The notes below the pieces were generated by a model. It made no database searches. It was given only the letters and a program-made list of their open reading frames with translations, and had not been told where the DNA came from. This document shows, one piece after another, positions 1 to 64,000 of a DNA stretch of 64,000 nucleotides. The position numbers and the translations under genes were made by a program. The stretch is from contig NZ_JAHKPH010000011.1 in assembly GCF_018860385.1 (NCBI RefSeq), positions 372,001-436,000 of the forward strand, given 5' to 3'. Positions within the stretch are counted from its first letter, which is position 1. Every line of letters begins with the position of its first letter. This DNA comes from Reinekea forsetii (GTDB lineage Bacteria; Pseudomonadota; Gammaproteobacteria; Pseudomonadales; Natronospirillaceae).

Positions 1-523
1 CATTGATTTTCGATTCGCCCCCAACCCGGAAATCGATGCCTTGTTGGTTGCAGACAAAATTGATATAGGATTCATGACTCAACAGTCTAGCTCAGCGACG
101 TTAAAGACTGAGTTGATTGCCCACGAAGAATTGCGGCTTGTAATGGCCTCTGGTATAAAATCTGTCAGTTGGCAAACTCTGCTTAAATTAGGCTTTATCG
201 ATCACCCAGATGGCGCACATCATGCTGATCAGCTGTTAGCGGGTAATTTTAAGGAATATCAATCAATAGGGCAGATACCAAAGGCCGGATTTTCCAATCA
301 AATAAACTTAATTCTAGAGCCTGTAGCACTGGGATTGGGGTTTACTGTGTTACCTCAGCACGCCGTTAATTCATTTAGAGACCCATCATTAATAAATGCT
401 CACCGCCTTAATCGACCCGTAACAGAACCTATCTATCTTGGTTCGCACCTCTTTAAGCATAAGCCAAACCGAGTTGTGACCATCGTAAATGAGGCAATAT
501 CAGCTTTATCGTCAATGGTGTAG
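1..523 (+). CDS. LysR-type transcriptional regulator, C-terminal part (5' truncated by window edge)
   Basis: The frame is open from base 2 to the TAG at 521-523, so the start and the N-terminal helix-turn-helix lie outside the window. What remains is about 173 residues of a LysR substrate-binding domain. Its features are the stretch 'DKIDIGFMTQQ' (the D-x-G-F/L position of the first effector lobe), a hinge-like 'EELRLVMA', and near the end 'PVALGLGFTVLPQHAV', the typical G-x-G-(F/I)-x-x-(L/V)-P segment of LysR effector domains. The next gene, a homocysteine S-methyltransferase, starts 91 bases downstream on the same strand and may be co-transcribed, but the effector cannot be told. The family call is fairly secure; the regulon is unknown. 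Confidence 0.85.
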   Translation, partial: IDFRFAPNPEIDALLVADKIDIGFMTQQSSSATLKTELIAHEELRLVMASGIKSVSWQTLLKLGFIDHPDGAHHADQLLAGNFKEYQSIGQIPKAGFSNQINLILEPVALGLGFTVLPQHAVNSFRDPSLINAHRLNRPVTEPIYLGSHLFKHKPNRVVTIVNEAISALSSMV

Positions 524-614
524 TGGATTGTTTTCAGAAACAACTCGTGAGCTAGTAATACTAAAGGGTTTGGTGTAATTGTAGGCTATTCGAAACATTA
601 AATAGGAACAGTCT

Positions 615-1547
615 ATGGCCATTTATCGGTACGCTTTGCCGCACCTCGGTAATGAGTTGTTTGCCTGCTATACCGGTATGGAAACGGATCTAATATTTAA
701 TAAAAATATTCCACTGCCAGGGTTTGCCGCTTATCCGTTACTGAACGATGAACAACATCGGGTGTTACTTGAAAATTACTATCGTTCTTTGATTCAAATG
801 GCAAAGAAACACAAGGTTGGCGTCATTTTAGATTCCATCACCTGGGTTGCAAATGCCGATAGAGCTGCGGAGCTAGGCTACAGCTTAGAAGAGCTTGCAG
901 AGTTTAATAAAAATGCCATCAAGTTGATTCATTCTGTTCGAGAGCAAGAAAATTATTGGCCTGCCGTATTGTGTGGGCAAGTCGGTCCAAGAGGGGATGG
1001 TTATATCCAAGACAAACCAATGAGCATAATAGAAGCCCGCGATTATCACAGTGTTCAATTGGCCGCCTATGCAGAAACAGAGGTCGATTTTGTCTGCGCG
1101 TTTACGCTGGGCAATGCACAAGAGGCTGCAGGGATAGTTTTGGCGGCAAATGCGTTTGAGTTGCCGGTTGCCATTTCCTTTACGGTAGAAACAGACGGCC
1201 GCCTTCCAACAGGTATGTCGCTTCAGAAAGCTGTGGAGTATGTAGATGCACACACCCAAGCCAGCGCTTTATATTATTTGGTTAATTGTGCACATCCTGA
1301 TCACTTGCTTCGAAGCTTCAACAGCGAGCCTTGGATTCAGCGTGTTAGGGGCGTTGTAGCGAATGCTTCGCGGTGCAGTCACGAAGAACTAGAAAGTGCG
1401 CTAGAGCTTGATGATGGTGCCCCTACTGAACTCGCCGAACAGTTAAGTCAACTGCGACTTAGTTATCCGCATTTTAATGTGTTTGGCGGGTGTTGTGGGA
1501 CAGACCAAAGGCACATGAATGCCATAATGGCAGCAACCAAGGATTAA
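615..1547 (+). CDS. Homocysteine S-methyltransferase family protein
   Basis: 310 residues, the usual length for MmuM-type enzymes. These transfer a methyl group from S-methylmethionine or a similar donor to homocysteine to make methionine in the cytoplasm. The three expected zinc-binding cysteines are visible: one in 'LVNCAHPDHL' (about residue 226) and a Cys pair in 'FGGCCGTDQRHM' near the C-terminus. The N-terminus ('ACYTGMETDL') is a variant of the usual L-D-G-x-x-x-T-E-L opening, so this is a divergent member. Its methyl donor could be S-methylmethionine, dimethylsulfoniopropionate or another compound. The ATG at 615 follows an AGGA at 604-607. It sits downstream of a LysR gene on the same strand. 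Confidence 0.85.
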   Translation: MAIYRYALPHLGNELFACYTGMETDLIFNKNIPLPGFAAYPLLNDEQHRVLLENYYRSLIQMAKKHKVGVILDSITWVANADRAAELGYSLEELAEFNKNAIKLIHSVREQENYWPAVLCGQVGPRGDGYIQDKPMSIIEARDYHSVQLAAYAETEVDFVCAFTLGNAQEAAGIVLAANAFELPVAISFTVETDGRLPTGMSLQKAVEYVDAHTQASALYYLVNCAHPDHLLRSFNSEPWIQRVRGVVANASRCSHEELESALELDDGAPTELAEQLSQLRLSYPHFNVFGGCCGTDQRHMNAIMAATKD

Positions 1548-1800
1548 TAGGCTATTTTACCACCTGGTCAGAATGTCATTCGAGTTAATAATCGGTTTCT
1601 ATGCAGTATATTGCCGCTTAATTTACGGCTAGATTGTTAAATTTTTGACCTGATGTGCAGTTTGGTATTTATTTTTGTAGCTGCGGCGCGTAAATTGGCG
1701 GTAGTCGTGACGATTTACAATAATTAGACGCATAAGAAGCGCGCGTCCGACCATTGCTCACAAAATCGCTCAATACTCTAATAAATCAAAGGAAAGCATT

Positions 1801-4800
1801 GTGAAACTTAAAACGTCTTTGCTTGTGGCGTCGATACTGTTGCCCTCAATTACGATGGCAGCATCAGACCTTGAACGGGTCGTCTGGATCGAACAGCCCG
1901 ATACTGAAGCAACTATTGCCTGGCGACAAACCAGCGGTGAAAACCCTCGCGTTGAGTTTGGCCAAGGGCAATCGCCTGAAAACTGGTTAACTCAAGCAGT
2001 AGAACAGGTGACAACGATGTCCCATCCCGATGATGGTGATGTTACGCTTGAAACCCATATCGCTCGATTATCTGGTCTTTCTCCAAATACCGATTACAGC
2101 TACCGAATATGTGATAGCGAAGGGTGTGGTGATAGCTCATGGTTCAAAACCGCCCCGAATTCACCCACTGAGTTTACTTATGTTGCCGGTGGCGATTCAC
2201 GAACTAATCGTGAACCACGGCAAATGGGCAATAAACTCGTTAGCCAAATCCGCCCACTGTTTGTGTTGTTTAATGGTGATTTCACCGACGACGGCAACCA
2301 CGAACAATGGGTAGCATGGTTAGAAGATTGGCAGTTGACGCGCAGTGAAGATGGTCGTGTTTACCCTATTATTGCTTCGCACGGAAACCATGAAAATGAT
2401 GTCATAGACATGCTGAGCTATGTGTTTGGTGTGCCAGAAACATCTTACTATGTTGCCAACATCGGCGGCAGTATGATGGATATCTTTTCGCTCAATTCTG
2501 AATTAGAGCCTGGCGTAGGTTATGGTGCCTACTCTGATCAAGACGCAACAGCGTGGGAAGCTCAAAACCAGAAGTTTGTTGCTGATGCTAAGGCCTCTGT
2601 TGCAGACTGGAAGTTAGCCAATTACCACCGCCCAATGCGCCCTCATACCTCGGGCAAAACCGAAGGTGAAGGCCGAATTGCGGCATGGGCACCTACTTTT
2701 ACAGAGACTAACTTTAAGATTCTGGTTGAATCTGACACGCATATGTCTAAGTACACCTACCCAGTGGTTTATAGCCAAGCGGAAGGCAGCTACCAAGACT
2801 TCAAACGTGATGATGTCAACGGAACGATGATCATTGGTGAAGGTTCATGGGGTGCGCCTACTCGACCAACCGATGACGATAAGCCTTGGACTATCGACAG
2901 TGGCTCTTTCTGGCAGTTCAAGCTAGTGCATGCTTCGCCAGACGCGATGAAAATTCACACGGTTCGATTTGGTTCTGAGCATGAAACATTGCGCGGGGTT
3001 AAAACGGATATTTCAACGGTTGGCACTCTAACTCAAGCCGACCAAGACGCGAACCCATTTGCCGTTCCTGCAAATTTACCGCTGTGGCAGCCATTGGCTG
3101 GTTCATCTATAACAATGACTTTAGATGGCTTTAAGGGTGCTGAGATCAATAGTGTGCAACTTGTTGGCTCTAAGGCCGAGTGGGCTTATTTGGATGATGG
3201 CTCTTCGGCAGACGGTTGGAATACTCTCGATTTTGATGATGCTTCTTGGGCTAAAGGTAATGCACAGCTAGGGTATGGCGATGGCGATGAAGTGACTGAA
3301 ATTAGCTTTGGCTCGGATGAGAAAAACAAACACCCGACTACTTATTTCCGTAAATCGTTTAACCTAGATGACCCATCTAAAGTAATCAAACTTACTCTAC
3401 GCCTCTTAAGAGATGATGGTGCGGTTGTATACATAAACGGTCAGGAAGTTGTGCGTTCAAATATGCCTGACGGCGACATTACGCCAACTACTTTTGCCGG
3501 TTCAGGTATTGGTGGCGGTGCAGAAAGCACATTTTATGAATACGCCTTGTTTGCAGATGCATTGCAAGCCGGTAAAAACGTAGTGGCTGTAGAAGTACAT
3601 CAATCAGATGCGGGCAGTTCTGACCTATCATTTGATATGGATTTAACCGCGGTGGTATCAACGACCGATAAAGCCTTGGCCGATGCAACCACTGAGCTTA
3701 CCGCTAAAGCATTGTCTGTTAGTGAAATTCAGTTGAATTGGTCCGACGATGAAGCCTTTGACGAAGTCGGATATCAGCTAGAGCGTAAAGTTGGAAACGG
3801 CGCTTGGGAAATCCTTACTTGGCGTTTAGAAGCTAATGAAACGGCTTATTTAGATAAAAAGCTGGTTGAAGGCGCAACTTATACTTACCGAGTGCGTCCT
3901 TATAACGCCGCTGGCTTAGGCAATGTAAGCAACGAGTTAAGCATTGCAACGCTTTCAAACCCTACCCCAAAACTGTATGAAGAAACCTTCGAGTCGGGTG
4001 GCTGGGGTGAATTAACCATGTTCAATAAGGCATCGAATGCCGATTGGGTGGTCGTTGAAAGAGCCGAAGCTTTTTATGCCCAAAACAATGGTTACGGTGC
4101 CGACACCGCCAGTGACGATTGGATCATTACGCCGGCGTTTGCTCTTAACTACTATGCCGATGCTCAATTAGCGTTTGAAAGTGCCTACAACTACGGCGGT
4201 CCTTTGATCAATGTGTTGTATTCAAATGATTATGATCCTGCTGTAAATGAAGACCCTACGACAGCTCAGTGGACAGCGATTGCAGAGTGTAAAGCGGTCG
4301 ACAATGTTCAACCATGTTGGAACGAGCCTTCAACAGGCAGCTACGTTTTTGAAGCCAGTGAAGTTGATATCAGTTCTATAAAAGGCGACAACGTGCGCTT
4401 TGCCTTCCAGTATGTTTCAACTGGAACAGGTGGAGGAGATGGCCGTTATTGGCAGCTAGATAACATTGTTGTCCGTGGTCTTTATAATGCACCTGCCTTA
4501 GTAGGTGATGCTTTAGATGCTGGCATTCCTGCGGATTGGTCTGCAGTTAGTGTGGCATCAGATAAAGATTGGGCGCCAGGAACTCGAGCTGAACAAGCGG
4601 GTATTTTTGCTAATGGTTTCGGTGGCGATGCTGCCAGTGAAGATTGGTTGATTTTGCCAACTGTATCGTTAAGCGAAGATGATAATGCCGCGTTTGAATT
4701 CGATTTTTATCAGAAATATGGCGGACCTGAGCTCCAAGTGATGGTCTCAACCGATTACGACGGTGACGCCGCAAATGCTACATGGTCTGATTTAAACGTT

Positions 4801-6840
4801 GATTTTCCTGTACTGGACGACACATGGATGACAATGGGGCCTATTAGCCTGAAAGGTTATACCGGTAATGTGACTCTAGCATTTTTGTACACGACTTCAG
4901 GTACCGGCGGTGGCGAAGGTGCATACTACGGTGTGGCTAATGCGTTCGTAAAAGCTCACTTAAAGGGTGTATTTCAGCAGCGCGTTGTATGGACAGAAGG
5001 TTTTGAAGATGTCAGCACGTTTGGAACCTTTAGTGCTTATTCACGTGCGAGTAATGCCGATTGGGTTGTTGAAGAACGAGCCGATAACCTAGGCGCGGTG
5101 GCCAACGGTTTTGGCGCCGATGCTAAAAGTGATGATTGGCTCATTTCACCTCAGTTCCATATTTTAGATTGGCAGAATGCTCAATTTTCTTTTGATGTCT
5201 ACACTAAGTATGGCGGACCCGCTCTTGAACTATACATCAGCAATGATTATAGCGGCGAAGGCGATCCATTAGACGCTAATTGGACTCAAATTGAGTTTGA
5301 TCAATCGCAAGAAGTTAGTGATGCTTGGAACCATTACCAAGTTGATGTATCTGGCTACACCGGTGCGGCACATGTGGCCTTCCGTTACTTAACCAACGGA
5401 ACAGGCGGTGGTGAAGGCCGACGATTAGGTGTTGATAACCCAACTTTAATCAGTACATACGGAGAAGAAACCTTGAAAGCCAACTTCTCGATAGCCACTA
5501 CAACCGTAACCACTATTCAACCCGTAAGTTTTGAAGCCAACGTTAAAGGTGGAGAGGCGCCGTACACCATAAACTGGAATTTAGGCGATGGGCAGGTTGC
5601 CAATGGTGACGCGGTTGAACATACCTATTCAAAAGCTGGAAACTATACAGTAACGCTGAGTGTTGCAGACGCTAACGGCAACAGTGTTGAACAAGCGCGT
5701 GAAAGCTACGTGAATGTCTTGCAATCAACCGATATAGGTGTGCCTTCTTATGCTGGTGATGTACGAGTAGCCACATTTAATGCTTATTTAAACCGCAGCA
5801 GTGAAGGCCAAATTTTGGCTGACGCTCAAAGTGGTGAAGATGCGCAAATTAAAAACGTGGCTGAAATTATTCAACGCGTACGCCCGCATGTCGTCTTGCT
5901 TCAAGAGTTTGACTATGTCGCCGATGGCTCAGCCGTTAAAGCGCTGCAGGAGAACTACTTAAGCAACGGCTTAAATGGTGCGGAAGGTATCGATTACCCC
6001 TATGTATATCTTGCAGAAAGCAATACCGGCATCATTACACCATTTGATTTCAACAAAGATGGAAAATCAGGACAGTATGGTGATGATGCCTATGGTTTTG
6101 GTATGTTCTATGGCCAGTACGGCATGGTGCTGTTGTCTCAATACCCAATTGACTACGACAACGCTCGCACTTTCCAAAAGTTTTTATGGAAAGATATGCC
6201 CGATGCTAAATTACCTGTTAATCCTGAAACGGGTGAAAGCTGGTATACCGAAGAAGAGTTAGCGGTATTCCGTTTATCTTCTAAAAGTCACTGGGATATT
6301 CCGGTTAAAGTCGGCAAACATACGCTACACGTTTTAGCCAGTCACCCTACGCCACCCGTATTTGATGGCGATGAAGACAGAAACGGTAAACGCAACCACG
6401 ATGAAACTCGTTTTTGGCGTGATTACGTTGAGCCAGCACGTTCAGCCTACATCTATGACGATAATGGCACCAAAGGTGGCATGAAGGGCGATCGTCATCA
6501 CTTTGTAGTAATGGGAGATCTTAACGCTTCTCCAGTAGAGGGTGATGCAACCGATAATCCAATCGGGTTGTTAACGGCATCTGAGAAAGTGATGAGCGAT
6601 GTTCGTCCAACCAGCCCAGGTGGTGTGGACAACGATCCTAACAATGAAAACGCCGCCGCACATACCGCTGACTGGAAAATGCGCGCAGACTATGTTCTTC
6701 CTGGAACTTGGGGCAATAAAGTCGAGCAAAGTGGTGTTTATTGGCCTGGAATCGCCGATGTGAATTATCGATTGGTCGGCCCTGGAGTTCAAAGCTCTGA
6801 CCACCGTTTAGTTTGGGTTGATTTAAGCTTTACCCAGTAA
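1801..6840 (+). CDS. Secreted multidomain metallophosphoesterase / endonuclease-exonuclease-phosphatase protein
   Basis: A 1679-residue exported protein. Reading order: signal peptide (1-20, ending TMA before ASD); purple-acid-phosphatase-like N-domain (about 22-115); calcineurin-like metallophosphoesterase with D132, GDFTDDG (159-165), GNHE (195-198), H276 and H314; a beta-sandwich (about 455-610); a fibronectin III-like domain (about 625-718); three repeated 'choice-of-anchor J'-like modules (about 727-893, 900-1055, 1064-1218), each with an 'ASDDW/KSDDWLI' core; a PKD domain (1226-1307); and a C-terminal DNase I-like EEP domain with N1327, QE at 1368-1369, H1515, GDLN (1572-1575) and SDH (1666-1668). 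All core metal and catalytic residues of both enzymes appear present. It probably releases phosphate from extracellular organic phosphate and DNA. GTG start after AAAGGAAAG; no C-terminal sorting signal seen. Substrate is inference. Confidence 0.88.
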   Translation: MKLKTSLLVASILLPSITMAASDLERVVWIEQPDTEATIAWRQTSGENPRVEFGQGQSPENWLTQAVEQVTTMSHPDDGDVTLETHIARLSGLSPNTDYSYRICDSEGCGDSSWFKTAPNSPTEFTYVAGGDSRTNREPRQMGNKLVSQIRPLFVLFNGDFTDDGNHEQWVAWLEDWQLTRSEDGRVYPIIASHGNHENDVIDMLSYVFGVPETSYYVANIGGSMMDIFSLNSELEPGVGYGAYSDQDATAWEAQNQKFVADAKASVADWKLANYHRPMRPHTSGKTEGEGRIAAWAPTFTETNFKILVESDTHMSKYTYPVVYSQAEGSYQDFKRDDVNGTMIIGEGSWGAPTRPTDDDKPWTIDSGSFWQFKLVHASPDAMKIHTVRFGSEHETLRGVKTDISTVGTLTQADQDANPFAVPANLPLWQPLAGSSITMTLDGFKGAEINSVQLVGSKAEWAYLDDGSSADGWNTLDFDDASWAKGNAQLGYGDGDEVTEISFGSDEKNKHPTTYFRKSFNLDDPSKVIKLTLRLLRDDGAVVYINGQEVVRSNMPDGDITPTTFAGSGIGGGAESTFYEYALFADALQAGKNVVAVEVHQSDAGSSDLSFDMDLTAVVSTTDKALADATTELTAKALSVSEIQLNWSDDEAFDEVGYQLERKVGNGAWEILTWRLEANETAYLDKKLVEGATYTYRVRPYNAAGLGNVSNELSIATLSNPTPKLYEETFESGGWGELTMFNKASNADWVVVERAEAFYAQNNGYGADTASDDWIITPAFALNYYADAQLAFESAYNYGGPLINVLYSNDYDPAVNEDPTTAQWTAIAECKAVDNVQPCWNEPSTGSYVFEASEVDISSIKGDNVRFAFQYVSTGTGGGDGRYWQLDNIVVRGLYNAPALVGDALDAGIPADWSAVSVASDKDWAPGTRAEQAGIFANGFGGDAASEDWLILPTVSLSEDDNAAFEFDFYQKYGGPELQVMVSTDYDGDAANATWSDLNVDFPVLDDTWMTMGPISLKGYTGNVTLAFLYTTSGTGGGEGAYYGVANAFVKAHLKGVFQQRVVWTEGFEDVSTFGTFSAYSRASNADWVVEERADNLGAVANGFGADAKSDDWLISPQFHILDWQNAQFSFDVYTKYGGPALELYISNDYSGEGDPLDANWTQIEFDQSQEVSDAWNHYQVDVSGYTGAAHVAFRYLTNGTGGGEGRRLGVDNPTLISTYGEETLKANFSIATTTVTTIQPVSFEANVKGGEAPYTINWNLGDGQVANGDAVEHTYSKAGNYTVTLSVADANGNSVEQARESYVNVLQSTDIGVPSYAGDVRVATFNAYLNRSSEGQILADAQSGEDAQIKNVAEIIQRVRPHVVLLQEFDYVADGSAVKALQENYLSNGLNGAEGIDYPYVYLAESNTGIITPFDFNKDGKSGQYGDDAYGFGMFYGQYGMVLLSQYPIDYDNARTFQKFLWKDMPDAKLPVNPETGESWYTEEELAVFRLSSKSHWDIPVKVGKHTLHVLASHPTPPVFDGDEDRNGKRNHDETRFWRDYVEPARSAYIYDDNGTKGGMKGDRHHFVVMGDLNASPVEGDATDNPIGLLTASEKVMSDVRPTSPGGVDNDPNNENAAAHTADWKMRADYVLPGTWGNKVEQSGVYWPGIADVNYRLVGPGVQSSDHRLVWVDLSFTQ

Positions 6841-6856
6841 TCGTTTGATTTAATTT

Positions 6857-6886
6857 AAAAGGGCTGCATTGGCAGCCCTTTTTTTT
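6857..6886 (+). terminator. Rho-independent terminator after the secreted phosphatase-nuclease gene
   Basis: Stem GGGCTGC (6861-6867), loop ATTG, GCAGCCC (6872-6878), followed by a run of eight T. It lies 20 bases after the stop codon at 6840. Confidence 0.92.
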
Positions 6887-6996
6887 ATGGCGCAAACCAA
6901 GCTGCCACCTGTTATAGAGTGAATATTAGGCTAACAAATGTGACGAATGAGCAATGTTGATCTATACCTAATTAAGTGGACCATTAGGAGGAACCA

Positions 6997-8157
6997 GTGT
7001 TGGACTTATTTAAGCAGTTATTTTCAGATGAATTTATGCCCCATGGCATGTGTTATCTCTGGCAGCCAGAATTGCTATGGTTACACGTCATCTCAGATGC
7101 GTTCATTTTCTTTTCTTACGTCAGCATCCCAATTACCCTTGTTTACATTTTAAATATGCGCCGAGACTTAGTCTTTTCAAAAGTTATGGCCTTGTTTGGT
7201 GCTTTTGTTTTGCTATGTGGAATTACGCATGCGATTTCTGTTTGGAATGTTTGGAACGGAACCTATTGGCTCAGCGGTAGTGTAAAAGCCGTCACGGCCG
7301 TTGTTTCTGTTGCTACGGCTTATATGCTCTGGAAGTTAGCACCCACGTTGCGTGATGTCCCCACGGTTAAGCAATTGTCTAATGAAGTTGAGCAACGCAA
7401 AGTAGTTGAAGCTAACTTGCAAGAAAAAACACTCCATTTAAAAGAAGAGTCTGGCCGTATTGCCAGCATGAATGAAGAGCTGAAAGCCTTTGCTTATGCT
7501 TCTTCCCACGACCTTAAATCGCCCTTACGTGGTATTAAGCAATTGGCGGTTTGGATTGAAGAAGATTTAAAACACGTTGATTCCGAGCTGCCGCCAGAAA
7601 TTCCAGAACATTTCGAGCTAATGAAAACTCGGGTGACGCGTATGGAGCGATTATTGGATGACCTGCTTGAGTATAGTGAAATAGGAAAAACAGAGGGCAG
7701 TTCTAGAGAAGTTGAAACGTCGACACTTTGCTCAGAAGTATTTGATCTAGTAGGTGGGAACGATTCGGGATTAACGCTAAAACTTGAGAGCAGTTTACCA
7801 AAATTTAAAACTCACCATACACCTTTTACACAGGTGATCCGTAATTTAATTGACAATGCCATCAAGCACCACGATAAGCCCAATGGCACTATTTTGGTTA
7901 AAGCTCTTGAACATAACAATCAATATGAATTTATTGTAGAGGATGACGGTCCAGGTGTGCCTGAGTCACAGATGGAAAGGGTCGTTGAATTGTTTACTAC
8001 CTTAAAGCCTAAAGATGAGTGCGAAGGCAGTGGTATGGGGCTGGCCATTATTAAAAAAATTATTGCAAATTATGGAGGGGAGATGCGCTTGGCAAAAAAT
8101 GGACAGGGTGGATTAAGCGTGAGCTTTACTTGGCCAAAAAATTTAGATAAATGCTAA
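6997..8157 (+). CDS. Sensor histidine kinase with ethylene-receptor-type transmembrane domain
   Basis: 386 residues. The first ~116 form a three-helix membrane domain that matches the plant ETR1 / cyanobacterial ethylene-binding domain in order and spacing. D34, Y41, C74 and H78 stand at the distances of ETR1 Asp25, Tyr32, Cys65 and His69. C74 and H78 ('LLCGITH') are the family's copper ligands. A coiled-coil linker (about 124-165) leads to the HisKA H-box with H171 ('SSHDLKSPLRG') and an HATPase domain with N-box 'RNLIDNAIKHH', G1 'EDDGPGVP' and 'GSGMGLAI'. There is no GAF domain. The GTG at 6997 follows a perfect AGGAGG (6986-6991). It heads an operon with the next two regulators. Copper/ethylene binding is inferred from motif conservation; a related small hydrophobic ligand or redox signal is possible. 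Confidence 0.9.
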   Translation: MLDLFKQLFSDEFMPHGMCYLWQPELLWLHVISDAFIFFSYVSIPITLVYILNMRRDLVFSKVMALFGAFVLLCGITHAISVWNVWNGTYWLSGSVKAVTAVVSVATAYMLWKLAPTLRDVPTVKQLSNEVEQRKVVEANLQEKTLHLKEESGRIASMNEELKAFAYASSHDLKSPLRGIKQLAVWIEEDLKHVDSELPPEIPEHFELMKTRVTRMERLLDDLLEYSEIGKTEGSSREVETSTLCSEVFDLVGGNDSGLTLKLESSLPKFKTHHTPFTQVIRNLIDNAIKHHDKPNGTILVKALEHNNQYEFIVEDDGPGVPESQMERVVELFTTLKPKDECEGSGMGLAIIKKIIANYGGEMRLAKNGQGGLSVSFTWPKNLDKC

Positions 8158-8182
8158 GAATAAAAATTTAAGTGAAACAATT

Positions 8183-8626
8183 ATGAGTAAAGATTTAAGT
8201 TATAACCAAGTCAATATTTTGCTAATAGAAGACGACGAAATAGACGCAGAAATTGTTAGGCGTGCGTTTAAGCAATTGCGCATTGCTAACCCTGTAACTC
8301 GAGCACGGAATGGTCAAGAAGGATTAGATATATTGCGAAACAACACCATAGATAAGCCAAGAATTGTGCTGTTGGATTTAAATATGCCCGTGATGAACGG
8401 CTTCGAATTCCTTGATGCAATAAGGGATGATGATGATATTAAAGATACGGTGATTTTTGTATTAACAACCTCTAAATCACAAGCTGATTTACTTGCGGCT
8501 TATAAGAAAAATATCGCAGGTTATATTGTAAAATCCGAGCTTGATAGTGGATTTGAATCCCTCATTAATATGTTGACATCCTACTGGCGAATTATTGAAT
8601 TGCCTGCTCATGAGGAGCCAAATTAA
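8183..8626 (+). CDS. Single-domain response regulator (Rcp1-type receiver)
   Basis: 147 residues, a lone CheY-like receiver with no output domain. The acidic pocket is E16-D17-D18, the predicted phosphoacceptor is D65 ('VLLDLNMPVMNGFEFL'), followed by the conserved 'LTTS' and 'YIVKS' positions. The 'IEDDEID' opening and the long alpha4-beta5 segment ('LLAAYKKNIAGYIVK') are typical of the Rcp1 family, which partners phytochrome-like and related histidine kinases. It begins 25 bases after the ethylene-receptor-like kinase and ends 2 bases before the REC-GGDEF-EAL gene. It is therefore probably the phosphoryl carrier or sink of this cascade. The target of the phosphorylated form cannot be read from sequence. 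Confidence 0.92.
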   Translation: MSKDLSYNQVNILLIEDDEIDAEIVRRAFKQLRIANPVTRARNGQEGLDILRNNTIDKPRIVLLDLNMPVMNGFEFLDAIRDDDDIKDTVIFVLTTSKSQADLLAAYKKNIAGYIVKSELDSGFESLINMLTSYWRIIELPAHEEPN

Positions 8627-8628
8627 GG

Positions 8629-10347
8629 ATGAATATTCTGATAGTCGACGACGATAAAATAGATCGAATGCGAGTGAAAAGATCTGTAAGTCAGTTCATT
8701 GGCGATATATCAATAAAGGAAGTGTCTTCAGGAGAGGATTGCCTAAACTGTCTACTCACTGAATCATTCGATGTTGTACTGCTTGACTACAATCTTCCCG
8801 GAGCAACAGGAATTGAAGTGCTCGAAAGAATGAAGCAGGGTTCTATTGGCGAAACAGCGGTTATCATGTTGTCTGGTAATACAAATGAAGATTTAGCCGT
8901 GACTTGCCTAGAGCACGGTGCACAAGATTTTATTCGTAAACAGGATTTAGATTCAAAGCATTTATATCGCGCTATCATACATGCCAAACTTCGGCATAAA
9001 AATGAAATGGAGCTTGAAAGCAGCCGCCTTAGTTTAAAGGAATTAGCCGAGCACGATCAGCTCACTGGGTTGCTTAACCGATATGCTTTTGAACATCGTG
9101 TTACTGAAGCTATGGCTTTTTGGCGAAGATCTTCAGCTCACGTCAGTTTGATGTTGATGGACTTAGATGATTTTAAGTGGATCAACGACACATTCGGACA
9201 CCCAGTAGGTGATGCCGTTTTAGTCGAAGTGGCTGATAGAATAGGAACCGTGTGCCGAGATGATGATTTTATCTGCCGTTTAGGCGGTGATGAGTTTGCC
9301 TTTGCGATTATGTGTCGTGAAGAGAACTATGCCTACCTTATTGCTCAGCGAATCTTCGATCGGTTAAGTGCGCCTTTTATAGTTGGTGGTCAAAAGCTGA
9401 CCATAAATTGCAGTGTTGGTATAGCCGATTTTACACACGATTCGAATGATATTAATGATGTGTTAAAGCGTGCAGATTTAGCCATGTATCAAGCAAAGGC
9501 TGAAGGCCGAAATAGGTTTCATTATTTTAATGAAGGTTTACAAGCGGTAGCTATTCGCCGAATCCTCGTAGAATCGGAACTCCGAGAAGCGATTCAAAAA
9601 AAGAGTTTTATCCCTTATTACCAGCCTAAAATAGATGCCAAAACTGGATTGCTGTATGGTGCAGAAGCATTAGTTAGGTGGGGTCACCCTACTCAAGGGA
9701 TAGTAGGCCCCGCCTACTTTTTAGATATTGCTGAACAAACTGGACTGATTATTGATATAGACCGAATAGTCATACAGAAGGCTTGTGCACAACACGCCCA
9801 ATGGCTCGCGGATCATACGTTTGATCATCCAATTAAAATGGCTATGAATATATCTGTTCGACATTTTAAAGATGATTCGTTTCTACCGATGTTAACAGAG
9901 TTACTGGAGAAGTATGAAATTCAACCCTCTAGTATTGAGTTAGAGATCGTTGAGTCAGAGCTTGTGCAAGACACCGACACGGCAATTGCGGTGTTAGATG
10001 AGTTAGCAAAAATGGGAATCGATGTTGCCATTGATGATTTTGGAACCGGCTATTCTTCTTTAAGTTACTTAAAACAATTTAATGTTCAAGTATTAAAAAT
10101 AGACCGTTCATTTTTATTTGATATTCCTGAATCGGAGATCAGCAGCCGATTGTTCAAAGGGATGCTTAATTTAAGTCAATCACTAGAGTTGCCCAATGTC
10201 GTTGAAGGGGTAGAAACTCAAGCACATGTTGAAAAGTGTTTAGAATATAACGCAGAAATTTTGCAAGGGTACTACTTTGCTAAACCGTTAACGGCCCAAG
10301 AGTTTGCAAATTACATTCCACCTAAGTTCAATAAGGGCGATACTTAA
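8629..10347 (+). CDS. Response regulator with REC-GGDEF-EAL domains (c-di-GMP synthesis/hydrolysis)
   Basis: 572 residues: receiver (1-125, acidic DDD near residue 7, phosphoacceptor in 'VVLLDYNLPG'), a short helical linker, a GGDEF domain (about 150-310) and an EAL domain (about 320-565). The GGDEF motif is intact (219-223) and is preceded by an RxxD inhibitory site, R210 to D213, at the canonical five-residue spacing. The EAL signature 346-348 ('GAEALVRWGHP'), 'DDFGTGYSS' (469-477) and 'EGVET' (526-530) are intact too. Both catalytic halves therefore look active, and the net direction would be set by phosphorylation. It is the third gene of the operon begun by the kinase at 6997, so it is the likely c-di-GMP output of that sensor. 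Confidence 0.93.
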   Translation: MNILIVDDDKIDRMRVKRSVSQFIGDISIKEVSSGEDCLNCLLTESFDVVLLDYNLPGATGIEVLERMKQGSIGETAVIMLSGNTNEDLAVTCLEHGAQDFIRKQDLDSKHLYRAIIHAKLRHKNEMELESSRLSLKELAEHDQLTGLLNRYAFEHRVTEAMAFWRRSSAHVSLMLMDLDDFKWINDTFGHPVGDAVLVEVADRIGTVCRDDDFICRLGGDEFAFAIMCREENYAYLIAQRIFDRLSAPFIVGGQKLTINCSVGIADFTHDSNDINDVLKRADLAMYQAKAEGRNRFHYFNEGLQAVAIRRILVESELREAIQKKSFIPYYQPKIDAKTGLLYGAEALVRWGHPTQGIVGPAYFLDIAEQTGLIIDIDRIVIQKACAQHAQWLADHTFDHPIKMAMNISVRHFKDDSFLPMLTELLEKYEIQPSSIELEIVESELVQDTDTAIAVLDELAKMGIDVAIDDFGTGYSSLSYLKQFNVQVLKIDRSFLFDIPESEISSRLFKGMLNLSQSLELPNVVEGVETQAHVEKCLEYNAEILQGYYFAKPLTAQEFANYIPPKFNKGDT

Positions 10348-10357
10348 GATTTAAAAC

Positions 10358-10494
10358 CTGAGGTATATCTTCTACACTCAAACTAAAGCTTTAGGTACTA
10401 TAACTGCAACTACATACCTCTTAACGGCCGAGCTACTTTTCGCTCCAGAAGTCAAACCGTATCTATTAATACTGGCATTGTTTTTTAAAGATGG
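10358..10494 (-). pseudogene. Decayed fragment of a PPC (peptidase C-terminal) domain, paralogous to the neighbouring peptidase tail
   Basis: Read on the minus strand, this stretch aligns base by base, with a single-base gap, to the last ~130 bases of the M28 peptidase gene (10831-10960). Conceptual translation gives 'LTSGAKSSSAV' against the peptidase's 'LTSGANDSSAFV', and 'SFSLSVEDIPQ' against 'SYSLSVEYLPQ'. A frameshift separates the two matching parts and a TAA interrupts the second one. It has no start and no intact upstream domain. It is best read as the remnant of a duplicated or recombined gene for a PPC-tailed secreted protein, left just downstream of the surviving copy. Confidence 0.75.
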
Positions 10495-10780
10495 CATAAA
10501 AAAATTACCTTAAGTCATATATTAGTTCTCATCGATAGCCACCTGATAAAAAGCTTGTAATCTATCTTTGTTAAGATTCATGAGTTGTCTATTTTCTCTG
10601 ATGGCTGGTAGTCATCGAGAATAGTACAACTATCAAGCAATTAGTCGTTTACTTTGTGAGGGTTTGTATGTTCGAGCTAGCTGAGGCCCTTCTAAGAGTA
10701 ACCACACCGAACACTATATCCGTTTTAAGCAACATTGATTTGGGACCAATTCAAAAACAGGTTGTTTTATTGAGGGTGCA

Positions 10781-10807
10781 AAAAAAGACCGCTTGTGCGG
10801 TCTTTTC
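10781..10807 (-). terminator. Bidirectional Rho-independent terminator
   Basis: Stem AGACCGC (10786-10792), loop TTGT, GCGGTCT (10797-10803). On the minus strand it is followed by a long T run, which suits the M28 peptidase gene ending at 10825. On the plus strand it is followed by TTTTCTC. Confidence 0.88.
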
Positions 10808-10824
10808 TCTTACGGAGTAGATAA

Positions 10825-12723
10825 TTAAGGCTGAGGCAAGTATTCGACGCTCAAACTGTAGCTTGAAGTGCTAGAACTGTAACCACGCACCATTACAAAT
10901 GCCGAGCTATCGTTTGCACCCGAAGTAAGATCACAACTTTCAGTACTGCCGTTTTTGTAGGGTCTGCAATCATAGCTGCTAGTAGTGGGTTGTGCGCCAA
11001 AACGGACATAAAGGTCGGCATCATTGTTCCCAGTCATCTGGGCGATGAATTGGCTGGCAGAAGTGATGCTAAATGGACCGTAGTGCTGCTCTTGGCTTTT
11101 GCCTACAGAACCGGTGAAGTTTTCAGTTACAGGTGTGTTTGAAGGTGGCGGCGGTGGAGTTGATCCTGCGGGTGTATAGGTGGCATCTATATTAAAACTA
11201 GATGCACTGCTGCTGTACCCTCTTGCCATGATATAAACGTTCGCATCACTGTTGCCAGTTGAAACGGTGCAGGTTTCAGCGGAACCACTTTTATAGGGGC
11301 GACAATCGTAATTACTGGTGGTAGGCGCGGCTCCAACTCGAACGTACAAATCAGCATCATTGTTGCCTGACATTACGACGTTTACTGTACTGTTAGCGGC
11401 AGCTAATACAGGACCGAAGTTTAGTTCTTGGTTGCGAGCAACCTGGCCAGAAAAACTATCCGTCACTTCAGTGCCTGGTTCAGGTGGAGGTGGAGGCGTA
11501 TCGCTCATGTTTCCTTTAGCCAGTTCTGCGACGAAAGCCGCTGCCAATTTACCAAATTTCAAGGCATGGAATGCGTGGTTACCACTTTTATCAAGCGTAT
11601 CGCCTGTAGTATGAATGTGAGGGTTTGCACCGTTAAATGTAGCCTCAAAAGGGAAGGACGCAGGGTATCCTTCGTTTGTCCAAGAGGCGTGGTCTGAGCA
11701 AGCGTAGCCGCAAGTAGATCGGCCAACCGATAATTCAGGTTGGTAAACCGTTACCAGCTGCTCTACAAAGTTATTTTGAGCCGCATTGGTGTAATCATCA
11801 ATAATATAAATATCTTGGCTAGAACCCTGATAATTTGTCATGTCGAGTTGTAACACGCCGACCACGTTTGTGCCATTGCTTCGATGTTCGGCTGCGATCG
11901 CTTTTGAGCCCCGTAGGCCAACTTCTTCGGCCGCATAGCCAATTAATTTAACGGTACGGTTGGGTTTGAAATCTGTAGTGACAATGGTTCGAATCAACTC
12001 GGTGAGTGTCGCAATGCCAGAGGCATCGTCATCGGCACCAGGAGCGCGCGTATCATTGCTCATCCCCCCAGAGATAATGGAATCTAAGTGCGCTCCTAAA
12101 ACAACGACTTCATCCGGATTCGTGCGTCCTTCGATGGTCATAACAACCGAAGGCTGGGCCCAACTGTGATTAAAAAGACTGACTGAAATATCGGTACGAC
12201 CATTGCTGATTGTAGACCATTCATCGCGGAGCCAATTCGCACTGTCTACACCATGTGTCGAGGTATAGTAGCGATTAACAAAGGCTTGTAAGTCGATGAC
12301 CGTATTACGAATACCAGATTCTGTCATGGTTTGTTGCAGTGCGTTGACGACATCGGCGTTATCCAGTGTGTAGTTGACGGCAATGCTCTGAGCTTGGCTC
12401 ATCATGGTTTGGTTTTGCACCAAATCTGTTTGAGCAGCTGTTAACGATTCATGTGCAATAAAGCCACCACAGCGATTATGTTGGTGGTGCATTAGCTCAG
12501 AAATAATGGATAAATGCCTTTCTTTTACCAGAATTAATTGGGTAGCAGGAGCCTCGGCTGTCATTAACGTTGTGGGTAACTTAGCTTCTTTCTGGATCAT
12601 GCTCGGGTAGTGGTCTTTTAAAGACTGGTAGCCATCGGCGCCCATGCTGATCCACACATCTTCGGCTAGTGCGGCCGTACTTAGTGAAAGGCCTAGCAAT
12701 GAGGCCATGAGAGTTGCTTTCAT
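10825..12723 (-). CDS. Secreted M28-family zinc aminopeptidase with two C-terminal PPC domains
   Basis: 632 residues from the ATG at 12723, chosen because CGGAGA lies 7-8 bases upstream; a longer in-frame ATG at 12750 would place that Shine-Dalgarno inside the gene. Signal peptide 1-20 (ALA/ED), propeptide-like region to about 180, then an M28 domain resembling Vibrio leucyl aminopeptidase. Zinc ligands and catalytic residues are all visible: H212 ('LGAHLDS'), the Asp of 'GADDDASG' (229-236), E266-E267 ('AAEEVGLRGS'), D294 and H371 ('HIHTTGDT'). A Cys pair in 'CGYAC' (338-342) fits the family disulfide. Two PPC beta-sandwich domains follow (about 410-505 and 520-615), joined by proline-rich linkers. 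PPC domains usually assist export and are often removed. Likely role: extracellular peptide degradation. Confidence 0.93.
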   Translation of the reverse strand: MKATLMASLLGLSLSTAALAEDVWISMGADGYQSLKDHYPSMIQKEAKLPTTLMTAEAPATQLILVKERHLSIISELMHHQHNRCGGFIAHESLTAAQTDLVQNQTMMSQAQSIAVNYTLDNADVVNALQQTMTESGIRNTVIDLQAFVNRYYTSTHGVDSANWLRDEWSTISNGRTDISVSLFNHSWAQPSVVMTIEGRTNPDEVVVLGAHLDSIISGGMSNDTRAPGADDDASGIATLTELIRTIVTTDFKPNRTVKLIGYAAEEVGLRGSKAIAAEHRSNGTNVVGVLQLDMTNYQGSSQDIYIIDDYTNAAQNNFVEQLVTVYQPELSVGRSTCGYACSDHASWTNEGYPASFPFEATFNGANPHIHTTGDTLDKSGNHAFHALKFGKLAAAFVAELAKGNMSDTPPPPPEPGTEVTDSFSGQVARNQELNFGPVLAAANSTVNVVMSGNNDADLYVRVGAAPTTSNYDCRPYKSGSAETCTVSTGNSDANVYIMARGYSSSASSFNIDATYTPAGSTPPPPPSNTPVTENFTGSVGKSQEQHYGPFSITSASQFIAQMTGNNDADLYVRFGAQPTTSSYDCRPYKNGSTESCDLTSGANDSSAFVMVRGYSSSTSSYSLSVEYLPQP

Positions 12724-12946
12724 CTTGTTCTCCGTTTTTATTATTTTCAATGCGATAACACTGTTTTTTTATAGTGAGGTGAGGAACAGCCGAATCGCCA
12801 CCCGTCGACCGTTTGAGCGCCTGGGTAAAACGCACAACGACACCTTCAACCTAAACCAATTACGCCATCTTGAAAGCGAATAAGATGAAAAAATTAAAAC
12901 CTTGTTCGATTTTTTAGATAGGCATCATGTTTTGATGCCGATTGAG

Positions 12947-14587
12947 TTAATTGAGCTCGAGTCGAACTGGTTTAATATGATAGGAGTGCCGGGTTTGAGA
13001 ATGGTCAAAAGTACTGACCCATAGATAAGACTCGTTGGTAATCTCAAGGTCGAACTCAGACCCCGTATCTAGGGCGCGTTTAAGCTCAACTTGCCATAAG
13101 CCATCACGCCAATAACCTACGGCTTCAACGTCACCACGACCTTGGCTAAATGGTCCTAGGCTCAGCACCGATGGAATGATCGTATTTAATGGATAATTGT
13201 CTTCATCGGGGTGGTAGGCAATGGTGTCTTCCCAATCTAGCCACCATGAACCAAAGTCGGATTCGTTTGCATCAAAGTTAGGTTGGCCAAGCCTTTTAAG
13301 CAGCGCTTTATTGGCGGGTAAACGCAACGGAGTAACGATGCCATCATCGTACATAGTCCAATTCATAACGTAGCCACCACACTCTGGTTTGGTTTGGAAA
13401 TCACTGCCATCCCAGCGCACTAGGTGTTCACAGTCATCTCGGTCTTTTTGGTATCCGCCGGTGTATCGCTTGTACTCAGAGTCGCTCGGTGAAGGAGGGC
13501 CAAAGTAGTTGTCATCAGCCTGACCCAAGCTAAGCCCGGTTCGAACGCTCTTCCAGTGCCAAACATCGGCTATTTTCCCATCGGTGGTGTAATGTAAGCC
13601 CCTCTTATTTGGCGGCGCGGGTTGATCTTTCAGAGGTTGCTCGCCCAACTGTACCGTACCGCCGCCAGCGAGGCTTGAAGTTTGGGTAAGCATAACGGCT
13701 AACTTGTCTTCGTAAAAAGTATTTTCATTAGCTTGCTTAAGGTCGGTCTGAACTACCTTCCAACCTTCCTCTGTTTTAATCAGTGGTACATGCATTTGGC
13801 TTCGGGTTGAATCTGGCCAGCTTATATAAAAGTAGATATTTTTATTATCTCGTAGTGCCTTTATGGTAACTAAAGTACCTTGTGTTGGCTGGCGGTAGCC
13901 TTGATAGGTTTGTACTCTAACCGTATTAGCCTGTGCCCAAGCTGCTTCTCGTAAATCGCCATCGAGTTCAATGGATTGGTCCGTGATGCCAACATTTAAT
14001 GTTTTGGGTTGAGTCATTAGCCAAACGCTGAAGGTAACGAGTACTGCCATGCCTAATAAAATTAACCACGCCCAAGTAATACGTTGACCGGATATTACGA
14101 ACACTTTCAGTACTTGGCGCCACGGTAAAGCTATAAATGCAACGGCGCTGTGCACGATGAAATAAGCAGCCATTGAAATCGCTGAGATTAAATGGAGTCG
14201 AAGGGTCCATTCTACAGGCAAAAAATGCCAACCTAGAATAAGTTGCACACCAGTGGTTAGACTTACCGTAAGCAAAGCCCAAGCCAAATAATGCGTAAAA
14301 TTAAAAGCCATCATGCTAATGCTGGGATGCTTCAAATTAGGGAGCCGACGGCGCTTGATCCGGCCCATGATGTAAAGCCCAATAGCGAAAGCCAGCAATA
14401 AAGCTGATCGAAAATGCCAAGCATGCACATCGCCCTGAGGTAAAAGCATGGCCAGTCTAATCAGTGCTGGCTCATTGGCAACTGCAATGCGAAGTCCAGT
14501 AAATAACAATGGCACAATAGAAAAAATAAATAGCAGATGGGCTAAACGAATAACCGCGTTAGACTGAGTTTTTGTAGGTGACGACAT
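12947..14587 (-). CDS. Cytochrome b561-like membrane domain fused to an ethylbenzene dehydrogenase-related heme-binding domain
   Basis: About 546 residues. The first ~215 form six hydrophobic segments with well-placed histidines ('HAWHF', 'NFTHYLAW', 'LHLISAIS', 'FIVHSAVAF'), the pattern of a di-heme b-type cytochrome b561. The rest (about 225-546) is an extracytoplasmic domain like the gamma heme-binding subunit of ethylbenzene/DMSO-family dehydrogenases, opening 'SIELDGDLREAAWAQ'. It probably carries electrons across the membrane between quinol and a periplasmic partner. No molybdoenzyme gene is nearby, so the partner is unknown. The ATG at 14587 is used; a GTG at 14599 is an alternative and neither has a strong ribosome site. 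The domain assignment is moderately firm; the function is inference. Confidence 0.75.
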   Translation of the reverse strand: MSSPTKTQSNAVIRLAHLLFIFSIVPLLFTGLRIAVANEPALIRLAMLLPQGDVHAWHFRSALLLAFAIGLYIMGRIKRRRLPNLKHPSISMMAFNFTHYLAWALLTVSLTTGVQLILGWHFLPVEWTLRLHLISAISMAAYFIVHSAVAFIALPWRQVLKVFVISGQRITWAWLILLGMAVLVTFSVWLMTQPKTLNVGITDQSIELDGDLREAAWAQANTVRVQTYQGYRQPTQGTLVTIKALRDNKNIYFYISWPDSTRSQMHVPLIKTEEGWKVVQTDLKQANENTFYEDKLAVMLTQTSSLAGGGTVQLGEQPLKDQPAPPNKRGLHYTTDGKIADVWHWKSVRTGLSLGQADDNYFGPPSPSDSEYKRYTGGYQKDRDDCEHLVRWDGSDFQTKPECGGYVMNWTMYDDGIVTPLRLPANKALLKRLGQPNFDANESDFGSWWLDWEDTIAYHPDEDNYPLNTIIPSVLSLGPFSQGRGDVEAVGYWRDGLWQVELKRALDTGSEFDLEITNESYLWVSTFDHSQTRHSYHIKPVRLELN

Positions 14588-14644
14588 GAAAAAGCACACT
14601 TATAGATGAGCGCTTAGTATACAGAAGAATTATCCGATAAGAAA

Positions 14645-14670
14645 AAGCCCACCGCAGCGGTGGTGGGCTT
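14645..14670 (-). terminator. Rho-independent terminator of the membrane alpha/beta hydrolase gene
   Basis: Stem GCCCACC (14647-14653) with GGTGGGC (14662-14668). On the minus strand it is followed by TTTTTC, placing it about 50 bases beyond the stop of the gene ending at 14718. Confidence 0.85.
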
Positions 14671-14717
14671 GTTACTGTTTGTTGCCAATGTATCTGGCTA
14701 AAAAAGTCTATACAGGT

Positions 14718-16472
14718 TTAGAAAACGAAGTGTGTTGCTTGGCTTGCAACAACAACCCAAGTAATGAACATCCCGTTGATGAATGCTCCGGTATAGACTT
14801 GGCCTGTAACACGATAGGCCACGGTGAATACCAAGGCTGCAATGGCCATGAGTGGAATAAACTGGAAGGCAATAATTGTCCAAAGTGGTTCTGCTGCAAT
14901 AAACAGAGTACCACCTAAGAAAAGTGGTAGGTACTGAACGGCCAGTAATACCATATAACCGACACTGAGTAACAACCAATTTGCCACGAGCTCTTTACGA
15001 AAGCTCCAATTGTCTTGGCGCAGTTGACCATGTAACACAACCGCTACAACAATGAAGAACAAACAGAAAGGAACCACATAAGACAGTGCAATTTTAAATT
15101 GCAGTGGGCTCAATAGCTTAACGCCAAATACCCAAATGCGGTAATCGACATCAAAAAAGAAATCGACTAAAAGCAATGAACTATAAAGTACCCCAATGAC
15201 CGATAATGCCAGTAAAAATGAGCGGCATACTTGCGCGATTTTAAAACCTTGGCCAAGCGTGATGCCATAATTAGCCACTGTTGCACCCGTCTTCTTATTC
15301 ACCAATAGGTGCCATAAAGAAAACAGCACCAACGAAATCAAACCGGTTAATAGCGCCCAAACCATTACTTGGGTGGTGATGTTTTGTGCAAACAATGCAG
15401 AGGCTTGCCATCCCAGACCTTCACTGATGCCTTTAAATGGGAATAGCGTGATCGCAGGGAGTGCAGTAAATATAATGGCACCAACCCACCAACCCGCGCC
15501 TTGTAAGGCATGTGCTTTAGGGGCTGCGTTATTTAAAGACTGAAAGGGAGAACGCTTGGCGAGTGCAGGGACCGCAGGGACAATCAGAACGACCATGCCT
15601 AAAAGCGCTATAAGGGTACCTATTTCTTTCCAAATCCACACTTGATCACTCGATGGTAAAGCGTTTGCACCGTCTAAGGTTTGATCAAACCAGTCGATAG
15701 CATAACCAATAGCCTCATGAGAAAAGTGATCACCAGGGTGAGTAACAGCGGGTTGGTGCAGAACACGCGCCGTACCTAAAGATATATCGCCATAAATTTT
15801 GCCAGGAACAATATCTTCTTTTGTGTTGAAAAGTTTTTTAAGTTTTTCAGTTTTAGTTATTTCAGTTGGAACTTCAACGCCCCACATCAGTGCTGAAAAT
15901 TCATCGTATTTTGAGAATACGACCGCAATATTGCGTGGCCATTGCGCGGTGCCTTCAGGTGCTCCAAAGGTGCCTGTAGAAGAGCCTTCAATAACAATTG
16001 ATTTATAAGCATCAGGGTAAACACCGGCCGCAACAAGAGACGCCCAACCACCCATTGAGTGGCCCTCTAGGCCAATATTGTCTTGGTCTACAAAAGGTAA
16101 GGTCTTCATGTAGGCTAAGGTATCAATGCCGCCAAAACCATTCGTGAATGCCGCAGGGTCTGAATACCCATGGCCAGTTTGGTCTGGAGCCAGAACAACA
16201 TAACCACGACGAGCGAACTCAATGGCAAAACCAGATTGTGTCTCGTTAGAATTAATGTAGCCGTGAGTTGCGATGATGCCGGGTGCCGGGTTTTCATTAG
16301 AAACGCCCTTCGGCACATATAAACGTGCATGAGTGATGACGCCATCATTTCCAGCAAAACGAACATGGCTAACTTTAACATTGCCAGCGCTCGTTTGTAC
16401 TTGATGAGCTAAGAAACCGCCCACAAAAAGTAAAATGAGGGCAAAAATTAACGCTTTAGGGTTGTACTGCAT
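14718..16472 (-). CDS. Alpha/beta hydrolase with C-terminal multi-pass membrane domain
   Basis: 584 residues. An N-terminal membrane anchor (about 6-22) precedes an alpha/beta hydrolase domain (about 35-290) of the dienelactone-hydrolase/acetylxylan-esterase type. The nucleophile elbow is GHSMGG with S139, the oxyanion region is around 'ATHGYINS' (68-75), and candidate acid and base residues lie in 'SKYDEF' and 'HPGDHFSHEA'. From about residue 300 onward the chain has some eight hydrophobic helices, so the hydrolase sits on the membrane, probably outside the cytoplasm. The combination is known from uncharacterised bacterial proteins. The substrate cannot be deduced; an esterase, lipase or peptidase activity is possible. 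It stands alone, with its own terminator. Confidence 0.8.
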   Translation of the reverse strand: MQYNPKALIFALILLFVGGFLAHQVQTSAGNVKVSHVRFAGNDGVITHARLYVPKGVSNENPAPGIIATHGYINSNETQSGFAIEFARRGYVVLAPDQTGHGYSDPAAFTNGFGGIDTLAYMKTLPFVDQDNIGLEGHSMGGWASLVAAGVYPDAYKSIVIEGSSTGTFGAPEGTAQWPRNIAVVFSKYDEFSALMWGVEVPTEITKTEKLKKLFNTKEDIVPGKIYGDISLGTARVLHQPAVTHPGDHFSHEAIGYAIDWFDQTLDGANALPSSDQVWIWKEIGTLIALLGMVVLIVPAVPALAKRSPFQSLNNAAPKAHALQGAGWWVGAIIFTALPAITLFPFKGISEGLGWQASALFAQNITTQVMVWALLTGLISLVLFSLWHLLVNKKTGATVANYGITLGQGFKIAQVCRSFLLALSVIGVLYSSLLLVDFFFDVDYRIWVFGVKLLSPLQFKIALSYVVPFCLFFIVVAVVLHGQLRQDNWSFRKELVANWLLLSVGYMVLLAVQYLPLFLGGTLFIAAEPLWTIIAFQFIPLMAIAALVFTVAYRVTGQVYTGAFINGMFITWVVVASQATHFVF

Positions 16473-16677
16473 TGTATTCCTCTCTTGCTTAATTGTTGTT
16501 ATTAAATGTCGAATCTAGTGATTCAAAATGACTTTAACTGATAAGAAGAGAGGGTGTCGATTAAAATAGGACCTAATTGAATGATTAGTGAATGAAATTC
16601 ACGGAAAGGCCTCTATTAAGCAATATTGTTTTGCGCGCAAACTATAATAAGTGGGAGTTTATTATTTGGTCGTTTAT

Positions 16678-16989
16678 TCACACATGTATTAAGTCGTTTT
16701 CTATCTTAAATGGAATGGCGGTTAAATGCTCCCCTTGGCAAGGTCCTGCTAGGCAGTTTCCACTTTCAATTTCAAACAATGCGCCGTGAGTAGAGCACTC
16801 TATTAAAGCTCCGTCTTGATCTAAAAATACGTCTTCTTGAAACTCTAAATTGACCCCAAGGTGAGGGCATTCATTTTTGTAAACAAAAATTTGACCGTCT
16901 TTTTTCACCACAAATATTGCGCCATGTGGGCTGTCGAAGCCTTTCGAATTACTTTCTTGTATATCATGAATACTGCACAGTTCCGTCAT
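16678..16989 (-). CDS. Small Rieske [2Fe-2S] ferredoxin-like protein
   Basis: 103 residues, essentially one Rieske domain with both cluster-binding boxes: C-P-H in 'NECPHLGVNL' and C-x-x-H in 'IECSTHGALFEI'. It has no signal peptide or membrane helix, so it is a soluble cytoplasmic electron carrier of the kind that serves dioxygenases or NirD-like partners. The gene lies 8 bases after the Smp/cyclase-like membrane gene on the same strand and is probably co-transcribed with it. No oxygenase is encoded nearby, so its redox partner is unknown. A weak AGGAAC precedes the ATG. Confidence 0.9.
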   Translation of the reverse strand: MTELCSIHDIQESNSKGFDSPHGAIFVVKKDGQIFVYKNECPHLGVNLEFQEDVFLDQDGALIECSTHGALFEIESGNCLAGPCQGEHLTAIPFKIENDLIHV

Positions 16990-16997
16990 ATTGTTCC

Positions 16998-18314
16998 TCA
17001 GTTATTTGTTTTGATGAGTGTTTGGGCCTGAATTTCAAAAAGGTCGTCCTTTTCTTTAAAGCGTTCAAACTCCCAAATTTCCAATCTCTGGCCGTTTCGC
17101 AAAGTTACGTCTCGCCATAGGTTGGCTTCAATTTGTTGGTTTACATCGTCGTCTTGCAAAATAGGTTCGGCCATCAAAATATGGTTGATAGGCTGTAGAG
17201 CTTTGACTTGCTGTAACCAAAGATCCGCGTCACCTGTCACTAGGGGGAGCGGAATGCCGTGTTTATAGGTTTTACTGACAAATGCTGGTCCAGCGCTTAC
17301 AGCAATGCCAAACAATGGTCGTTCTTGTTCTGTTTCTTGAGCGATACTTTCTATAGCCAATTGCAATACTCGGGCTGCACATACAGAGTCAAACGCAAAA
17401 GTTTCAGAATCGCCTAAGCCAAAAACAATAGAGAAACCGTCAGGCAAAAGTACACCATTGTATAGTTCACTGACGCGAATCATGAGCGATTCATATTGCC
17501 GCCAGATTCGTTGTAATTGTTGTGCGTTGTAGATTCGAATCAAGGCATCCCAATTTTGGCAATCAATCGAGAGTAAGGCGACGTCTTGATACATGCCTTC
17601 TTCTGTTACGAGGCTCACTTGCTCCAGTAAACGCTCAGTATCATCGGAGGCCGAATCAGATTGTAGGTGTTTCATAAGTTGTCCGTGCTGACTCATTGGG
17701 TCGGACAGTAATTGAATCAGCTGGCTTACTTGTTGGTCTGGTCGTCCGGTTAGGTGTTGGCTAATTTGGGGTAATTGAGCGTCTAATTGTGTTTTTAAGG
17801 GAGACCAAGCCGCGATTGCCTGCCTATAACGCCAATATAGAAAACCAGATATTGCGCCGATGCCTATAATATTAAACAACAACCAACTGGTTACGGCTTG
17901 CTGGTGCCATGAAGCGGTATCGTTGATATTGAGTTCTATATCGGCATGACCCATCAATTCATCACCAAAATGAATAGGGAAACGGTATTTTTCTATGGCA
18001 ACGGTTTGGTTTTTGTCTCGCGACGTAAGCCGAATATCGGCTTCTTGGGAATCAATGGCGGCCCGGAACACGGCAGGTTCATCTGCGTATCGATTTAACA
18101 CTTGGCTGATGCCTAATCGATCGTTCTTGTGGAGTAGCGAGGCAGTCTCGAATGATAACGTTCTTGCTAAACTTTCACCGAGTTGGTTATTTGATGCGGA
18201 TAAGCTTTGCGTCAGTGGCTTGTACCAAAAAACCACCAAAAGTAGGTTGATGATCACTAACAATGCCAGCGCAAAGGCCATTAGGGGTTGAAAAAGCCAT
18301 TTTAGATTATTCAT
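16998..18314 (-). CDS. AhpA/YtjB (Smp)-like membrane protein with a nucleotidyl-cyclase-like cytoplasmic domain
   Basis: 438 residues. A membrane helix (about 10-31), a periplasmic domain (about 35-140) resembling E. coli Smp/YtjB ('LGESLARTLSFETASLL'), a second helix (about 142-162), a linker, then a class III cyclase-like fold (about 240-425). Both metal-binding aspartates of that fold can be placed: D251 in 'LLSIDCQNW' and D292 in 'LLPDGFSIVFG'. The segment that normally carries the transition-state Asn and Arg reads 'VTGDADLWLQQVKAL' (359-373), with neither residue in place, so catalysis is doubtful. It is divergent from serB, as ytjB is in E. coli and ahpA in Pseudomonas. A periplasmic sensor feeding a degenerate cyclase module is the best guess. 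Confidence 0.72.
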   Translation of the reverse strand: MNNLKWLFQPLMAFALALLVIINLLLVVFWYKPLTQSLSASNNQLGESLARTLSFETASLLHKNDRLGISQVLNRYADEPAVFRAAIDSQEADIRLTSRDKNQTVAIEKYRFPIHFGDELMGHADIELNINDTASWHQQAVTSWLLFNIIGIGAISGFLYWRYRQAIAAWSPLKTQLDAQLPQISQHLTGRPDQQVSQLIQLLSDPMSQHGQLMKHLQSDSASDDTERLLEQVSLVTEEGMYQDVALLSIDCQNWDALIRIYNAQQLQRIWRQYESLMIRVSELYNGVLLPDGFSIVFGLGDSETFAFDSVCAARVLQLAIESIAQETEQERPLFGIAVSAGPAFVSKTYKHGIPLPLVTGDADLWLQQVKALQPINHILMAEPILQDDDVNQQIEANLWRDVTLRNGQRLEIWEFERFKEKDDLFEIQAQTLIKTNN

Positions 18315-18451
18315 GTAGTGGATATATTAAACTCAGTCGATACAATAGCGATACACAAGCGTGCGGTGAATGTTTACGCCATGTTAAATGGCTTGAGGCA
18401 AAAAATCACTGTAAAGTATCACACGATTTCATAAAAAAATGAGGAAGGCGC

Positions 18452-18631
18452 ATGAGCGACTCAGTTAAGAAACTAGAAGAACAATTACTGGCCTTAAAAA
18501 AAGGGCTGTTTTTAATGAGCCCACGTGATCGAGTGCGTGCATTGTCTACGCACGAAACTGAAGATTTAATCATCGAATTGCAAGATGTTGCCGATGCAGC
18601 ATTAGAATCTCTCGAATCGGTTAAAAAATAA
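18452..18631 (+). CDS. Small conserved-looking protein of unknown function (59 aa) upstream of serB
   Basis: An ATG at 18452 preceded by GAGGAAGG (18441-18448) opens a 59-residue frame ending in TAA at 18629-18631, 21 bases before the serB start. The product begins MSDSVKKLEE, is soluble, charged and predicted to be mostly helical, with a heptad-like first half ('KKLEEQLLALKKGLFLM') and an acidic second half ('THETEDLIIELQDV'). The strong ribosome site, serB spacing and gene-like codon use support a real gene. I do not recognise a family. It is probably the first cistron of the serB transcript. Confidence 0.72.
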   Translation: MSDSVKKLEEQLLALKKGLFLMSPRDRVRALSTHETEDLIIELQDVADAALESLESVKK

Positions 18632-18652
18632 TCATCTGCGGGAGATTCCCTG

Positions 18653-19810
18653 TTGAGTACTTTACTCATGATGCAAATCAGCGGATCAGATCGGCCCGGT
18701 CTGATCGCTGCCATTGGCCAAATATTGGCTGATGAAGCAATTACCCTTCAGAACTTAAACCAATATTCAGATCATTCCATTTTTAATTTTCACGCGTTAA
18801 TTTCGTGTGACGAACTGCAATGGTCCAGAATATCAGCGGCCGTTTCAGCGCTTGGTTTGGACATTAACCGCGCAGATGCCGAAGTTGAAACAAATGAGCA
18901 ATGGGTATTAACAGCACTCGCACGTGAAATTTCCCCAGAAATGTTGAGCCACATTGAACATGAAGTGTCACAGCAAGGGCTGAGCATTCAAAAAACAACT
19001 CAATTAACAGAGCCTAATAACCCTTCTGTTTGTGCCTATGAAATGGCACTTTGCGGAAAGATAGCCAATGTAAACGAGTTAAAACAAGCTTTTTTAGAAC
19101 ACACGGCTAATTTGCCGTTCGATGTTGCCATTCAACCGGCATCGGCACACCGAACCCGTAAACGGCTAGCCTGCTTTGATATGGATTCAACCCTCATTGA
19201 AGCCGAAGTGATAGACGAGCTAGCCAAGGCCGCTGGAATCGGTGATCAGGTCGCAGCAATCACTGAATCGGCCATGCAAGGTGACATAGATTTCCAAGAA
19301 AGCTTTAAACAACGTATGGCGTTACTTAAAGGCTTGGATGAATCCGTGTTGGCTGAAATAGCCCAGAACTTACCCGTAACTGAAGGGGCTGAGCGGTTAA
19401 TAAAAACACTGAAAGCTTTTGGCATTAAAACAGCCATTCTGTCAGGTGGGTTTAATTACTTTGGTCAATACTTACAAGAAAAGCTAGGGTTTGATTATGT
19501 TCATGCCAATCAGCTTGATATCAGCGATGGGAAAGTGACGGGCCTTGTTAAGGGCGACATTGTAGATGGCGCTAAAAAAGCGGAATTACTCAAAAGCATC
19601 GCAAAGAAAGAAGGCATAGCATTAGAGCAAACTGTCGCTGTTGGCGATGGTGCTAATGATTTATTAATGCTGGCAGAAGCAGCTTTGGGAGTCGCATTTC
19701 GGGCTAAGCCCATTGTTAAGCAGCGTGCAGATTACGCTATCTCTACGTTAGGGCTAGATGGCGTTCTTTATTTACTTGGGTTTACCGATAAAGAAATATT
19801 AACTCAGTAA
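18653..19810 (+). CDS. serB: Phosphoserine phosphatase SerB
   Basis: 385 residues. It catalyses the last step of serine biosynthesis, hydrolysing O-phosphoserine in the cytoplasm. Two ACT-like domains (about 1-160) precede a HAD phosphatase domain. Motif I is 'CFDMDST' with nucleophile D176 and D178; motif II/III and the metal site 'VGDGANDLLML' are intact, and 'AILSGGFNYF' provides the conserved Ser/Gly loop. This long ACT-containing form is typical of Pseudomonas and relatives. The TTG at 18653 is used because GGGAG lies about 8 bases upstream; an in-frame ATG at 18668 is the alternative. Ahead of it on the same strand is the 59-residue gene; fimX is convergent downstream. Confidence 0.96.
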   Translation: MSTLLMMQISGSDRPGLIAAIGQILADEAITLQNLNQYSDHSIFNFHALISCDELQWSRISAAVSALGLDINRADAEVETNEQWVLTALAREISPEMLSHIEHEVSQQGLSIQKTTQLTEPNNPSVCAYEMALCGKIANVNELKQAFLEHTANLPFDVAIQPASAHRTRKRLACFDMDSTLIEAEVIDELAKAAGIGDQVAAITESAMQGDIDFQESFKQRMALLKGLDESVLAEIAQNLPVTEGAERLIKTLKAFGIKTAILSGGFNYFGQYLQEKLGFDYVHANQLDISDGKVTGLVKGDIVDGAKKAELLKSIAKKEGIALEQTVAVGDGANDLLMLAEAALGVAFRAKPIVKQRADYAISTLGLDGVLYLLGFTDKEILTQ

Positions 19811-19830
19811 CGTTAAAAAGAGGCTGGTGG

Positions 19831-21915
19831 TTACACCGCCTCTTCATCTTCGTCATCAAAGTTATAAGCCATTTCATCAAGCGGTGCTTGTAAGTAATAG
19901 CCCTGAATGTAGTTAACCCCTAATTCCCATAGAGACGCCAAAACTTCGGCCTGTTCAATTTGTGGAACGATAGAGTTAATGTCATTGCTGTGAATTTCGG
20001 TTAGTACGGCTTGTAATTCATCCGATGCTTGGCCTTTTTCAGTGAGCTCTTCAACAAAGCTTGGATGAACCCGAGCGTAGCTAATATCTAAATGATTCAT
20101 CAGCTGTTTTGAGTTTTCTGCCAATCCAAAACGGTTTATGGCTAGTTGACACTTAAGCAGTGACATACCTTTACTGAAGGCTTTTGCGGCTTTTAAATAG
20201 CTCAATGCTGCTTCTTCTCGTACTTGGAAGCAGACTGAATCTCCGGGTAATTTTTGCTTTTTCAAGATGCTATTTACCCAAGGTAAAAAAGCAGGGTCTT
20301 GAATAGACGCAGGTGTTAAGTGAATCAAGCACTGCGTATTGTGGCCTCGGGCACGGTGCGAAGCTAAGTTTTCTAAGCTCTTTTCAACGACCCAGCGATC
20401 CAATTTACTGCTCATGTCGCTGTTTTCTATGGCATCGATGAATTCATCCGGCGTTATATCTGAACCGTCTTTATCTTTTAGGCGAACCAATACATCATAG
20501 TGTTCCTGGCTATCGCCACGTAAACTCATAATTGGTTGGAACTGAATACGTAAGCCATCGTGCTCTAGTGCATGTTGGACTTTGGCTACAATGGAGTTTT
20601 CGGCCAGGTTGGCGATGTCGGATCTATCAAAATAGCAAACTGGCTCGCCCGATTTTATGGCTGAATTATAGGCTTGATCTGCCTGAACCAAGGCTTTATT
20701 GCCACTGTCGCATTGTTCATCTATATGGGCTAAACCAGCCGCTAAGGTTACCGGTATAGTTTTACCATCAACATCATAAAGGTTTTCATTGGCCGTTTTT
20801 AACATGCTGGTTATCTCAGCTTTGACGGCGGCTAAATCAGATTTTTCAGATAGTAAGCCAAACATGTCATCGGCATAACGTGCAATTTGAGCGTCTTTCG
20901 GATGAGAGTCACTGAGTATTTGAGCGATTTGCTTCAATATTACATCCGTGCCGGCTACGCCAGCTTTCACTTTAATATCAGCGAAATTTGCAATGCCGAT
21001 GTGGGCGATTAAGTACCGTTTCGAGTCACTAATCACCTTTTGGTATGCGCTGTCTAGTTGTTCGTTAAAATAGAGTTTGTTGTGCAAACCAGTAACGAGA
21101 TCTTGAGAGCTAATTTCTTTGATTTTTTCTTGCAGTACTTCGCTATCGGCTTCAATTCGACGAATAACGATTTGAGTGCAAGATTCACCCTCGTAGCTGG
21201 CACTAGAGAAGGTCATTTGAATTTTAAACTCTTCTCCTTCGGCATGCTTACCTACGGTCGAGAAGCTGTGTTCATTTTTAGATGCAACCTGTTTGAGGCC
21301 ATCTTTTAGCGTGTTGATTTCTTTGCCGGCGACTAGATCCATTATCGGAGTGCACTGAAGCTCTTCTAAATCATCGTAGCCAAACATCTCTAAATAGGCT
21401 GGATTTGCATGAATATGCATGCCTTCGTGAACATAGCTTATGGCATCTACTGAGCTTTCTAGTAGTAATTGAACGCGTTTCTCAGTTTCTTTTAAGCTGA
21501 CACGAGTGGTGCGCAGTAATCGGCGATCTCTTAATGCCGCAAATTCACGTTTAATGGCTTGGGTTAAATGCTGCTCGCTGGATTCAATAATGACATCGGC
21601 CATGCCCATATCGAGTGCGCTGGCGATAATATCTTCATCGTATTGGCTTATTAGGCCAATCATAGGTAAGTCTTTACCGTCACGCACAATTGCGTCTACG
21701 GCGGCGGAGGTATCTACGGTTCCTGTATTGAGCTTGGCAAGCAATAAATCCCAAGTTTGGGATTCTAAAACGGAGTTCAGCTCATCAAGGCTGGCTATAA
21801 AGTGGCTACGAACGGCTTGGCCTGAATTGCGAATCGCATTGGCTAAGGGTTCTGCTTCATTTTGGGTATCGTGAATCAGCAATACCCGGATTGCGCCGCT
21901 GGAACTAGAAGTCAT
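19831..21915 (-). CDS. fimX: FimX-like protein with degenerate REC-PAS-GGDEF-EAL domains
   Basis: 694 residues, close to P. aeruginosa FimX, and in the same position next to serB. Domain order: receiver (1-130) lacking a clear phosphoacceptor ('LLLAKLNTG' where Asp is expected), PAS (about 145-260), GGDEF (about 270-430) and EAL (about 440-685). The GGDEF motif is replaced by ADDMF (348-352) and EAL by DVL (474-476), so neither synthesis nor hydrolysis is expected. As in FimX, the EAL domain probably binds c-di-GMP and tells the type IV pilus machinery where and when to assemble. Pilus genes are not in the window. The PilZ-domain gene upstream on the same strand follows the Pseudomonas order. 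Confidence 0.85.
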   Translation of the reverse strand: MTSSSSGAIRVLLIHDTQNEAEPLANAIRNSGQAVRSHFIASLDELNSVLESQTWDLLLAKLNTGTVDTSAAVDAIVRDGKDLPMIGLISQYDEDIIASALDMGMADVIIESSEQHLTQAIKREFAALRDRRLLRTTRVSLKETEKRVQLLLESSVDAISYVHEGMHIHANPAYLEMFGYDDLEELQCTPIMDLVAGKEINTLKDGLKQVASKNEHSFSTVGKHAEGEEFKIQMTFSSASYEGESCTQIVIRRIEADSEVLQEKIKEISSQDLVTGLHNKLYFNEQLDSAYQKVISDSKRYLIAHIGIANFADIKVKAGVAGTDVILKQIAQILSDSHPKDAQIARYADDMFGLLSEKSDLAAVKAEITSMLKTANENLYDVDGKTIPVTLAAGLAHIDEQCDSGNKALVQADQAYNSAIKSGEPVCYFDRSDIANLAENSIVAKVQHALEHDGLRIQFQPIMSLRGDSQEHYDVLVRLKDKDGSDITPDEFIDAIENSDMSSKLDRWVVEKSLENLASHRARGHNTQCLIHLTPASIQDPAFLPWVNSILKKQKLPGDSVCFQVREEAALSYLKAAKAFSKGMSLLKCQLAINRFGLAENSKQLMNHLDISYARVHPSFVEELTEKGQASDELQAVLTEIHSNDINSIVPQIEQAEVLASLWELGVNYIQGYYLQAPLDEMAYNFDDEDEEAV

Positions 21916-22028
21916 AAATCAACTACTTGTCATAATTATATGGATTAATGGCCTTAGTATAGTGACAAACGGTCTACCTGCCCACATATTAGCAAAATTG
22001 ATTGTTAGAAATGTTAATCAGTAGACGC

Positions 22029-23813
22029 TTATAACTGCCGCCATAGGCTTTCAAAGTTGTCACCATCATCGGAAGGCATCGGTTTTCTCGTGGCTTCGCC
22101 TACTTTTTGCGCAACGCGCCTGACTTGGAATTGACTAATGATACCTGTCGAAAGGATTCTTTTCGTGAGTTGGTACTTTTCTTCTTCCCCTTCGAGGTTA
22201 ATCGTAACCTTGTTACCAATGTTGAAAGGCAATCGTGGGGTTAGAACGGAAGCGTCTTGACCGATCGCTTTTATTTCTGGAATGTACAGTGCGCGAAGGT
22301 AGTCGCCATGTGCGCCAGTTTTATGTAATTGACGTATTCCGCAAGGACGGCTGTTGGGCGCTAATAATTCAACACCCATCTGTGTACCAAAATCTTTGCC
22401 TTGACGTATCCAACGAACCACACCTAAGTTCCAGTGTTGCAGGTTGTCTTCTTTAATCGAGACCACTTCGCCTGTTTTTAGGTTGGAGGCGGGGGCATCT
22501 TGCCACTGCAAGCAATAGCCTCGCGGGCTTACATTAATTAGCTGGCCGCTAAATTTTGGGTGGCTTTCATCGGGCTCAGAATTAAACTCTATAGAGTCTT
22601 CAGACAGCATTTTAGGCCGAGTGCCTGAATCGAATGACCCTTCCCATACATCTTGTTGAGATTTTACGGCTTGAGTGTCGTCGGCGTTAAATCGGTTTTG
22701 CACGGCTCCCATGAATGGGTTGTCTGAATGAGTCGCTGTTCCATAAAGCAAAGAATAAAATGGAATCTCACCCGCAATATGAAAGTGGGTGGCGGTAAGC
22801 CCTACAGTCATGGTTACTTGGCCCGTGGCCGGTGTGCGTGAGAAGGAGCGTTGTTTCATGCCCCCCCAAGATTGAATTAAGTGTTCTAATAAGCTGACAT
22901 TAAAGCGTTCATCAACAATGGATAGTTTTCCGCGTGATTCAGGGTTCGCTAAAATTTTATGATCTGCATGAAGCAACCTAATAAGCGGTAATGCGTTTAT
23001 ACCGAGGTAATCAGATAAATTCGATTTCTTAATTAAATACCGGTATTGAGGGGCATTGTCGGTTTCAGGATTAATCACTAATACCGATTTTTCGTCTGCA
23101 ACGTCTTCGATTTCTAAATGCGTTGCCCACTTTGTGAGCGAGCTAAATACATCGCTCAACTCTCGTTGCAATAATTGGTTAGGTTGGCATGCACCCAACA
23201 GGCAAATGCGTAAATAGTTTTGCTGAATCGTCAGCTGTTTGGTGGCCAATGAATCTGGAACCACTTCCATTTGAATATTAAAGGCAGAAGCAATTTGATA
23301 AAGCTGATGAATTTCTTGCCAGATACCAGGAGGCGTCTGGATGTATAATTGGTAAGACCGCAAAATAGCGGGCATCAATTCACCTAAGGAGCGGTGAATA
23401 GCTTTTGCTAACGGCGCTTTTTGTTTAATACTGCCTTGGGCGAGCATGTGCTGAATGATTATTTTATAACCAATGGCTAAATGCGTCTGCAACGCTTGGG
23501 CGAGGTTGGCCACTTTTCGTTGCTGATCATCAAGAACAACACCTTGGTTTAAGTAACGATTATTGAGTTGGTTGCAAACAAAATGAATGGGGCCGCGAAC
23601 AAGATCCATTAATTCAAGGCGAGCAGAATCTGAGAGTTTCAATTGATTGAACTCAATAACCGCATGGTAGAGCTGCCGTGAGGTCTCACCAATGTTTGCC
23701 ATTGGTAGGCTTTCTACCCATGCTTTTAATTGACGCGCGGTAGGATCACAAAACGATAAAGTCGTTTGAGTCTGTTTTGGCGTGTTCAAATAAGGTTGAT
23801 CGCGATATTGCAT
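22029..23813 (-). CDS. PilZ-domain protein of the PA4958 type (putative c-di-GMP-linked regulator)
   Basis: 594 residues, no signal peptide, apparently cytoplasmic. The N-terminal ~400 residues are largely helical and unlike any domain I can name. The C-terminal part contains 'GQLINVSPRGYCLQW', the N-x-S-x-x-G core of a PilZ domain, followed by 'LGVVRWIRQGKDFGTQMGVEL', the usual beta-barrel continuation. The upstream arginine motif of c-di-GMP-binding PilZ domains is not obvious, so ligand binding is uncertain. The gene is 113 bases upstream of fimX on the same strand. The pairing is the same as in Pseudomonas, which suggests a shared role in pilus or surface control. Confidence 0.65.
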   Translation of the reverse strand: MQYRDQPYLNTPKQTQTTLSFCDPTARQLKAWVESLPMANIGETSRQLYHAVIEFNQLKLSDSARLELMDLVRGPIHFVCNQLNNRYLNQGVVLDDQQRKVANLAQALQTHLAIGYKIIIQHMLAQGSIKQKAPLAKAIHRSLGELMPAILRSYQLYIQTPPGIWQEIHQLYQIASAFNIQMEVVPDSLATKQLTIQQNYLRICLLGACQPNQLLQRELSDVFSSLTKWATHLEIEDVADEKSVLVINPETDNAPQYRYLIKKSNLSDYLGINALPLIRLLHADHKILANPESRGKLSIVDERFNVSLLEHLIQSWGGMKQRSFSRTPATGQVTMTVGLTATHFHIAGEIPFYSLLYGTATHSDNPFMGAVQNRFNADDTQAVKSQQDVWEGSFDSGTRPKMLSEDSIEFNSEPDESHPKFSGQLINVSPRGYCLQWQDAPASNLKTGEVVSIKEDNLQHWNLGVVRWIRQGKDFGTQMGVELLAPNSRPCGIRQLHKTGAHGDYLRALYIPEIKAIGQDASVLTPRLPFNIGNKVTINLEGEEEKYQLTKRILSTGIISQFQVRRVAQKVGEATRKPMPSDDGDNFESLWRQL

Positions 23814-23993
23814 GTAACTCTCTTATCTCATTCCCTGATCAGTATAGTCCATTATACGTTAATTTATCGTCTACACCTACCAACGGGTAACAGCGAAATA
23901 GTTTAATATTAATGAATGCAAAATAGCCAAATTTAACGCGATTACTTTACATATATTACAGTTAAGACCATTAACAGATGGAGCGCAATAAAA

Positions 23994-25049
23994 TCAGCTG
24001 CCTTGGCTATTATTTAACCAGGTTTTTGACGGCCGATTGGGTATTTCACGTACCAGTCTTGGCAGTAGGTAACCCGATACATCGGCTTGCAATGCTTGCC
24101 ATATCTCAATGGCGTCTGATTCAGATACATTAAAGTGCGCAGCACCCTGAACTGGGTCTAGAAGATGTAAATAATAAGGTAATACGCCGGTGTCCCAAAG
24201 CTTTTGGCTTAAATTTTTTAATGTATCGGCGCTATCGTTGATTTCTTTAAGTAAAACAGTCTGATTCAGTAACGTAACACCGGCTTTTTTTAATTGTGTC
24301 AATTTATCGGCAAGTCGAATTCCTATTTCATTTGGGTGATTGATGTGTAATACAAAAACTATTTTTTTATTTGATCGCTCAATAGTATCCAATAACTCCG
24401 AGCAAATTCGATCAGGAAGAACAACAGGGGTTCTTGTATGAATCCTAATCGTGGTTAGGGTCTCAATGTTATTTAAATTGTTTATTAATTGCTCGAGCTT
24501 TGCATCAGAAAGGCTGAGCGGATCGCCACCGCTTAATATAATCTCGTTAATTTCTGGCCGTTGTTCTATGTAGTTAAGCGCTGCGTTGAGCTGGGCAGGT
24601 TTAAGTTGTTGCTCGCTATAAGGGAAGTGGCGGCGAAAGCAATAGCGACAGTGAACGGCACAGCTTTGGTGAGCTATCAGCAATGCTCTGTTGGCGTACT
24701 TGTGAATCAACCCTGGCACTGGATTGTAATCGGCTTCTTGTAAAGGGTCGTTTGAATAACCAGAAATTGTGTTGAGTTCTTGTGAGCGGGTGATGACTTG
24801 AAGCAGCAGAGGGTCGCTTGGGTCTCCTTTTTTCATGAGTTGCGCAAACGCGAGCGGCACTTTAAATGCGAAACCTGTCGCGTCATCATCAAGCAGTAGA
24901 TTTGCCTCGGTGGGGGCAATGTTTAAATAGTTAAGTAAATCCGGGGCAGATTTAAAGGCACCCGCCAATTGCGCTTGCCAATGGTCACTTTCAATTTTAG
25001 TGGCTTTTAGAGTATTAGGCTGCAAAGTGTCTTCGAAAACAGGTATCAT
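23994..25049 (-). CDS. epmB: EF-P beta-lysine lysyl mutase EpmB (radical SAM lysine 2,3-aminomutase family)
   Basis: 351 residues. EpmB converts L-alpha-lysine to (R)-beta-lysine, which EpmA attaches to elongation factor P. The radical-SAM cluster motif C-x3-C-x2-C is at C130, C134 and C137 ('CAVHCRYCFRRHFPY'). The SAM-binding 'ILSGGDPLSL' and the PLP-lysine region near the C-terminus ('YYLHLLDPVQG') fit the aminomutase family. It is divergent from efp with only 37 bases between the start codons, and epmA follows efp, so the whole modification set is together. Confidence is very high. Confidence 0.96.
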   Translation of the reverse strand: MIPVFEDTLQPNTLKATKIESDHWQAQLAGAFKSAPDLLNYLNIAPTEANLLLDDDATGFAFKVPLAFAQLMKKGDPSDPLLLQVITRSQELNTISGYSNDPLQEADYNPVPGLIHKYANRALLIAHQSCAVHCRYCFRRHFPYSEQQLKPAQLNAALNYIEQRPEINEIILSGGDPLSLSDAKLEQLINNLNNIETLTTIRIHTRTPVVLPDRICSELLDTIERSNKKIVFVLHINHPNEIGIRLADKLTQLKKAGVTLLNQTVLLKEINDSADTLKNLSQKLWDTGVLPYYLHLLDPVQGAAHFNVSESDAIEIWQALQADVSGYLLPRLVREIPNRPSKTWLNNSQGS

Positions 25050-25086
25050 AAGGGTTCTTTTTAATAGTTAGCAGAAGATTGTAAAC

Positions 25087-25659
25087 ATGGCTACATATTC
25101 TACCAGCGAATTTCGCTCAGGCATGAAAGTTTTACTCGATGGCGATCCTTGTACTATCGTCGACAACGAGTTTGTTAAACCAGGTAAAGGCCAGGCTTTT
25201 AACCGAGTTAAATTGAAGAACCTAAAAACGAATCGCACATGGGAGCGTACGTTTAAGTCAGGTGAAAGCATTGAAGCGGCCGACGTCATGGATATAGATA
25301 TGGAATATCTCTATAGCGATGGCGAGTTTTGGCACTTTATGAAAACCGATGGAACTTTTGAGCAAATCGGCGCTGAAGAGTCAGCTTTGGGTGATGCGAG
25401 AGATTGGTTAAAAGAGCAAGAAGTGTTTTCTGTGTGCTTATTTAACGGCGCACCTATTGCGGTTACACCACCTAACCATATCGAACTTGAAGTGGTTGAA
25501 ACGGACCCTGGTTTAAAAGGGGATACGGCAACAGGTGGATCAAAACCTGCGAAATTATCTTCAGGTGCTGTAGTTAAAGTGCCATTGTTTATTTGTGAAG
25601 GCGAAATTATTCGTGTAGATACGCGTAAAGCCGAATATTTAAGCCGAGCAAAAAGCTAA
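25087..25659 (+). CDS. efp: Elongation factor P
   Basis: 190 residues, full length, with the three beta-barrel domains of EF-P. The modified residue is K34 in the loop '[17 protein letters not shown]', in the context recognised by EpmA. EF-P binds between the P and E sites of the ribosome and relieves stalling at polyproline stretches. Several proteins in this window, such as the peptidase at 10825-12723 with its proline-rich linkers, would need it. It is divergent from epmB and followed by a terminator and epmA. Confidence 0.97.
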
Positions 25660-25671
25660 AGCCTGTTTATC

Positions 25672-25696
25672 AAGCCCCAATTAATGGGGCTTTCGT
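25672..25696 (+). terminator. Hairpin between efp and epmA
   Basis: AAGCCCC (25672-25678), seven-base loop, GGGGCTT (25686-25692), then TTCGTTT. It can partly terminate efp transcripts. The in-frame ATG at 25684 lies in its loop, which argues that epmA really starts at 25708. Confidence 0.75.
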
Positions 25697-25707
25697 TTGA
25701 GGTTTCT

Positions 25708-26649
25708 ATGAATTGGCAACCAAGTGCCTCCCTAAATGCACTGCGGCATCGTGCCGAAGTGTTTTCTCATATTCGTAGTTATTTTAAAGATCAAAAGGTT
25801 TTAGAAGTTGATACGCCAGCCTTATCTCGGTCGACCGGCACGGATGTACATCTAAGCCAATTCATAACCCAAGAAGGTTATGCACTCCATACATCGCCTG
25901 AATTTCCAATGAAACGATTACTTGCTGCCGGTTCTGGTGATATTTACCAGCTTGCACATGTATTTCGACAAGATGAAACGGGCCAACGTCATAATCCAGA
26001 ATTTATGATGCTTGAATGGTATCGAACAGGCTGGGACGAATGGGATCTCATGAGCGATGTGGTTAACCTCATTAACGGCTTAACACCTGGTACAAACCTT
26101 GAGGTGATTCATACTAGCTATGAACAAGCCTTTCTAGATGCGAAACTACCCAATCCTTTTACCAGTTCATTGAAAGAGCTCCAATTCGCGGCTGCACGCT
26201 TGCTTCAAGCAGACGCAGATCAATGGCAGCGGGATGATTGTTTAGATGCCCTTATGGCGTTAGTCGTTGAGCCAAACCTACCTAAAGAAAGGCTTTGCTT
26301 TATTCATAGCTATCCTCAAAGCCAGGCTGCGCTCGCTGCCTATGGGCTGTTTAACGATCAGGCTATTGCGCGCCGATTTGAGCTTTATTGGCAAGGAATG
26401 GAGTTGGCAAATGGGTACTTTGAATTAACAGATTCGGTCGAGCAAAAGAGGCGTTTTGAAGCTGAAACTGTTCAAAGACAACAGCTTGGCTTGGCGGCAC
26501 CTAAAATTGACGAAGCATTTTTGGCGGCATTGGAGCAGGGCATGCCCAGCTGTTCTGGTGTGGCGTTGGGGGTGGATCGATTGCTGATGATCTTGGGGCA
26601 GTACTCATCAATAAGTGAGGTACTGCCTTTTGAGTTTGGCCGTGCTTAA
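25708..26649 (+). CDS. epmA: EF-P--(R)-beta-lysine ligase EpmA (PoxA/GenX)
   Basis: 313 residues from the ATG at 25708, which has GAGG at 25699-25702; the upstream ATG at 25684 sits in a hairpin loop. It is a class II lysyl-tRNA-synthetase catalytic core without the anticodon-binding domain. Motif 2 is seen as 'VFRQDETGQRHNPEFMMLEW' and motif 3 as 'GVALGVDRLLMIL'. It adenylates beta-lysine and transfers it to K34 of EF-P. The 3' end overlaps the stop codon of the convergent proQ gene. Confidence 0.96.
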   Translation: MNWQPSASLNALRHRAEVFSHIRSYFKDQKVLEVDTPALSRSTGTDVHLSQFITQEGYALHTSPEFPMKRLLAAGSGDIYQLAHVFRQDETGQRHNPEFMMLEWYRTGWDEWDLMSDVVNLINGLTPGTNLEVIHTSYEQAFLDAKLPNPFTSSLKELQFAAARLLQADADQWQRDDCLDALMALVVEPNLPKERLCFIHSYPQSQAALAAYGLFNDQAIARRFELYWQGMELANGYFELTDSVEQKRRFEAETVQRQQLGLAAPKIDEAFLAALEQGMPSCSGVALGVDRLLMILGQYSSISEVLPFEFGRA

Positions 26650-27233
26650 TTTGAACGTTTATTAACTAAAGCGGCTAACTTAGCGGCCATTCTAGCTTCG
26701 CCATCGCCTTCAAATTCTTCTTTTTTAGCTGAAGTATTGGCTTTAGCTGGCCGTTTTTTCGGCGCATCGGCTTTTTTAGCTTTAGAGGGATGAGCCTTGT
26801 TAGGCTTACGGCCTGCTGGCTTTGCTGGGCGGCGAGCCGCTCGCTTCTTGTCGATTTCAGCCAATTTACCCGCTGCGTGTTGCGCTTCTTCTGCGGTCAC
26901 TGTACCAGTTGACGTACCGCCAACAGTCACACGCTCAGCCCCTTCTTTTAAACATGCAATGTAACTGCGCATGCGAACATACAGGTTAAGCGCACGACGA
27001 ATACGAGTCTTTGAAAGCTTTCCGTCTTCAGCAATGGCGGCATGAATACCTATTTGGAGGGGTTTAGGCTCTTTAGGGTTGAATACTTCAGGATAAAGCT
27101 CGCATAACTCATCTAGAGCTTTGCGGTTCGCTAAGTATTCTTTTTGTCGCTTTGCATCAGCTTTTTGTTTTGCTGAGACCTCTTCCGTTACTGGTGTAAC
27201 TTGAGATTCGTTTTGGACTTCCAATTCAGACAT
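26646..27233 (-). CDS. proQ: ProQ/FinO-family RNA chaperone
   Basis: 195 residues. The FinO/ProQ RNA-binding domain lies at about 25-115, recognisable by 'YPEVFNPKEPKPLQIGI' and 'LNLYVRMRSYIACLKEGAERV'. It is followed by a long basic, Ala/Lys/Pro-rich tail (about 130-180, repeated KP/KK/AK), and a short acidic C-terminus. E. coli ProQ has a C-terminal Tudor-like domain, which is absent here, so this is the shorter 'minimal ProQ plus tail' form. It probably binds structured 3' ends of mRNAs and small RNAs. The stop codon overlaps that of epmA, converging from the other strand. Confidence 0.88.
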   Translation of the reverse strand: MSELEVQNESQVTPVTEEVSAKQKADAKRQKEYLANRKALDELCELYPEVFNPKEPKPLQIGIHAAIAEDGKLSKTRIRRALNLYVRMRSYIACLKEGAERVTVGGTSTGTVTAEEAQHAAGKLAEIDKKRAARRPAKPAGRKPNKAHPSKAKKADAPKKRPAKANTSAKKEEFEGDGEARMAAKLAALVNKRSN

Positions 27234-27374
27234 AATATTCGTATAGATGTGATGATTCGAGCGCCGCAGGATACTCGGTTATGACTCGTTTGCAAAGGGC
27301 GAAAGCGGTATTTGTGCCTCGAATACAATTTACAACTGTGTGTTCAAGGCATCAAATTTGTCGGTCGCGCTGAA

Positions 27375-27686
27375 TTATCGCGATGCGTAGGCATATTGAC
27401 GACCTACGTTAGTTGGAATAATTCCAGGCTTACGCATGTATTGGTCGGGAATCTGAATGCCTTCGGCTTTAAAACTCACCAATTGTTCTGGCGTGAGATT
27501 TTCTAAAAAGCGGTAATAGAAGCTTTGAATTCGCTCATCGGCCGTACGAGAGGCATCGTGTAGCAAATGCTTAATCGCATCATTTGAGTTTAGACGATGG
27601 CGAGTGCCTGTATCGCGTCTAACTAAGGCTACCAACTTAGACAAAATATAAATGTTGGTTTCTGAGAAAATCATAAGTGGTTCCAT
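27375..27686 (-). CDS. Small protein of unknown function (103 aa)
   Basis: The ATG at 27686 is preceded by TTGGAGC, giving 103 residues; a TTG at 27698 in the same frame would put the Shine-Dalgarno inside the gene. The product is soluble, with a helical first half ('NIYILSKLVALVRRDTGTRH'), an 'LNSNDAIKHLLHDA' segment and a C-terminus rich in aromatic and basic residues ('RKPGIIPTNVGRQYAYASR'). I do not recognise the family. It stands alone between proQ and psd. Confidence 0.65.
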   Translation of the reverse strand: MEPLMIFSETNIYILSKLVALVRRDTGTRHRLNSNDAIKHLLHDASRTADERIQSFYYRFLENLTPEQLVSFKAEGIQIPDQYMRKPGIIPTNVGRQYAYASR

Positions 27687-27993
27687 AGCTTGCTCCAATT
27701 AGGTCCATAGTGGTTATGGGTTCTACTAAACTAGCCTTAAAACTCAATAGTGCCAGCGCAAAATAGAGTTTAATTTGAGAAATATTTGAAGCTGTGAAGT
27801 ACCTCGCAAATAACCAAAATGGCTATAATTGACGGTTCTATGGCAGTGGAATGGGAACGATGGAATCAGATGATAAGGTGAAGGAAGTCTCTGCGCTTCT
27901 CGTGTTAAAAAAAGTGGCAGAGACTTAATCTATTGTAGTGGTTAAATTGACAAGGAAGCTGGTTGCGTAAAGTTATGTAACGGGCGTCCCCGT
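27687..27993. other. 307-base intergenic region
   Basis: No convincing gene. It contains a 9-bp inverted repeat, AGTCTCTGC (27886-27894) and GCAGAGACT (27917-27925), separated by 22 bases. A short hairpin AACGGG/CCCGTT (27979-27994) sits right after the psd stop on the minus strand but lacks a T run. A 22-codon ATG frame from 27859 is too short to support. Confidence 0.45.
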
Positions 27994-28851
27994 TTAATTT
28001 GCGTCAGCTTGTAATAATTGCCCAAGTTTAACGGTGGCTCCTGGAGCAATATCTTCATGCCAGTTCAGGGCATCTTTTTGTGTCAGTAAAATTACGGTAC
28101 TGCCTAAACGAAAGCGACCCACTTCTTCGCCTCGTTCAAAATCGAGTTTTTTGGTTTCAAAGGAGTGTTGGCTAATTTTCCTTTGAAAGGGTGCAACAAT
28201 TCCAGACCAAACTGTTTCTATGCTGGCTACGATCATCGCGCCAACTAAAACCATAATGACTGGGCCATGCTCGGTTTCGAATTCACATACTAGTCGTTCG
28301 TTACGCGCAAATAAATTAGGGACGTGCTGAGCGGTTAGTTGATTTACACTGAATAATTTGCCTGGAATAAACGTAGTTTTAACCAATTTTCCCGACACAG
28401 GCATGTGAATTCTATGGTAATCCTTCGGCGATAAGTACAAAGTCGCAAACTCGCCACCACTGAATTTTTGGGCTTGTGTACTATCGCCGCCCAGTAAATC
28501 AACAACTCGAAAGCTTTTACCTTTTGCTTGAACTAATGTTTGGTCTTCAATAGAACCGAACTGGCTTATTTCACCGTCTACGGGGCTAATAAACTCATTA
28601 TTCGAGCCAGCTAAAGGCCGAATGCCATCTTTAAGGGCTCGTGTAAAAAAGTCATTGAAGTTTTTGTATTCATTTATGTTTTCACGCTTTGCTTCGGTTA
28701 AATCTATGCCAAACCGATCCAGAAAAAATTGCATCAACGGCTTTTTAATGAAGGTCAATTCAGATTCAGCAAAATACCCGACCACACGGGATAAAAGGTG
28801 ATGAGGTAAAAGGTATTGGCTAGCAATAAATGAAATGTTTTTTAAGTTCAT
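27994..28851 (-). CDS. psd: Phosphatidylserine decarboxylase proenzyme
   Basis: 285 residues, membrane-associated. It converts phosphatidylserine to phosphatidylethanolamine. The self-cleavage motif LGST is at 249-252, so Ser251 would become the pyruvoyl group of the small alpha subunit. The upstream 'SPVDGEI' (89-95), 'YLSPKDYHRIHMPVSG' (139-154) and 'VGAMIVASI' segments are the usual conserved blocks. It overlaps the HDOD gene by 4 bases (ATGA), so the two are translationally coupled. Confidence 0.96.
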   Translation of the reverse strand: MNLKNISFIASQYLLPHHLLSRVVGYFAESELTFIKKPLMQFFLDRFGIDLTEAKRENINEYKNFNDFFTRALKDGIRPLAGSNNEFISPVDGEISQFGSIEDQTLVQAKGKSFRVVDLLGGDSTQAQKFSGGEFATLYLSPKDYHRIHMPVSGKLVKTTFIPGKLFSVNQLTAQHVPNLFARNERLVCEFETEHGPVIMVLVGAMIVASIETVWSGIVAPFQRKISQHSFETKKLDFERGEEVGRFRLGSTVILLTQKDALNWHEDIAPGATVKLGQLLQADAN

Positions 28852-30425
28852 TGGCTCAGTCTATTTAGGGCGGTATTCCAATCGGCGCAATACTCGCGAA
28901 AAAGTTTATAATCGTATGCGTTTAAAGGTTCTCGGCTGCCTTTTAAATCGGCGTAGAGCAGCATCGTAACTTCACCACCAATAGAGAACGAACGCAAAAA
29001 GAAAGATTCGTCTTCAGCGGCCGCCAATAGAGTAGGAGGCAACTTTCGTGATGCGTTGGCCTTATTGCTGCTATTGACCCACAACGCTGACACTTTTTTG
29101 GTGAATTCTTTGAGTAACTCCGAAGAGGCAATCGGCATTTTTAAATTACGAAGCAGTGGTGACTGCTGACAACCTTCGCTGTCAAAAACTTGCAAAAAGC
29201 CGTCTGTAATTTCTAAAACAGTAACCCGCTTAAAGGCAAACCCATTGATTAGGCCAAACAAAGCACTTTCTTGAACTTCAACAGGTGAGTGCCAGGATTT
29301 TTGGTTTCGAAATTGTCGACGTATTTCGCGCTGAGCATTTAAATCAAGGACTTTACGTGGGGTTAAATCGGATTCTGGACCCGTACTGTTGGTTCTTTCA
29401 AGGGCTGGTTTCGGGGTTTTTTCTCGGGTTCTTTTGAGTGTTTCAATCTCTTCAGCTTCTGGCCAGCTTGTTACAATCGGGGCCGCTTCTGGCTTTCGAG
29501 AAAGTTTAAGTGCTTTATTTACATCATCCTCACTAAACCCAGAAGTAACACGAGCCGCAACTTGCATGGGCGGTTGGTGTGCCAGTAGTCTTCGGGCCGC
29601 TAGCGCTACTTGAGGTAGGCTGTACTCTCGAGCGGCATTTGCCACCCATTGTTTCAGCATGGGTTGGAAATGGGTTAGCCCTAATGATACTTCACCGGTT
29701 CTGCAAAGTGTTTGCAGTGGCTCACCTGTCCAAGTAGTGGATCTTACGGTTGAAGCGAGGTCGTGACTAAAAGGTAAAAAGAATTTTAAAGCCGATTGTT
29801 TGAAATTTTGTGTGCGTTGATCGGTCTGAGTTGATGTCTCTTCTGATTCAACCAATATGGGTAATTGGAACAATTTACACAGTTTGTCGTTCCAATCACG
29901 CAGAGGCATGCCATAAAATTTCTCGATCAATTTGGTTCTATTGGCACCTTGCTGAACTTGGTATTCAATGCCTTCCATTGTTTCTGGCTCTAACAGCCAA
30001 GCAACCCAAATACTTAAATCGTAAAAAAGTGTGACCCAATAATCGGCTTCGGTCCAAGGGATTTGTCTTATTTCAAACCATTGGCGCATAAGGGATGCGG
30101 CCAATAGGCTGTCACCAATAGCGTTAAGCAGCCCTTTGGTGCTGGTATTAGTCGCTTCAATTCTGGGTACTTTCCCAGTTAATGCAATGAGGCGTGTTGA
30201 TCCCAGTAGGTTGACAGCGTGATCAAGCGTTTTAACAGAAACATCGTGACTCGCGAGCATTTTATTGGCATAGCGGAAAAGATGAATTGTTAGTAGAGGG
30301 TCTTCTCGGATAATTTCAATCCAGTCACTCAGATCAGCATTAGCCTGAGGCAACGACTTCACAGGCAATACGGCCGGAAGCGACAGCGTCTGAATTCGTT
30401 TTAACCATTTCGTTTCATTAACCAT
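28848..30425 (-). CDS. HDOD domain-containing protein
   Basis: 525 residues, soluble. The N-terminal third is an HDOD domain ('LPAVLPVKSLPQANADLSDW', 'VKTLDHAVNLLGSTRLIAL'), a non-catalytic relative of HD phosphohydrolases found in bacterial signalling proteins. A low-complexity linker (about 305-355) separates it from a C-terminal ~170-residue domain I cannot name, perhaps a divergent GAF-like sensor. Its 3' end overlaps psd by 4 bases. Such proteins are common in bacteria with extensive c-di-GMP networks, but a specific role cannot be inferred. Confidence 0.8.
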   Translation of the reverse strand: MVNETKWLKRIQTLSLPAVLPVKSLPQANADLSDWIEIIREDPLLTIHLFRYANKMLASHDVSVKTLDHAVNLLGSTRLIALTGKVPRIEATNTSTKGLLNAIGDSLLAASLMRQWFEIRQIPWTEADYWVTLFYDLSIWVAWLLEPETMEGIEYQVQQGANRTKLIEKFYGMPLRDWNDKLCKLFQLPILVESEETSTQTDQRTQNFKQSALKFFLPFSHDLASTVRSTTWTGEPLQTLCRTGEVSLGLTHFQPMLKQWVANAAREYSLPQVALAARRLLAHQPPMQVAARVTSGFSEDDVNKALKLSRKPEAAPIVTSWPEAEEIETLKRTREKTPKPALERTNSTGPESDLTPRKVLDLNAQREIRRQFRNQKSWHSPVEVQESALFGLINGFAFKRVTVLEITDGFLQVFDSEGCQQSPLLRNLKMPIASSELLKEFTKKVSALWVNSSNKANASRKLPPTLLAAAEDESFFLRSFSIGGEVTMLLYADLKGSREPLNAYDYKLFREYCADWNTALNRLSQ

Positions 30426-30527
30426 GTAAAAAATACAGCGCCAGAATAAGGTGAAGTTTATAGGCTGCTAAGTTTAACCCTGAAAAGACTTGCGCGCAAA
30501 GTACAGCCCTAAGTTTAATAATCGAGG

Positions 30528-31094
30528 TTACATTAGGCTTTCTAGATTCGCCCACGCGCTTTTTTGAATGTCTTTGCGTTCAAACTCTGATAATTCGGTT
30601 AATTTATCCAAATCAATGTGGTGTAGCTTGAGGTAAGGAAGCTTTTTCTCTGGAAATTCACGCAAATCGCCAAGCATTAATGCAGGGATTAATGTTCCAT
30701 GGTCGAAATAACCCATCTTCATGGCTTTTAGCCCCTGACGTAGGGGTAACCGTTCGAGTTGGCCAGTTGATTTAGACTTACCAGACACGATTAACTTAGT
30801 GACACCATTTTTAATGGTGGGATAAATGTGAATCGACGTTTGCTGAAGCGATTCGTTGTCGATGCGATTAAAAATAGAAGAATACTGTTGGAAGTCGGGT
30901 AAAACTACCATTCGACGACGCCCAATAGGGCCCGTTAATTGGGTTGTATAGTCGCAATATAGTTTTTCGACTGAGTAGGAGTAAATCATGAAAGCCCCTT
31001 TGAATGCGGTGAAAAAACGCATTGCGTTATCGGGGGATCGAAAAGATTCTAAACTCCATACTAAATCGCGAGGTTGATTAGCTCTACCGCTCAT
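30528..31094 (-). CDS. Protein of unknown function (188 aa)
   Basis: The ATG at 31094 follows AAGGAAAAA and is preferred over an in-frame codon at 31133. The product is soluble and rich in basic and aromatic residues, with no signal peptide or membrane helix. Notable segments are 'AFKGAFMIYSYSVEKLYCDY', 'GRRRMVVLPDF' and a C-terminal acidic/leucine-rich helix 'HIDLDKLTELSEFERKDIQ'. I do not recognise a family. It is separated from the HDOD gene by about 100 bases and may be independently transcribed. Confidence 0.65.
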   Translation of the reverse strand: MSGRANQPRDLVWSLESFRSPDNAMRFFTAFKGAFMIYSYSVEKLYCDYTTQLTGPIGRRRMVVLPDFQQYSSIFNRIDNESLQQTSIHIYPTIKNGVTKLIVSGKSKSTGQLERLPLRQGLKAMKMGYFDHGTLIPALMLGDLREFPEKKLPYLKLHHIDLDKLTELSEFERKDIQKSAWANLESLM

Positions 31095-31255
31095 AACTTT
31101 TTCCTTATTGTTATCAGCAGTATGGTGACGCAAAGGGTGGCTTGCAAGCTTTCACGTTAGAGCTTTTAGTTATGACAAGGTAAAAGTATAAGCCTAATCG
31201 CTATAATTTGCATGGAGGCAGGGTAAATAGTGCCATTCGTCTAAAATAAGAAGAA

Positions 31256-32512
31256 TTAAGACTCAGTTTTTACCGTGCCAAGTGAGTGTAAATTTAAGCT
31301 GACTTTGGCTGTATTTCGAATGTCCGCACAGGATTGGGGCTGAAACAAGCACCCAAAGTAGGTTCGTAAATCCCTTAATCTAGAGGTGCACGTTTGGGCA
31401 TAAAAATTAGCGTAAAGTCCTGTGATTACGGTAGTGATCAAGACTCCTGGGTTCGTTGCTATGAGTAAACCAAGCCAAAAAACAGGGTAAACCACTAAAC
31501 CTAAGACAAAGGCGTTGCTAGCCCACTTGTCTTCAGCGTGAGATTGCCACTTAACCAGTCCGTAATGTATGCAAATTGCCGCGCTATTTAAAACAAAACC
31601 TAATAAAAACAAAGGTAAGCCCAGCCCTAATATGGCAAGTTGTGTTGTGCAATCCACTATATAACGCCAGTTTGATCGTTTTGTCATATTCAACGTGCTT
31701 AAATTGATGGGCGCTTTGTCTAGCCAGTGATGTAACAGTGTTATCTGGCTTTTTGAGTGGTCGCTTTGAGGAACCTTTAGCCCAGTGAGTGCCTTAGGAT
31801 TTATGCTGTAAAGTGTGCGCAATAGCCAGTTGTGGTATTGCTTTTCTTTAGTGTTTTTAAAGCTTGGTAATGCTGTGTTGATTTCTTCACGCCATTGTTT
31901 GGTTTCTTGGCAAACATTAAAATTGGCATCGGTATAAATTGATTCACCAACTACATCAACCCAAACATTGGTATTTAATTTAGACTTATCTTCATAGTAC
32001 AAAGCTACCTTGACTACCCGAATAGGGTGTCCAGTGCTTTCGATGTACTGTTTAGCTAAATAGGCCGCTCCTTTTTTAAAAGGCTTTAAGGTTCGGCGGT
32101 TATGAGACTCACCTTCAGGGAATAGAATCACCGCTTTTCCAGCGTTCAAAGTTTGGGTCAATGCCGTAAAAGCAGCCTTGTTACTGGCTTGACTCGCCAA
32201 AGGGACTGCTCCCACCGCTTGCGTAAACCAACGAACCAGCCAATGTTTTGTCCAATCTGCGCGAACGGTGCGTGTGAGTTTCACATTCAGTGCGGCTTCA
32301 ATAGCAAATGGGTCTATGAAAGCATTGGGGTGATTTGCGACCACCAAGGTTGCCATGTTTGAAGGTTTCATTGAGCGAACCGTTCGAAAACGTCGGTAAT
32401 ACAACTTTAAAAGTATCGCCCATTTATTTTTAGGTAATAAAGCGGAGCACGAAACCAGTAACGCGAAAAATAGCGTGAAAATGATTATATCGTTGAGAGT
32501 GTCGCCTTGCAT
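31256..32512 (-). CDS. PlsC-type acyltransferase (1-acyl-glycerol-3-phosphate acyltransferase family) with membrane tail
   Basis: 418 residues from the ATG at 32512, which has AGGAA seven bases upstream; a TTG at 32545 is the longer alternative. An N-terminal membrane segment is followed by the acyltransferase motifs: NHPNAFID (H-x4-D type) and 'LFPEGESHNRRTLKPF' (the F-P-E-G block). Two or three more hydrophobic helices lie in the C-terminal third ('LGLGLPLFLLGFVL', 'PVFWLGLLIATNPGVLITTV'), so it is longer than ordinary PlsC. It probably acylates a lysophospholipid or glycerol derivative at the inner membrane; the acceptor is not determined. Confidence 0.85.
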   Translation of the reverse strand: MQGDTLNDIIIFTLFFALLVSCSALLPKNKWAILLKLYYRRFRTVRSMKPSNMATLVVANHPNAFIDPFAIEAALNVKLTRTVRADWTKHWLVRWFTQAVGAVPLASQASNKAAFTALTQTLNAGKAVILFPEGESHNRRTLKPFKKGAAYLAKQYIESTGHPIRVVKVALYYEDKSKLNTNVWVDVVGESIYTDANFNVCQETKQWREEINTALPSFKNTKEKQYHNWLLRTLYSINPKALTGLKVPQSDHSKSQITLLHHWLDKAPINLSTLNMTKRSNWRYIVDCTTQLAILGLGLPLFLLGFVLNSAAICIHYGLVKWQSHAEDKWASNAFVLGLVVYPVFWLGLLIATNPGVLITTVITGLYANFYAQTCTSRLRDLRTYFGCLFQPQSCADIRNTAKVSLNLHSLGTVKTES

Positions 32513-32621
32513 AACTGCATTCCTGTTATCCTTTTTATGAGGCAAAGGTACGAGGCATAGACAAGGGCGGCAAGAAAAATAGTTAAAGTAGAGTCTAGCT
32601 CTACTTTGAGTGATTATATTG

Positions 32622-34193
32622 CTACTTTAGGAATTCTGATGGGTCGTCTACATCAATTTGAGCTGGCAGCATATGTTCTTGTGCATAGCCTTTCCAAACG
32701 CCACTTTTTAGAAACAGCTCGAACACATCTGGGTCAACGTGCTGGTCTTTGACCATTTTTTTCAAAATTGAGAAGGCTTGGCTTAACGGCATTGGGGGCT
32801 TATAAGGTCTTTCTTTTGCGGTTAAAGCTTCGAATATGTCGGCAATGCCCATAATGCGAGCAGGAATAGACATTTGCTCACGGGTTAAGCCACGAGGGTA
32901 TCCTTTACCGTCCATTCTTTCGTGGTGGCCGCCGGCATACTCAGGAACACGCTTTAATTTTGGCGGAAACGGCAGGCTTTCTAGCACTTCAATGGTTATG
33001 TCTATATGTCGGTTAATGTGTGCCCGCTCTTCATCGTTAATGGTGCCGCGTGTCACGCACAAGTTGTAGATTTCTTGTTCCGTTAATAACGGCTGTTGTT
33101 CTCCAAAGGCATCTGGCCAAGTTTGCTGGCCAATGGCGTTAACGCGAGCTTTGTCTTCCTCAGACATAAATTCGCCACCTTTATTTACTTTCTCTAAGAA
33201 AAGTAGATCATCTCGGTGCTGTGCTTTTTCTTGTTCGTTAGAGCTGAAGTGGCATAGTGCCGCAAAACGGGTTCTTACAGACTCCATTCCATCGTGTAAT
33301 CGCTCTAACTTTGTTCCTTTATTAAGTACGTTTTCTGACGTCGCTAATTTTCCGCAATCGTGCATCCAAGCAGCCACAGATAGTTCATACCAACCGTCTT
33401 CATCTAGGTCAAAATCTTTAAAATATCCGTCTTTATCGTCGCAAGCTGCTTTGGCGATAAGCTCAGTCAATACTGGAATGCGTTGGCAGTGCGCTGACGT
33501 ATGCGGCGAACGCACATCAATAATTTGTGCTAAGGCCTTAATGAAAGCATCGAGCAGGTTTTTATGGCTATCAACTAAAAGGTGGTTATCTAGCGTAATG
33601 GCGGCAAACTTAGCCATAGCCGCGACGGTGTCTCGGCTTTCTGTGCTAAAGCTTTCTAAGTGGCCTACAGGGTTACGAGCATTGAGTAATTGCAACACAC
33701 CGATCACGTGATTATCGTGATTCAAAAGTGGAATGGCCATGATCGATTTTGATCGGTATCGATGGGACTCATCGAAAACGCGAGTGCCAGAAAAATCGAA
33801 GCTACTGGTCTCGTAAGCGTCATCAATGATGACAGGTTCTTTCGTTAAGGCTACAAATGTAGCTACGTTTGCTTTGTTTGGTTGCCCTTCGCGGTAAAGA
33901 GGGATAGGCACCCATTTTTCAGACTTACTGGCATCTATTACATCAATGCCTAGCGCCGCGTTTTGTATCACCTCAAAGTTCAGCAGTGCCTGCTCATCTT
34001 CACCGCTTATTCGATAAAAAGTACCGCCTTCGGCGCCTGTGAGCAGCCTAGCTTCCGTCAATATAAGGTGCATTAGGTCGGTCAGATTATGTTCTTTCGA
34101 CAGGCGAACTAATAAATCGCCGGATCGGCTCAAGTCCCAATTTGATTGGAATTTTGGTGTTTCTTCGGCAACAAACATATCAGTCATGGTCAT
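32622..34193 (-). CDS. GAF and HD-GYP domain phosphodiesterase
   Basis: 523 residues. A GAF domain (about 25-205, 'LLTGAEGGTFYRI' to 'AITLDNHLL') senses a small ligand. It is joined to an HD-GYP domain: H231 in 'HTSAHCQRI', H278-D279 in 'MHDCGK', and the signature 'GGHHERMDGKGYPRG' (421-435) with intact HHE and GYP. HD-GYP proteins hydrolyse c-di-GMP or related dinucleotides. About 100 residues separate HD and HHE, longer than in simple HD-GYP domains. It has no receiver or membrane helix. The promoter region is shared with the divergent acyl-CoA dehydrogenase gene. Confidence 0.92.
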   Translation of the reverse strand: MTMTDMFVAEETPKFQSNWDLSRSGDLLVRLSKEHNLTDLMHLILTEARLLTGAEGGTFYRISGEDEQALLNFEVIQNAALGIDVIDASKSEKWVPIPLYREGQPNKANVATFVALTKEPVIIDDAYETSSFDFSGTRVFDESHRYRSKSIMAIPLLNHDNHVIGVLQLLNARNPVGHLESFSTESRDTVAAMAKFAAITLDNHLLVDSHKNLLDAFIKALAQIIDVRSPHTSAHCQRIPVLTELIAKAACDDKDGYFKDFDLDEDGWYELSVAAWMHDCGKLATSENVLNKGTKLERLHDGMESVRTRFAALCHFSSNEQEKAQHRDDLLFLEKVNKGGEFMSEEDKARVNAIGQQTWPDAFGEQQPLLTEQEIYNLCVTRGTINDEERAHINRHIDITIEVLESLPFPPKLKRVPEYAGGHHERMDGKGYPRGLTREQMSIPARIMGIADIFEALTAKERPYKPPMPLSQAFSILKKMVKDQHVDPDVFELFLKSGVWKGYAQEHMLPAQIDVDDPSEFLK

Positions 34194-34375
34194 TCACTGT
34201 ACTGGCGATGAAATAAGGATAGTTAAAAGTGAAGGTTACCCTGTATTTATTTGTTAATAAATGGCTAATTCGGCTGGTGGATTGTTTATTTATGACTAGA
34301 TTTCAATAGCCGACATAAAAAACCACACACAAACGCACAAAGAGACATGATCTGAGGGAATGCGCTTGAGATAAC

Positions 34376-34404
34376 TTGACATTTTAATGCTCCGAACATA
34401 TGTT
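34376..34404 (+). promoter_or_regulatory. Sigma70-type promoter of the acyl-CoA dehydrogenase genes
   Basis: -35 TTGACA (34376-34381), 17-base spacer, -10 TATGTT (34399-34404). Transcription would start near 34411, about 95 bases before the start codon at 34505. Confidence 0.75.
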
Positions 34405-34421
34405 TCAAACGATCGTTTGAA
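34404..34421. promoter_or_regulatory. PsrA-type operator palindrome
   Basis: The perfect 18-bp palindrome TTCAAACGATCGTTTGAA overlaps the end of the -10 box and the expected transcription start. It contains CAAAC-N4-GTTTG, the published PsrA consensus of pseudomonads. PsrA is a TetR-family repressor released by long-chain acyl-CoA. Its position suits repression of the fatty-acid oxidation genes downstream; the repressor gene is not in the window. Confidence 0.7.
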
Positions 34422-34504
34422 TATTCTCGATGTGCGATGCGCACTCAGAACTCAACCAAAAATATATTGATGACTATAAAAAGCCATCCTCGAGAGGAAT
34501 CAAC

Positions 34505-36286
34505 ATGCCAACATATAAAGCTCCCATTCGTGATATGCAATTCGTTATGCATGAAGTGTTTAATTCTGAACAACACTATGCAAAGTTAGGAAATGAAGAT
34601 GCAACGCCTGATATGGTCGATGCGATCATGTCAGAAGCCGCTAAATTTTGTGAAGAAGTATTAGCACCGTTAAACAGAGTGGGTGACCAAGAAGGTTGTA
34701 CTTGGGTAGATGGTGAAGTTAAAACGCCAACTGGCTTTAAAGAAGCGTATCACCAGTGGGTAGAAAATGGCTGGCCTTCATTGGCTTTACCTGAAGAGTT
34801 CGGTGGTCAAGGCCTACCGGATTCTATGGGCAGCATGGTTTCTGCGATGGTTGCTGAAGCAAACTGGGCTTGGGGTATGTACCCAGGCTTGTCACACGGT
34901 GCTATGAATACATTAGAAATGCATGGTACAGACGAGCAAAAAGAAACTTATTTAACTAAATTAGTATCGGGCGAGTGGACAGGCACCATGTGTTTGACTG
35001 AACCACATTGCGGTTCAGACTTAGGCTTGTTGAAATCAAAAGCAGAGCCAAACAGTGATGGTTCTTACGCTATTTCTGGTACTAAAATCTTTATTTCTTC
35101 TGGCGAACACGACATGGCCGAGAACATTGTCCATATCGCACTTGCTCGTCTACCTGGCGCGCCTGAAGGTACTAAAGGTATTTCATTATTTATCGTACCT
35201 AAGTTCTTACCAGACGGTACTCGCAACGAAGTACATTGTGGTTCTATTGAGCACAAAATGGGAATCCACGGTAACTCAACTTGTGTAATGAACTTCGATA
35301 AAGCCACTGGTTTCTTAATTGGCCCAGAAAACGAAGGCTTACGTTGCATGTTCACCTTCATGAACTTTGCACGTTTAGGTACAGCGGAGCAAGGTGTTGC
35401 TTCTGCTGAATTATCTTTCCAAGGCGCTCTTGAGTATGCTCGTGAGCGTTTGGCTATGCGTTCTTTGACCGGCCCTAAAGCACCTGAAAAAGCAGCCGAT
35501 CCAATTATTGTTCACCCAGATGTTCGTCGTATGTTGATGACGCAAAAGTCATTCGCAGAAGGTGGCCGCGCAATGATGACGTATGCAACCTTCTTAGTTG
35601 ACACCGTTAAGCTGTCGAAAGACGAAGCTGAAGTGAAAGCCGCTAACGATATGCTTTCTTTCTTAACGCCAATTGCTAAAGCATTCCTAACCGAAGTGGG
35701 TACAGAAGCTGCGAACCACGGTGTACAAATTTACGGCGGTCATGGTTTCATTCAAGAATGGGGCATGGAGCAAATTGTACGTGATAACCGTATTTCTCAG
35801 TTGTACGAAGGTACTACAGGCATTCAAGCACTCGACCTTCTAGGCCGTAAAATCTTAATGTCGCAAGGCGAGGCGCTTAAAGGTTTCACTAAAATTGTTC
35901 ACAAATTCTGTAAAGCAGAAGCTGAAAACACTGAGTTGAAAGACTTGGTTGAGAAGCTAGCGACACTGAATAAAGAGTGGGGCGATGTGACTATGCAAGT
36001 AGGCATGAAAGCTATGCAGAACCGTGAAGAAGTTGGTGGCGCTGCTGTCGATTACTTGATGTACTCTGGTTATATTTCAATGGGTTACTTCTGGTTGATG
36101 ATGGCGAAAACAGCACAAGAAAAGCTGGATGCAGGTACAGATGAAGCGGATTTCTATAAAGCGAAAATCGCTACCGCTAAATTCTACTTTGATCGTATTT
36201 TGCCACGTACAGAGTCTCATCGTTTGATGATGATGAATGGCGTAGAAAGCACCATGGCATTAGACGAAGATCACTTCGCTTTTTAA
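34505..36286 (+). CDS. Acyl-CoA dehydrogenase (first of two paralogues)
   Basis: 593 residues from the ATG at 34505 (GAGAGGA upstream); an earlier in-frame ATG at 34430 lies just downstream of the operator and has no ribosome site. It has the long (~600-residue) form with an extra C-terminal domain. FAD- and substrate-binding signatures are 'CLTEPHCGSDLG', 'ISGTKIFISSGEHDM' and 'QIYGGHGFIQEWGMEQIVRD'. It catalyses the first, FAD-dependent step of beta-oxidation. It resembles the tandem acyl-CoA dehydrogenases PA0507/PA0508 of Pseudomonas and is followed by a second paralogue. Regulation by a PsrA-like repressor is suggested by the upstream palindrome. Confidence 0.95.
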   Translation: MPTYKAPIRDMQFVMHEVFNSEQHYAKLGNEDATPDMVDAIMSEAAKFCEEVLAPLNRVGDQEGCTWVDGEVKTPTGFKEAYHQWVENGWPSLALPEEFGGQGLPDSMGSMVSAMVAEANWAWGMYPGLSHGAMNTLEMHGTDEQKETYLTKLVSGEWTGTMCLTEPHCGSDLGLLKSKAEPNSDGSYAISGTKIFISSGEHDMAENIVHIALARLPGAPEGTKGISLFIVPKFLPDGTRNEVHCGSIEHKMGIHGNSTCVMNFDKATGFLIGPENEGLRCMFTFMNFARLGTAEQGVASAELSFQGALEYARERLAMRSLTGPKAPEKAADPIIVHPDVRRMLMTQKSFAEGGRAMMTYATFLVDTVKLSKDEAEVKAANDMLSFLTPIAKAFLTEVGTEAANHGVQIYGGHGFIQEWGMEQIVRDNRISQLYEGTTGIQALDLLGRKILMSQGEALKGFTKIVHKFCKAEAENTELKDLVEKLATLNKEWGDVTMQVGMKAMQNREEVGGAAVDYLMYSGYISMGYFWLMMAKTAQEKLDAGTDEADFYKAKIATAKFYFDRILPRTESHRLMMMNGVESTMALDEDHFAF

Positions 36287-36297
36287 TTTCTTAAATA

Positions 36298-36328
36298 AAA
36301 GGCTCTGATTCTCAGGGCCTTTCTCTTT
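36298..36328 (+). terminator. Weak terminator between the two acyl-CoA dehydrogenase genes
   Basis: Imperfect stem AAAGGCTCTG / CAGGGCCTTT with a five-base loop, followed by CTCTTTTT. It may only reduce transcription into the second gene. Confidence 0.6.
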
Positions 36329-36357
36329 TTAGTATAACAACAACGACAGGTGGCATT

Positions 36358-38124
36358 ATGGCTGAATATAAAGCGCCGTTACGCGATATCGAATTTATTC
36401 TGAACGAAGTGTTTGATGCAGATAGCATCTGGGCATCTATGCCAGCTACGTCCGAGGTTAACTTAGAGTTAGCCAGCGCTATCTTTGAAGAAGGCGCACG
36501 TATTTGTGAAAACGAATTATTGCCAATTAACCGAAGCGGCGATGAAGAAGAATGTCAGTTTGATAACGGCAACGTTACCACGCCAAAGGGCTTTAAAGAA
36601 GCTTACCAAACTTATGCCGAAAGTGGCTGGGTGGGTCTAGGCGGTGACATTGAATTTGGCGGCCAAGGCATGCCAAAAATGCTAACCGTTATGTTTGAAG
36701 AAATGCTTTATGCTTCGAACACTTCCTTTGCTTTGTACCCAGCCCTAACGACAGGTGCTTGTCTAAGTATTTTAACGCACGGTAGCCAAGCGCTTAAAGA
36801 AACCTACTTACCGCCAATGTATGAAGGCCGCTGGGCGGGTTCAATGTGTTTAACAGAACCGCATTGCGGAACCGACTTAGGTATTTTAAAAACCAAAGCC
36901 GAACCAAAAGGTGATGGTAAGTACGCAATTACGGGTACTAAAATATTTATTACCGGCGGTGAACACGATTTAACCGAAAACATCGTTCACCTTGTATTGG
37001 CGAAACTTCCAGATGCCCCTGCGGGTCCACGTGGTATTTCATTATTCTTAGTCCCTAAAGTATTGGTAAACGAAGATGGTTCACTCGCCGATAGAAACTC
37101 AGTTTCTTGTGGCAGCATTGAACATAAGATGGGTATCAAAGCCTCTGCGACTTGCGTGATGAACTTCGATGGTGCTGAAGGATATTTGATTGGTGAAGAA
37201 AACAAAGGTTTAGCGGCCATGTTCACCATGATGAACTACGAGCGTTTGTCGATTGGCTTGCAAGGTATTGGTTTAGGCGAAGCGTCTTACCAGTCGGCAC
37301 GTGCTTATGCACAAGACCGTATTCAGTCTCGATCACCAGGCGGCGCTGTCAATAAAGATCAAGTAGCAGACCCAATCATTGTTCACCCTGATGTTCGCCG
37401 TATGTTATTAACACAGCGTGTTTACAATGAAGGCGCTCGCGCTTTTGCTGCCTATGTTGGCATGTGGTTAGACATGGCTAAAGGCCATGAAGACGAAAGT
37501 ACGCAGAAGAAAGCTGATGCTATGGTTGCGTTGTTAACGCCCGTAGCCAAAGCATACTTCACCGACCGTGGTTTCGATGCAACCGTACTCGGTCAGCAAG
37601 TTTTTGGTGGCCATGGTTACATTCGTGAATGGGGTATGGAACAGTTTGTTCGTGATGCTCGTATCGCTCAAATTTACGAGGGTACCAACGGAATTCAAGC
37701 ACTCGATTTAATGGGTCGTAAAGTTGTCGCGAATGATGGCGCAGCCTTTGGTATTTTCAAATCCGAAGTGGAAGCATTCATTGCAGAAAATAAAGAAGCC
37801 GGTGACATGATTGCATCATTGCAAACCGCCTTAGATTTATTAGACGAATCGACTCAGGTTGTTTTGAAGTCTGCAAAAGATGATGCCTTTGCCATTGGTG
37901 CAGCAAGCTGTGATTATTTAGATCTATTTGGCTTAACCGCTTATGCCTTTATGTGGGCTAAGATGATGGTCACCGCGCAAGGAAAAGAAGGTGACTTCTA
38001 CACCAGTAAAATTGCCGCAGGACAGTTCTTCTTTGCTCGAATTTTGCCTGAAGCTCATGCGTATGCCGCGAAAGTAAATGCTGGCAGTGACACCCTTATG
38101 TCATTGGAAGCTGATTTATTTTAA
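36358..38124 (+). CDS. Acyl-CoA dehydrogenase (second paralogue)
   Basis: 588 residues, clearly paralogous to the preceding gene along its whole length, starting 'MAEYKAPLRDIEF' against 'MPTYKAPIRDMQF'. The same signatures are intact: 'CLTEPHCGTDLG', 'ITGTKIFITGGEHDL' and 'QVFGGHGYIREWGMEQFVRD'. It is preceded by a good ribosome site (ACAGGTGGC). The two enzymes probably differ in chain-length preference. Transcription likely comes mostly from the operator-controlled promoter upstream of the first copy, reading through a weak terminator. Confidence 0.94.
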   Translation: MAEYKAPLRDIEFILNEVFDADSIWASMPATSEVNLELASAIFEEGARICENELLPINRSGDEEECQFDNGNVTTPKGFKEAYQTYAESGWVGLGGDIEFGGQGMPKMLTVMFEEMLYASNTSFALYPALTTGACLSILTHGSQALKETYLPPMYEGRWAGSMCLTEPHCGTDLGILKTKAEPKGDGKYAITGTKIFITGGEHDLTENIVHLVLAKLPDAPAGPRGISLFLVPKVLVNEDGSLADRNSVSCGSIEHKMGIKASATCVMNFDGAEGYLIGEENKGLAAMFTMMNYERLSIGLQGIGLGEASYQSARAYAQDRIQSRSPGGAVNKDQVADPIIVHPDVRRMLLTQRVYNEGARAFAAYVGMWLDMAKGHEDESTQKKADAMVALLTPVAKAYFTDRGFDATVLGQQVFGGHGYIREWGMEQFVRDARIAQIYEGTNGIQALDLMGRKVVANDGAAFGIFKSEVEAFIAENKEAGDMIASLQTALDLLDESTQVVLKSAKDDAFAIGAASCDYLDLFGLTAYAFMWAKMMVTAQGKEGDFYTSKIAAGQFFFARILPEAHAYAAKVNAGSDTLMSLEADLF

Positions 38125-38151
38125 TCTGAATTGATTCGGTAAAATTGAATG

Positions 38152-38186
38152 AAGGCAGCGACCATTAGGTCTGCTGCCTTTTTTAT
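38152..38186 (+). terminator. Rho-independent terminator after the acyl-CoA dehydrogenase genes
   Basis: AAGGCAGC (38152-38159) pairs with GCTGCCTT (38173-38180); an inner GACC/GGTC extends the stem; T run follows. On the other strand it could also serve the copper operon. Confidence 0.9.
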
Positions 38187-38210
38187 GTCTATAAACTAAA
38201 TGTCTATAAT

Positions 38211-38483
38211 CTAAGCGTTGTAGAGTGTGAATGCGCCAATGGCAATAAAACCAATGCCGGCAATATAATGTAATACCTTTTCATTGATGTACTCAGATAA
38301 AACCGAGCCTGCTAGCACTCCTATGGCGCTGGCAACTATCAATGCGGCACTGGCCGCTAAAAAAACCGTAGTTTTACTAACCGCTTTATCGGCCGCAAAT
38401 AGCATGGTGGCTAGTTGGGTTTTATCTCCCAGTTCGGCAATGAAAACCGATGCAAAGATTGTCAAAAATATTTTGTAGTCCAT
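38211..38483 (-). CDS. Half-size TMEM165/GDT1 (UPF0016) family cation transporter
   Basis: 90 residues, three hydrophobic helices, with one copy of the family's E-x-G-D-K-T motif ('AELGDKTQLATMLF', near residue 16). Full-length GDT1/MneA proteins carry two copies and export Mn2+ or exchange cations for protons; half-size forms are thought to pair up. The gene starts 18 bases after the cytochrome c gene with an AAGGG ribosome site and is probably the last cistron of the copA-copZ operon. A manganese role is family knowledge; the copper link is inference from position. Confidence 0.82.
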   Translation of the reverse strand: MDYKIFLTIFASVFIAELGDKTQLATMLFAADKAVSKTTVFLAASAALIVASAIGVLAGSVLSEYINEKVLHYIAGIGFIAIGAFTLYNA

Positions 38484-38501
38484 ACAAACCCTTGGTAAAC
38501 G

Positions 38502-38984
38502 TTAATTTTCACGATTCGATTGTTCGCGTCCTAACCACATACGGTAAATATCATCTGACCAATAATATTGGAAGCTGGCGATAACACTGAGCCTTTGCTC
38601 AAAAGACAACACCGATTCCCATGCCGGCATAACACCGCCAACAGGAGCGCCGCCTTTTGCGATAACCTGATCTAACACGGCTAATGGGTGGTGCCAAGCG
38701 TGGGCACTGCCATCTAAAGGTGGCGGTGGATAATTACCATTATCATCAACTTCTTTCCAATTTGGAATAGACTCTGCTTTTACGCCATGACAACTTGCGC
38801 AGTTTTCTGCAAACAGCTTGTTACCTTCACGCAGTTGTTGTTCGGTATACCAGCGCTGAGTCACTGGCTTTGGCGTTAGGTCTACACTAATAACACTTGG
38901 CGCTGTAGGTGTTTCTTTGTTGCACGCAGCAAGCATCACCATGGCTAAAAAAAGTATCGAGGCTTGCTTAAGTTTACCGATCAT
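38502..38984 (-). CDS. c-type cytochrome lipoprotein
   Basis: 160 residues. A lipobox 'MLAAC' at about residue 21 marks an exported, lipid-anchored protein. A single heme site C-x-x-C-H is present in 'AENCASCHG', and the distal Met could be the one in 'GGVMPAW'. It is therefore a mono-heme class I cytochrome c facing the periplasm. It begins 4 bases after copZ. Cytochromes of this kind near copA have been linked to copper resistance or to delivery of electrons to terminal oxidases; here the copper operon is the only clue. Confidence 0.85.
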   Translation of the reverse strand: MIGKLKQASILFLAMVMLAACNKETPTAPSVISVDLTPKPVTQRWYTEQQLREGNKLFAENCASCHGVKAESIPNWKEVDDNGNYPPPPLDGSAHAWHHPLAVLDQVIAKGGAPVGGVMPAWESVLSFEQRLSVIASFQYYWSDDIYRMWLGREQSNREN

Positions 38985-38988
38985 TTTG

Positions 38989-39195
38989 CTAATCCTCTTT
39001 ACTTTCTAAAACATCGAACCCAGCATCTTCAATCGCGCTGGTTAATGCATCTAAATCGGTTGAAGCGTCGATACGCGCCCATTGTGTGCTTAAATCGAAA
39101 CTCGCTGAGTTCACACCCTGGGTATTACCTAATGCCTTTTCTATTGCGTTAACGCAGCCTTGGCACGTAGCGCCTTCTATTTTTATTGAAATCAT
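38989..39195 (-). CDS. copZ: Copper chaperone CopZ-like heavy-metal-associated protein
   Basis: 68 residues, a single HMA ferredoxin-like fold. The metal-binding loop is C-x-x-C in 'GATCQGCVNAIEKAL' (residues 11-14), so it probably carries Cu(I) in the cytoplasm and hands it to the P-type ATPase. Its start codon overlaps the copA stop by 4 bases (ATGA), with AGGAA upstream inside copA. It is the second cistron of the copper operon. Confidence 0.9.
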   Translation of the reverse strand: MISIKIEGATCQGCVNAIEKALGNTQGVNSASFDLSTQWARIDASTDLDALTSAIEDAGFDVLESKED

Positions 39196-41570
39196 TTTTT
39201 TGGTTCCTGTTGAGTAATGGATTTAGGTGTCCAGCTTAAAAGTAAAATCGAACTTAACACAACACTGACGCTTGAAAACGCCATCGCAGCGCCTGCAACA
39301 ATAGGGCTCAGTAAGCCAAAAGCCGCTAGAGGAATGCCGATGCAGTTGTATATAAATGCCCAAAATAAGTTCTGTTTAATTTTATTTTGAGTTTTAACGG
39401 CAATGTCTATGGCCGCAACAATTAACCCCAGCTTTGGTTGCATAAGGGTAATGCCAGCCGCATCCATGGCCACATCTGTGCCAGTACCCATAGCAATACT
39501 GGCACTGGCCGCAGCTAAGGCAGGAGCGTCGTTTATGCCATCGCCGACCATAACCACTTTGCCATGCGATTTGATAAGCTGGTTGATCGATTGTGCTTTG
39601 TGTTCTGGCATGAGTTCGCCGATGGCGTTATCAATACCTAACTGATTTGCTATAGATGTTGCCGCGGCATTGTTATCGCCCGACAGCATCCAAGTTTGAA
39701 TGCCACGTTGATGCAGTTGATCAATCGTCTGTTTTGCATCTTCTCTTGGGCTGTCTTCAATATCAAAGCGCGCAATGAGTTGCTGGTTTTTACTAACCCA
39801 AACAACACTGGCGGCCGTGTCTTGAGAGGGTCGGTCTCCTTCTTTGATATCAACTTGATGTGCCGATAGAAGTTTCTCGTTACCAAAAAGGTATCTATTG
39901 TCATTGAAATGTGCGATCACTCCTTGACCAGAAATATTTTCAAACTCAAAATGATTTGAATGGCTTTCAATGTCAGCAAGATGCTCGGTGATGGCATGCG
40001 CCAAAGGGTGCTGGCTGTTTTGCGCAATACTCTTAACGTAACTCAATTCACTTTCAGCATGAAGCGGTGTGTGTTTGTTAGTTACTTTCGGCTGCCCTTG
40101 GGTGAGTGTTCCTGTTTTATCAAACACAATGGCTTTGGTGTCTGCTAGTAATTGCAGTTGATCAATATCGCGAATTAATACACCCACTCTGGCACCCACG
40201 CCACTAGAAGCCATAATTGCGGTGGGCGTTGCTAAACCCAAAGCACACGGGCAAGCAATAACCAACACAGACACCGCGGCCATGAGAGCAACATCAAAAA
40301 AATTAAACCACCATTGGGCGAGCAAAGTTAAAACAGCAATGCCAATGACAATAGGTACAAATACGGCGGCTATTTTATCGACCGTTTTTTGAATTTCAGG
40401 CTTCTTCATTTGCGCATCGTTAACAAGATCAACAATTTGCTTTAGCCTAAAATTTTCAGAGGTCGCTTCCAGTTGCACTCGAATACTGCCGTTACCATTT
40501 TGCGTACCAGCCAATACGGTATCGCCTTTGGTTTTACTCACCGGCACGCTTTCTCCAGTAAGCATAGATTCATCAATAGCCGTCGCACCTTTAACAATAA
40601 CGCCATCAGCTGGAATGGTTTCCCCTGGCGTCACTTGAATTTCATCCTTTACTTTTAAATCGGTAATGGGGGTTTTTACCAACTCGCCATCTTGCCATTT
40701 GCTGGCATTAGAGGGCTGCAATTGCATCAACTTACGAATGGCATTGCCGGTTATATATTTAGCGCGTTCTTCAAGCCACTTGCCGACCACGACTAAAGTA
40801 ATGACGACGGCCGCGGCTTCGAAGTAGAGATGCATAGAGGGCGTAAAAAGCCACAAGTAGAGACTGTAGAAAAACGCGGTGGTTGTGCCTAATGCAACCA
40901 ATACGTCCATGTTGGCACTGCCATTTTTTAGCGAGTGATAGGCACCCACATAGAAGCGCCGTCCAATAATAAATTGAACTGGGAGCGTCAGTAAAAATTG
41001 CACTAAAGCGGGCAGCATCCAGCCAAGCCCGGCAAGCTCACCGATCATTGCAATGACCATGGGCAATGATAAAGCCGCACCAATAATCGCCTCACGTGCT
41101 AAAGGTTTCGCTCTAGAAGACTGGGTGGCTGTTTGCTCTTGATTATCTTCAACGACGGGGTAATTAATTTGAGCTAATTTAGCCACAACGTCGCTTTTTT
41201 GAATGAGACCATTCACCCAAGTGACCTTTAATGCCGAGGTGGCTAAATTTGCGTTTGCGCTAAGCACGCCAGGAAGTTTTAGTAAGACTTTTTCAATACG
41301 TGCCGTACAGCTAGCACAGGTGACGTTTTGAACCGTAAAGGTGGCCGACATTGTCTCGGTGTCGAACCCTGAAGCTTTCACCCAGTCGGCTAGGTTTACC
41401 GCATCCGCTTTATCTTTTAAGCGAATATTCGCATTGGCAAGCGCTAGATTTACACTGACCGACTCAACAGCATCGCGCTTAGTTAAACTGCGCTCCAGCC
41501 TCGAAACACAACTGGCGCAAGTAAGCCCAGTAATAGGGATGATAAATCGATTATTTTGATGGTCAGACAT
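39192..41570 (-). CDS. copA: Copper-exporting P1B-type ATPase CopA
   Basis: 792 residues from the ATG at 41570 (GAGG upstream; an in-frame ATG at 41588 gives a longer form). Two N-terminal HMA domains carry 'LTCASC' (C18, C21) and 'VTCASC' (C85, C88). The membrane copper site is CPC in 'IACPCALGLATPTA', the phosphorylation motif is 'DKTGT', and 'HPLAHAI' and 'GDGINDAPALAAASASIA' are the usual ATP-binding and hinge motifs. It pumps Cu(I) from the cytoplasm. The operon copA-copZ-cytochrome c-GDT1 is preceded by a MerR-type promoter with a 19-base spacer. Confidence 0.96.
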   Translation of the reverse strand: MSDHQNNRFIIPITGLTCASCVSRLERSLTKRDAVESVSVNLALANANIRLKDKADAVNLADWVKASGFDTETMSATFTVQNVTCASCTARIEKVLLKLPGVLSANANLATSALKVTWVNGLIQKSDVVAKLAQINYPVVEDNQEQTATQSSRAKPLAREAIIGAALSLPMVIAMIGELAGLGWMLPALVQFLLTLPVQFIIGRRFYVGAYHSLKNGSANMDVLVALGTTTAFFYSLYLWLFTPSMHLYFEAAAVVITLVVVGKWLEERAKYITGNAIRKLMQLQPSNASKWQDGELVKTPITDLKVKDEIQVTPGETIPADGVIVKGATAIDESMLTGESVPVSKTKGDTVLAGTQNGNGSIRVQLEATSENFRLKQIVDLVNDAQMKKPEIQKTVDKIAAVFVPIVIGIAVLTLLAQWWFNFFDVALMAAVSVLVIACPCALGLATPTAIMASSGVGARVGVLIRDIDQLQLLADTKAIVFDKTGTLTQGQPKVTNKHTPLHAESELSYVKSIAQNSQHPLAHAITEHLADIESHSNHFEFENISGQGVIAHFNDNRYLFGNEKLLSAHQVDIKEGDRPSQDTAASVVWVSKNQQLIARFDIEDSPREDAKQTIDQLHQRGIQTWMLSGDNNAAATSIANQLGIDNAIGELMPEHKAQSINQLIKSHGKVVMVGDGINDAPALAAASASIAMGTGTDVAMDAAGITLMQPKLGLIVAAIDIAVKTQNKIKQNLFWAFIYNCIGIPLAAFGLLSPIVAGAAMAFSSVSVVLSSILLLSWTPKSITQQEPKK

Positions 41571-41605
41571 AAAGACCTCGACATTCATAATTAGGAGTTA
41601 GGCAA

Positions 41606-41636
41606 ATTATGAAGCTTAGAGCAACTTTAAGGTCAA
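41606..41636 (-). promoter_or_regulatory. MerR-family (CueR-like) copper-inducible promoter of copA
   Basis: On the minus strand: -35 TTGACC (41636-41631), a 19-base spacer and -10 CATAAT (41611-41606). The spacer holds the CTTA...TAAG dyad expected for a metal-sensing MerR-family activator. A 19-base spacer is the hallmark of CueR/MerR promoters. The activator gene is not in the window. Confidence 0.78.
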
Positions 41637-41664
41637 CCAAATTTTCTAAAATGTGTAAATAAGA

Positions 41665-43086
41665 TTAGCTACTGCAGCTTAAGCTTATGTGTTGATCGCT
41701 GTTTTGGGGCTTTTTCTGCCATTGAGACCATTGCGGCTGCTCTTCAAATGGCGACATCAATGCAGCACTGAAAGATTCGAACGGTTTAAAATCGCCTTGA
41801 TAGGCTGCATCGATGACTAGTTGAAGCAGCTCAGTACGGGCAACGGTGGCAGGGTTTGCTTGTTGCATTTGCGCCAAACGGATAGCGGAATCTTGCTCTA
41901 AATAGGGCTGAACACCTTTATTCCAAGCTAAAAAAGCATCACGGTCAGTAAATTCATCGACCAGTGTTTTCCAATTGTTTAAATCGAGTTTACTTAGTTG
42001 CCGGAAATACCAGTGATAATCTAGGTGATTATTGGCTAGTAGCTCTACCCACTGAGCGCAGAGCGCAGGCGGAATGGGTTGCTGCAAGTTGCCGCCTAAG
42101 CGACGATTTAAGAGCTGGTAATACTGTTCATCACATTTGGGTGCAAACAAGGCCAATGCTCTTTTTAACGACTCTTCAGGGATAATTATACTGAGTGCTT
42201 GGGCTAGCTTTTGTAAGTTCCACATGGCAACAGACGGCTGTTGATTAAACGCATAACGCCCGGTTTGATCGGTGTGATTAAAAACAGCGTTCATTTTCGT
42301 CGTGTCTAAAAACGCAAAAGGACCATAATCAAAGGTCTCGCCTAAAATACTCATATTGTCTGTGTTCATGACTCCATGAACAAATCCGAATGCCATCCAA
42401 TGGGCAATCATTTTGGCAGTACGTTTTACGATGAGTTCAAACCAGGCTGCATACGGTAATTCTTGCTGCAAAGCCTCTGGGTAATGATGTTCGATAACAA
42501 AATCGGTTAAGTGCTTTAAAGCCTTCTCATCGCGTTGATATGCTAACCATTCGAAATGGCCAAATCTAACGTGGCTTTGAGTGACCCTTAGTAAAGTGGC
42601 CCCTGGCTCAATGGTTTCTCGAGCCACTTGCTCATTAGAGCCTATCAGTGCTAACGCACGAGTTGATGGGATACCTAAGGCGTTTAACGCTTCGCTGCCT
42701 AAGTATTCACGAATGGAAGATCGTAATACGGCCCGGCCATCGCCAAAGCGGCTATAAGGGGTTTTACCTGCGCCTTTTAGGTGAAACTCCCACAATTGTT
42801 GGCTGTCATCTTGCCATTCACCCAGCAATAAGCCTCGACCGTCACCTAAATCGGGGTTCCAACCACCAAATTGATGTCCTGCATACTTCTGTGCAATGGG
42901 GTGGGTGTCTTTAAAGATGGCTTGGCCTGAAAATACAGCTAAGAGTTCAGAAGAAGCCCTATGGGGTAAGTTTATTTGCTCAGCTAAAGCTTCATTAAAT
43001 GCAACCCAATAAGGGGAGGACACTTGAGTTGGCACTACTTTGCTAAAGGGTGCGGCATTTGAGTCAATATAGCGCTGCTTTAGCAA
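41665..43086 (-). CDS. selO: Protein adenylyltransferase SelO (YdiU)
   Basis: 473 residues. SelO is a pseudokinase-fold enzyme that transfers AMP to Ser, Thr or Tyr of target proteins. Diagnostic blocks are 'YAGHQFGGWNPDLGDGRG', the Lys-containing 'HLKGAGKTPYSRFGDGRA', and the metal site 'HGVMNTDNMSILG' and 'FDYGPFAFLD'. The chain ends in S-C-S-S; the Cys corresponds to the selenocysteine of eukaryotic SelO and the redox-active Cys of E. coli SelO. It follows the cNMP-binding gene by 9 bases and may be co-transcribed with it. Confidence 0.95.
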   Translation of the reverse strand: MLKQRYIDSNAAPFSKVVPTQVSSPYWVAFNEALAEQINLPHRASSELLAVFSGQAIFKDTHPIAQKYAGHQFGGWNPDLGDGRGLLLGEWQDDSQQLWEFHLKGAGKTPYSRFGDGRAVLRSSIREYLGSEALNALGIPSTRALALIGSNEQVARETIEPGATLLRVTQSHVRFGHFEWLAYQRDEKALKHLTDFVIEHHYPEALQQELPYAAWFELIVKRTAKMIAHWMAFGFVHGVMNTDNMSILGETFDYGPFAFLDTTKMNAVFNHTDQTGRYAFNQQPSVAMWNLQKLAQALSIIIPEESLKRALALFAPKCDEQYYQLLNRRLGGNLQQPIPPALCAQWVELLANNHLDYHWYFRQLSKLDLNNWKTLVDEFTDRDAFLAWNKGVQPYLEQDSAIRLAQMQQANPATVARTELLQLVIDAAYQGDFKPFESFSAALMSPFEEQPQWSQWQKKPQNSDQHISLSCSS

Positions 43087-43095
43087 AGGGTGCTC

Positions 43096-43866
43096 CTATT
43101 GAATTTTACTGTTCAACGCTTTGATTTGTCGCGCCATATTCTCGATTAACGTCATGGTGGTTTGCGGATGCGATTTAATCAATGTGACAAACTCTTCTTG
43201 CGGTACAGCCAGTATAGCGCATGGCTCTGCGGCCTTTACCGTTGCAGAGCGGGTCTCGCCCGTAAATACGGCCATCGCGCCAAAAATTTCATCGGTGAGT
43301 ACTTCACCTACTTTAACATCATCAACAAAGACCTCGGCTTTACCTTGTAAAATGGTAAAGACCTCATGCGCTTCATCGCCTTGTTTAATAATAGTTTGGC
43401 CCGGCTCAAAATTTAAGAAGCCCGTGCTTGGTTCGACTTTAGTGGTGTGGTTGCGACCATAGGCATCTTGGTACAGCGAAACCAGTGTTAAAAGATAGCT
43501 GTTCCAAATGGCTTGTCTTTCTTTGGTTTCGTTGACGAATTTCAACAAAGTGTCGGCCGAATATGGCTTAACTTGCGTATTGTCTTCTACCGCGATGCGT
43601 AATGATGGCAATTGGTAGCATTCGGTTAAACCAATTATGTCGCCTTTTTCGTAGTACATGCACAGCTGGTCGTTGTGATACCCAGATAAGTTACCATGCT
43701 GTACAATGAACAGACTTTCGGTTGACTCTAACTCGTAAAGATCGGTTGATGCATTTAAAGAAATAGTCGGAACATCTGGTAGCTCTTCAAATAGTTTGTG
43801 AGCTAACTTCTTTAATCGATCCGTGAGTTGGTCAACGTATGCGGGGCGTTCGCCGAGCAATAACAT
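43096..43866 (-). CDS. Cyclic nucleotide-binding domain protein without DNA-binding domain
   Basis: 256 residues, soluble. The C-terminal half is a clear CRP-like cyclic-nucleotide-binding fold ('FEPGQTIIKQGDEAHEVFTI' followed by 'DEIFGAMAVFTGETRSATVKA', with the Arg of the phosphate-binding cassette). The N-terminal half looks like a degenerate second copy. No helix-turn-helix follows, so it is not a CRP-type transcription factor but a cAMP- or cGMP-sensing regulator acting by contact. It is divergent from polB (42 bases apart) and lies upstream of selO on the same strand. Target unknown. Confidence 0.85.
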   Translation of the reverse strand: MLLLGERPAYVDQLTDRLKKLAHKLFEELPDVPTISLNASTDLYELESTESLFIVQHGNLSGYHNDQLCMYYEKGDIIGLTECYQLPSLRIAVEDNTQVKPYSADTLLKFVNETKERQAIWNSYLLTLVSLYQDAYGRNHTTKVEPSTGFLNFEPGQTIIKQGDEAHEVFTILQGKAEVFVDDVKVGEVLTDEIFGAMAVFTGETRSATVKAAEPCAILAVPQEEFVTLIKSHPQTTMTLIENMARQIKALNSKIQ

Positions 43867-43908
43867 AGTCTATTCCTGTACTTATTTTTCGGCCAGTATA
43901 GCAAGCTC

Positions 43909-46293
43909 ATGGAAGTTGCGTATAGACTGAATCTTAATTTCAGGAACCTAAATCAACCTTTTGGCTTTTTCACAGTGAGCAATTCCCAAGCAGAATTTAT
44001 TTTAAGTCGCCATTGGTCGGAAAACGAACATGGTATAGAGCTGCGTTACTGGCTTGTGTCGGGTGATGGCGTGCGTTGCTGGCAACTCGAACAGCAAGAA
44101 TCTACCTGTTTTATTGCTCAACATCAGCTAAAAAAATGGCAAACAGTTTGGGCCAAATGGGGGCAAAAAGTTCGCGTGGGCCAGCAAAGCTTTAAAACCT
44201 TTAGTGGCTTGCTTGCCATTGCCGTATACAGCAAAAGCTTTTCGCAGCAGCGGCGTTGGGTGAGACAAGGGCGAGACATTGGGTTGTTAGTTTGGGAAGA
44301 CGATGTTAATCCGGCGGATCGTTTTTTAATGGAGCGGTTTTTATTTGGTGGGGTTCGTTTTCAAGATTCGAAGGCTAAACCTGCTCATGCTAGCCCAAGC
44401 CTTAAGGTGTTATCCATCGATATTGAAACTTCGTGGTACACACCTGGGCAGACACCTAATTTATACAGCATTGCTTTGGCCACCACAGATAACCAGCAGG
44501 CTGTATTCATCGTTGGCGAGCCTAAAAAGATTGGAAATCAAGACCTAAATGTTTCTTGGTGTCAGAGCGTTAGCGAGTGCTTACTCCGCTGCATTGAAAT
44601 GATTCAGTTGTGGGACCCAGATTGTATTGTCGGGTGGAATGTTGTTGATTTTGATCTGCGAATTTTGCAGCAACATTGCGATCAGCAAGGCATAGAGTTT
44701 CAGATTGGTCGAGATAAAAGTGCCCCCCGATGGCGAACTCGCTCAGATAACCCGAATCGGCATTACATCGATGTTGAAGGTCGGCAGATTGTTGATGGTC
44801 CCGGTGCTTTTCGATCAGCCGCTTGGGCGTTTGAGAGCTATTCATTAGAAACTGTGTCTCAATCGTTATTAAACCGAGGCAAGCAAATAGCCCATACCGA
44901 CGATAAAGTCGATGAGATCGAGCGTATGTATCGCGAAGATACGGAGGCCTTTGCTCGATACAATCTTGAAGACGCAGTCTTGGTTATTGAATTATTCCAT
45001 AAAGCAGGGCTGTGGCATTTTTTGATTGAACGAGCACACTTAACCGGCCTCTCAATGGATAGAGCCGGTGGGTCTTCAGCAGCATTTAACACCGTCTACA
45101 TGCCACGCTTGCATCGACAAGGTTACATTGCACCTAGTATCGGCGACCAAACTTTACAACTGGATAGCCCCGGTGGTTTTGTAATGGACAGTCAGCCGGG
45201 CTTGTACCAAAACGTACTGGTGCTAGATTTTAAAAGCTTGTACCCATCCATTATTCGTACGTTTTTGATAGACCCTTTGGGGTTACAAATAGGCTTAAGC
45301 TCACCAGAATCGGAGACCGTTGAAGGCTTTATTTCAGCAAAGTTCCATCGAGAAAACCATATTTTACCTGCACTCATCGATCAACTTTGGCAAGCGCGAG
45401 ACGTTGCAAAGCAAGATAATAACCAACCCATGTCACAAGCCATTAAAATTATCATGAACTCTTTTTATGGTGTCTTAGGCAGCCAGTTGTGTCGCTTTTT
45501 TGATCCCCGTTTAGCAAGCTCCATTACCATGAGGGGGCACCAAATTCTTCAAGAAAGTAGGCAGTTTATTGAGCAGCAAGGTTACAAAGTTATTTACGGC
45601 GATACCGATTCAATTTTTGTCCATGCAAACCAAACCGATAAGCCAGAGCAACTGGGGACATCGCTTGCGCAACAACTCAATCTTTGGTGGCAACAGCGCT
45701 TAGAAGAAGAGTTTAACTTGCCGTGCCATTTAGAAATGGAATTTGAAACGCACTACCGTGAATTCATTATGCCGACGATCAGAGGGACTGAAACGGGATC
45801 TAAAAAACGCTACGCGGGGATTCAGGTATCGAATGGTGAAGAAAAACTGGTGTTCAAAGGGTTGGAAGCTGTCCGCAGTGATTGGACAAAAATGGCAAAG
45901 AATTTTCAAATTGAGCTTTATCGGCGAGTCTTTGCGAAAGAAGACCATCGTCAATGGGTTATCGAAACGGTATCTGCGTTAAAAACTGGCCAGCTCGATG
46001 ATCAGTTGGTTTATAGGAGGCGCTTGCGCCGTTCCGTTGAGGAGTATCAAAAACAGCGCCCTCCTCATGTACAAGCTGCGGCCTTAAAACAACAATTGAA
46101 CCCAAAGTGGCGAGGCCGCACCATCGATTACGTAAAAACTGTGAATGGCTGGCAGCCTAAGCCGTATGTTACTGCCGCTTTAGATTATGATCATTACATT
46201 GAAAAACAAATAGAGCCTATTGCTGACGCTATTCTTCATTTTTTAGGGGAGTCTTTTAAGGCGTTAATCGATGAGCAGCTCTCGTTGTTTTGA
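43909..46293 (+). CDS. polB: DNA polymerase II (family B)
   Basis: 794 residues, the size of E. coli Pol II (783). The 3'-5' exonuclease site begins with D171 and E173 ('LSIDIETSWY'). The polymerase motifs follow: 'DFKSLYPSI' (motif A, 440-448), 'KIIMNSFYGVLGS' (motif B) and 'YGDTDSIF' (motif C, 563-570). Pol II is a damage-inducible polymerase used in replication restart and translesion synthesis. No clear LexA box is visible in the 42-base gap to the divergent cNMP gene. The 3' end overlaps a terminator. Confidence 0.95.
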   Translation: MEVAYRLNLNFRNLNQPFGFFTVSNSQAEFILSRHWSENEHGIELRYWLVSGDGVRCWQLEQQESTCFIAQHQLKKWQTVWAKWGQKVRVGQQSFKTFSGLLAIAVYSKSFSQQRRWVRQGRDIGLLVWEDDVNPADRFLMERFLFGGVRFQDSKAKPAHASPSLKVLSIDIETSWYTPGQTPNLYSIALATTDNQQAVFIVGEPKKIGNQDLNVSWCQSVSECLLRCIEMIQLWDPDCIVGWNVVDFDLRILQQHCDQQGIEFQIGRDKSAPRWRTRSDNPNRHYIDVEGRQIVDGPGAFRSAAWAFESYSLETVSQSLLNRGKQIAHTDDKVDEIERMYREDTEAFARYNLEDAVLVIELFHKAGLWHFLIERAHLTGLSMDRAGGSSAAFNTVYMPRLHRQGYIAPSIGDQTLQLDSPGGFVMDSQPGLYQNVLVLDFKSLYPSIIRTFLIDPLGLQIGLSSPESETVEGFISAKFHRENHILPALIDQLWQARDVAKQDNNQPMSQAIKIIMNSFYGVLGSQLCRFFDPRLASSITMRGHQILQESRQFIEQQGYKVIYGDTDSIFVHANQTDKPEQLGTSLAQQLNLWWQQRLEEEFNLPCHLEMEFETHYREFIMPTIRGTETGSKKRYAGIQVSNGEEKLVFKGLEAVRSDWTKMAKNFQIELYRRVFAKEDHRQWVIETVSALKTGQLDDQLVYRRRLRRSVEEYQKQRPPHVQAAALKQQLNPKWRGRTIDYVKTVNGWQPKPYVTAALDYDHYIEKQIEPIADAILHFLGESFKALIDEQLSLF

Positions 46294-46307
46294 GGCTGCT
46301 CTTTTTT
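46273..46307 (+). terminator. Rho-independent terminator overlapping the 3' end of polB
   Basis: GAGCAGC (46273-46279) pairs with GCTGCTC (46295-46301), 15-base loop, then a T run. Confidence 0.8.
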
Positions 46308-46313
46308 AGATAA

Positions 46314-46811
46314 TTATATTTTACCGACGGTAAAGCGTTCTTGCCCGGCGATAAATTCCATGTTGGCACCGTCGAAATCGACAATGGTGTAAATCAACTG
46401 AACAGGTTCAACTGAGCGAGATATTTTTCCGGCAGATGAGATTTCTTGTGTAAATTCAGTGATTACAGTTAGGGTCGTGTCTTCGAGTGTCCATACACCT
46501 TGATAGTTGTATACCGACTGGTCTGAACGAGTTTGCGTGAAAACGATATTACCTGCACTGCGCATACTCATTTTAACTTCACCGCCTTTATCGCCGGCGC
46601 CAAACCATTCTCCAGTTAATGCATCGGATTCAACTTCAACAGCGGCCTTTTTCTTACCTTGAATGGCAATTTCAGTGACTTCGGCCTCGGCAGGTGGGCG
46701 ATCGCCATAAACCGTATTGCCATTTTCATCCTGCCAGGTGTAAATTTTTCCGGCTGCAAAGGTCATAAACGGTAGGCAAGCCAATAATATCAGGCTGAAC
46801 AGTCGAATCAT
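46314..46811 (-). CDS. DUF4124-domain periplasmic protein
   Basis: 165 residues with a signal peptide (about 1-19, 'LACLPFMTFAA'). The DUF4124 core follows immediately: 'KIYTWQDENGNTVYGDRPP'. The C-terminal ~110 residues are beta-rich and not assignable. DUF4124 proteins are common in gammaproteobacteria and their role is unknown. The gene converges with polB and lies divergent from mrcB. Confidence 0.82.
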   Translation of the reverse strand: MIRLFSLILLACLPFMTFAAGKIYTWQDENGNTVYGDRPPAEAEVTEIAIQGKKKAAVEVESDALTGEWFGAGDKGGEVKMSMRSAGNIVFTQTRSDQSVYNYQGVWTLEDTTLTVITEFTQEISSAGKISRSVEPVQLIYTIVDFDGANMEFIAGQERFTVGKI

Positions 46812-47047
46812 GGAAAGGTCCCTTTGTATCTAATTGTTAGTCAGTGCTTCTAGTTTAACCTTCTATTATAGTGAAAGGGAAACCCTAAAGTGGGGCAAGT
46901 TCACGATTTTCAGCGATTTTTTGATCAAAATTAAACCTTGCAGCCCGCTAAGACCCTCTAACATTAAAGGGTATGGCTAAAATAAGGTGCCCGAATGATA
47001 AATGGTTCAAAGACAACGGCGCACACTGTCTTTATACTATGCAACCT

Positions 47048-49396
47048 ATGGCTAAAAAAACTCCCCAAAAACCGAAAAAAACCTCATCAAAACCAAAGAA
47101 AAAGTCGAATCAGCGGCGTCATCTATGGCATTCCATTGTAAGCATTAGTCTTAAAATAGGCCTAGTGGCGGCATGCTTGGTGTTTTTTTGGATGATCTAC
47201 TTAAATGCCGTTGTTAAAGAGCGCTTTGAAGGCCGTCGTTTTCAAATACCTGCACGCGTCTACAGTGAAGCTCAAGAAATCTATGCCGGTGCGCCTGTTC
47301 GGCAATCTGAATTTATCCAATTACTTAACCAGCTGGGCTACCGTAATTCGGCCTCTGTTTCGCAAGAAGGGCGATATGTAGAGCAAGGCAGTCAGGTACG
47401 GGTGTATACCAGAGGGTTCCGTTTTTGGGATGGTGAAGAAGCGGGCAAAAGACTCAATATTCAATTTGATGCAAATGGCATAGCACAAGTTACCGATTCA
47501 GCTGGGCAATCTGTTCTACTTAGCCGATTAGACCCATTATATATGGGCCAGGTGTACCCTGGGGTAGCAGAAGATCGCGTGTTGTATCGGTTAGAGGAAA
47601 TGCCAGAAACTTTAGTGCTGGGTTTGTTGTTAGTCGAAGATGATCGGTTCTTTGAGCATCACGGGGTGTCGATTCGAGGCATTGCTCGAGCCCTAATTGC
47701 TAACATAATTTCGGGGCGTGTATCTCAAGGGGGCAGCACGCTGACGCAACAGTTGGTTAAAAATCTATACTTAACCTCAGAGAAAAAAATCAGCCGAAAG
47801 ATAAATGAAGCGTTGATGTCACTTATTTTAGAGTTTCATTTCTCTAAGAATGAAATTTTAGAAACCTACATGAATGAAGTATACGTTGCGCAGCAAGGGT
47901 CACGATCTATTCATGGTTTTGGTTTGGCAGCGCAGTTCTTCTTTGCCACCACCTTGCAAGATCTCGATATTCATCAGCAAGCGTTGCTTATTGGTTTGAT
48001 TAAAGGTCCTTCTTATTATAATCCGCGCCGAAACCCAGAACGTGCCACCAAGCGACGAAATACCGTATTAGAAGTCTGGCTCGACAGCGGCTTAATTAAC
48101 GATGCCCAATATCAAGCGGCCTTAAAAGCACCATTGGATGTGGCGGATAAGCCCGGCCAAGCGAGCTTTCCTGCCTTTATGGATGGTCTGCGCCGTCAAT
48201 TGCAAAAAGACTATCGAAAAGACGACTTAATGGCCGAAGGGCTGTCTATTTTTACAACGTTGAGCCCGGTGGCTCAAACCACAATTGAGCAGCAAGTAGC
48301 TGTTGGTTTGGCCGATATAGAGCGAGACCATCGCTTAGAGCCGAAGTTTTTACAATCGGCCGCTGTGATGACTCGCCCATCGACCGGTGACGTATTGGCG
48401 GTAGTAGGCGATCGGGATGCACGAGCTTCGGGCTTTAATCGCGCACTCGATGCACAACGTTCAATTGGCTCGTTAATGAAGCCAGCCGTTTATTTAGCGG
48501 CCATTGAACAAGGCTATAATTTATCCGACTTAATCAGTGACGCTGATGTGACCGTAGGTGCAGGTGATGGCACCACTTGGCAACCGAAAAACTATGACAA
48601 AACCAGCCACGGAAACCCGATGTTGATTGATGCGATGGCGAATTCTTACAATCAAGCAACCGCACGTTTAGGCATGGAAGTAGGTCTAGCAAACGTATTT
48701 GATGTCATAAATCGGTTGGGTATTGGCAATCAGGTCGCCAAAGTACCCGCTGTGATGTTGGGAGCTCACGGCATGTCGCCTATGCAGGTGGCTCAAATGT
48801 ATCAAACCATCGCTGGGAATGGTTTTCACACGCCACTTAACTTTATTCGTGCCGTTTCGCACCCTGAACAAGGGTTGATACAGCGCTTTGATTTATCGGT
48901 GAAGAAGCAGTTCGAGCCTGAGCATATTCATATATTGCAGCGCGCAATGCATGAAGTAACCGTCACTGGTACCGCCAGAAGCCTTCAATGGCGTTTGCCT
49001 AAAGACTGGTGGATTGCAGGTAAAACAGGCACAACCGATGATAATCGCGATGCTTGGTTTGCCGGCCTAACAGGCGACAGACAGCTTGTAATTTGGGTGG
49101 GTAATGATGATAACAAACCCACGCCGCTCACGGGGTCTTCTGGCGCATTGCCTATTTGGGCAAAAGTGATGCAAGTATTGCGACCCATTCAAGAGCGCCG
49201 AACTTTACCGACAAATATTGTTGAAATAGACGTGAATAAAGCCGGCCGACAAGTACCCAGTTGGTGTGACGATGTGCGGACAATTCCCTTTATTGCTGGC
49301 AATGAACCGGCACGCGGCCTAACCTGTCACAGTAATGAAACCAAACCCGAAACGGAAGATTCTACATGGCTACAAAAACTATTTGGGCGACCTTAG
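47048..49396 (+). CDS. mrcB: Penicillin-binding protein 1B (bifunctional peptidoglycan synthase)
   Basis: About 782 residues from the ATG at 47048, chosen because it gives the short, very basic cytoplasmic head typical of PBP1B ('MAKKTPQKPKK'); an in-frame ATG at 46973 adds 25 residues and neither start has a good ribosome site. One membrane helix (about 35-57) is followed by a UB2H-like domain, the GT51 glycosyltransferase ('VEDDRFFEHHG', 'GGSTLTQQLVKNLYL', 'EILETYMNEVY') and the transpeptidase ('SIGSLMKP' S-x-x-K, 'SYN' and 'KTGTTDD'). It polymerises and cross-links peptidoglycan in the periplasm. The 3' end overlaps the lipoprotein gene by 31 bases. Confidence 0.94.
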   Translation: MAKKTPQKPKKTSSKPKKKSNQRRHLWHSIVSISLKIGLVAACLVFFWMIYLNAVVKERFEGRRFQIPARVYSEAQEIYAGAPVRQSEFIQLLNQLGYRNSASVSQEGRYVEQGSQVRVYTRGFRFWDGEEAGKRLNIQFDANGIAQVTDSAGQSVLLSRLDPLYMGQVYPGVAEDRVLYRLEEMPETLVLGLLLVEDDRFFEHHGVSIRGIARALIANIISGRVSQGGSTLTQQLVKNLYLTSEKKISRKINEALMSLILEFHFSKNEILETYMNEVYVAQQGSRSIHGFGLAAQFFFATTLQDLDIHQQALLIGLIKGPSYYNPRRNPERATKRRNTVLEVWLDSGLINDAQYQAALKAPLDVADKPGQASFPAFMDGLRRQLQKDYRKDDLMAEGLSIFTTLSPVAQTTIEQQVAVGLADIERDHRLEPKFLQSAAVMTRPSTGDVLAVVGDRDARASGFNRALDAQRSIGSLMKPAVYLAAIEQGYNLSDLISDADVTVGAGDGTTWQPKNYDKTSHGNPMLIDAMANSYNQATARLGMEVGLANVFDVINRLGIGNQVAKVPAVMLGAHGMSPMQVAQMYQTIAGNGFHTPLNFIRAVSHPEQGLIQRFDLSVKKQFEPEHIHILQRAMHEVTVTGTARSLQWRLPKDWWIAGKTGTTDDNRDAWFAGLTGDRQLVIWVGNDDNKPTPLTGSSGALPIWAKVMQVLRPIQERRTLPTNIVEIDVNKAGRQVPSWCDDVRTIPFIAGNEPARGLTCHSNETKPETEDSTWLQKLFGRP

Positions 49397-50007
49397 CCGC
49401 AACAACGTTGTGGCTTACTGGTTGTGCCACACTTTCTGGCATCGATCAAAATACACAGAGCCAGCGAGAGAGTAATCAACCGCAAATGTCTGAGCTTGAT
49501 ACCGAGGCGGCCAATAGTGCAACGGCTTCTTCTGAAGCATCAGCCGCGAGTGATGAAACCATTGCAAAAAAAGAGCCCGCTCAAACCAGTCAGCCTGCAC
49601 CATCATCGAAGCCTCAGCAAGATCCAGGTGTTGATGCGGTACAAGCACAAAGCGAACCTGCAGAACCGCCACCAAGCCCGGAACAGGTGGTTATTCGTTT
49701 GCAACAATTAGCGTTGCAATTGCAAAGTGAAGGCAAATGGCAAGAAGCCGAAACTGTGTTACAGCGTGCCTTACGTATAGATGTGCAGAAGGTGGATATT
49801 TATCACCAATTGGCCACCGTGCGTATGGGGCAGCAGCGCTTTACCGAAGCCGAACAAATTGCCATGAAAGGCCTAACCTATACCGATAAATCGCCAAAAT
49901 TTAAAGCATCGTTATGGGAAGTGATAGCACAGTGTCGCTCAGCGCAAGGAGATATTGATGGTGCTAATGAAGCGCGTGAAGAAATGCTAAAGTGGATGTC
50001 ACCTTAG
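49366..50007 (+). CDS. TPR-containing outer-membrane lipoprotein, probable PBP1B activator (LpoP-like)
   Basis: 213 residues. The lipobox 'LWLTGC' places the lipidated Cys at 20, without Asp at +2, so the outer membrane is expected. A long low-complexity Ser/Ala/Pro/Gln linker (about 25-105) could span the periplasm, and the C-terminal ~100 residues form TPR-like helices ('GKWQEAETVLQRALRI', 'QRFTEAEQIAMKGL'). In Pseudomonas the lipoprotein LpoP, also a TPR protein encoded next to the PBP1B gene, activates PBP1B. The 31-base overlap with mrcB supports the same partnership here. The ATG at 49366 has GGAAG upstream. Confidence 0.82.
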   Translation: MATKTIWATLAATTLWLTGCATLSGIDQNTQSQRESNQPQMSELDTEAANSATASSEASAASDETIAKKEPAQTSQPAPSSKPQQDPGVDAVQAQSEPAEPPPSPEQVVIRLQQLALQLQSEGKWQEAETVLQRALRIDVQKVDIYHQLATVRMGQQRFTEAEQIAMKGLTYTDKSPKFKASLWEVIAQCRSAQGDIDGANEAREEMLKWMSP

Positions 50008-50019
50008 CATTTCTCAGTT

Positions 50020-51222
50020 TTATTTCGCCTTAAGTGAATCAACAACTAACGTGCATGCGCCGAGCGTATGGTAATCACACTTAGCGCCCGCTTCACTTTT
50101 TTTATCGGTTACTTTTGAGTTGTCGGCATTTAATATACGAAACCAAGCACCATGCTTGTGATCAATGAAATGTTGCCAGCTGTACTGCCAAAGTTGATCG
50201 TAGTGTTTCCAGTATTTTTCATCACCAGTGGCTTGAGCTAGCAACGCGGCGGCCGCAAAACTTTCGGCTTGAACCCAAAAGTATTTGTCATCGTCACAAA
50301 TATTTCTGTCAGGATCAAAACCATAAAACAAGCCGCCGTGCTCGGTATCCCACGCAATTTCAAACGCTTTATCAAAAAGCTGCTGTGCGCGTTCAACCAT
50401 CCAGTTTTCAGGCTTATGTTTATGCAACATGAGCAGTAATTTAGTCCACTCAGTTTGGTGTCCGGGTTGAAACCCCCACGGGCGGTATAAGTTTTTTGGG
50501 TCATCCTTGTTGTAATCCCAATCGATGTTTAGATCGGATTTAAAATGCTCCCAAATTAAACCACCCGATTTATCAGCTTGTTCAACCGCAATGGTTCTTG
50601 CCAAAGCGTAGGCTCTATCTAAAAATTGGTCATCGTGGGTGGCTTCGTAGGCAAAAATTAAGGCTTCGCACATGTGCATATTGGCATTCTGGCCGCGATA
50701 GTCAGAGGTTTGCGACCAATCTGCAGAGACTTCATCAGCGTATAGGCCTTGCTCTGCCTGCCAAAAATGCTTTTCTAGCAAAGACCAAGTGTGATAAATA
50801 TCGGCTCGTGCACTTTCATCGCCTTGCTTTAAAACTGTTGCAAAAGCCAGCATGACAAACGCCAAACCGTAGCATTGGTTGGTTTCATCGTTTATTTGGT
50901 GATTTTCAAAAGTCCAGACATAGCCTTGTCGTGAATTTTGCCAGTGCTGAGATCTTAAAAACACCAAGCCATGTTGTGCCATCAATTTATGGTTTTCGTC
51001 ACCGAAAAGGCGATGGGCTTGCTCAAAATTAAAAATCATTCGGCACGAACTCACAAGATGCTTCGTGCCTCGATCAAAGACATCACCGTTATCTAAATAG
51101 TTGTGAAAAAAACCGCCGGATTCATCTTTAGCGTGCTGGTAAAAATCGATAATCGATTTGATGTGAGACTCTAAAAAGTCAACCGATCTAAAATTTGGTA
51201 GCGTTGATTGAATGTTGCTCAC
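50020..51222 (-). CDS. N-acylglucosamine 2-epimerase family protein, probable D-mannose isomerase
   Basis: 400 residues, an (alpha/alpha)6-barrel of the AGE superfamily. The conserved histidines and neighbours are 'YRGQNANMHMCEALIFAYEA', 'WGFQPGHQTEWTKLL' and 'CDYHTLGACTLV'. The R-G-x-N-A-N-M-H block is the pattern of YihS/D-mannose isomerases rather than of GlcNAc epimerases. It lies 3 bases after a fructokinase gene on the same strand. Together they would turn mannose into fructose and then fructose 6-phosphate. Cellobiose 2-epimerase is the main alternative. Confidence 0.85.
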   Translation of the reverse strand: MSNIQSTLPNFRSVDFLESHIKSIIDFYQHAKDESGGFFHNYLDNGDVFDRGTKHLVSSCRMIFNFEQAHRLFGDENHKLMAQHGLVFLRSQHWQNSRQGYVWTFENHQINDETNQCYGLAFVMLAFATVLKQGDESARADIYHTWSLLEKHFWQAEQGLYADEVSADWSQTSDYRGQNANMHMCEALIFAYEATHDDQFLDRAYALARTIAVEQADKSGGLIWEHFKSDLNIDWDYNKDDPKNLYRPWGFQPGHQTEWTKLLLMLHKHKPENWMVERAQQLFDKAFEIAWDTEHGGLFYGFDPDRNICDDDKYFWVQAESFAAAALLAQATGDEKYWKHYDQLWQYSWQHFIDHKHGAWFRILNADNSKVTDKKSEAGAKCDYHTLGACTLVVDSLKAK

Positions 51223-51225
51223 AAC

Positions 51226-52176
51226 TTAGCTCTCCAAATCGTCTAACGTTGGCAAGGCTGTAAACGCACCTTGCCGAGCTACTGTAAAGGCTCCACATTT
51301 GCTAGCGAAAACAGTCATAGCCTCTAATGTAGATTGGCTTGCAATGGCTTTGCGTATATCACTTTGTTCTGAGAGAGCAAATAAAAAGCCACCTGTGAAA
51401 GCATCGCCTGCTGCGGTTGTATCTTTTACTTCTGTATCGGGCGGTGAAATTTCAGAGTAGATGCCCTTGGCTAAAATCTTGATCGGGTTGCCGGCGTCTG
51501 TGAGTAAAACAACTTTAGCTCCCAGACCAATGACTGTTTTCACGAAGGCTGCTTCACCTTCGGGCTCTAGAAAATCGAGTTCTTCCTTTGACACCTTTAC
51601 AATGTCAACGTGTTCGAAACAGGCTCGAATTCTATCTTTGTCAATGGTGTTGTTCGGCCACAAGTTATGGCGAAGATTTACATCGAAACTGACTAAACAG
51701 CCTTGCTTACGGGCACGCTCTAACGCAAACAAAGTGGTCGAGGCTATGTTTTCATCGGTTAAAGTGTTTGAGCAAAAATGAAATATGTTTGCGTCTCTAA
51801 ACCAAATGTCTTTTATATCTTGAGGAGTTATTAACAAGTCGGCCGTTTTTTCACGGTAAAACTCAAATGAACGCTCACCGGTTTCATCAAGCATGACAAA
51901 GGCAAGGGCGGTTTTAGCCGAAGCATGCGTCATCAGATGCGCAGTATCGACTTCATAGGTTTCGAGGGCATTTTTAAGAAACTGACCAAAGCTATCATTG
52001 CCGACTTGACCGGCGAACCGAGCATCACCGCCGAGTTTAGCAATGGCCACAGCAACATTGGCAGGAGCACCCCCTGGAAATTGACGAAATTCAGGAATGG
52101 CGAGCGGCCCTTCGGCTTGCGAACCGGTATTCAAAAAATCTATCAAGGCTTCACCGAAACAAAGAACAGCCGCCAT
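51226..52176 (-). CDS. PfkB-family fructokinase
   Basis: 316 residues, ribokinase-like fold. PfkB signature 1 is 'GGAPANVAVAIAKLGGDARF', signature 2 and the catalytic Asp lie in 'DTTAAGDAFTGGFLFAL'. The sequence resembles ScrK-type fructokinases ('CFGEALIDFL' start, 'PEFRQFPGGAPANV'). It phosphorylates fructose with ATP in the cytoplasm. It is the first gene of a two-gene operon with the probable mannose isomerase, 3 bases apart. No transporter or regulator for the sugar is in the window. Confidence 0.9.
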   Translation of the reverse strand: MAAVLCFGEALIDFLNTGSQAEGPLAIPEFRQFPGGAPANVAVAIAKLGGDARFAGQVGNDSFGQFLKNALETYEVDTAHLMTHASAKTALAFVMLDETGERSFEFYREKTADLLITPQDIKDIWFRDANIFHFCSNTLTDENIASTTLFALERARKQGCLVSFDVNLRHNLWPNNTIDKDRIRACFEHVDIVKVSKEELDFLEPEGEAAFVKTVIGLGAKVVLLTDAGNPIKILAKGIYSEISPPDTEVKDTTAAGDAFTGGFLFALSEQSDIRKAIASQSTLEAMTVFASKCGAFTVARQGAFTALPTLDDLES

Positions 52177-52251
52177 AAGTACTCCTAACTATAAAAAAGT
52201 GGATGGATAATGGGGCTGATTGTAATCGAATTCTTGGCTTATTCTTAGCCC

Positions 52252-52881
52252 CTAATCGGTAACAAAGGGTAATACGTTATTAAGAATGAGCGGTTGCGCT
52301 TGAGCCGTAGGGTGTAAACCATCGGCTTGCATATATTCATCGTAGCCAGCCACGCCTTCCAGTAAAAAGGGTAGGTAGCCCGTTTCATACTCATTAGCGA
52401 GCAATGCATATTGATTAAAGAAGGGCTCGGTATAGCGTTTGCCGAAATTTGGCGGTAAGCGAATGCCCAACAAGACGACCTCGGCACCTTGATTTTGCGC
52501 TAGAGTGATCATTTTTCTTAAGTTTTCAGTGGTCTGATTGATAGGGTAGCCGCGTAAACCATCATTAGCGCCCAGTTCAATCATGACGATGTCTGGTTGG
52601 GTTTCGGATAAAAGAGCAGGCAATCGGTCTAACCCACCTTTAGAGGTTTCACCGCTGATGCTGCTGTTCACTACGGTAACGCCTTCGCCAAGTTGCTTGG
52701 CCATTAGGGTTACCCATGTTTGCTCAGGAAGCATACCGTAACCAGCCGATAAGCTATCACCGTGAACTAAAATGGTCTTAGCGTGACTAATGGGACTGAA
52801 TAAAAGCAGTAAAATTGAACAAACTAGGGCAACAATTCCCTTATTCTTATGTGCAAATATATTTTGGATGGCTATTCTCAT
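52252..52881 (-). CDS. tesA: Multifunctional acyl-CoA thioesterase I / lysophospholipase TesA
   Basis: 209 residues with a signal peptide or anchor (about 16-34) and an SGNH-hydrolase domain: block I 'GDSLSAGYGM' (S43), block III 'IELGANDGLRG' with the Asn, and block V 'DGLHPTAQAQ' with Asp and His. It is a periplasmic esterase/lysophospholipase. As in E. coli it is divergent from the ybbA-ybbP pair. Its ATG (52881-52879) shares two bases with the ybbA ATG on the other strand, so the 5' regions of both genes lie within each other's coding strand. Confidence 0.93.
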   Translation of the reverse strand: MRIAIQNIFAHKNKGIVALVCSILLLLFSPISHAKTILVHGDSLSAGYGMLPEQTWVTLMAKQLGEGVTVVNSSISGETSKGGLDRLPALLSETQPDIVMIELGANDGLRGYPINQTTENLRKMITLAQNQGAEVVLLGIRLPPNFGKRYTEPFFNQYALLANEYETGYLPFLLEGVAGYDEYMQADGLHPTAQAQPLILNNVLPFVTD

Positions 52882-53569
52882 GACAACTCAGACCGATGTA
52901 ATAATTCAGACACAAGATCTTAAACAGGAAGTACCGAATCGGGAAGGGGCATTAGTCATTCTCAAAGGTATAAATATGGCAATTTATTCTGGAGAGAGTA
53001 TCGCAATTGTAGGTGTCTCAGGGTCTGGTAAATCTACATTGCTCGGTATGTTGGCGGGGTTAGATACGCCCAGTAGCGGGCACATTCATGTTGCTGGCCA
53101 AGATATTACTCAAATGGACGAAGAAGGCCGTGCGCTGTTACGTGGTGAAAAGGTGAGTTTTGTGTTTCAAAACTTTCAGTTGCTACCTAGTTTAACGGCC
53201 TTAGAAAATGTCATGTTGCCTTTAGAAGTCAAAGGACTAGCCAATCCAGATAAGCAGGCTCAATCTTGGTTAGAGCGCGTGGGGTTATCAGATCGAATAA
53301 GCCACTATCCGCAACAACTCAGTGGCGGTGAGCAGCAACGTGTGGCGGTAGCCCGTGCATTTGCAAGTGAATCGGCGATTTTGTTTGCCGATGAACCCAC
53401 CGGGAATTTGGATACCACCACGGGAGATAAAATTGCCGATTTATTGTTTAGCCTAAACAAAGAACAAAAAACCACCTTGGTATTAGTCACTCATGACCCT
53501 CATCTCGCCGCAAGGTGTGATAGACAGTTTGAAATGACGGCTGGAGAATTGGTTGAGGTAACAGCATGA
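52880..53569 (+). CDS. ybbA: ABC transporter ATP-binding protein YbbA
   Basis: 229 residues from the ATG at 52880; longer in-frame starts run into tesA on the other strand and do not match the family. Walker A is 'GVSGSGKSTLL', the signature 'LSGGEQQRVAVARAF', Walker B 'ILFADEPTGNLD', and a switch His in 'VTHDPHL'. It is a LolD/MacB-type ATPase that powers the FtsX-like permease encoded next. The two genes overlap by 4 bases (ATGA). The tesA-ybbA-ybbP arrangement suggests a lipid- or lipoprotein-related job at the membrane, but the substrate is unknown. Confidence 0.93.
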   Translation: MTTQTDVIIQTQDLKQEVPNREGALVILKGINMAIYSGESIAIVGVSGSGKSTLLGMLAGLDTPSSGHIHVAGQDITQMDEEGRALLRGEKVSFVFQNFQLLPSLTALENVMLPLEVKGLANPDKQAQSWLERVGLSDRISHYPQQLSGGEQQRVAVARAFASESAILFADEPTGNLDTTTGDKIADLLFSLNKEQKTTLVLVTHDPHLAARCDRQFEMTAGELVEVTA

Positions 53570-56070
53570 GTTCAAACACACGGAAAACGCTGGGTGCATT
53601 GACCGTTAAACTGCTGTGGCGAGATTGGCGTGGTGGGGAGCTCAATGTACTCATTGCCGCTTTACTGGTGGCGGTGACCACGGTAACAGGCATTGGTCTA
53701 TTTTCAGACCGAATTCGTAATTCTATTTTAGACGAAGCCAGTTCTTTGTTGGCAGCCGATGCTCAAATTTCCGGTAGCCAACCAATAGAGGCTCAGTGGC
53801 AAGCCCAAGCTCAATCGTATGGATTAGAAACGGCCAATGTCATAGGGTTTCAGGCAATGGCTTTTGGGAATGATGGCAAGTTGCAATTAGCCTCTATCAA
53901 AGCGGTATCCTCTGAGTACCCACTTAAGGGTGTTCTGGAAGTGTCTAACGAGCCCTACGGTGAGGTTTCGGTTGTAACGCAAGGACCAAAACCTGGCGAA
54001 GCTTGGCTTAATTCTCGCGTTGTTGCAGCATTGGGGGTTTCTATTGGTGATGTAATCGGCGTCGGCGATACCGATTTAACCGTAACCAAAGTGCTCGTAA
54101 AAGAACCCGATAGCCAAAGTGGCGGCTTAGGGTTTTCGCCTCGAGTAATGATCAACGCCGAAGATATTGACGCCACAGGTGCTGTGCAAGTGGGCAGTCG
54201 TGTTCAATATCGTTTGTTGTTGGCAGGAGACAACATTGAGGCCTTTCAAGAAGAATGGTCTCAAATAGAGGTAGAACACCACAGATGGCGTGATGTTACA
54301 GATGCCAATGAAAGCGTGACCGAAACCTTAGAAAGAGCTGAAAGCTTTTTATTGTTAGCGGGTGCTCTTGGGGTTGTATTAGGGGGGGTGGCGTTAGCAC
54401 TCGCTTCTAAACGCTACGCAAGCCGCCAACTTAGCCATGTAGCCTTGTTAAAAACCTTAGGTTTAACACCCGTAAATATTTCGTGGTTATACGCTGGCAA
54501 CTTAATGATTTTGGGCGCTATCGTTGTAACGCTGGGCTTGGCATTAGGTTGGTTTCTGCATTGGTCTTTCTTAGAGGTGTTTAGCGGATTATTTCCTAGA
54601 GAACTTGAACCAGCAACCGCAAGGCCGTTGCTCATTGGCGTACTGACTGGCTTTGTGTGCTTAATTGCGTTTGCTTTTCCTCCGATGTGGATGTTGCGTA
54701 ATACACCACCTTCGCGAGTGCTACGATCGGACATGGCAGGCGGCACATTAAGCCAAGCAAAAACGATGATCCTAGGTGGTTTAGCGGTAATTGGTTTGGT
54801 GTATTTTTATTCAAAAAGTTTTGCAATTACGATCGCAATCGTCATAGCCGGTGCCGTAGCGGTGGTGGGCGTAAGTTTGTTGGCTCGCGCAATGATTTAC
54901 TTGGCCAAAAAATTGGCCTCTCGCCTTGGTACTACGTGGCGTTTAGGCCTGGCCAGTTTGCAGCGACACAGTAGTCAAAATAGCTTTCAAATTGTGATAT
55001 TTTCGATGTCGCTCATGTTGCTGTTTATTTTAACGTTATTACGAACAAGCTTGTTATCGCAATGGCAAGACCAGCTGCCAGAAGGCACGCCGAACCACTT
55101 TGCTTTTAATATCTTCGAAGAGGACCGTGCCGGTTTAGAGTCGATCTTTGAGCGCAATGACATTCAATCTACGCCTTTTTACCCAATGATTCGCGGGCGC
55201 TTAACTTATGTCAATGAAGAGTCTATTGCCGACAGAGTAGAGCGCTTAAAGCCCGATGGCGATGATTTCAGGCGAGAACTCAATAATACTTGGTCAAACA
55301 CGCTGGCAGAAGACAACGAAGTAGTAGAAGGCGAATGGTTCGATGCCGAAGATGCTACTAAAAATCTAGTGTCGGTTGAGCAAGATTACGCAAAAGCATT
55401 GAATATTCAAATAGGTGATGAATTGACCTTTTCTTTTGGTGGCCAAGAAGTAAAAGTTGAAGTTGATAACCTAAGAACGGTTCAATGGGATAGCTTATCG
55501 CCAAACTTTTATATCATTTTTAGCGCGCCTATTTTAGGTGGCGCAGGCGCGGCTAATTTAACCAGCTTTTACTTGGATGAATCTCAAAAGCCATTGCTGG
55601 TTGAAATTTTACAAGCCTACCCCACCATAACAGTCATTGAAGTGGATGCCATCATTGAGCAGATTCAAGGCATCGTGTCGCAAGTGACCTTGGCGATTGA
55701 GTTTATTTTATCGCTAGTGTTGATAGCGGGGTTAATCGTATTAATCGCCAGTGTGCAAGCTACGCTAGACAGCCGATTAAAAGAGAGTGCCATTTTGCGT
55801 ACATTAGGAGCAAAAGCTCAGTTAATAAGGGGCTCTTTAGCTATTGAGTTCATAGCATTGGGCACCTTGGCCGGAGTTTTAGCCGTGTTAGGCGCTGAAA
55901 CAACTCTGTATTTCTTACAAACAGAGCTGCTTAACATTGAATACCAGCCAAGTTACGGTCTTTGGGTATTGGGGCCAGTATGCGGCGGCATCTTAATTGG
56001 ATTAGTGGGCAGCTTGTCTACCCGAAAGGTAGTCAAAGTAGCGCCGATGACCGTATTAAGGCAACTTTAG
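53566..56070 (+). CDS. ybbP: FtsX-like ABC transporter permease YbbP
   Basis: 834 residues. A first membrane helix (about 25-45) is followed by a large periplasmic domain, then a run of helices with two FtsX-type permease modules (about 260-510 and 715-834) flanking a second periplasmic domain (about 515-700). Segments such as 'ASKRYASRQLSHVALLKTLG' and 'LDSRLKESAILRTLGAKAQL' are the coupling helices. It overlaps ybbA by 4 bases. This type-VII-like transporter probably works as a mechanotransmitter or lipid/lipoprotein handler rather than a classical pump. Confidence 0.92.
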   Translation: MSSNTRKTLGALTVKLLWRDWRGGELNVLIAALLVAVTTVTGIGLFSDRIRNSILDEASSLLAADAQISGSQPIEAQWQAQAQSYGLETANVIGFQAMAFGNDGKLQLASIKAVSSEYPLKGVLEVSNEPYGEVSVVTQGPKPGEAWLNSRVVAALGVSIGDVIGVGDTDLTVTKVLVKEPDSQSGGLGFSPRVMINAEDIDATGAVQVGSRVQYRLLLAGDNIEAFQEEWSQIEVEHHRWRDVTDANESVTETLERAESFLLLAGALGVVLGGVALALASKRYASRQLSHVALLKTLGLTPVNISWLYAGNLMILGAIVVTLGLALGWFLHWSFLEVFSGLFPRELEPATARPLLIGVLTGFVCLIAFAFPPMWMLRNTPPSRVLRSDMAGGTLSQAKTMILGGLAVIGLVYFYSKSFAITIAIVIAGAVAVVGVSLLARAMIYLAKKLASRLGTTWRLGLASLQRHSSQNSFQIVIFSMSLMLLFILTLLRTSLLSQWQDQLPEGTPNHFAFNIFEEDRAGLESIFERNDIQSTPFYPMIRGRLTYVNEESIADRVERLKPDGDDFRRELNNTWSNTLAEDNEVVEGEWFDAEDATKNLVSVEQDYAKALNIQIGDELTFSFGGQEVKVEVDNLRTVQWDSLSPNFYIIFSAPILGGAGAANLTSFYLDESQKPLLVEILQAYPTITVIEVDAIIEQIQGIVSQVTLAIEFILSLVLIAGLIVLIASVQATLDSRLKESAILRTLGAKAQLIRGSLAIEFIALGTLAGVLAVLGAETTLYFLQTELLNIEYQPSYGLWVLGPVCGGILIGLVGSLSTRKVVKVAPMTVLRQL

Positions 56071-56193
56071 TTAAGTTGGCAATGTTAATAGAAACTATGC
56101 CACTGATAGCCAGTTGCTATGATAGTTATAGCTTGTATTGACAAGCATTTTCACATGGAATCAGTTAAAGTAGCTGCCCTCGAATTAAGACAG

Positions 56194-56226
56194 AAGTGCT
56201 GTTGGGAGTTAAGCAGCACTTTTATA
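56194..56226 (+). other. Hairpin upstream of the peroxiredoxin gene
   Basis: AAGTGCTG (56194-56201) pairs with CAGCACTT (56214-56221), followed by TTATAA. It could be a weak terminator for ybbP or a leader stem-loop of the peroxiredoxin mRNA. The T run is short, so the first reading is uncertain. Confidence 0.45.
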
Positions 56227-56263
56227 ATAAAGTAACCATCAATACTTTAAATGGAGAATAAAT

Positions 56264-56887
56264 ATGAGCGTATTATTAGGTCGTAAAGCACCCGATTTCA
56301 CAGCACCAGCGGTACTGGGCAATGGCGAAATTGTTGATTCCTTCAACCTTGCTGAAACTATCAAAGGTAAATATGCCTTGGTATTTTTCTACCCACTAGA
56401 CTTCACGTTTGTATGCCCATCTGAGTTGATCGCACTTGATCACCGCATGGCGAAACTGAAAGAGCTAGGTGTTGAAGTGATGGCTGTTTCTGTAGATTCA
56501 CACTTCACGCACAATGCGTGGCGCAACACGCCAGTAAACGAAGGTGGTATTGGTCAAGTTCAATACACCATGGTTGGCGACATGAACCACGACATCTGTA
56601 AGTCTTTCGGTGTTGAATCTATCGGTGGCGACAGCTACTACCCAGCAGGCGTTTCTTTCCGTGCGTCTTTCGTTATTGACAAGAGTGGCGTTGTACGCGC
56701 ACAGCACATGAACGATGAGCCAATTGGCCGTAACATCGACGAGCTAGTACGTGTTGTAGAAGCCCTTCAGTTCTTCGAAGAAAACGGACACGTTTGCCCA
56801 GCAGGCTGGAACAAAGGTGACGCAGGCATGGTTAACACACCAGACGGCGTTGCAGAATACCTAGCTGGAAACTCTGACAAGCTTTAA
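56264..56887 (+). CDS. Typical 2-Cys peroxiredoxin (AhpC/Prx family)
   Basis: 207 residues. The peroxidatic Cys51 is in 'FYPLDFTFVCPSEL' and the resolving Cys178 in 'GHVCPAGWNKG', so it is a typical 2-Cys enzyme that reduces hydrogen peroxide and alkyl hydroperoxides in the cytoplasm. The ribosome site GGAGAA is strong and the codons are those of a highly expressed gene. No ahpF is adjacent, so thioredoxin may be the reductant. A UUCG-loop terminator follows. Confidence 0.95.
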   Translation: MSVLLGRKAPDFTAPAVLGNGEIVDSFNLAETIKGKYALVFFYPLDFTFVCPSELIALDHRMAKLKELGVEVMAVSVDSHFTHNAWRNTPVNEGGIGQVQYTMVGDMNHDICKSFGVESIGGDSYYPAGVSFRASFVIDKSGVVRAQHMNDEPIGRNIDELVRVVEALQFFEENGHVCPAGWNKGDAGMVNTPDGVAEYLAGNSDKL

Positions 56888-56915
56888 TAGCTGTTGAGTT
56901 TTAGAGTTAGAAAAC

Positions 56916-56939
56916 AAACCCGCTTCGGCGGGTTTTTTT
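56916..56939 (+). terminator. Rho-independent terminator of the peroxiredoxin gene
   Basis: AAACCCGC (56916-56923), UUCG tetraloop, GCGGGTTT (56928-56935), T run. A very stable hairpin. Confidence 0.95.
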
Positions 56940-57214
56940 GTGGGTGGGGAAAGGTGGGCTGGTTAGAAAGAAGTAGTTAGTAGGCTGAGCAAACACTATT
57001 AAGTGGTAGCTCCTTTTAATAGGAGTATTAAGAAACCGTTTTTTTTGGATGAAATCGCTAGAGCGGCTTTATCAGGGTAATCATATTGACAGTGATCTTT
57101 TAGAGGGTGATGATGACTCTAATTAGTGGTGTCGATTTTTATTCTGAAATTGTGTATCACGCTTTAAAAAACCGCTGAGGCGGTATAAGAAACTGTTAGT
57201 TTCAAGGATGTAAT
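56940..57214. other. Non-coding stretch leading into the integron-like cassette cluster
   Basis: No gene is visible. It holds small inverted repeats: CTCCT/AGGAG near 57012-57027, ACCGC/GCGGT near 57170-57184, and GAAACT-GTT-AGTTTC (57189-57203) directly before the ribosome site of the next gene. I see neither an integrase gene nor a convincing attI. Confidence 0.5.
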
Positions 57215-57544
57215 ATGGAAGAATCTCAAAGGAAGCTATTAATTCTAAAACTGTATAAGTGGAGAGGTATTAAGTACGGGGCTTTACTCGGATTGTTTAT
57301 CGGGCTTTTTATCTCTCTATCTTATCCAACGTTAGCTGGAGAGATTTACTATAGTGTCCCCTTAGTTAGTGGATCTTGTGCCTTCCTGATTTCTATCACT
57401 GGCTACTTCTTTTACCCACTCATATTGGGCTCCCTTGGTACAAGTGCTCCCTTGGATGAGGAGTTAATCGAATTTATGATGAGTAGAGAAAACGACTTTG
57501 GGTCATCTACTGGCAGTGATAGCGGCTGTGACTCAGGCGACTGA
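57215..57544 (+). CDS. Hypothetical membrane protein (cassette 1)
   Basis: 109 residues, ATG preceded by AAGGATG. Two hydrophobic helices (about 20-38 and 45-72) and an acidic, Ser/Gly/Asp-rich C-terminus ('SSTGSDSGCDSGD'). No family recognised. Its TGA stop at 57542-57544 lies 2 bases before an attC-like site, so it is the first cassette of the cluster. Confidence 0.7.
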   Translation: MEESQRKLLILKLYKWRGIKYGALLGLFIGLFISLSYPTLAGEIYYSVPLVSGSCAFLISITGYFFYPLILGSLGTSAPLDEELIEFMMSRENDFGSSTGSDSGCDSGD

Positions 57545-57546
57545 AA

Positions 57547-57613
57547 CTAACAAGGCCGTGTTGTGGATTAGTTTCTGCTTCGCGCCAACTAACCACAAAC
57601 GGTAACGTTAGGC
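57547..57613 (+). other. attC-like recombination site 1
   Basis: CTAAC (57547-57551) pairs with GTTAG (57607-57611); inner arm GCCGT with ACGGT (57599-57603, one G-U pair). The central stem TTGTGG / CCACAA and TTAGTT / AACTAA is continuous except for an unpaired A at 57567, the extrahelical base typical of attC. R' reads GTTAGGC, a perfect GTTRRRY core site. Confidence 0.82.
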
Positions 57614-57660
57614 CAGGGTCACACTGCGTAATTTAACTATTTAAGAGGCTATACGAATTA

Positions 57661-58053
57661 ATGAGTTTTATAGTAAAAAACGTGAAATGGGTAATGCTCG
57701 TATCAGGGGTGCTAACTGCTACAATGTTTTATGGGCTATTTGCACCACAAGCTGCACTGGAATCTATGTTTGGCACTTCGTTTGATGGGACGTTACAGAA
57801 CATTGTTATTCGGAGCTGGTCTGCACTGATCGGATTGATTGGTGTCATTCTAGTCTATGGTTTTTTTAACGAAAATATTCGTAAGTTTTCAATTATAGTT
57901 GCCTCATTTAGTTAATTGGTATTTGTCCTATTAATTCTACTTTTTGGGCAAGAATATATAGCTAAAGTAGTCCCTGCACTAGCCATGGATGTTATCGTAT
58001 TAGCCGTGGCTGCGGTTTACCTACTATTCCCAGCAGTTGAAAAAAATGCCTAA
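57661..58053 (+). pseudogene. Small membrane protein gene interrupted by a nonsense codon (cassette 2)
   Basis: ATG at 57661; the frame stops at TAA 57913-57915 but continues open in the same frame as 'LVFVLLILLFGQEYIAKVV' to 'YLLFPAVEKNA' and TAA at 58051-58053. The full product would be about 129 residues with four hydrophobic helices; the break falls at the start of the third. The hydrophobic pattern continues smoothly across the stop, so a single substitution (for example AAA to TAA) is the simplest cause. The final stop lies within the next attC R'' element. Family not recognised. Confidence 0.78.
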
Positions 58054-58150
58054 CAATCACAAGCAATCGGACTTGGGTAAGCTGTTACTATTTTTGCAAA
58101 AATCCGCAAAAATGCCGCAATCTCACCAAACCGGTTTGCGGGTGTTAGGA
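58048..58150 (+). other. attC-like recombination site 2
   Basis: R'' GCCTAAC (58048-58054, fits RYYYAAC) and R' GTTAGGA (58144-58150). Inner arms GCAATCGG (58063-58070) and CCGGTTTGC (58131-58139) pair imperfectly, then ACTTGGGT with ACCAAA. At about 103 bases it is the longest site of the cluster. Confidence 0.72.
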
Positions 58151-58156
58151 AGGTAA

Positions 58157-58351
58157 ATGATTAGGGAAGCAACAATCGACGATTGTGTGAAATTAGTGGC
58201 ATTGTCCATTAAAGTCTGGCTTTACACTTGGGTTGAAAAGGAATCCAATGGCTTTTATGAAGATTTAGGGTTTAGTCGAATTGGGTTACTGAACTTTGAG
58301 TTTGCAGGTGCTTTGATCGAAAATAATGTATATCAGTCAACACATACATAA
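58157..58351 (+). pseudogene. GNAT acetyltransferase gene with large internal deletion (cassette 3)
   Basis: A 64-residue frame. The first part, 'MIREATIDDCVKLVALSIKV', is the usual start of a GNAT enzyme; the last part, 'ESNGFYEDLGFSRIGLL', is the motif B/C-terminal end of the same family. They are joined directly at 'VWLYTWVE', so about 90-100 middle residues including the acetyl-CoA-binding motif A are missing, and the remaining frame happens to stay open. It should be inactive. The TAA overlaps the next attC-like site. Confidence 0.78.
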
Positions 58352-58395
58352 CAAAAATTTCCATTACAAAACAGCCACTGAAATAGGCGTTAAGC
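58347..58395 (+). other. attC-like recombination site 3 (short)
   Basis: TAAC (58349-58352) with GTTA (58389-58392), inner arm ATTTC with GAAAT; R' reads GTTAAGC, matching GTTRRRY. At about 49 bases it is short and its central part is poorly paired, so it may be degenerate. Confidence 0.6.
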
Positions 58396-58405
58396 GTAAA
58401 ATATA

Positions 58406-58921
58406 ATGATAGATATTCTATTTGCTATAGGGGTTTTTATAGGTATTGCTCTGATAATATTGACGGTAGTGTTTGCGATTCCTAAATGGGTCATTATGTC
58501 TACTGAATCAGAGGGTGATCCCGACCATATATACAATATATTCATGGACGAAAGTGGTTATAGAGGACATAAAATTCTTGCTGCAACTGGTTGTCTACTC
58601 CCGTTTATAGAGTTATCAAAAACATCAAATGAAATAATGGGTTTAGCATTCGTTTTCACAGTTTGCATTGTATGCTTTTTTTACCACTCAACAGTATTTA
58701 AAGGGTACCCTGTTTTAACTGGGTTAATGAAAATAGCATTGGTTCTAGCAATAGGCATCCTTTTTATTGCTAGCATCCTCGCAAGGTACAGCTATTTGTC
58801 TAGTGGGATTGTTTTATTTCTATTAATATTTTTTAGTATTTCGTGGGGCATGTATGCGGTTTATAGGCGATCATTTTTAATACGCTTAACAAGGCGCTCA
58901 AACAATGACGGCGCAGTTTAG
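58406..58921 (+). CDS. Hypothetical membrane protein (cassette 4)
   Basis: 171 residues with about five hydrophobic helices (residues ~5-27, 62-72, 78-92, 105-125, 130-152) and a basic C-terminus. No family recognised. Its last ~11 codons ('LTRRSNNDGAV') are inside the attC-like site, so the C-terminus is partly encoded by the recombination element, a trait seen in some integron cassettes. Confidence 0.75.
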   Translation: MIDILFAIGVFIGIALIILTVVFAIPKWVIMSTESEGDPDHIYNIFMDESGYRGHKILAATGCLLPFIELSKTSNEIMGLAFVFTVCIVCFFYHSTVFKGYPVLTGLMKIALVLAIGILFIASILARYSYLSSGIVLFLLIFFSISWGMYAVYRRSFLIRLTRRSNNDGAV

Positions 58922-58934
58922 CAAGACGTTAGTG
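58884..58934 (+). other. attC-like recombination site 4
   Basis: R'' GCTTAAC (58884-58890, fits RYYYAAC). GCT (58896-58898), an unpaired C, and AAAC (58900-58903) pair with GTTT (58916-58919) and AGC (58920-58922). TTAAC pairs with GTTAG (58928-58932). The gene's stop codon lies inside. Confidence 0.68.
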
Positions 58935-59040
58935 TACACTTGTGAAAACTGAATACATTGAAACAACCCTAATACTTTGCTTTGCTGTGGGTTTGAAACT
59001 CGCTCCTAGCCCCTGCGCTTAACGTTACTTATAGTGAACT

Positions 59041-59490
59041 ATGCAAATAAATTTATTACCAGCCGTAGAAGAAGATAAAGCTGAAATCTGGAATACGTTT
59101 GTTCATTCGATGAGGCCGCATATAGAAAAAATTTGGGGCTGGGAAATTGAATGGCAAGAAAATGAGTTTAATAGCCGTTTCTTTGAGCTAAATACTTCGT
59201 TTTTGGTTTCTGGTGAAAAGAAGTACGGTTATGTGCAGTATTCATTGAATGAAAATGACACATACTTACATATGCTAATCCTAAAACCATCTTATCAGGG
59301 CCAAGCTTTAGGTCGTAAAGCTTTGAATGTAATACAGGGTCTTCAGACTGAGAAGCCACTTAGGCTTAGGTGTTTTCACATAAATGAGAAGGCGCTAAAA
59401 TTCTATAATGCAAATGGATTCAGTACAGTTGAAAATGAAGAAAATTTTGGGCTCATGGAACGCAGTTTAAAACTACAAGTCTACTTATAA
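59041..59490 (+). CDS. GNAT-family N-acetyltransferase
   Basis: 149 residues, complete. The acetyl-CoA-binding motif A is 'YLHMLILKPSYQGQALGRKAL' in reading order ('LHMLILKPSYQGQALGRKA', with Q/R-x-x-G-x-G/A as QGQALG), and motif B is the C-terminal 'HINEKALKFYNANGFSTVE'. Substrate unknown. It lies just after the last attC-like site but has no attC of its own, so it may be a cassette that lost its site or an ordinary neighbouring gene. There is no clear ribosome site before the ATG. Confidence 0.85.
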   Translation: MQINLLPAVEEDKAEIWNTFVHSMRPHIEKIWGWEIEWQENEFNSRFFELNTSFLVSGEKKYGYVQYSLNENDTYLHMLILKPSYQGQALGRKALNVIQGLQTEKPLRLRCFHINEKALKFYNANGFSTVENEENFGLMERSLKLQVYL

Positions 59491-59494
59491 ATAT

Positions 59495-59998
59495 ATGAAC
59501 CTAGAATTTGGAAGCTGTATTGCGATAAGTCTAGCGGCGGGGTTAACACCGGGTGCGTCAACCATTCTGGCTATGAATAATCGAATGAATCATGGCTTTA
59601 TTAAATCTTTGTCAGGTGTGCTTGGGCACTTTACGGGGCAGCAATTTATTTTGCCTGTTCTATTCTCGTGCTCACTGAGTTTATGGCGGTTGATGGTGAC
59701 GTGATTAAAGTTTTTACCATAATCGGTTCACTTTATATTCTGAAATTAGAATAGATATCTTCCAAAATGGAAGTGATATAAAGGTTAATGGAGCAGAAAA
59801 TTCGTTAAATGCTTTAGAGCTGTTTACACGATTTTTGGGATCGCCGTTAAGAGTTCAAACCAGCCAGCATTAAGTAAATATATTCCAAAAGTCTCTGGTT
59901 TAATTTTTATTTTTGCTGGCCCTGCAATAGCGGTCACCAGTATCATTTGAACATAGTTTACCAATAGGCCGCGTTTTAATAGGGTTGCAGGTCTATAT
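59495..59998 (+). pseudogene. LysE/RhtB-family amino acid exporter gene, decayed by frameshifts and stops
   Basis: The first ~50 codons read as a normal LysE start ('ISLAAGLTPGASTILAMNNR', 'SLSGVLGHFTGQ'). After about 59645 the homology moves to another frame ('VIKVFTIIGSLYILKLE'), then to a third ('FQNGSDIKVNGAENSLNALE', about 59760-59825), and finally 'FAGPAIAVTSII' and 'FNRVAGLYK', the typical C-terminus, around 59917-59998 with stops between. Total length (~500 bases) is below the ~620 of an intact gene. It starts 4 bases after the GNAT stop. Confidence 0.8.
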
Positions 59999-60016
59999 AA
60001 ATAATAGAGATTTTTA

Positions 60017-60718
60017 ATGACCAATACCCAACAACACATCACAGGCCGTCTAATCTGCTCAGGCTTTTTACAACTGCTACCCATTTCTATTTTTGTCATT
60101 GCCTTTGGGTTGGCTTTCGGATTAGCGGCCACGCAACAAGGGTTAACGAACAGTGCCATTCTAGCCATGAGTGCCTTTGTGTTTGCGGGAGCTTCTCAAT
60201 TCGCCACCTTAGATTTATGGGGCGCTGAAATCGCTATTATCCCAGTGATGATTACGGTGTTTGCCATTAACGCGCGCCACTTATTAATGGGGGCTTCTTT
60301 GCATCCGCATATTGCACACCTCCCTGTTGCTAAGCGCTATGGCGCGATGATGTTCGTGACCGATGCTAACTGGGCGATGAGTTTGCAGGCCATTAATAAT
60401 GGCAAGCAGGGCTTGGGTATTTTAATCGGTGGTGGTATTGCGCTGTGGATATGTTGGTTGTTGGGCACTTGGCTGGGGTTATATTTCGGCAGTGCGATAA
60501 AAGACCCAGTAAGTTTAGGGTTAGATATGGTGATGGCGTGCTTTTTATTGTCGATGGTCGTAGGCGGTAAAGTAGACACTCAAATTATCATCATTTGGAG
60601 CGCTGCTGGGTTGAGTTCGTTGTTGGCCTATTGGTATTTACCACCGAATAGCCATGTCATTGTGGGTGCGTTAGTCGGCGGCTTTATTGGCGCGTTTTGG
60701 TGGGGTAAAAAAGCATGA
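60017..60718 (+). CDS. azlC: AzlC-family branched-chain amino acid permease subunit
   Basis: 233 residues, about seven hydrophobic helices. Family blocks are 'PISIFVIAFGLAFGLAATQQ', 'AFVFAGASQFATLDLW' and 'INARHLLMGASLHPHIAHL'. AzlC with AzlD exports branched-chain amino acids or their analogues. The AzlD gene overlaps by 4 bases (ATGA). It lies directly downstream of the decayed LysE gene, another amino acid exporter. Confidence 0.93.
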   Translation: MTNTQQHITGRLICSGFLQLLPISIFVIAFGLAFGLAATQQGLTNSAILAMSAFVFAGASQFATLDLWGAEIAIIPVMITVFAINARHLLMGASLHPHIAHLPVAKRYGAMMFVTDANWAMSLQAINNGKQGLGILIGGGIALWICWLLGTWLGLYFGSAIKDPVSLGLDMVMACFLLSMVVGGKVDTQIIIIWSAAGLSSLLAYWYLPPNSHVIVGALVGGFIGAFWWGKKA

Positions 60719-61029
60719 TGATAGAAACGGCAGGGTTAGGTGCATTTATTGTGATTGCCATCATGACGTTGGTAACGCTTGTTACACGTTGTGGCGGTGT
60801 GTTCATTATGGGGTTTGTGCCCATTAGTTATCGAGTAAAGCAATTTATTACCGCCATGTCGGGTTCGGTATTGATTGCTTTGTTAACACCCTTGGCGATA
60901 GAAGGTGATGTGGGCGCTAAGTTGGCGTTGCTCACCACGGCGGTTACTATGGTCTGGCTTAAAAAACCACTCATCGCCATTAGCGCGGGCATTATTGTTG
61001 CGGCCTTAACTCGCCAAGTTATCGGTTAA
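60715..61029 (+). CDS. azlD: AzlD-family branched-chain amino acid exporter small subunit
   Basis: 104 residues, four hydrophobic helices, with 'MTLVTLVTRCGGVFIMGFVP' at the N-terminus and the usual 'SGSVLIALLTPLAIEGD' block. It is the small partner of AzlC; its start overlaps the azlC stop by 4 bases. It ends 4 bases before the convergent LysR gene. Confidence 0.92.
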   Translation: MMIETAGLGAFIVIAIMTLVTLVTRCGGVFIMGFVPISYRVKQFITAMSGSVLIALLTPLAIEGDVGAKLALLTTAVTMVWLKKPLIAISAGIIVAALTRQVIG

Positions 61030-61033
61030 GGTG

Positions 61034-61927
61034 TTAAGGGTTTACGTAGTCTGACGATTGACACAAGGCGAGCCATTTTTCTATTCCGGCACTTAGGTAT
61101 TTATCTTTGTGCAAAATAAAATATAAGTTGCGTTCGAAGTTACGGCTGGGTACGGCTAGGGGCACCAATGTGCCGCGCTTAAAAGCATCTTCGAGCGTTA
61201 TTTTAGATAAACAGCCTACGCCTAAATTGGCTTCAACGGCGCGTTTAATGGCTTCGGTATGTTGCAGTTCTATCACAATGGAAAGCTCGGGCAAAATGCC
61301 CCTCATGGCCCAATCGAAGGTTTGGCGGGTACCGGAGCCCGGTTCTCGCAGTATCCATTGGGCGTTCAGTAAATCGGCCTCGGAAAGAGTACCGCGCTGA
61401 GCAAGTGGGTGGTTTGGGCTGCAAAAGGCCACGAGCTCATCTTTACGCCAAAATTGAGTATCAATATCGGCATCATTTATTTCCCCCTCAATTAAACCAA
61501 TATCGAGCGTAAAGTTTTTCACCTTGTGCACAATGGCGGTCATGTTTTCAACTTCTAGAGAGACGGTGGCTTGTGGGTTTTCGCCCATAAACTGCGCCAC
61601 AATATTCACGGCCAGATAATTACCAATAGAGAGTGATGCCCCAACTTTGATGTCGCCAATATCGGTGTGCAATCGAAAATCGTTTTCTAAGGCTTTAGCT
61701 TGGTTAATTAACGCCTCGGCTTTTACACGCAGTGCTTGGCCAAGTTCGTTTAATTTGAGCGATTTTCCGGCGCGATCAAACAGCTGAATATCAAACTGCT
61801 GTTCTAGCGTTTTAAGTGATTCACTGGCGGCCGATTGAGACATAGCCAGCTCTTTAGCGGCCAGTGTTAAGTTCTCGTGGTGGGCCGCAGCGAGGAAAAT
61901 CTCTAATTGTCTTAGGCTGTATTTCAT
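61034..61927 (-). CDS. LysR-type regulator, FinR-like
   Basis: 297 residues: an N-terminal winged helix-turn-helix ('LTLAAKELAMSQSAASESLK') and a substrate-binding domain ('DIKVGASLSIGNYLAVNIVA', 'ANLGVGCLSKITLEDA'). It is divergent from the ferredoxin-NADP reductase gene, 111 bases apart. In Pseudomonas the LysR protein FinR occupies this position and activates fprA under superoxide and sulfur stress. The neighbourhood supports the same role. Two dyad repeats in the shared gap are candidate binding sites. Confidence 0.85.
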   Translation of the reverse strand: MKYSLRQLEIFLAAAHHENLTLAAKELAMSQSAASESLKTLEQQFDIQLFDRAGKSLKLNELGQALRVKAEALINQAKALENDFRLHTDIGDIKVGASLSIGNYLAVNIVAQFMGENPQATVSLEVENMTAIVHKVKNFTLDIGLIEGEINDADIDTQFWRKDELVAFCSPNHPLAQRGTLSEADLLNAQWILREPGSGTRQTFDWAMRGILPELSIVIELQHTEAIKRAVEANLGVGCLSKITLEDAFKRGTLVPLAVPSRNFERNLYFILHKDKYLSAGIEKWLALCQSSDYVNP

Positions 61928-61928
61928 T

Positions 61929-61975
61929 ATCGGTATTTCCGATTATTGATATTTAATAATCCTGTTTTACAGGAT
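61929..61975. promoter_or_regulatory. Two inverted repeats between finR-like and fpr genes
   Basis: ATCGG-TATTT-CCGAT (61929-61943) lies right at the start of the LysR gene, and ATCCTG-TTTTA-CAGGAT (61959-61975) lies in the middle of the gap. Both have a 5-base centre. They suit LysR-type autoregulation and activation of fpr, but binding is inferred. Confidence 0.5.
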
Positions 61976-62038
61976 ATTTGTAGCTGAGTAAACTTTAGCT
62001 AACTTCAATATTCAACTTAATCCGTTAAGGGGTTCTGA

Positions 62039-62815
62039 ATGGCCGCATTACGAAAAGAAACCGTCACCGATGTACACCATTGGAATGATACGCTTTTTAG
62101 CTTTAAAACCACGCGTGATGCAGGTTTCCGCTTTAAAAACGGTCATTTTGTGATGATCGGTTTAGAACAAGACGATGGCCGCCCACTTATGCGTGCTTAC
62201 AGCATTGCCAGTGCTAACTATGAAGAAGAGCTAGAGTTTTTCAGCATTAAAGTGCCCGATGGCCCGTTAACCTCTAAATTACAGAAAATCGAAGTGGGCG
62301 ATGAAGTGGTTGTTGGGTCAAAACCAACTGGCACCTTAATAGTTGATAACCTGCTACCTGGTAAAAATCTGTATTTAATCAGCACAGGCACAGGCTTAGC
62401 GCCCTTTATGAGCGTGATCAAAGACCCTGAAACCTATGAGCAGTTTGATAAAGTGATACTCACCCATGGTGTTCGTACGGTAGATGAGCTGGCCTATAAA
62501 GATTTGATCAAAGAAGATTTGCCCAGCAATGAATATTTTGGCGAGTTAATTCAAAACCAGCTGATGTATTACCCAACGGTAACGCGTGAGTCATATGAAA
62601 ACATGGGCCGCATTACCGAGCTGATGGAATCAGGAAAGCTATTCAGCGATTTAAATTTACCGCCTATGAATACCGAAACCGACCGTTTCATGATTTGTGG
62701 CTCACCGAGCATGCTTAAAGATACGTGTAAATTATTAGATGCTCGGGGCTTTAAAGAAGCTCGCCACGGTAATGTAGGCCACTACGTTATTGAACGCGCC
62801 TTTGTTGAAAGTTAA
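62039..62815 (+). CDS. fpr: Ferredoxin/flavodoxin-NADP+ reductase
   Basis: 258 residues, the short bacterial (FprA) type. FAD binding is by 'RAYSIASANYEEELEFFSIK' (R-x-Y-S) and the NADP-binding region starts 'LISTGTGLAPFMSV'; the C-terminal 'GHYVIERAFVES' matches the family's conserved tail. It passes electrons between NADPH and ferredoxin or flavodoxin and is important in iron-sulfur repair and oxidative stress. The ATG at 62039 follows AAGGGG. Divergent from a FinR-like regulator. Confidence 0.95.
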   Translation: MAALRKETVTDVHHWNDTLFSFKTTRDAGFRFKNGHFVMIGLEQDDGRPLMRAYSIASANYEEELEFFSIKVPDGPLTSKLQKIEVGDEVVVGSKPTGTLIVDNLLPGKNLYLISTGTGLAPFMSVIKDPETYEQFDKVILTHGVRTVDELAYKDLIKEDLPSNEYFGELIQNQLMYYPTVTRESYENMGRITELMESGKLFSDLNLPPMNTETDRFMICGSPSMLKDTCKLLDARGFKEARHGNVGHYVIERAFVES

Positions 62816-62835
62816 AGCAAGTTTTTTACCTGCAG

Positions 62836-62893
62836 GCTACTCAACACCCGTTGAAAACTCACGTATGATGTCAGAAAACATCAGTTGAGTAGC
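62836..62893 (+). promoter_or_regulatory. Structured 5' leader of the cobO gene
   Basis: A perfect 10-bp inverted repeat GCTACTCAAC (62836-62845) / GTTGAGTAGC (62884-62893) encloses a smaller hairpin GATGT / ACATC (62867-62882). The right arm ends 3 bases before the ATG at 62897 and covers the only ribosome-site-like bases. It could control translation of cobO. It lacks the conserved cobalamin riboswitch elements. Confidence 0.5.
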
Positions 62894-62896
62894 TTC

Positions 62897-63520
62897 ATGA
62901 CAAACACCAATGATTTAGATAAAAAAAACCAAAAACATAAAGAAGCCATGCAAAAGCAAAAGGAGAGTGTCGACTCTTCTATTGCTCAAGCCGACGAAGA
63001 ACGCGGTGTAATGATACTGCTGACCGGCAACGGTAAAGGCAAAAGTAGTTCGGGTTTTGGTATGGTGCTGCGTGCTTTAGGCTACGGCCAAAAAGTCGCT
63101 GTTATTCAGTTTATTAAAGGCCAGCAGCTGTCTGGCGAAGAGCTTTACCTAAAAGAAAAACTGGCCGATGAAGTAACCTTTTACCAAATGGGCACGGGCT
63201 TTACCTGGGATACCCAAGACCGCAGCGCCGATATAGCGGCGGCCGAAACCACATGGCAAGAAGCCGCAAAAGCCTTAGCCGACCCTTCTTATGATCTTGT
63301 TTTACTCGATGAAATCACTTACATGATTGGTTATAAGTATCTAGACGAAAACGTCATTTTAGATGCGTTGAAAAATAGACCCGAACACATGAGTGTTGTG
63401 GTTACGGGTCGTGGCGGCGGCAAAGGCTTAAAAGACTTAGCCGACACCGTTTCGGAAGTGAAAGATATCAAGCACGCCTATAACGCCGGTGTAAAAGCAC
63501 GTCAAGGCGTTGATTACTAA
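62897..63520 (+). CDS. cobO: Cob(I)alamin adenosyltransferase (CobO/BtuR family)
   Basis: 207 residues from the ATG at 62897 (a TTG at 62885 is the alternative). The P-loop 'LTGNGKGKSSSGFGMVLRA', the Walker B-like 'DLVLLDEITYMIGY' and the C-terminal 'VVVTGRGGGKGLKDLADTV' identify it as a CobO/BtuR-type ATP:corrinoid adenosyltransferase. It makes adenosylcobalamin from cob(I)alamin. The N-terminal ~30 residues are charged and likely flexible. It overlaps the convergent oxidoreductase gene by 4 bases. No other cobalamin genes are in the window, so salvage is more likely than synthesis. Confidence 0.95.
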   Translation: MTNTNDLDKKNQKHKEAMQKQKESVDSSIAQADEERGVMILLTGNGKGKSSSGFGMVLRALGYGQKVAVIQFIKGQQLSGEELYLKEKLADEVTFYQMGTGFTWDTQDRSADIAAAETTWQEAAKALADPSYDLVLLDEITYMIGYKYLDENVILDALKNRPEHMSVVVTGRGGGKGLKDLADTVSEVKDIKHAYNAGVKARQGVDY

Positions 63521-64000
63521 AGGCTGTCCCTAAGCTCGGCCAGCAGTGTTAGGCTGTGGCTGCGAGCTTGAGCATTGTGAATGGGTATAGACACAATCAG
63601 CTCATCTACCTTGGTCATCTTTAAGAAGCGAGTCAGTTTGTCTTTGACGGACTCTTTTGTTCCTACCAGTGCATAACTTAACACATGATCAACCATTTGT
63701 TTGTCGGCCAAGCTCCAGCGGCCATCCATGGTATCTACTGGGGCTGGAAACGGCGTGTTGCCGCCACTGCGCATTTGAGCAAACTTTTGCTGAACCGAGG
63801 TAAACAAATAATCCGCTTCGGCTTGGGTATCGGCTAACACCACCATGATGCCCGCCATTGAAAGCGGTTTTGCATGAGTCTGACTGGGGCGAAAGGTTTC
63901 ACGATAAATTTGCAGCGCCTGCATAAGCTGATCGGGTGCAAAGTGCGAAGCAAATGAGTAAGGCAAACCATAATGCGCCGCCAATTCGGCGCTGTATAAG
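63517..64000 (-). CDS. LLM-class flavin-dependent oxidoreductase (5' part beyond the window)
   Basis: About 160 residues are visible, open to the window edge; a TTG at 63984 is not the true start because the frame continues with 'YSAEL' upstream. The segment is the C-terminal part of a bacterial luciferase-like F420/flavin oxidoreductase: 'AAHYGLPYSFASHFAPD', 'MVVLADTQAEADYLFTSVQQ' and the closing 'VDELIVSIPIHNAQARSHS' are typical. The substrate cannot be told from this part. Confidence 0.88.
   Translation of the reverse strand, partial: LYSAELAAHYGLPYSFASHFAPDQLMQALQIYRETFRPSQTHAKPLSMAGIMVVLADTQAEADYLFTSVQQKFAQMRSGGNTPFPAPVDTMDGRWSLADKQMVDHVLSYALVGTKESVKDKLTRFLKMTKVDELIVSIPIHNAQARSHSLTLLAELRDSL

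Follow-up and report, generated by a model that had tools for sequence, protein, structure and literature searches.

The window, as we call the analysed stretch of 64,000 nucleotides of Reinekea forsetii DNA (contig NZ_JAHKPH010000011.1), carries at positions 6997-10347 a compact three-gene operon that encodes, in this order, a histidine kinase with an ETR1_N domain, an Rcp1-like receiver, and a REC-GGDEF-EAL protein. On balance, we lean towards reading it as a two-component system in which a membrane domain with bound copper detects an ethylene-type gas and the c-di-GMP level is set accordingly, which suggests that a plant-hormone gas may help the bacterium to decide on surface settlement. 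A preliminary description of this DNA had arrived at a similar view. Its receptor-like sensor, paired receivers, and c-di-GMP output remain the best reading, which gains support from the recurrence of the operon, from the varied sensor heads on one cassette, and from the sensor conservation between the window and its nearest relative. Two things that it passed over, the Azospirillum receptor AzoEtr1 and a substitution at V71 of the kinase, are weighed below.

Operon Organization

The kinase gene (6997..8157, plus strand, 386 aa) starts with GTG, five bases after a ribosome-binding site, AGGAGG, read from the sequence (6986..6991, plus strand). The receiver and the REC-GGDEF-EAL protein had been placed directly after the kinase, and both the Pfam domains and the spacing agree with this: the receiver gene (8183..8626, plus strand, 147 aa) follows after 25 bases and the third gene (8629..10347, plus strand, 572 aa) after another 2. 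A terminator-like hairpin of 11 pairs (6857..6882, plus strand) separates the operon from the upstream gene; the terminator scan that detected it returned 5 sites overall vs. 3.4 (sd 1.8) in shuffles, and by the same scan no promoter-like site was found on the plus strand upstream of the operon. Between the operon and a convergent M28 peptidase gene lies a GC-rich inverted repeat with A/T flanks (10783..10808, no strand assigned), noticed by eye and absent from the scan list, which is possibly a shared terminator of the two.

By their Pfam matches, the flanking genes encode a large phosphoesterase-nuclease protein and the M28 peptidase. As neither is copper-related in appearance, a copper-handling or ethylene-oxidising context was rejected. 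The search of the same genome for PF02461 (pMMO/AMO) gave 0 matches, but so did the control, which makes the result uninformative on absence. The genome contains 49 GGDEF matches, so that crosstalk is possible.

The Sensor Domain

ETR1_N (PF25487) matches kinase residues 25-119 with an E-value of 7.3e-36 and a score of 122.8 bits (curated cut-off, 27), and the model had matches in 0 of 14 control genomes. Pfam, the alignment, and AlphaFold together delimit a putative ethylene-binding-like membrane domain of approximately residues 20-122 (7054..7362, plus strand). The three helices typical of an ethylene receptor are predicted by AlphaFold at residues 24-54, 61-87, and 90-120 (pLDDT 85.7, monomer, 15-row alignment). 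No solved structure matched the membrane domain by sequence at E-values up to 0.1, and none matched significantly by fold (best E-value 0.95). The kinase is minimal: the three helices are joined to HisKA/HATPase, and no PAS, GAF, or other sensor domain was found by Pfam in its 386 amino acids.

The preliminary description had D34, Y41, C74, and H78 match ETR1, copper pair included, and these residues indeed align with ETR1 D25, Y32, C65, and H69, while I44, P45, and K97 match I35, P36, and K91. Of the seven binding residues of ETR1, six are identical in the window, as is K91; the alignment that had been called for thus largely supports the claim, except that I62 is replaced by V71, a conservative change that went unmentioned. 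C74 and H78 are accordingly the candidate copper ligands and D34 the predicted positioning aspartate. The portions of the literature consulted give seven as the number of residues needed for binding in ETR1 and name several of them; I62 is described as lining the modelled pocket, and I62A as lowering binding (PMC8879215).

Directly ahead of helix 1, residues 15-22 form a PHGxCxxW motif (7039-7062, plus strand). Its PHGxC part recurs in nearly all bacterial domains compared (H16 in 61/67, C19 in 62/67), a set that includes 16 head-bearing loci from 20 picked by hand and, besides, two same-species copies. Both residues are kept in 54 of the 56 domains with D, C, and H vs. 6 of the 11 in which at least one of these is missing (Fisher 8e-4, rows not independent). 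It is therefore conceivable, although unlikely, that the domain binds Cu(I) but responds to copper itself, a different olefin, some other gas, for instance CO, or an oxidant that attacks its cysteines, kinase and c-di-GMP output being unchanged. V71 in place of I62 alters the predicted pocket, the co-conserved PHGxC would fit a metal-loading, metal-sensing, or redox role, and in ETR1 itself H2O2 has been suggested to act on N-terminal cysteines (PMC3546692). On the other hand, AzoEtr1 carries the same PHGxC motif and yet binds ethylene, and the immediate neighbours of the operon give no hint of copper.

Kinase, Receiver, and Predicted Output Enzyme

The kinase core (7483..8139, plus strand) consists of HisKA at residues 163-230 and HATPase_c at 276-381 (Pfam). 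With H171 in SHDLKSPLR and intact N, G1, and G2 boxes (NLIDNAIKH at 283, EDDGPGVP at 315, and GSGMGLAI at 344), it has the motifs expected of a two-component histidine kinase; the nearest solved kinase cores include those of bacteriophytochrome kinases.

Response_reg is the sole Pfam domain of the second protein, in which the acidic pocket and the D, T, and K motifs are present, as predicted for an Rcp1-type single-domain receiver. It resembles Rcp1 (1i3c) and RcpB (1k66) with E-values of 2.1e-15 each, and also RcpA, but other lone receivers score higher (2qvg, 4.6e-22). The third protein contains Response_reg, GGDEF, and EAL domains (Pfam) and aligns with the solved structure 5m3c at 335 bits. 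The earlier statement that its catalytic and inhibitory motifs are intact holds: RDDD, the RxxD inhibitory I-site, is found at 210, GGDEF at 219, EALVR at 346, and DDFGTG at 469, so the protein is predicted to be a c-di-GMP cyclase/phosphodiesterase. H171 and D65, previously named as phosphoacceptors, are likewise confirmed by their motifs, to which D53 in the REC domain of the third protein can be added.

A single close named match to the kinase was found, in Cognaticolwellia. Between the two, the sensor is 80% identical (94/117) and the kinase core 52% (119/231; Fisher 1.2e-7). As a general rule such sensor conservation was rejected, because only the window pair shows it: six pairs from a different cassette lineage have sensors at 65-78% and kinases at 64-78% identity, and one of them has a sensor less conserved than its kinase (p 0.039).

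Recurrence of the Cassette

The arrangement kinase, receiver, and REC-GGDEF(-EAL) with an ETR1_N head was found in 12 operons of 11 genomes, two of them in the genome of the window; two (L216 and L228) come from the twenty hand-picked loci. D, C, and H are retained in 11 of the 12. In the remaining cassette, L054, a tryptophan replaces the copper cysteine, indicating that the head can persist without it. In six further proteins the head is fused directly to GGDEF.

The same cassette also occurs with other heads, in L221 and in eight out of 20 loci retrieved for their relatives of the receiver (20 stretches representing 22 of 28 rows, the window row and five others being left out). Among these eight, the heads are CHASE in L118, CHASE8 in L129, MASE3 in L132, and PAS in L117, L123, L134, and L135, with a second kinase-like ORF in between in L134, while L119 has no recognised head. 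Since different sensor heads sit on it, the output side of the cassette behaves as a unit.

In the trees, the kinase core of the window falls among several other-headed cassette kinases. A single clade of the ten ETR1_N-headed cassette kinases was rejected (AU p 4.4e-5), as was one of twelve in an enlarged set (AU p 6.8e-54), and the head has therefore probably been joined to the cassette more than once. That it was gained once and then replaced several times is a less simple alternative, the trees being blind to gain vs. loss. Admission to both trees required a core match of 40 bits or more over 190 residues, a threshold missed by many ETR1_N kinases whose cores are more distant; the second tree omits five rows (four long-branched, one not) and same-species copies, and its bootstrap had not settled.

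A c-di-GMP partner was found for 14 of 50 ETR1_N proteins vs. 2 of 38 HisKA kinases (Fisher p 0.010), which is suggestive of enrichment and no stronger, because the rows are related. The 50 are L003 and the ETR1_N matches over the cut-off, excluding the window, the 26-position fragment L088, and the hand-picked loci; the 38 are every fourth of 150 listed HisKA matches (of 222) from six genomes, a sample biased to strong matches. Five of the 14 are fusions and nine have a same-strand GGDEF/EAL gene within 1 kb. All belong to the 33 ETR1_N proteins of the same class by kinship labels (L003 included), compared with 0 of the 17 others. The two HisKA positives, at the L129 and L119 loci, themselves belong to this cassette under different heads.

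These neighbourhoods also bear on whether the kinase might act mainly through the lone receiver, with the REC-GGDEF-EAL protein responding to other kinases or serving as a local scaffold, and with c-di-GMP not the main output. AzoEtr1 has just a lone receiver gene beside it, phytochrome-type kinases and Rcp1 are among the proteins that the kinase core and the receiver resemble, and of the 11 ETR1_N genes that lie next to a lone receiver, two (L058 and L062) showed no GGDEF/EAL gene alongside. However, the other nine do adjoin a GGDEF/EAL gene, the third gene of the window begins two bases past the second, the same trio occurs under other heads, and head-GGDEF fusions exist; we regard this explanation as rather improbable.

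Proposed Mechanism and Significance

The preferred reading, an ethylene-type signal converted into c-di-GMP, builds on what was directly observed: gene order, intact motifs, residue conservation, recurrence of the cassette, and its varied heads. By analogy with ETR1 and AzoEtr1, a kinase dimer would hold Cu(I) at C74/H78 in the membrane, placed by D34 and K97. Ethylene or a similar small olefin at the copper would alter the helix bundle, which a short linker joins directly to the kinase, and may lower autophosphorylation of H171, the direction being that of ETR1 and, indirectly, SynEtr1. Judging from operon structure and cassette conservation, two aspartates would accept the phosphate, D53 in the REC-GGDEF-EAL protein and D65 in the lone receiver; the lone receiver could be a competitor, a sink, or a second output. 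The REC domain would then shift the GGDEF/EAL balance and hence c-di-GMP. That the membrane domain is instead an anchor or a ligand-free membrane sensor with ETR1-like residues as inherited structure is very unlikely, for although some of the 11 domains that lack at least one of D, C, and H are still joined to outputs, the window and its nearest relative retain every one of D, Y, I, P, C, H, and K, their sensors are more alike than their kinase cores, and no other sensor domain was found in the window kinase.

More tentatively, ethylene or small olefins may be a general surface-life cue in this bacterial class. The copper-olefin sensor would have been attached several times, each time independently, to a standard cassette of kinase, receiver, and c-di-GMP enzyme, and also fused directly to cyclases; the result would be an "olefin to c-di-GMP" signalling class, and a single genome could operate two such systems whose enzyme outputs differ. 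If the ethylene reading of the operon is real, a gas from plants and some microbes, perhaps also formed from organic matter in sunlight (PMC5812497, in the part available), would be a direct bacterial settlement signal.

The operon could be a useful minimal model of bacterial ethylene sensing. The outputs of known microbial receptors, a lone receiver or a transcription regulator, are hard to read; here the ETR1-type domain is the sole input found and the predicted enzyme has a measurable product, so ligand, kinase, and messenger could be tied together in one assay. Such an assay could address the opposite effects of ethylene on biofilm, reported as an increase in Synechocystis and a decrease in Azospirillum (PMC11819568, in part).

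Comparison with Known Systems

Bacterial ethylene receptors are already known. This analysis adds the recurring cassette with different sensor heads, to which an ETR1_N head has probably been joined more than once. Arabidopsis ETR1, which has GAF and receiver domains, shares six of its seven binding residues and K91 with the window, but is not known to have a c-di-GMP output; plant ethylene receptors are described as signalling mainly via Ser/Thr kinase.

According to the available part of PMC11819568, direct ethylene binding has been shown for few microbial receptors. One is AzoEtr1 of Azospirillum brasilense Sp7, a proteobacterial ethylene-binding protein that influences biofilm and is encoded next to a lone receiver gene; the preliminary description, which named plants and cyanobacteria as sources of characterised domains, left it out. 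Its ORF, of 525 aa, was aligned from the record NZ_CP012915. Like the window kinase, AzoEtr1 has a three-helix ETR1-type domain with the same copper residues, PHGxC ahead of helix 1, and a receiver gene directly downstream. It differs in having a PAS domain and isoleucine at the I62 position, whereas the window kinase lacks PAS, carries V71, and shares its operon with a third gene, which encodes REC-GGDEF-EAL. SynEtr1/UirS of Synechocystis (Slr1212) carries an ethylene-binding domain on a phosphorelay kinase (PMC5812497, PMC11819568); by description it is also a UV-A photoreceptor with output via a response regulator and a small RNA, in contrast to the one sensor domain and enzyme output of the window. 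Two further papers (PMC3633832, PMC12172448) proved beside the point, with ethylene in their reference lists only.

On the output side, the other-headed cassettes have the same gene set as the window under different sensor heads. In the RavS/RavA-RavR system of Xanthomonas, kinases feed a GGDEF+EAL response regulator and phosphotransfer was shown (PMC6707612); as far as that source was available, RavS has PAS sensors, RavA has no recognised input, the GGDEF is degenerate, and no ethylene-type domain is named. The putative receptor gene GeiEtr2 of Geitlerinema is grouped with a diguanylate-cyclase-domain gene (PMC6682694, in part), but it encodes a cyanobacterial kinase with PAS, GAF, and receiver domains, and its link to c-di-GMP is one of gene neighbourhood.

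Organization and Surroundings of the Operon

The first ORF (6997-8157, plus strand) was assigned by Pfam as a kinase with ETR1_N, HisKA and HATPase_c domains, the second (8183-8626, plus strand) as a lone receiver, and the third (8629-10347, plus strand) as a REC-GGDEF-EAL protein. The gaps between them are 25 and 2 bases, respectively, and the kinase ORF starts with GTG, five bases downstream of an AGGAGG site. A sequence scan placed a terminator-like hairpin at 6857-6882, between the upstream gene and the operon, such sites being only slightly more frequent in the window than in shuffles, and a gene in convergent orientation lies past 10825. Because of the hairpin and the convergent gene, 6997-10347 looks like a free-standing three-gene operon. 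The upstream region (1801-6840) encodes a 1679-aa protein with purple-acid-phosphatase N-domain, metallophosphatase, fn3, PKD and endo/exonuclease/phosphatase domains and an N-terminus that appears signal-like by eye.

The kinase boxes are intact and the receiver aspartates D65 and D53 are present. The preliminary description of the third protein as having all its catalytic and inhibitory motifs was confirmed, as RxxD, GGDEF and EAL are intact. The lone receiver had been called Rcp1-type; it is indeed similar to Rcp1, RcpA and RcpB, among other lone receivers. The kinase core resembles, among others, those of bacteriophytochromes. The 3.4 Mb genome itself has a large c-di-GMP network, with 49 GGDEF matches, two of these being parts of one frame.

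The Sensor Domain

The window kinase matched the ETR1_N model with an E-value of 7.3e-36, while the model had no matches in 14 control genomes. In the alignment, D34, Y41, I44, P45, C74 and H78 correspond to D25, Y32, I35, P36, C65 and H69, six of the seven binding residues of ETR1, and K97 to K91; V71 occupies the position of the seventh, I62. The earlier assignment of D34, Y41, C74 and H78, including the copper pair, to ETR1 positions agrees with the alignment to both ETR1 and the Azospirillum receptor AzoEtr1. The latter sequence, taken from NZ_CP012915, has 525 aa, matching the length in its paper, and contains all seven ETR1 binding residues. An AlphaFold model (pLDDT 85.7) has three helices, 24-54, 61-87 and 90-120. 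Beyond the ETR1_N sensor, Pfam recognised no input domain such as PAS or GAF in this protein, which is therefore a minimal form with the sensor joined directly to the kinase.

Among 67 aligned bacterial domains (16 hand-picked, same-species copies excluded), all seven residues are kept in 41 and six in 13; D, C and H occur together in 56, and V at the I62 position in seven. In ETR1, I62 is one of the residues lining the pocket in the model, and its replacement in I62A weakens binding (PMC8879215).

Just upstream of helix 1, the bacterial domains examined share a nearly universal motif, PHGxCxxW (window residues 15-22, bases 7039-7062), which is absent more often where copper-site residues are absent: both H16 and C19 are present in 54/56 domains with D, C and H versus 6/11 without (Fisher 8e-4, the rows being related). 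C19 aligns in the ETR1 C6 column. The pattern would be consistent with the motif helping to link dimers, load copper or sense redox state. The copper cysteine is replaced by W, S or A in three heads (L054:5814-7832, L055:5655-7757 and L064:6051-7619) that are still attached to a kinase or cyclase, and these could serve as natural controls for ligand-free function.

Occurrence of ETR1_N and of the Operon

With the own genome included each time, ETR1_N scored above the cut-off in 17/96 genomes of relatives, 10/274 of the class and 23/299 of the phylum. Twelve operons, spread over eleven genomes with same-species genome G923 uncounted, were found to combine an ETR1_N-head kinase with a lone receiver and REC-GGDEF(-EAL) (the window, L003, L038, L040, L043, L044, L046, L049, L054, L151, L216 and L228). 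The seven-residue set is complete in nine of them; six residues are present in the window and in the Cognaticolwellia locus L003, and five in L054, which has W at the copper cysteine position. Six further proteins are head-GGDEF fusions (L041, L048, L055, L057, L060 and L232), three with all seven residues; P36 is missing from L057, D25 from L060 and the copper residues from L055.

A second ETR1_N operon of the own genome lies outside the window, on contig C3 (L038:2805-6747). Its overlapping genes encode an 877-aa ETR1_N-PAS repeats-kinase protein with all seven residues, a 141-aa receiver and a 296-aa REC-GGDEF protein. Both operons were also found in G923 (L223 and L224). Free-standing ETR1_N proteins of 182-198 aa are encoded immediately 5' of a separate histidine kinase gene at L059:7151-7747, L230:5030-5578 and L231:5442-6032, an arrangement in which the sensor might form a subunit of its own.

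Probable Exchange of Sensor Heads

A search with the lone receiver of the window reached 20 further stretches, eight of which carry the cassette of kinase, lone receiver and REC-GGDEF(-EAL) in the same order with another head: CHASE (L118), CHASE8 (L129), MASE3 (L132), PAS (L117, L123, L134 and L135) or none recognised (L119). An extra kinase-like ORF lies inside the L134 cassette. CHASE3-head variants deviate, L122 in gene order and L124 in having a long stretch that separates REC from GGDEF.

A tree of 43 kinase cores paired the window with L003 (100/98), the pair being nested in a starred five-row set with three other-head cassette kinases. The ETR1_N label required six changes on this tree, at least five by starred branches. 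The AU test rejected a single clade of ETR1_N kinases, whether made up of all 13 on the tree (p 2.4e-4), of the ten in cassettes (4.4e-5) or of nine of these with L151 omitted (9.9e-7). A 50-row tree, its bootstrap unsettled, agrees: seven changes, six of them forced, a p of 6.8e-54 for the twelve cassette ETR1_N rows as one clade, and twelve rows, ten with other heads, in the smallest starred set that encloses the pair. The simplest reading is that sensors were exchanged on a standing output cassette, although the trees do not separate gain from loss.

Between the window and L003, 94/117 sensor residues are identical versus 119/231 in the kinase core, with 59% identity for the lone receiver and 53% for the third protein. 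No L003 ORF of at least 100 aa matched the window outside the operon at E 1e-10, except the third protein, which also matches 19879-21126. The higher conservation of the sensor was absent in six pairs of another lineage, with the sensor lower in one pair.

Possible Mechanism and Comparison with Known Systems

Ethylene lowers ETR1 autophosphorylation and, on indirect evidence, that of the Synechocystis receptor SynEtr1 (PMC11819568). By analogy, the window kinase would phosphorylate D53 and D65 without ethylene and less so with it. Phosphorylation might then drive either c-di-GMP synthesis or breakdown; the sequence favours neither and the precedents are opposed. Under ethylene, biofilm decreases in Azospirillum and increases in Synechocystis (PMC11819568). 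In Komagataeibacter, where cellulose synthase is c-di-GMP-activated, ethylene increases cellulose production, no receptor being reported there (PMC4686702). Marine bacteria growing on ethylene exist (PMC4036023).

We conclude that the three-gene operon is real and well formed, with a putative ligand and a predicted output. Among the papers listed in literature searches, no title or abstract opening reports an ethylene-type receptor with direct c-di-GMP output, which does not prove absence. Putative bacterial ethylene receptors with a broad spread of output domains have been published (PMC7700396), and ethylene binding is proven for AzoEtr1 (PMC11819568). The gene group of GeiEtr2 includes a diguanylate-cyclase gene (PMC6682694), and RavS/RavA-RavR are a precedent for kinases feeding a GGDEF and EAL regulator (PMC6707612). 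The operon is a variant within already known bacterial ethylene-receptor-like systems.
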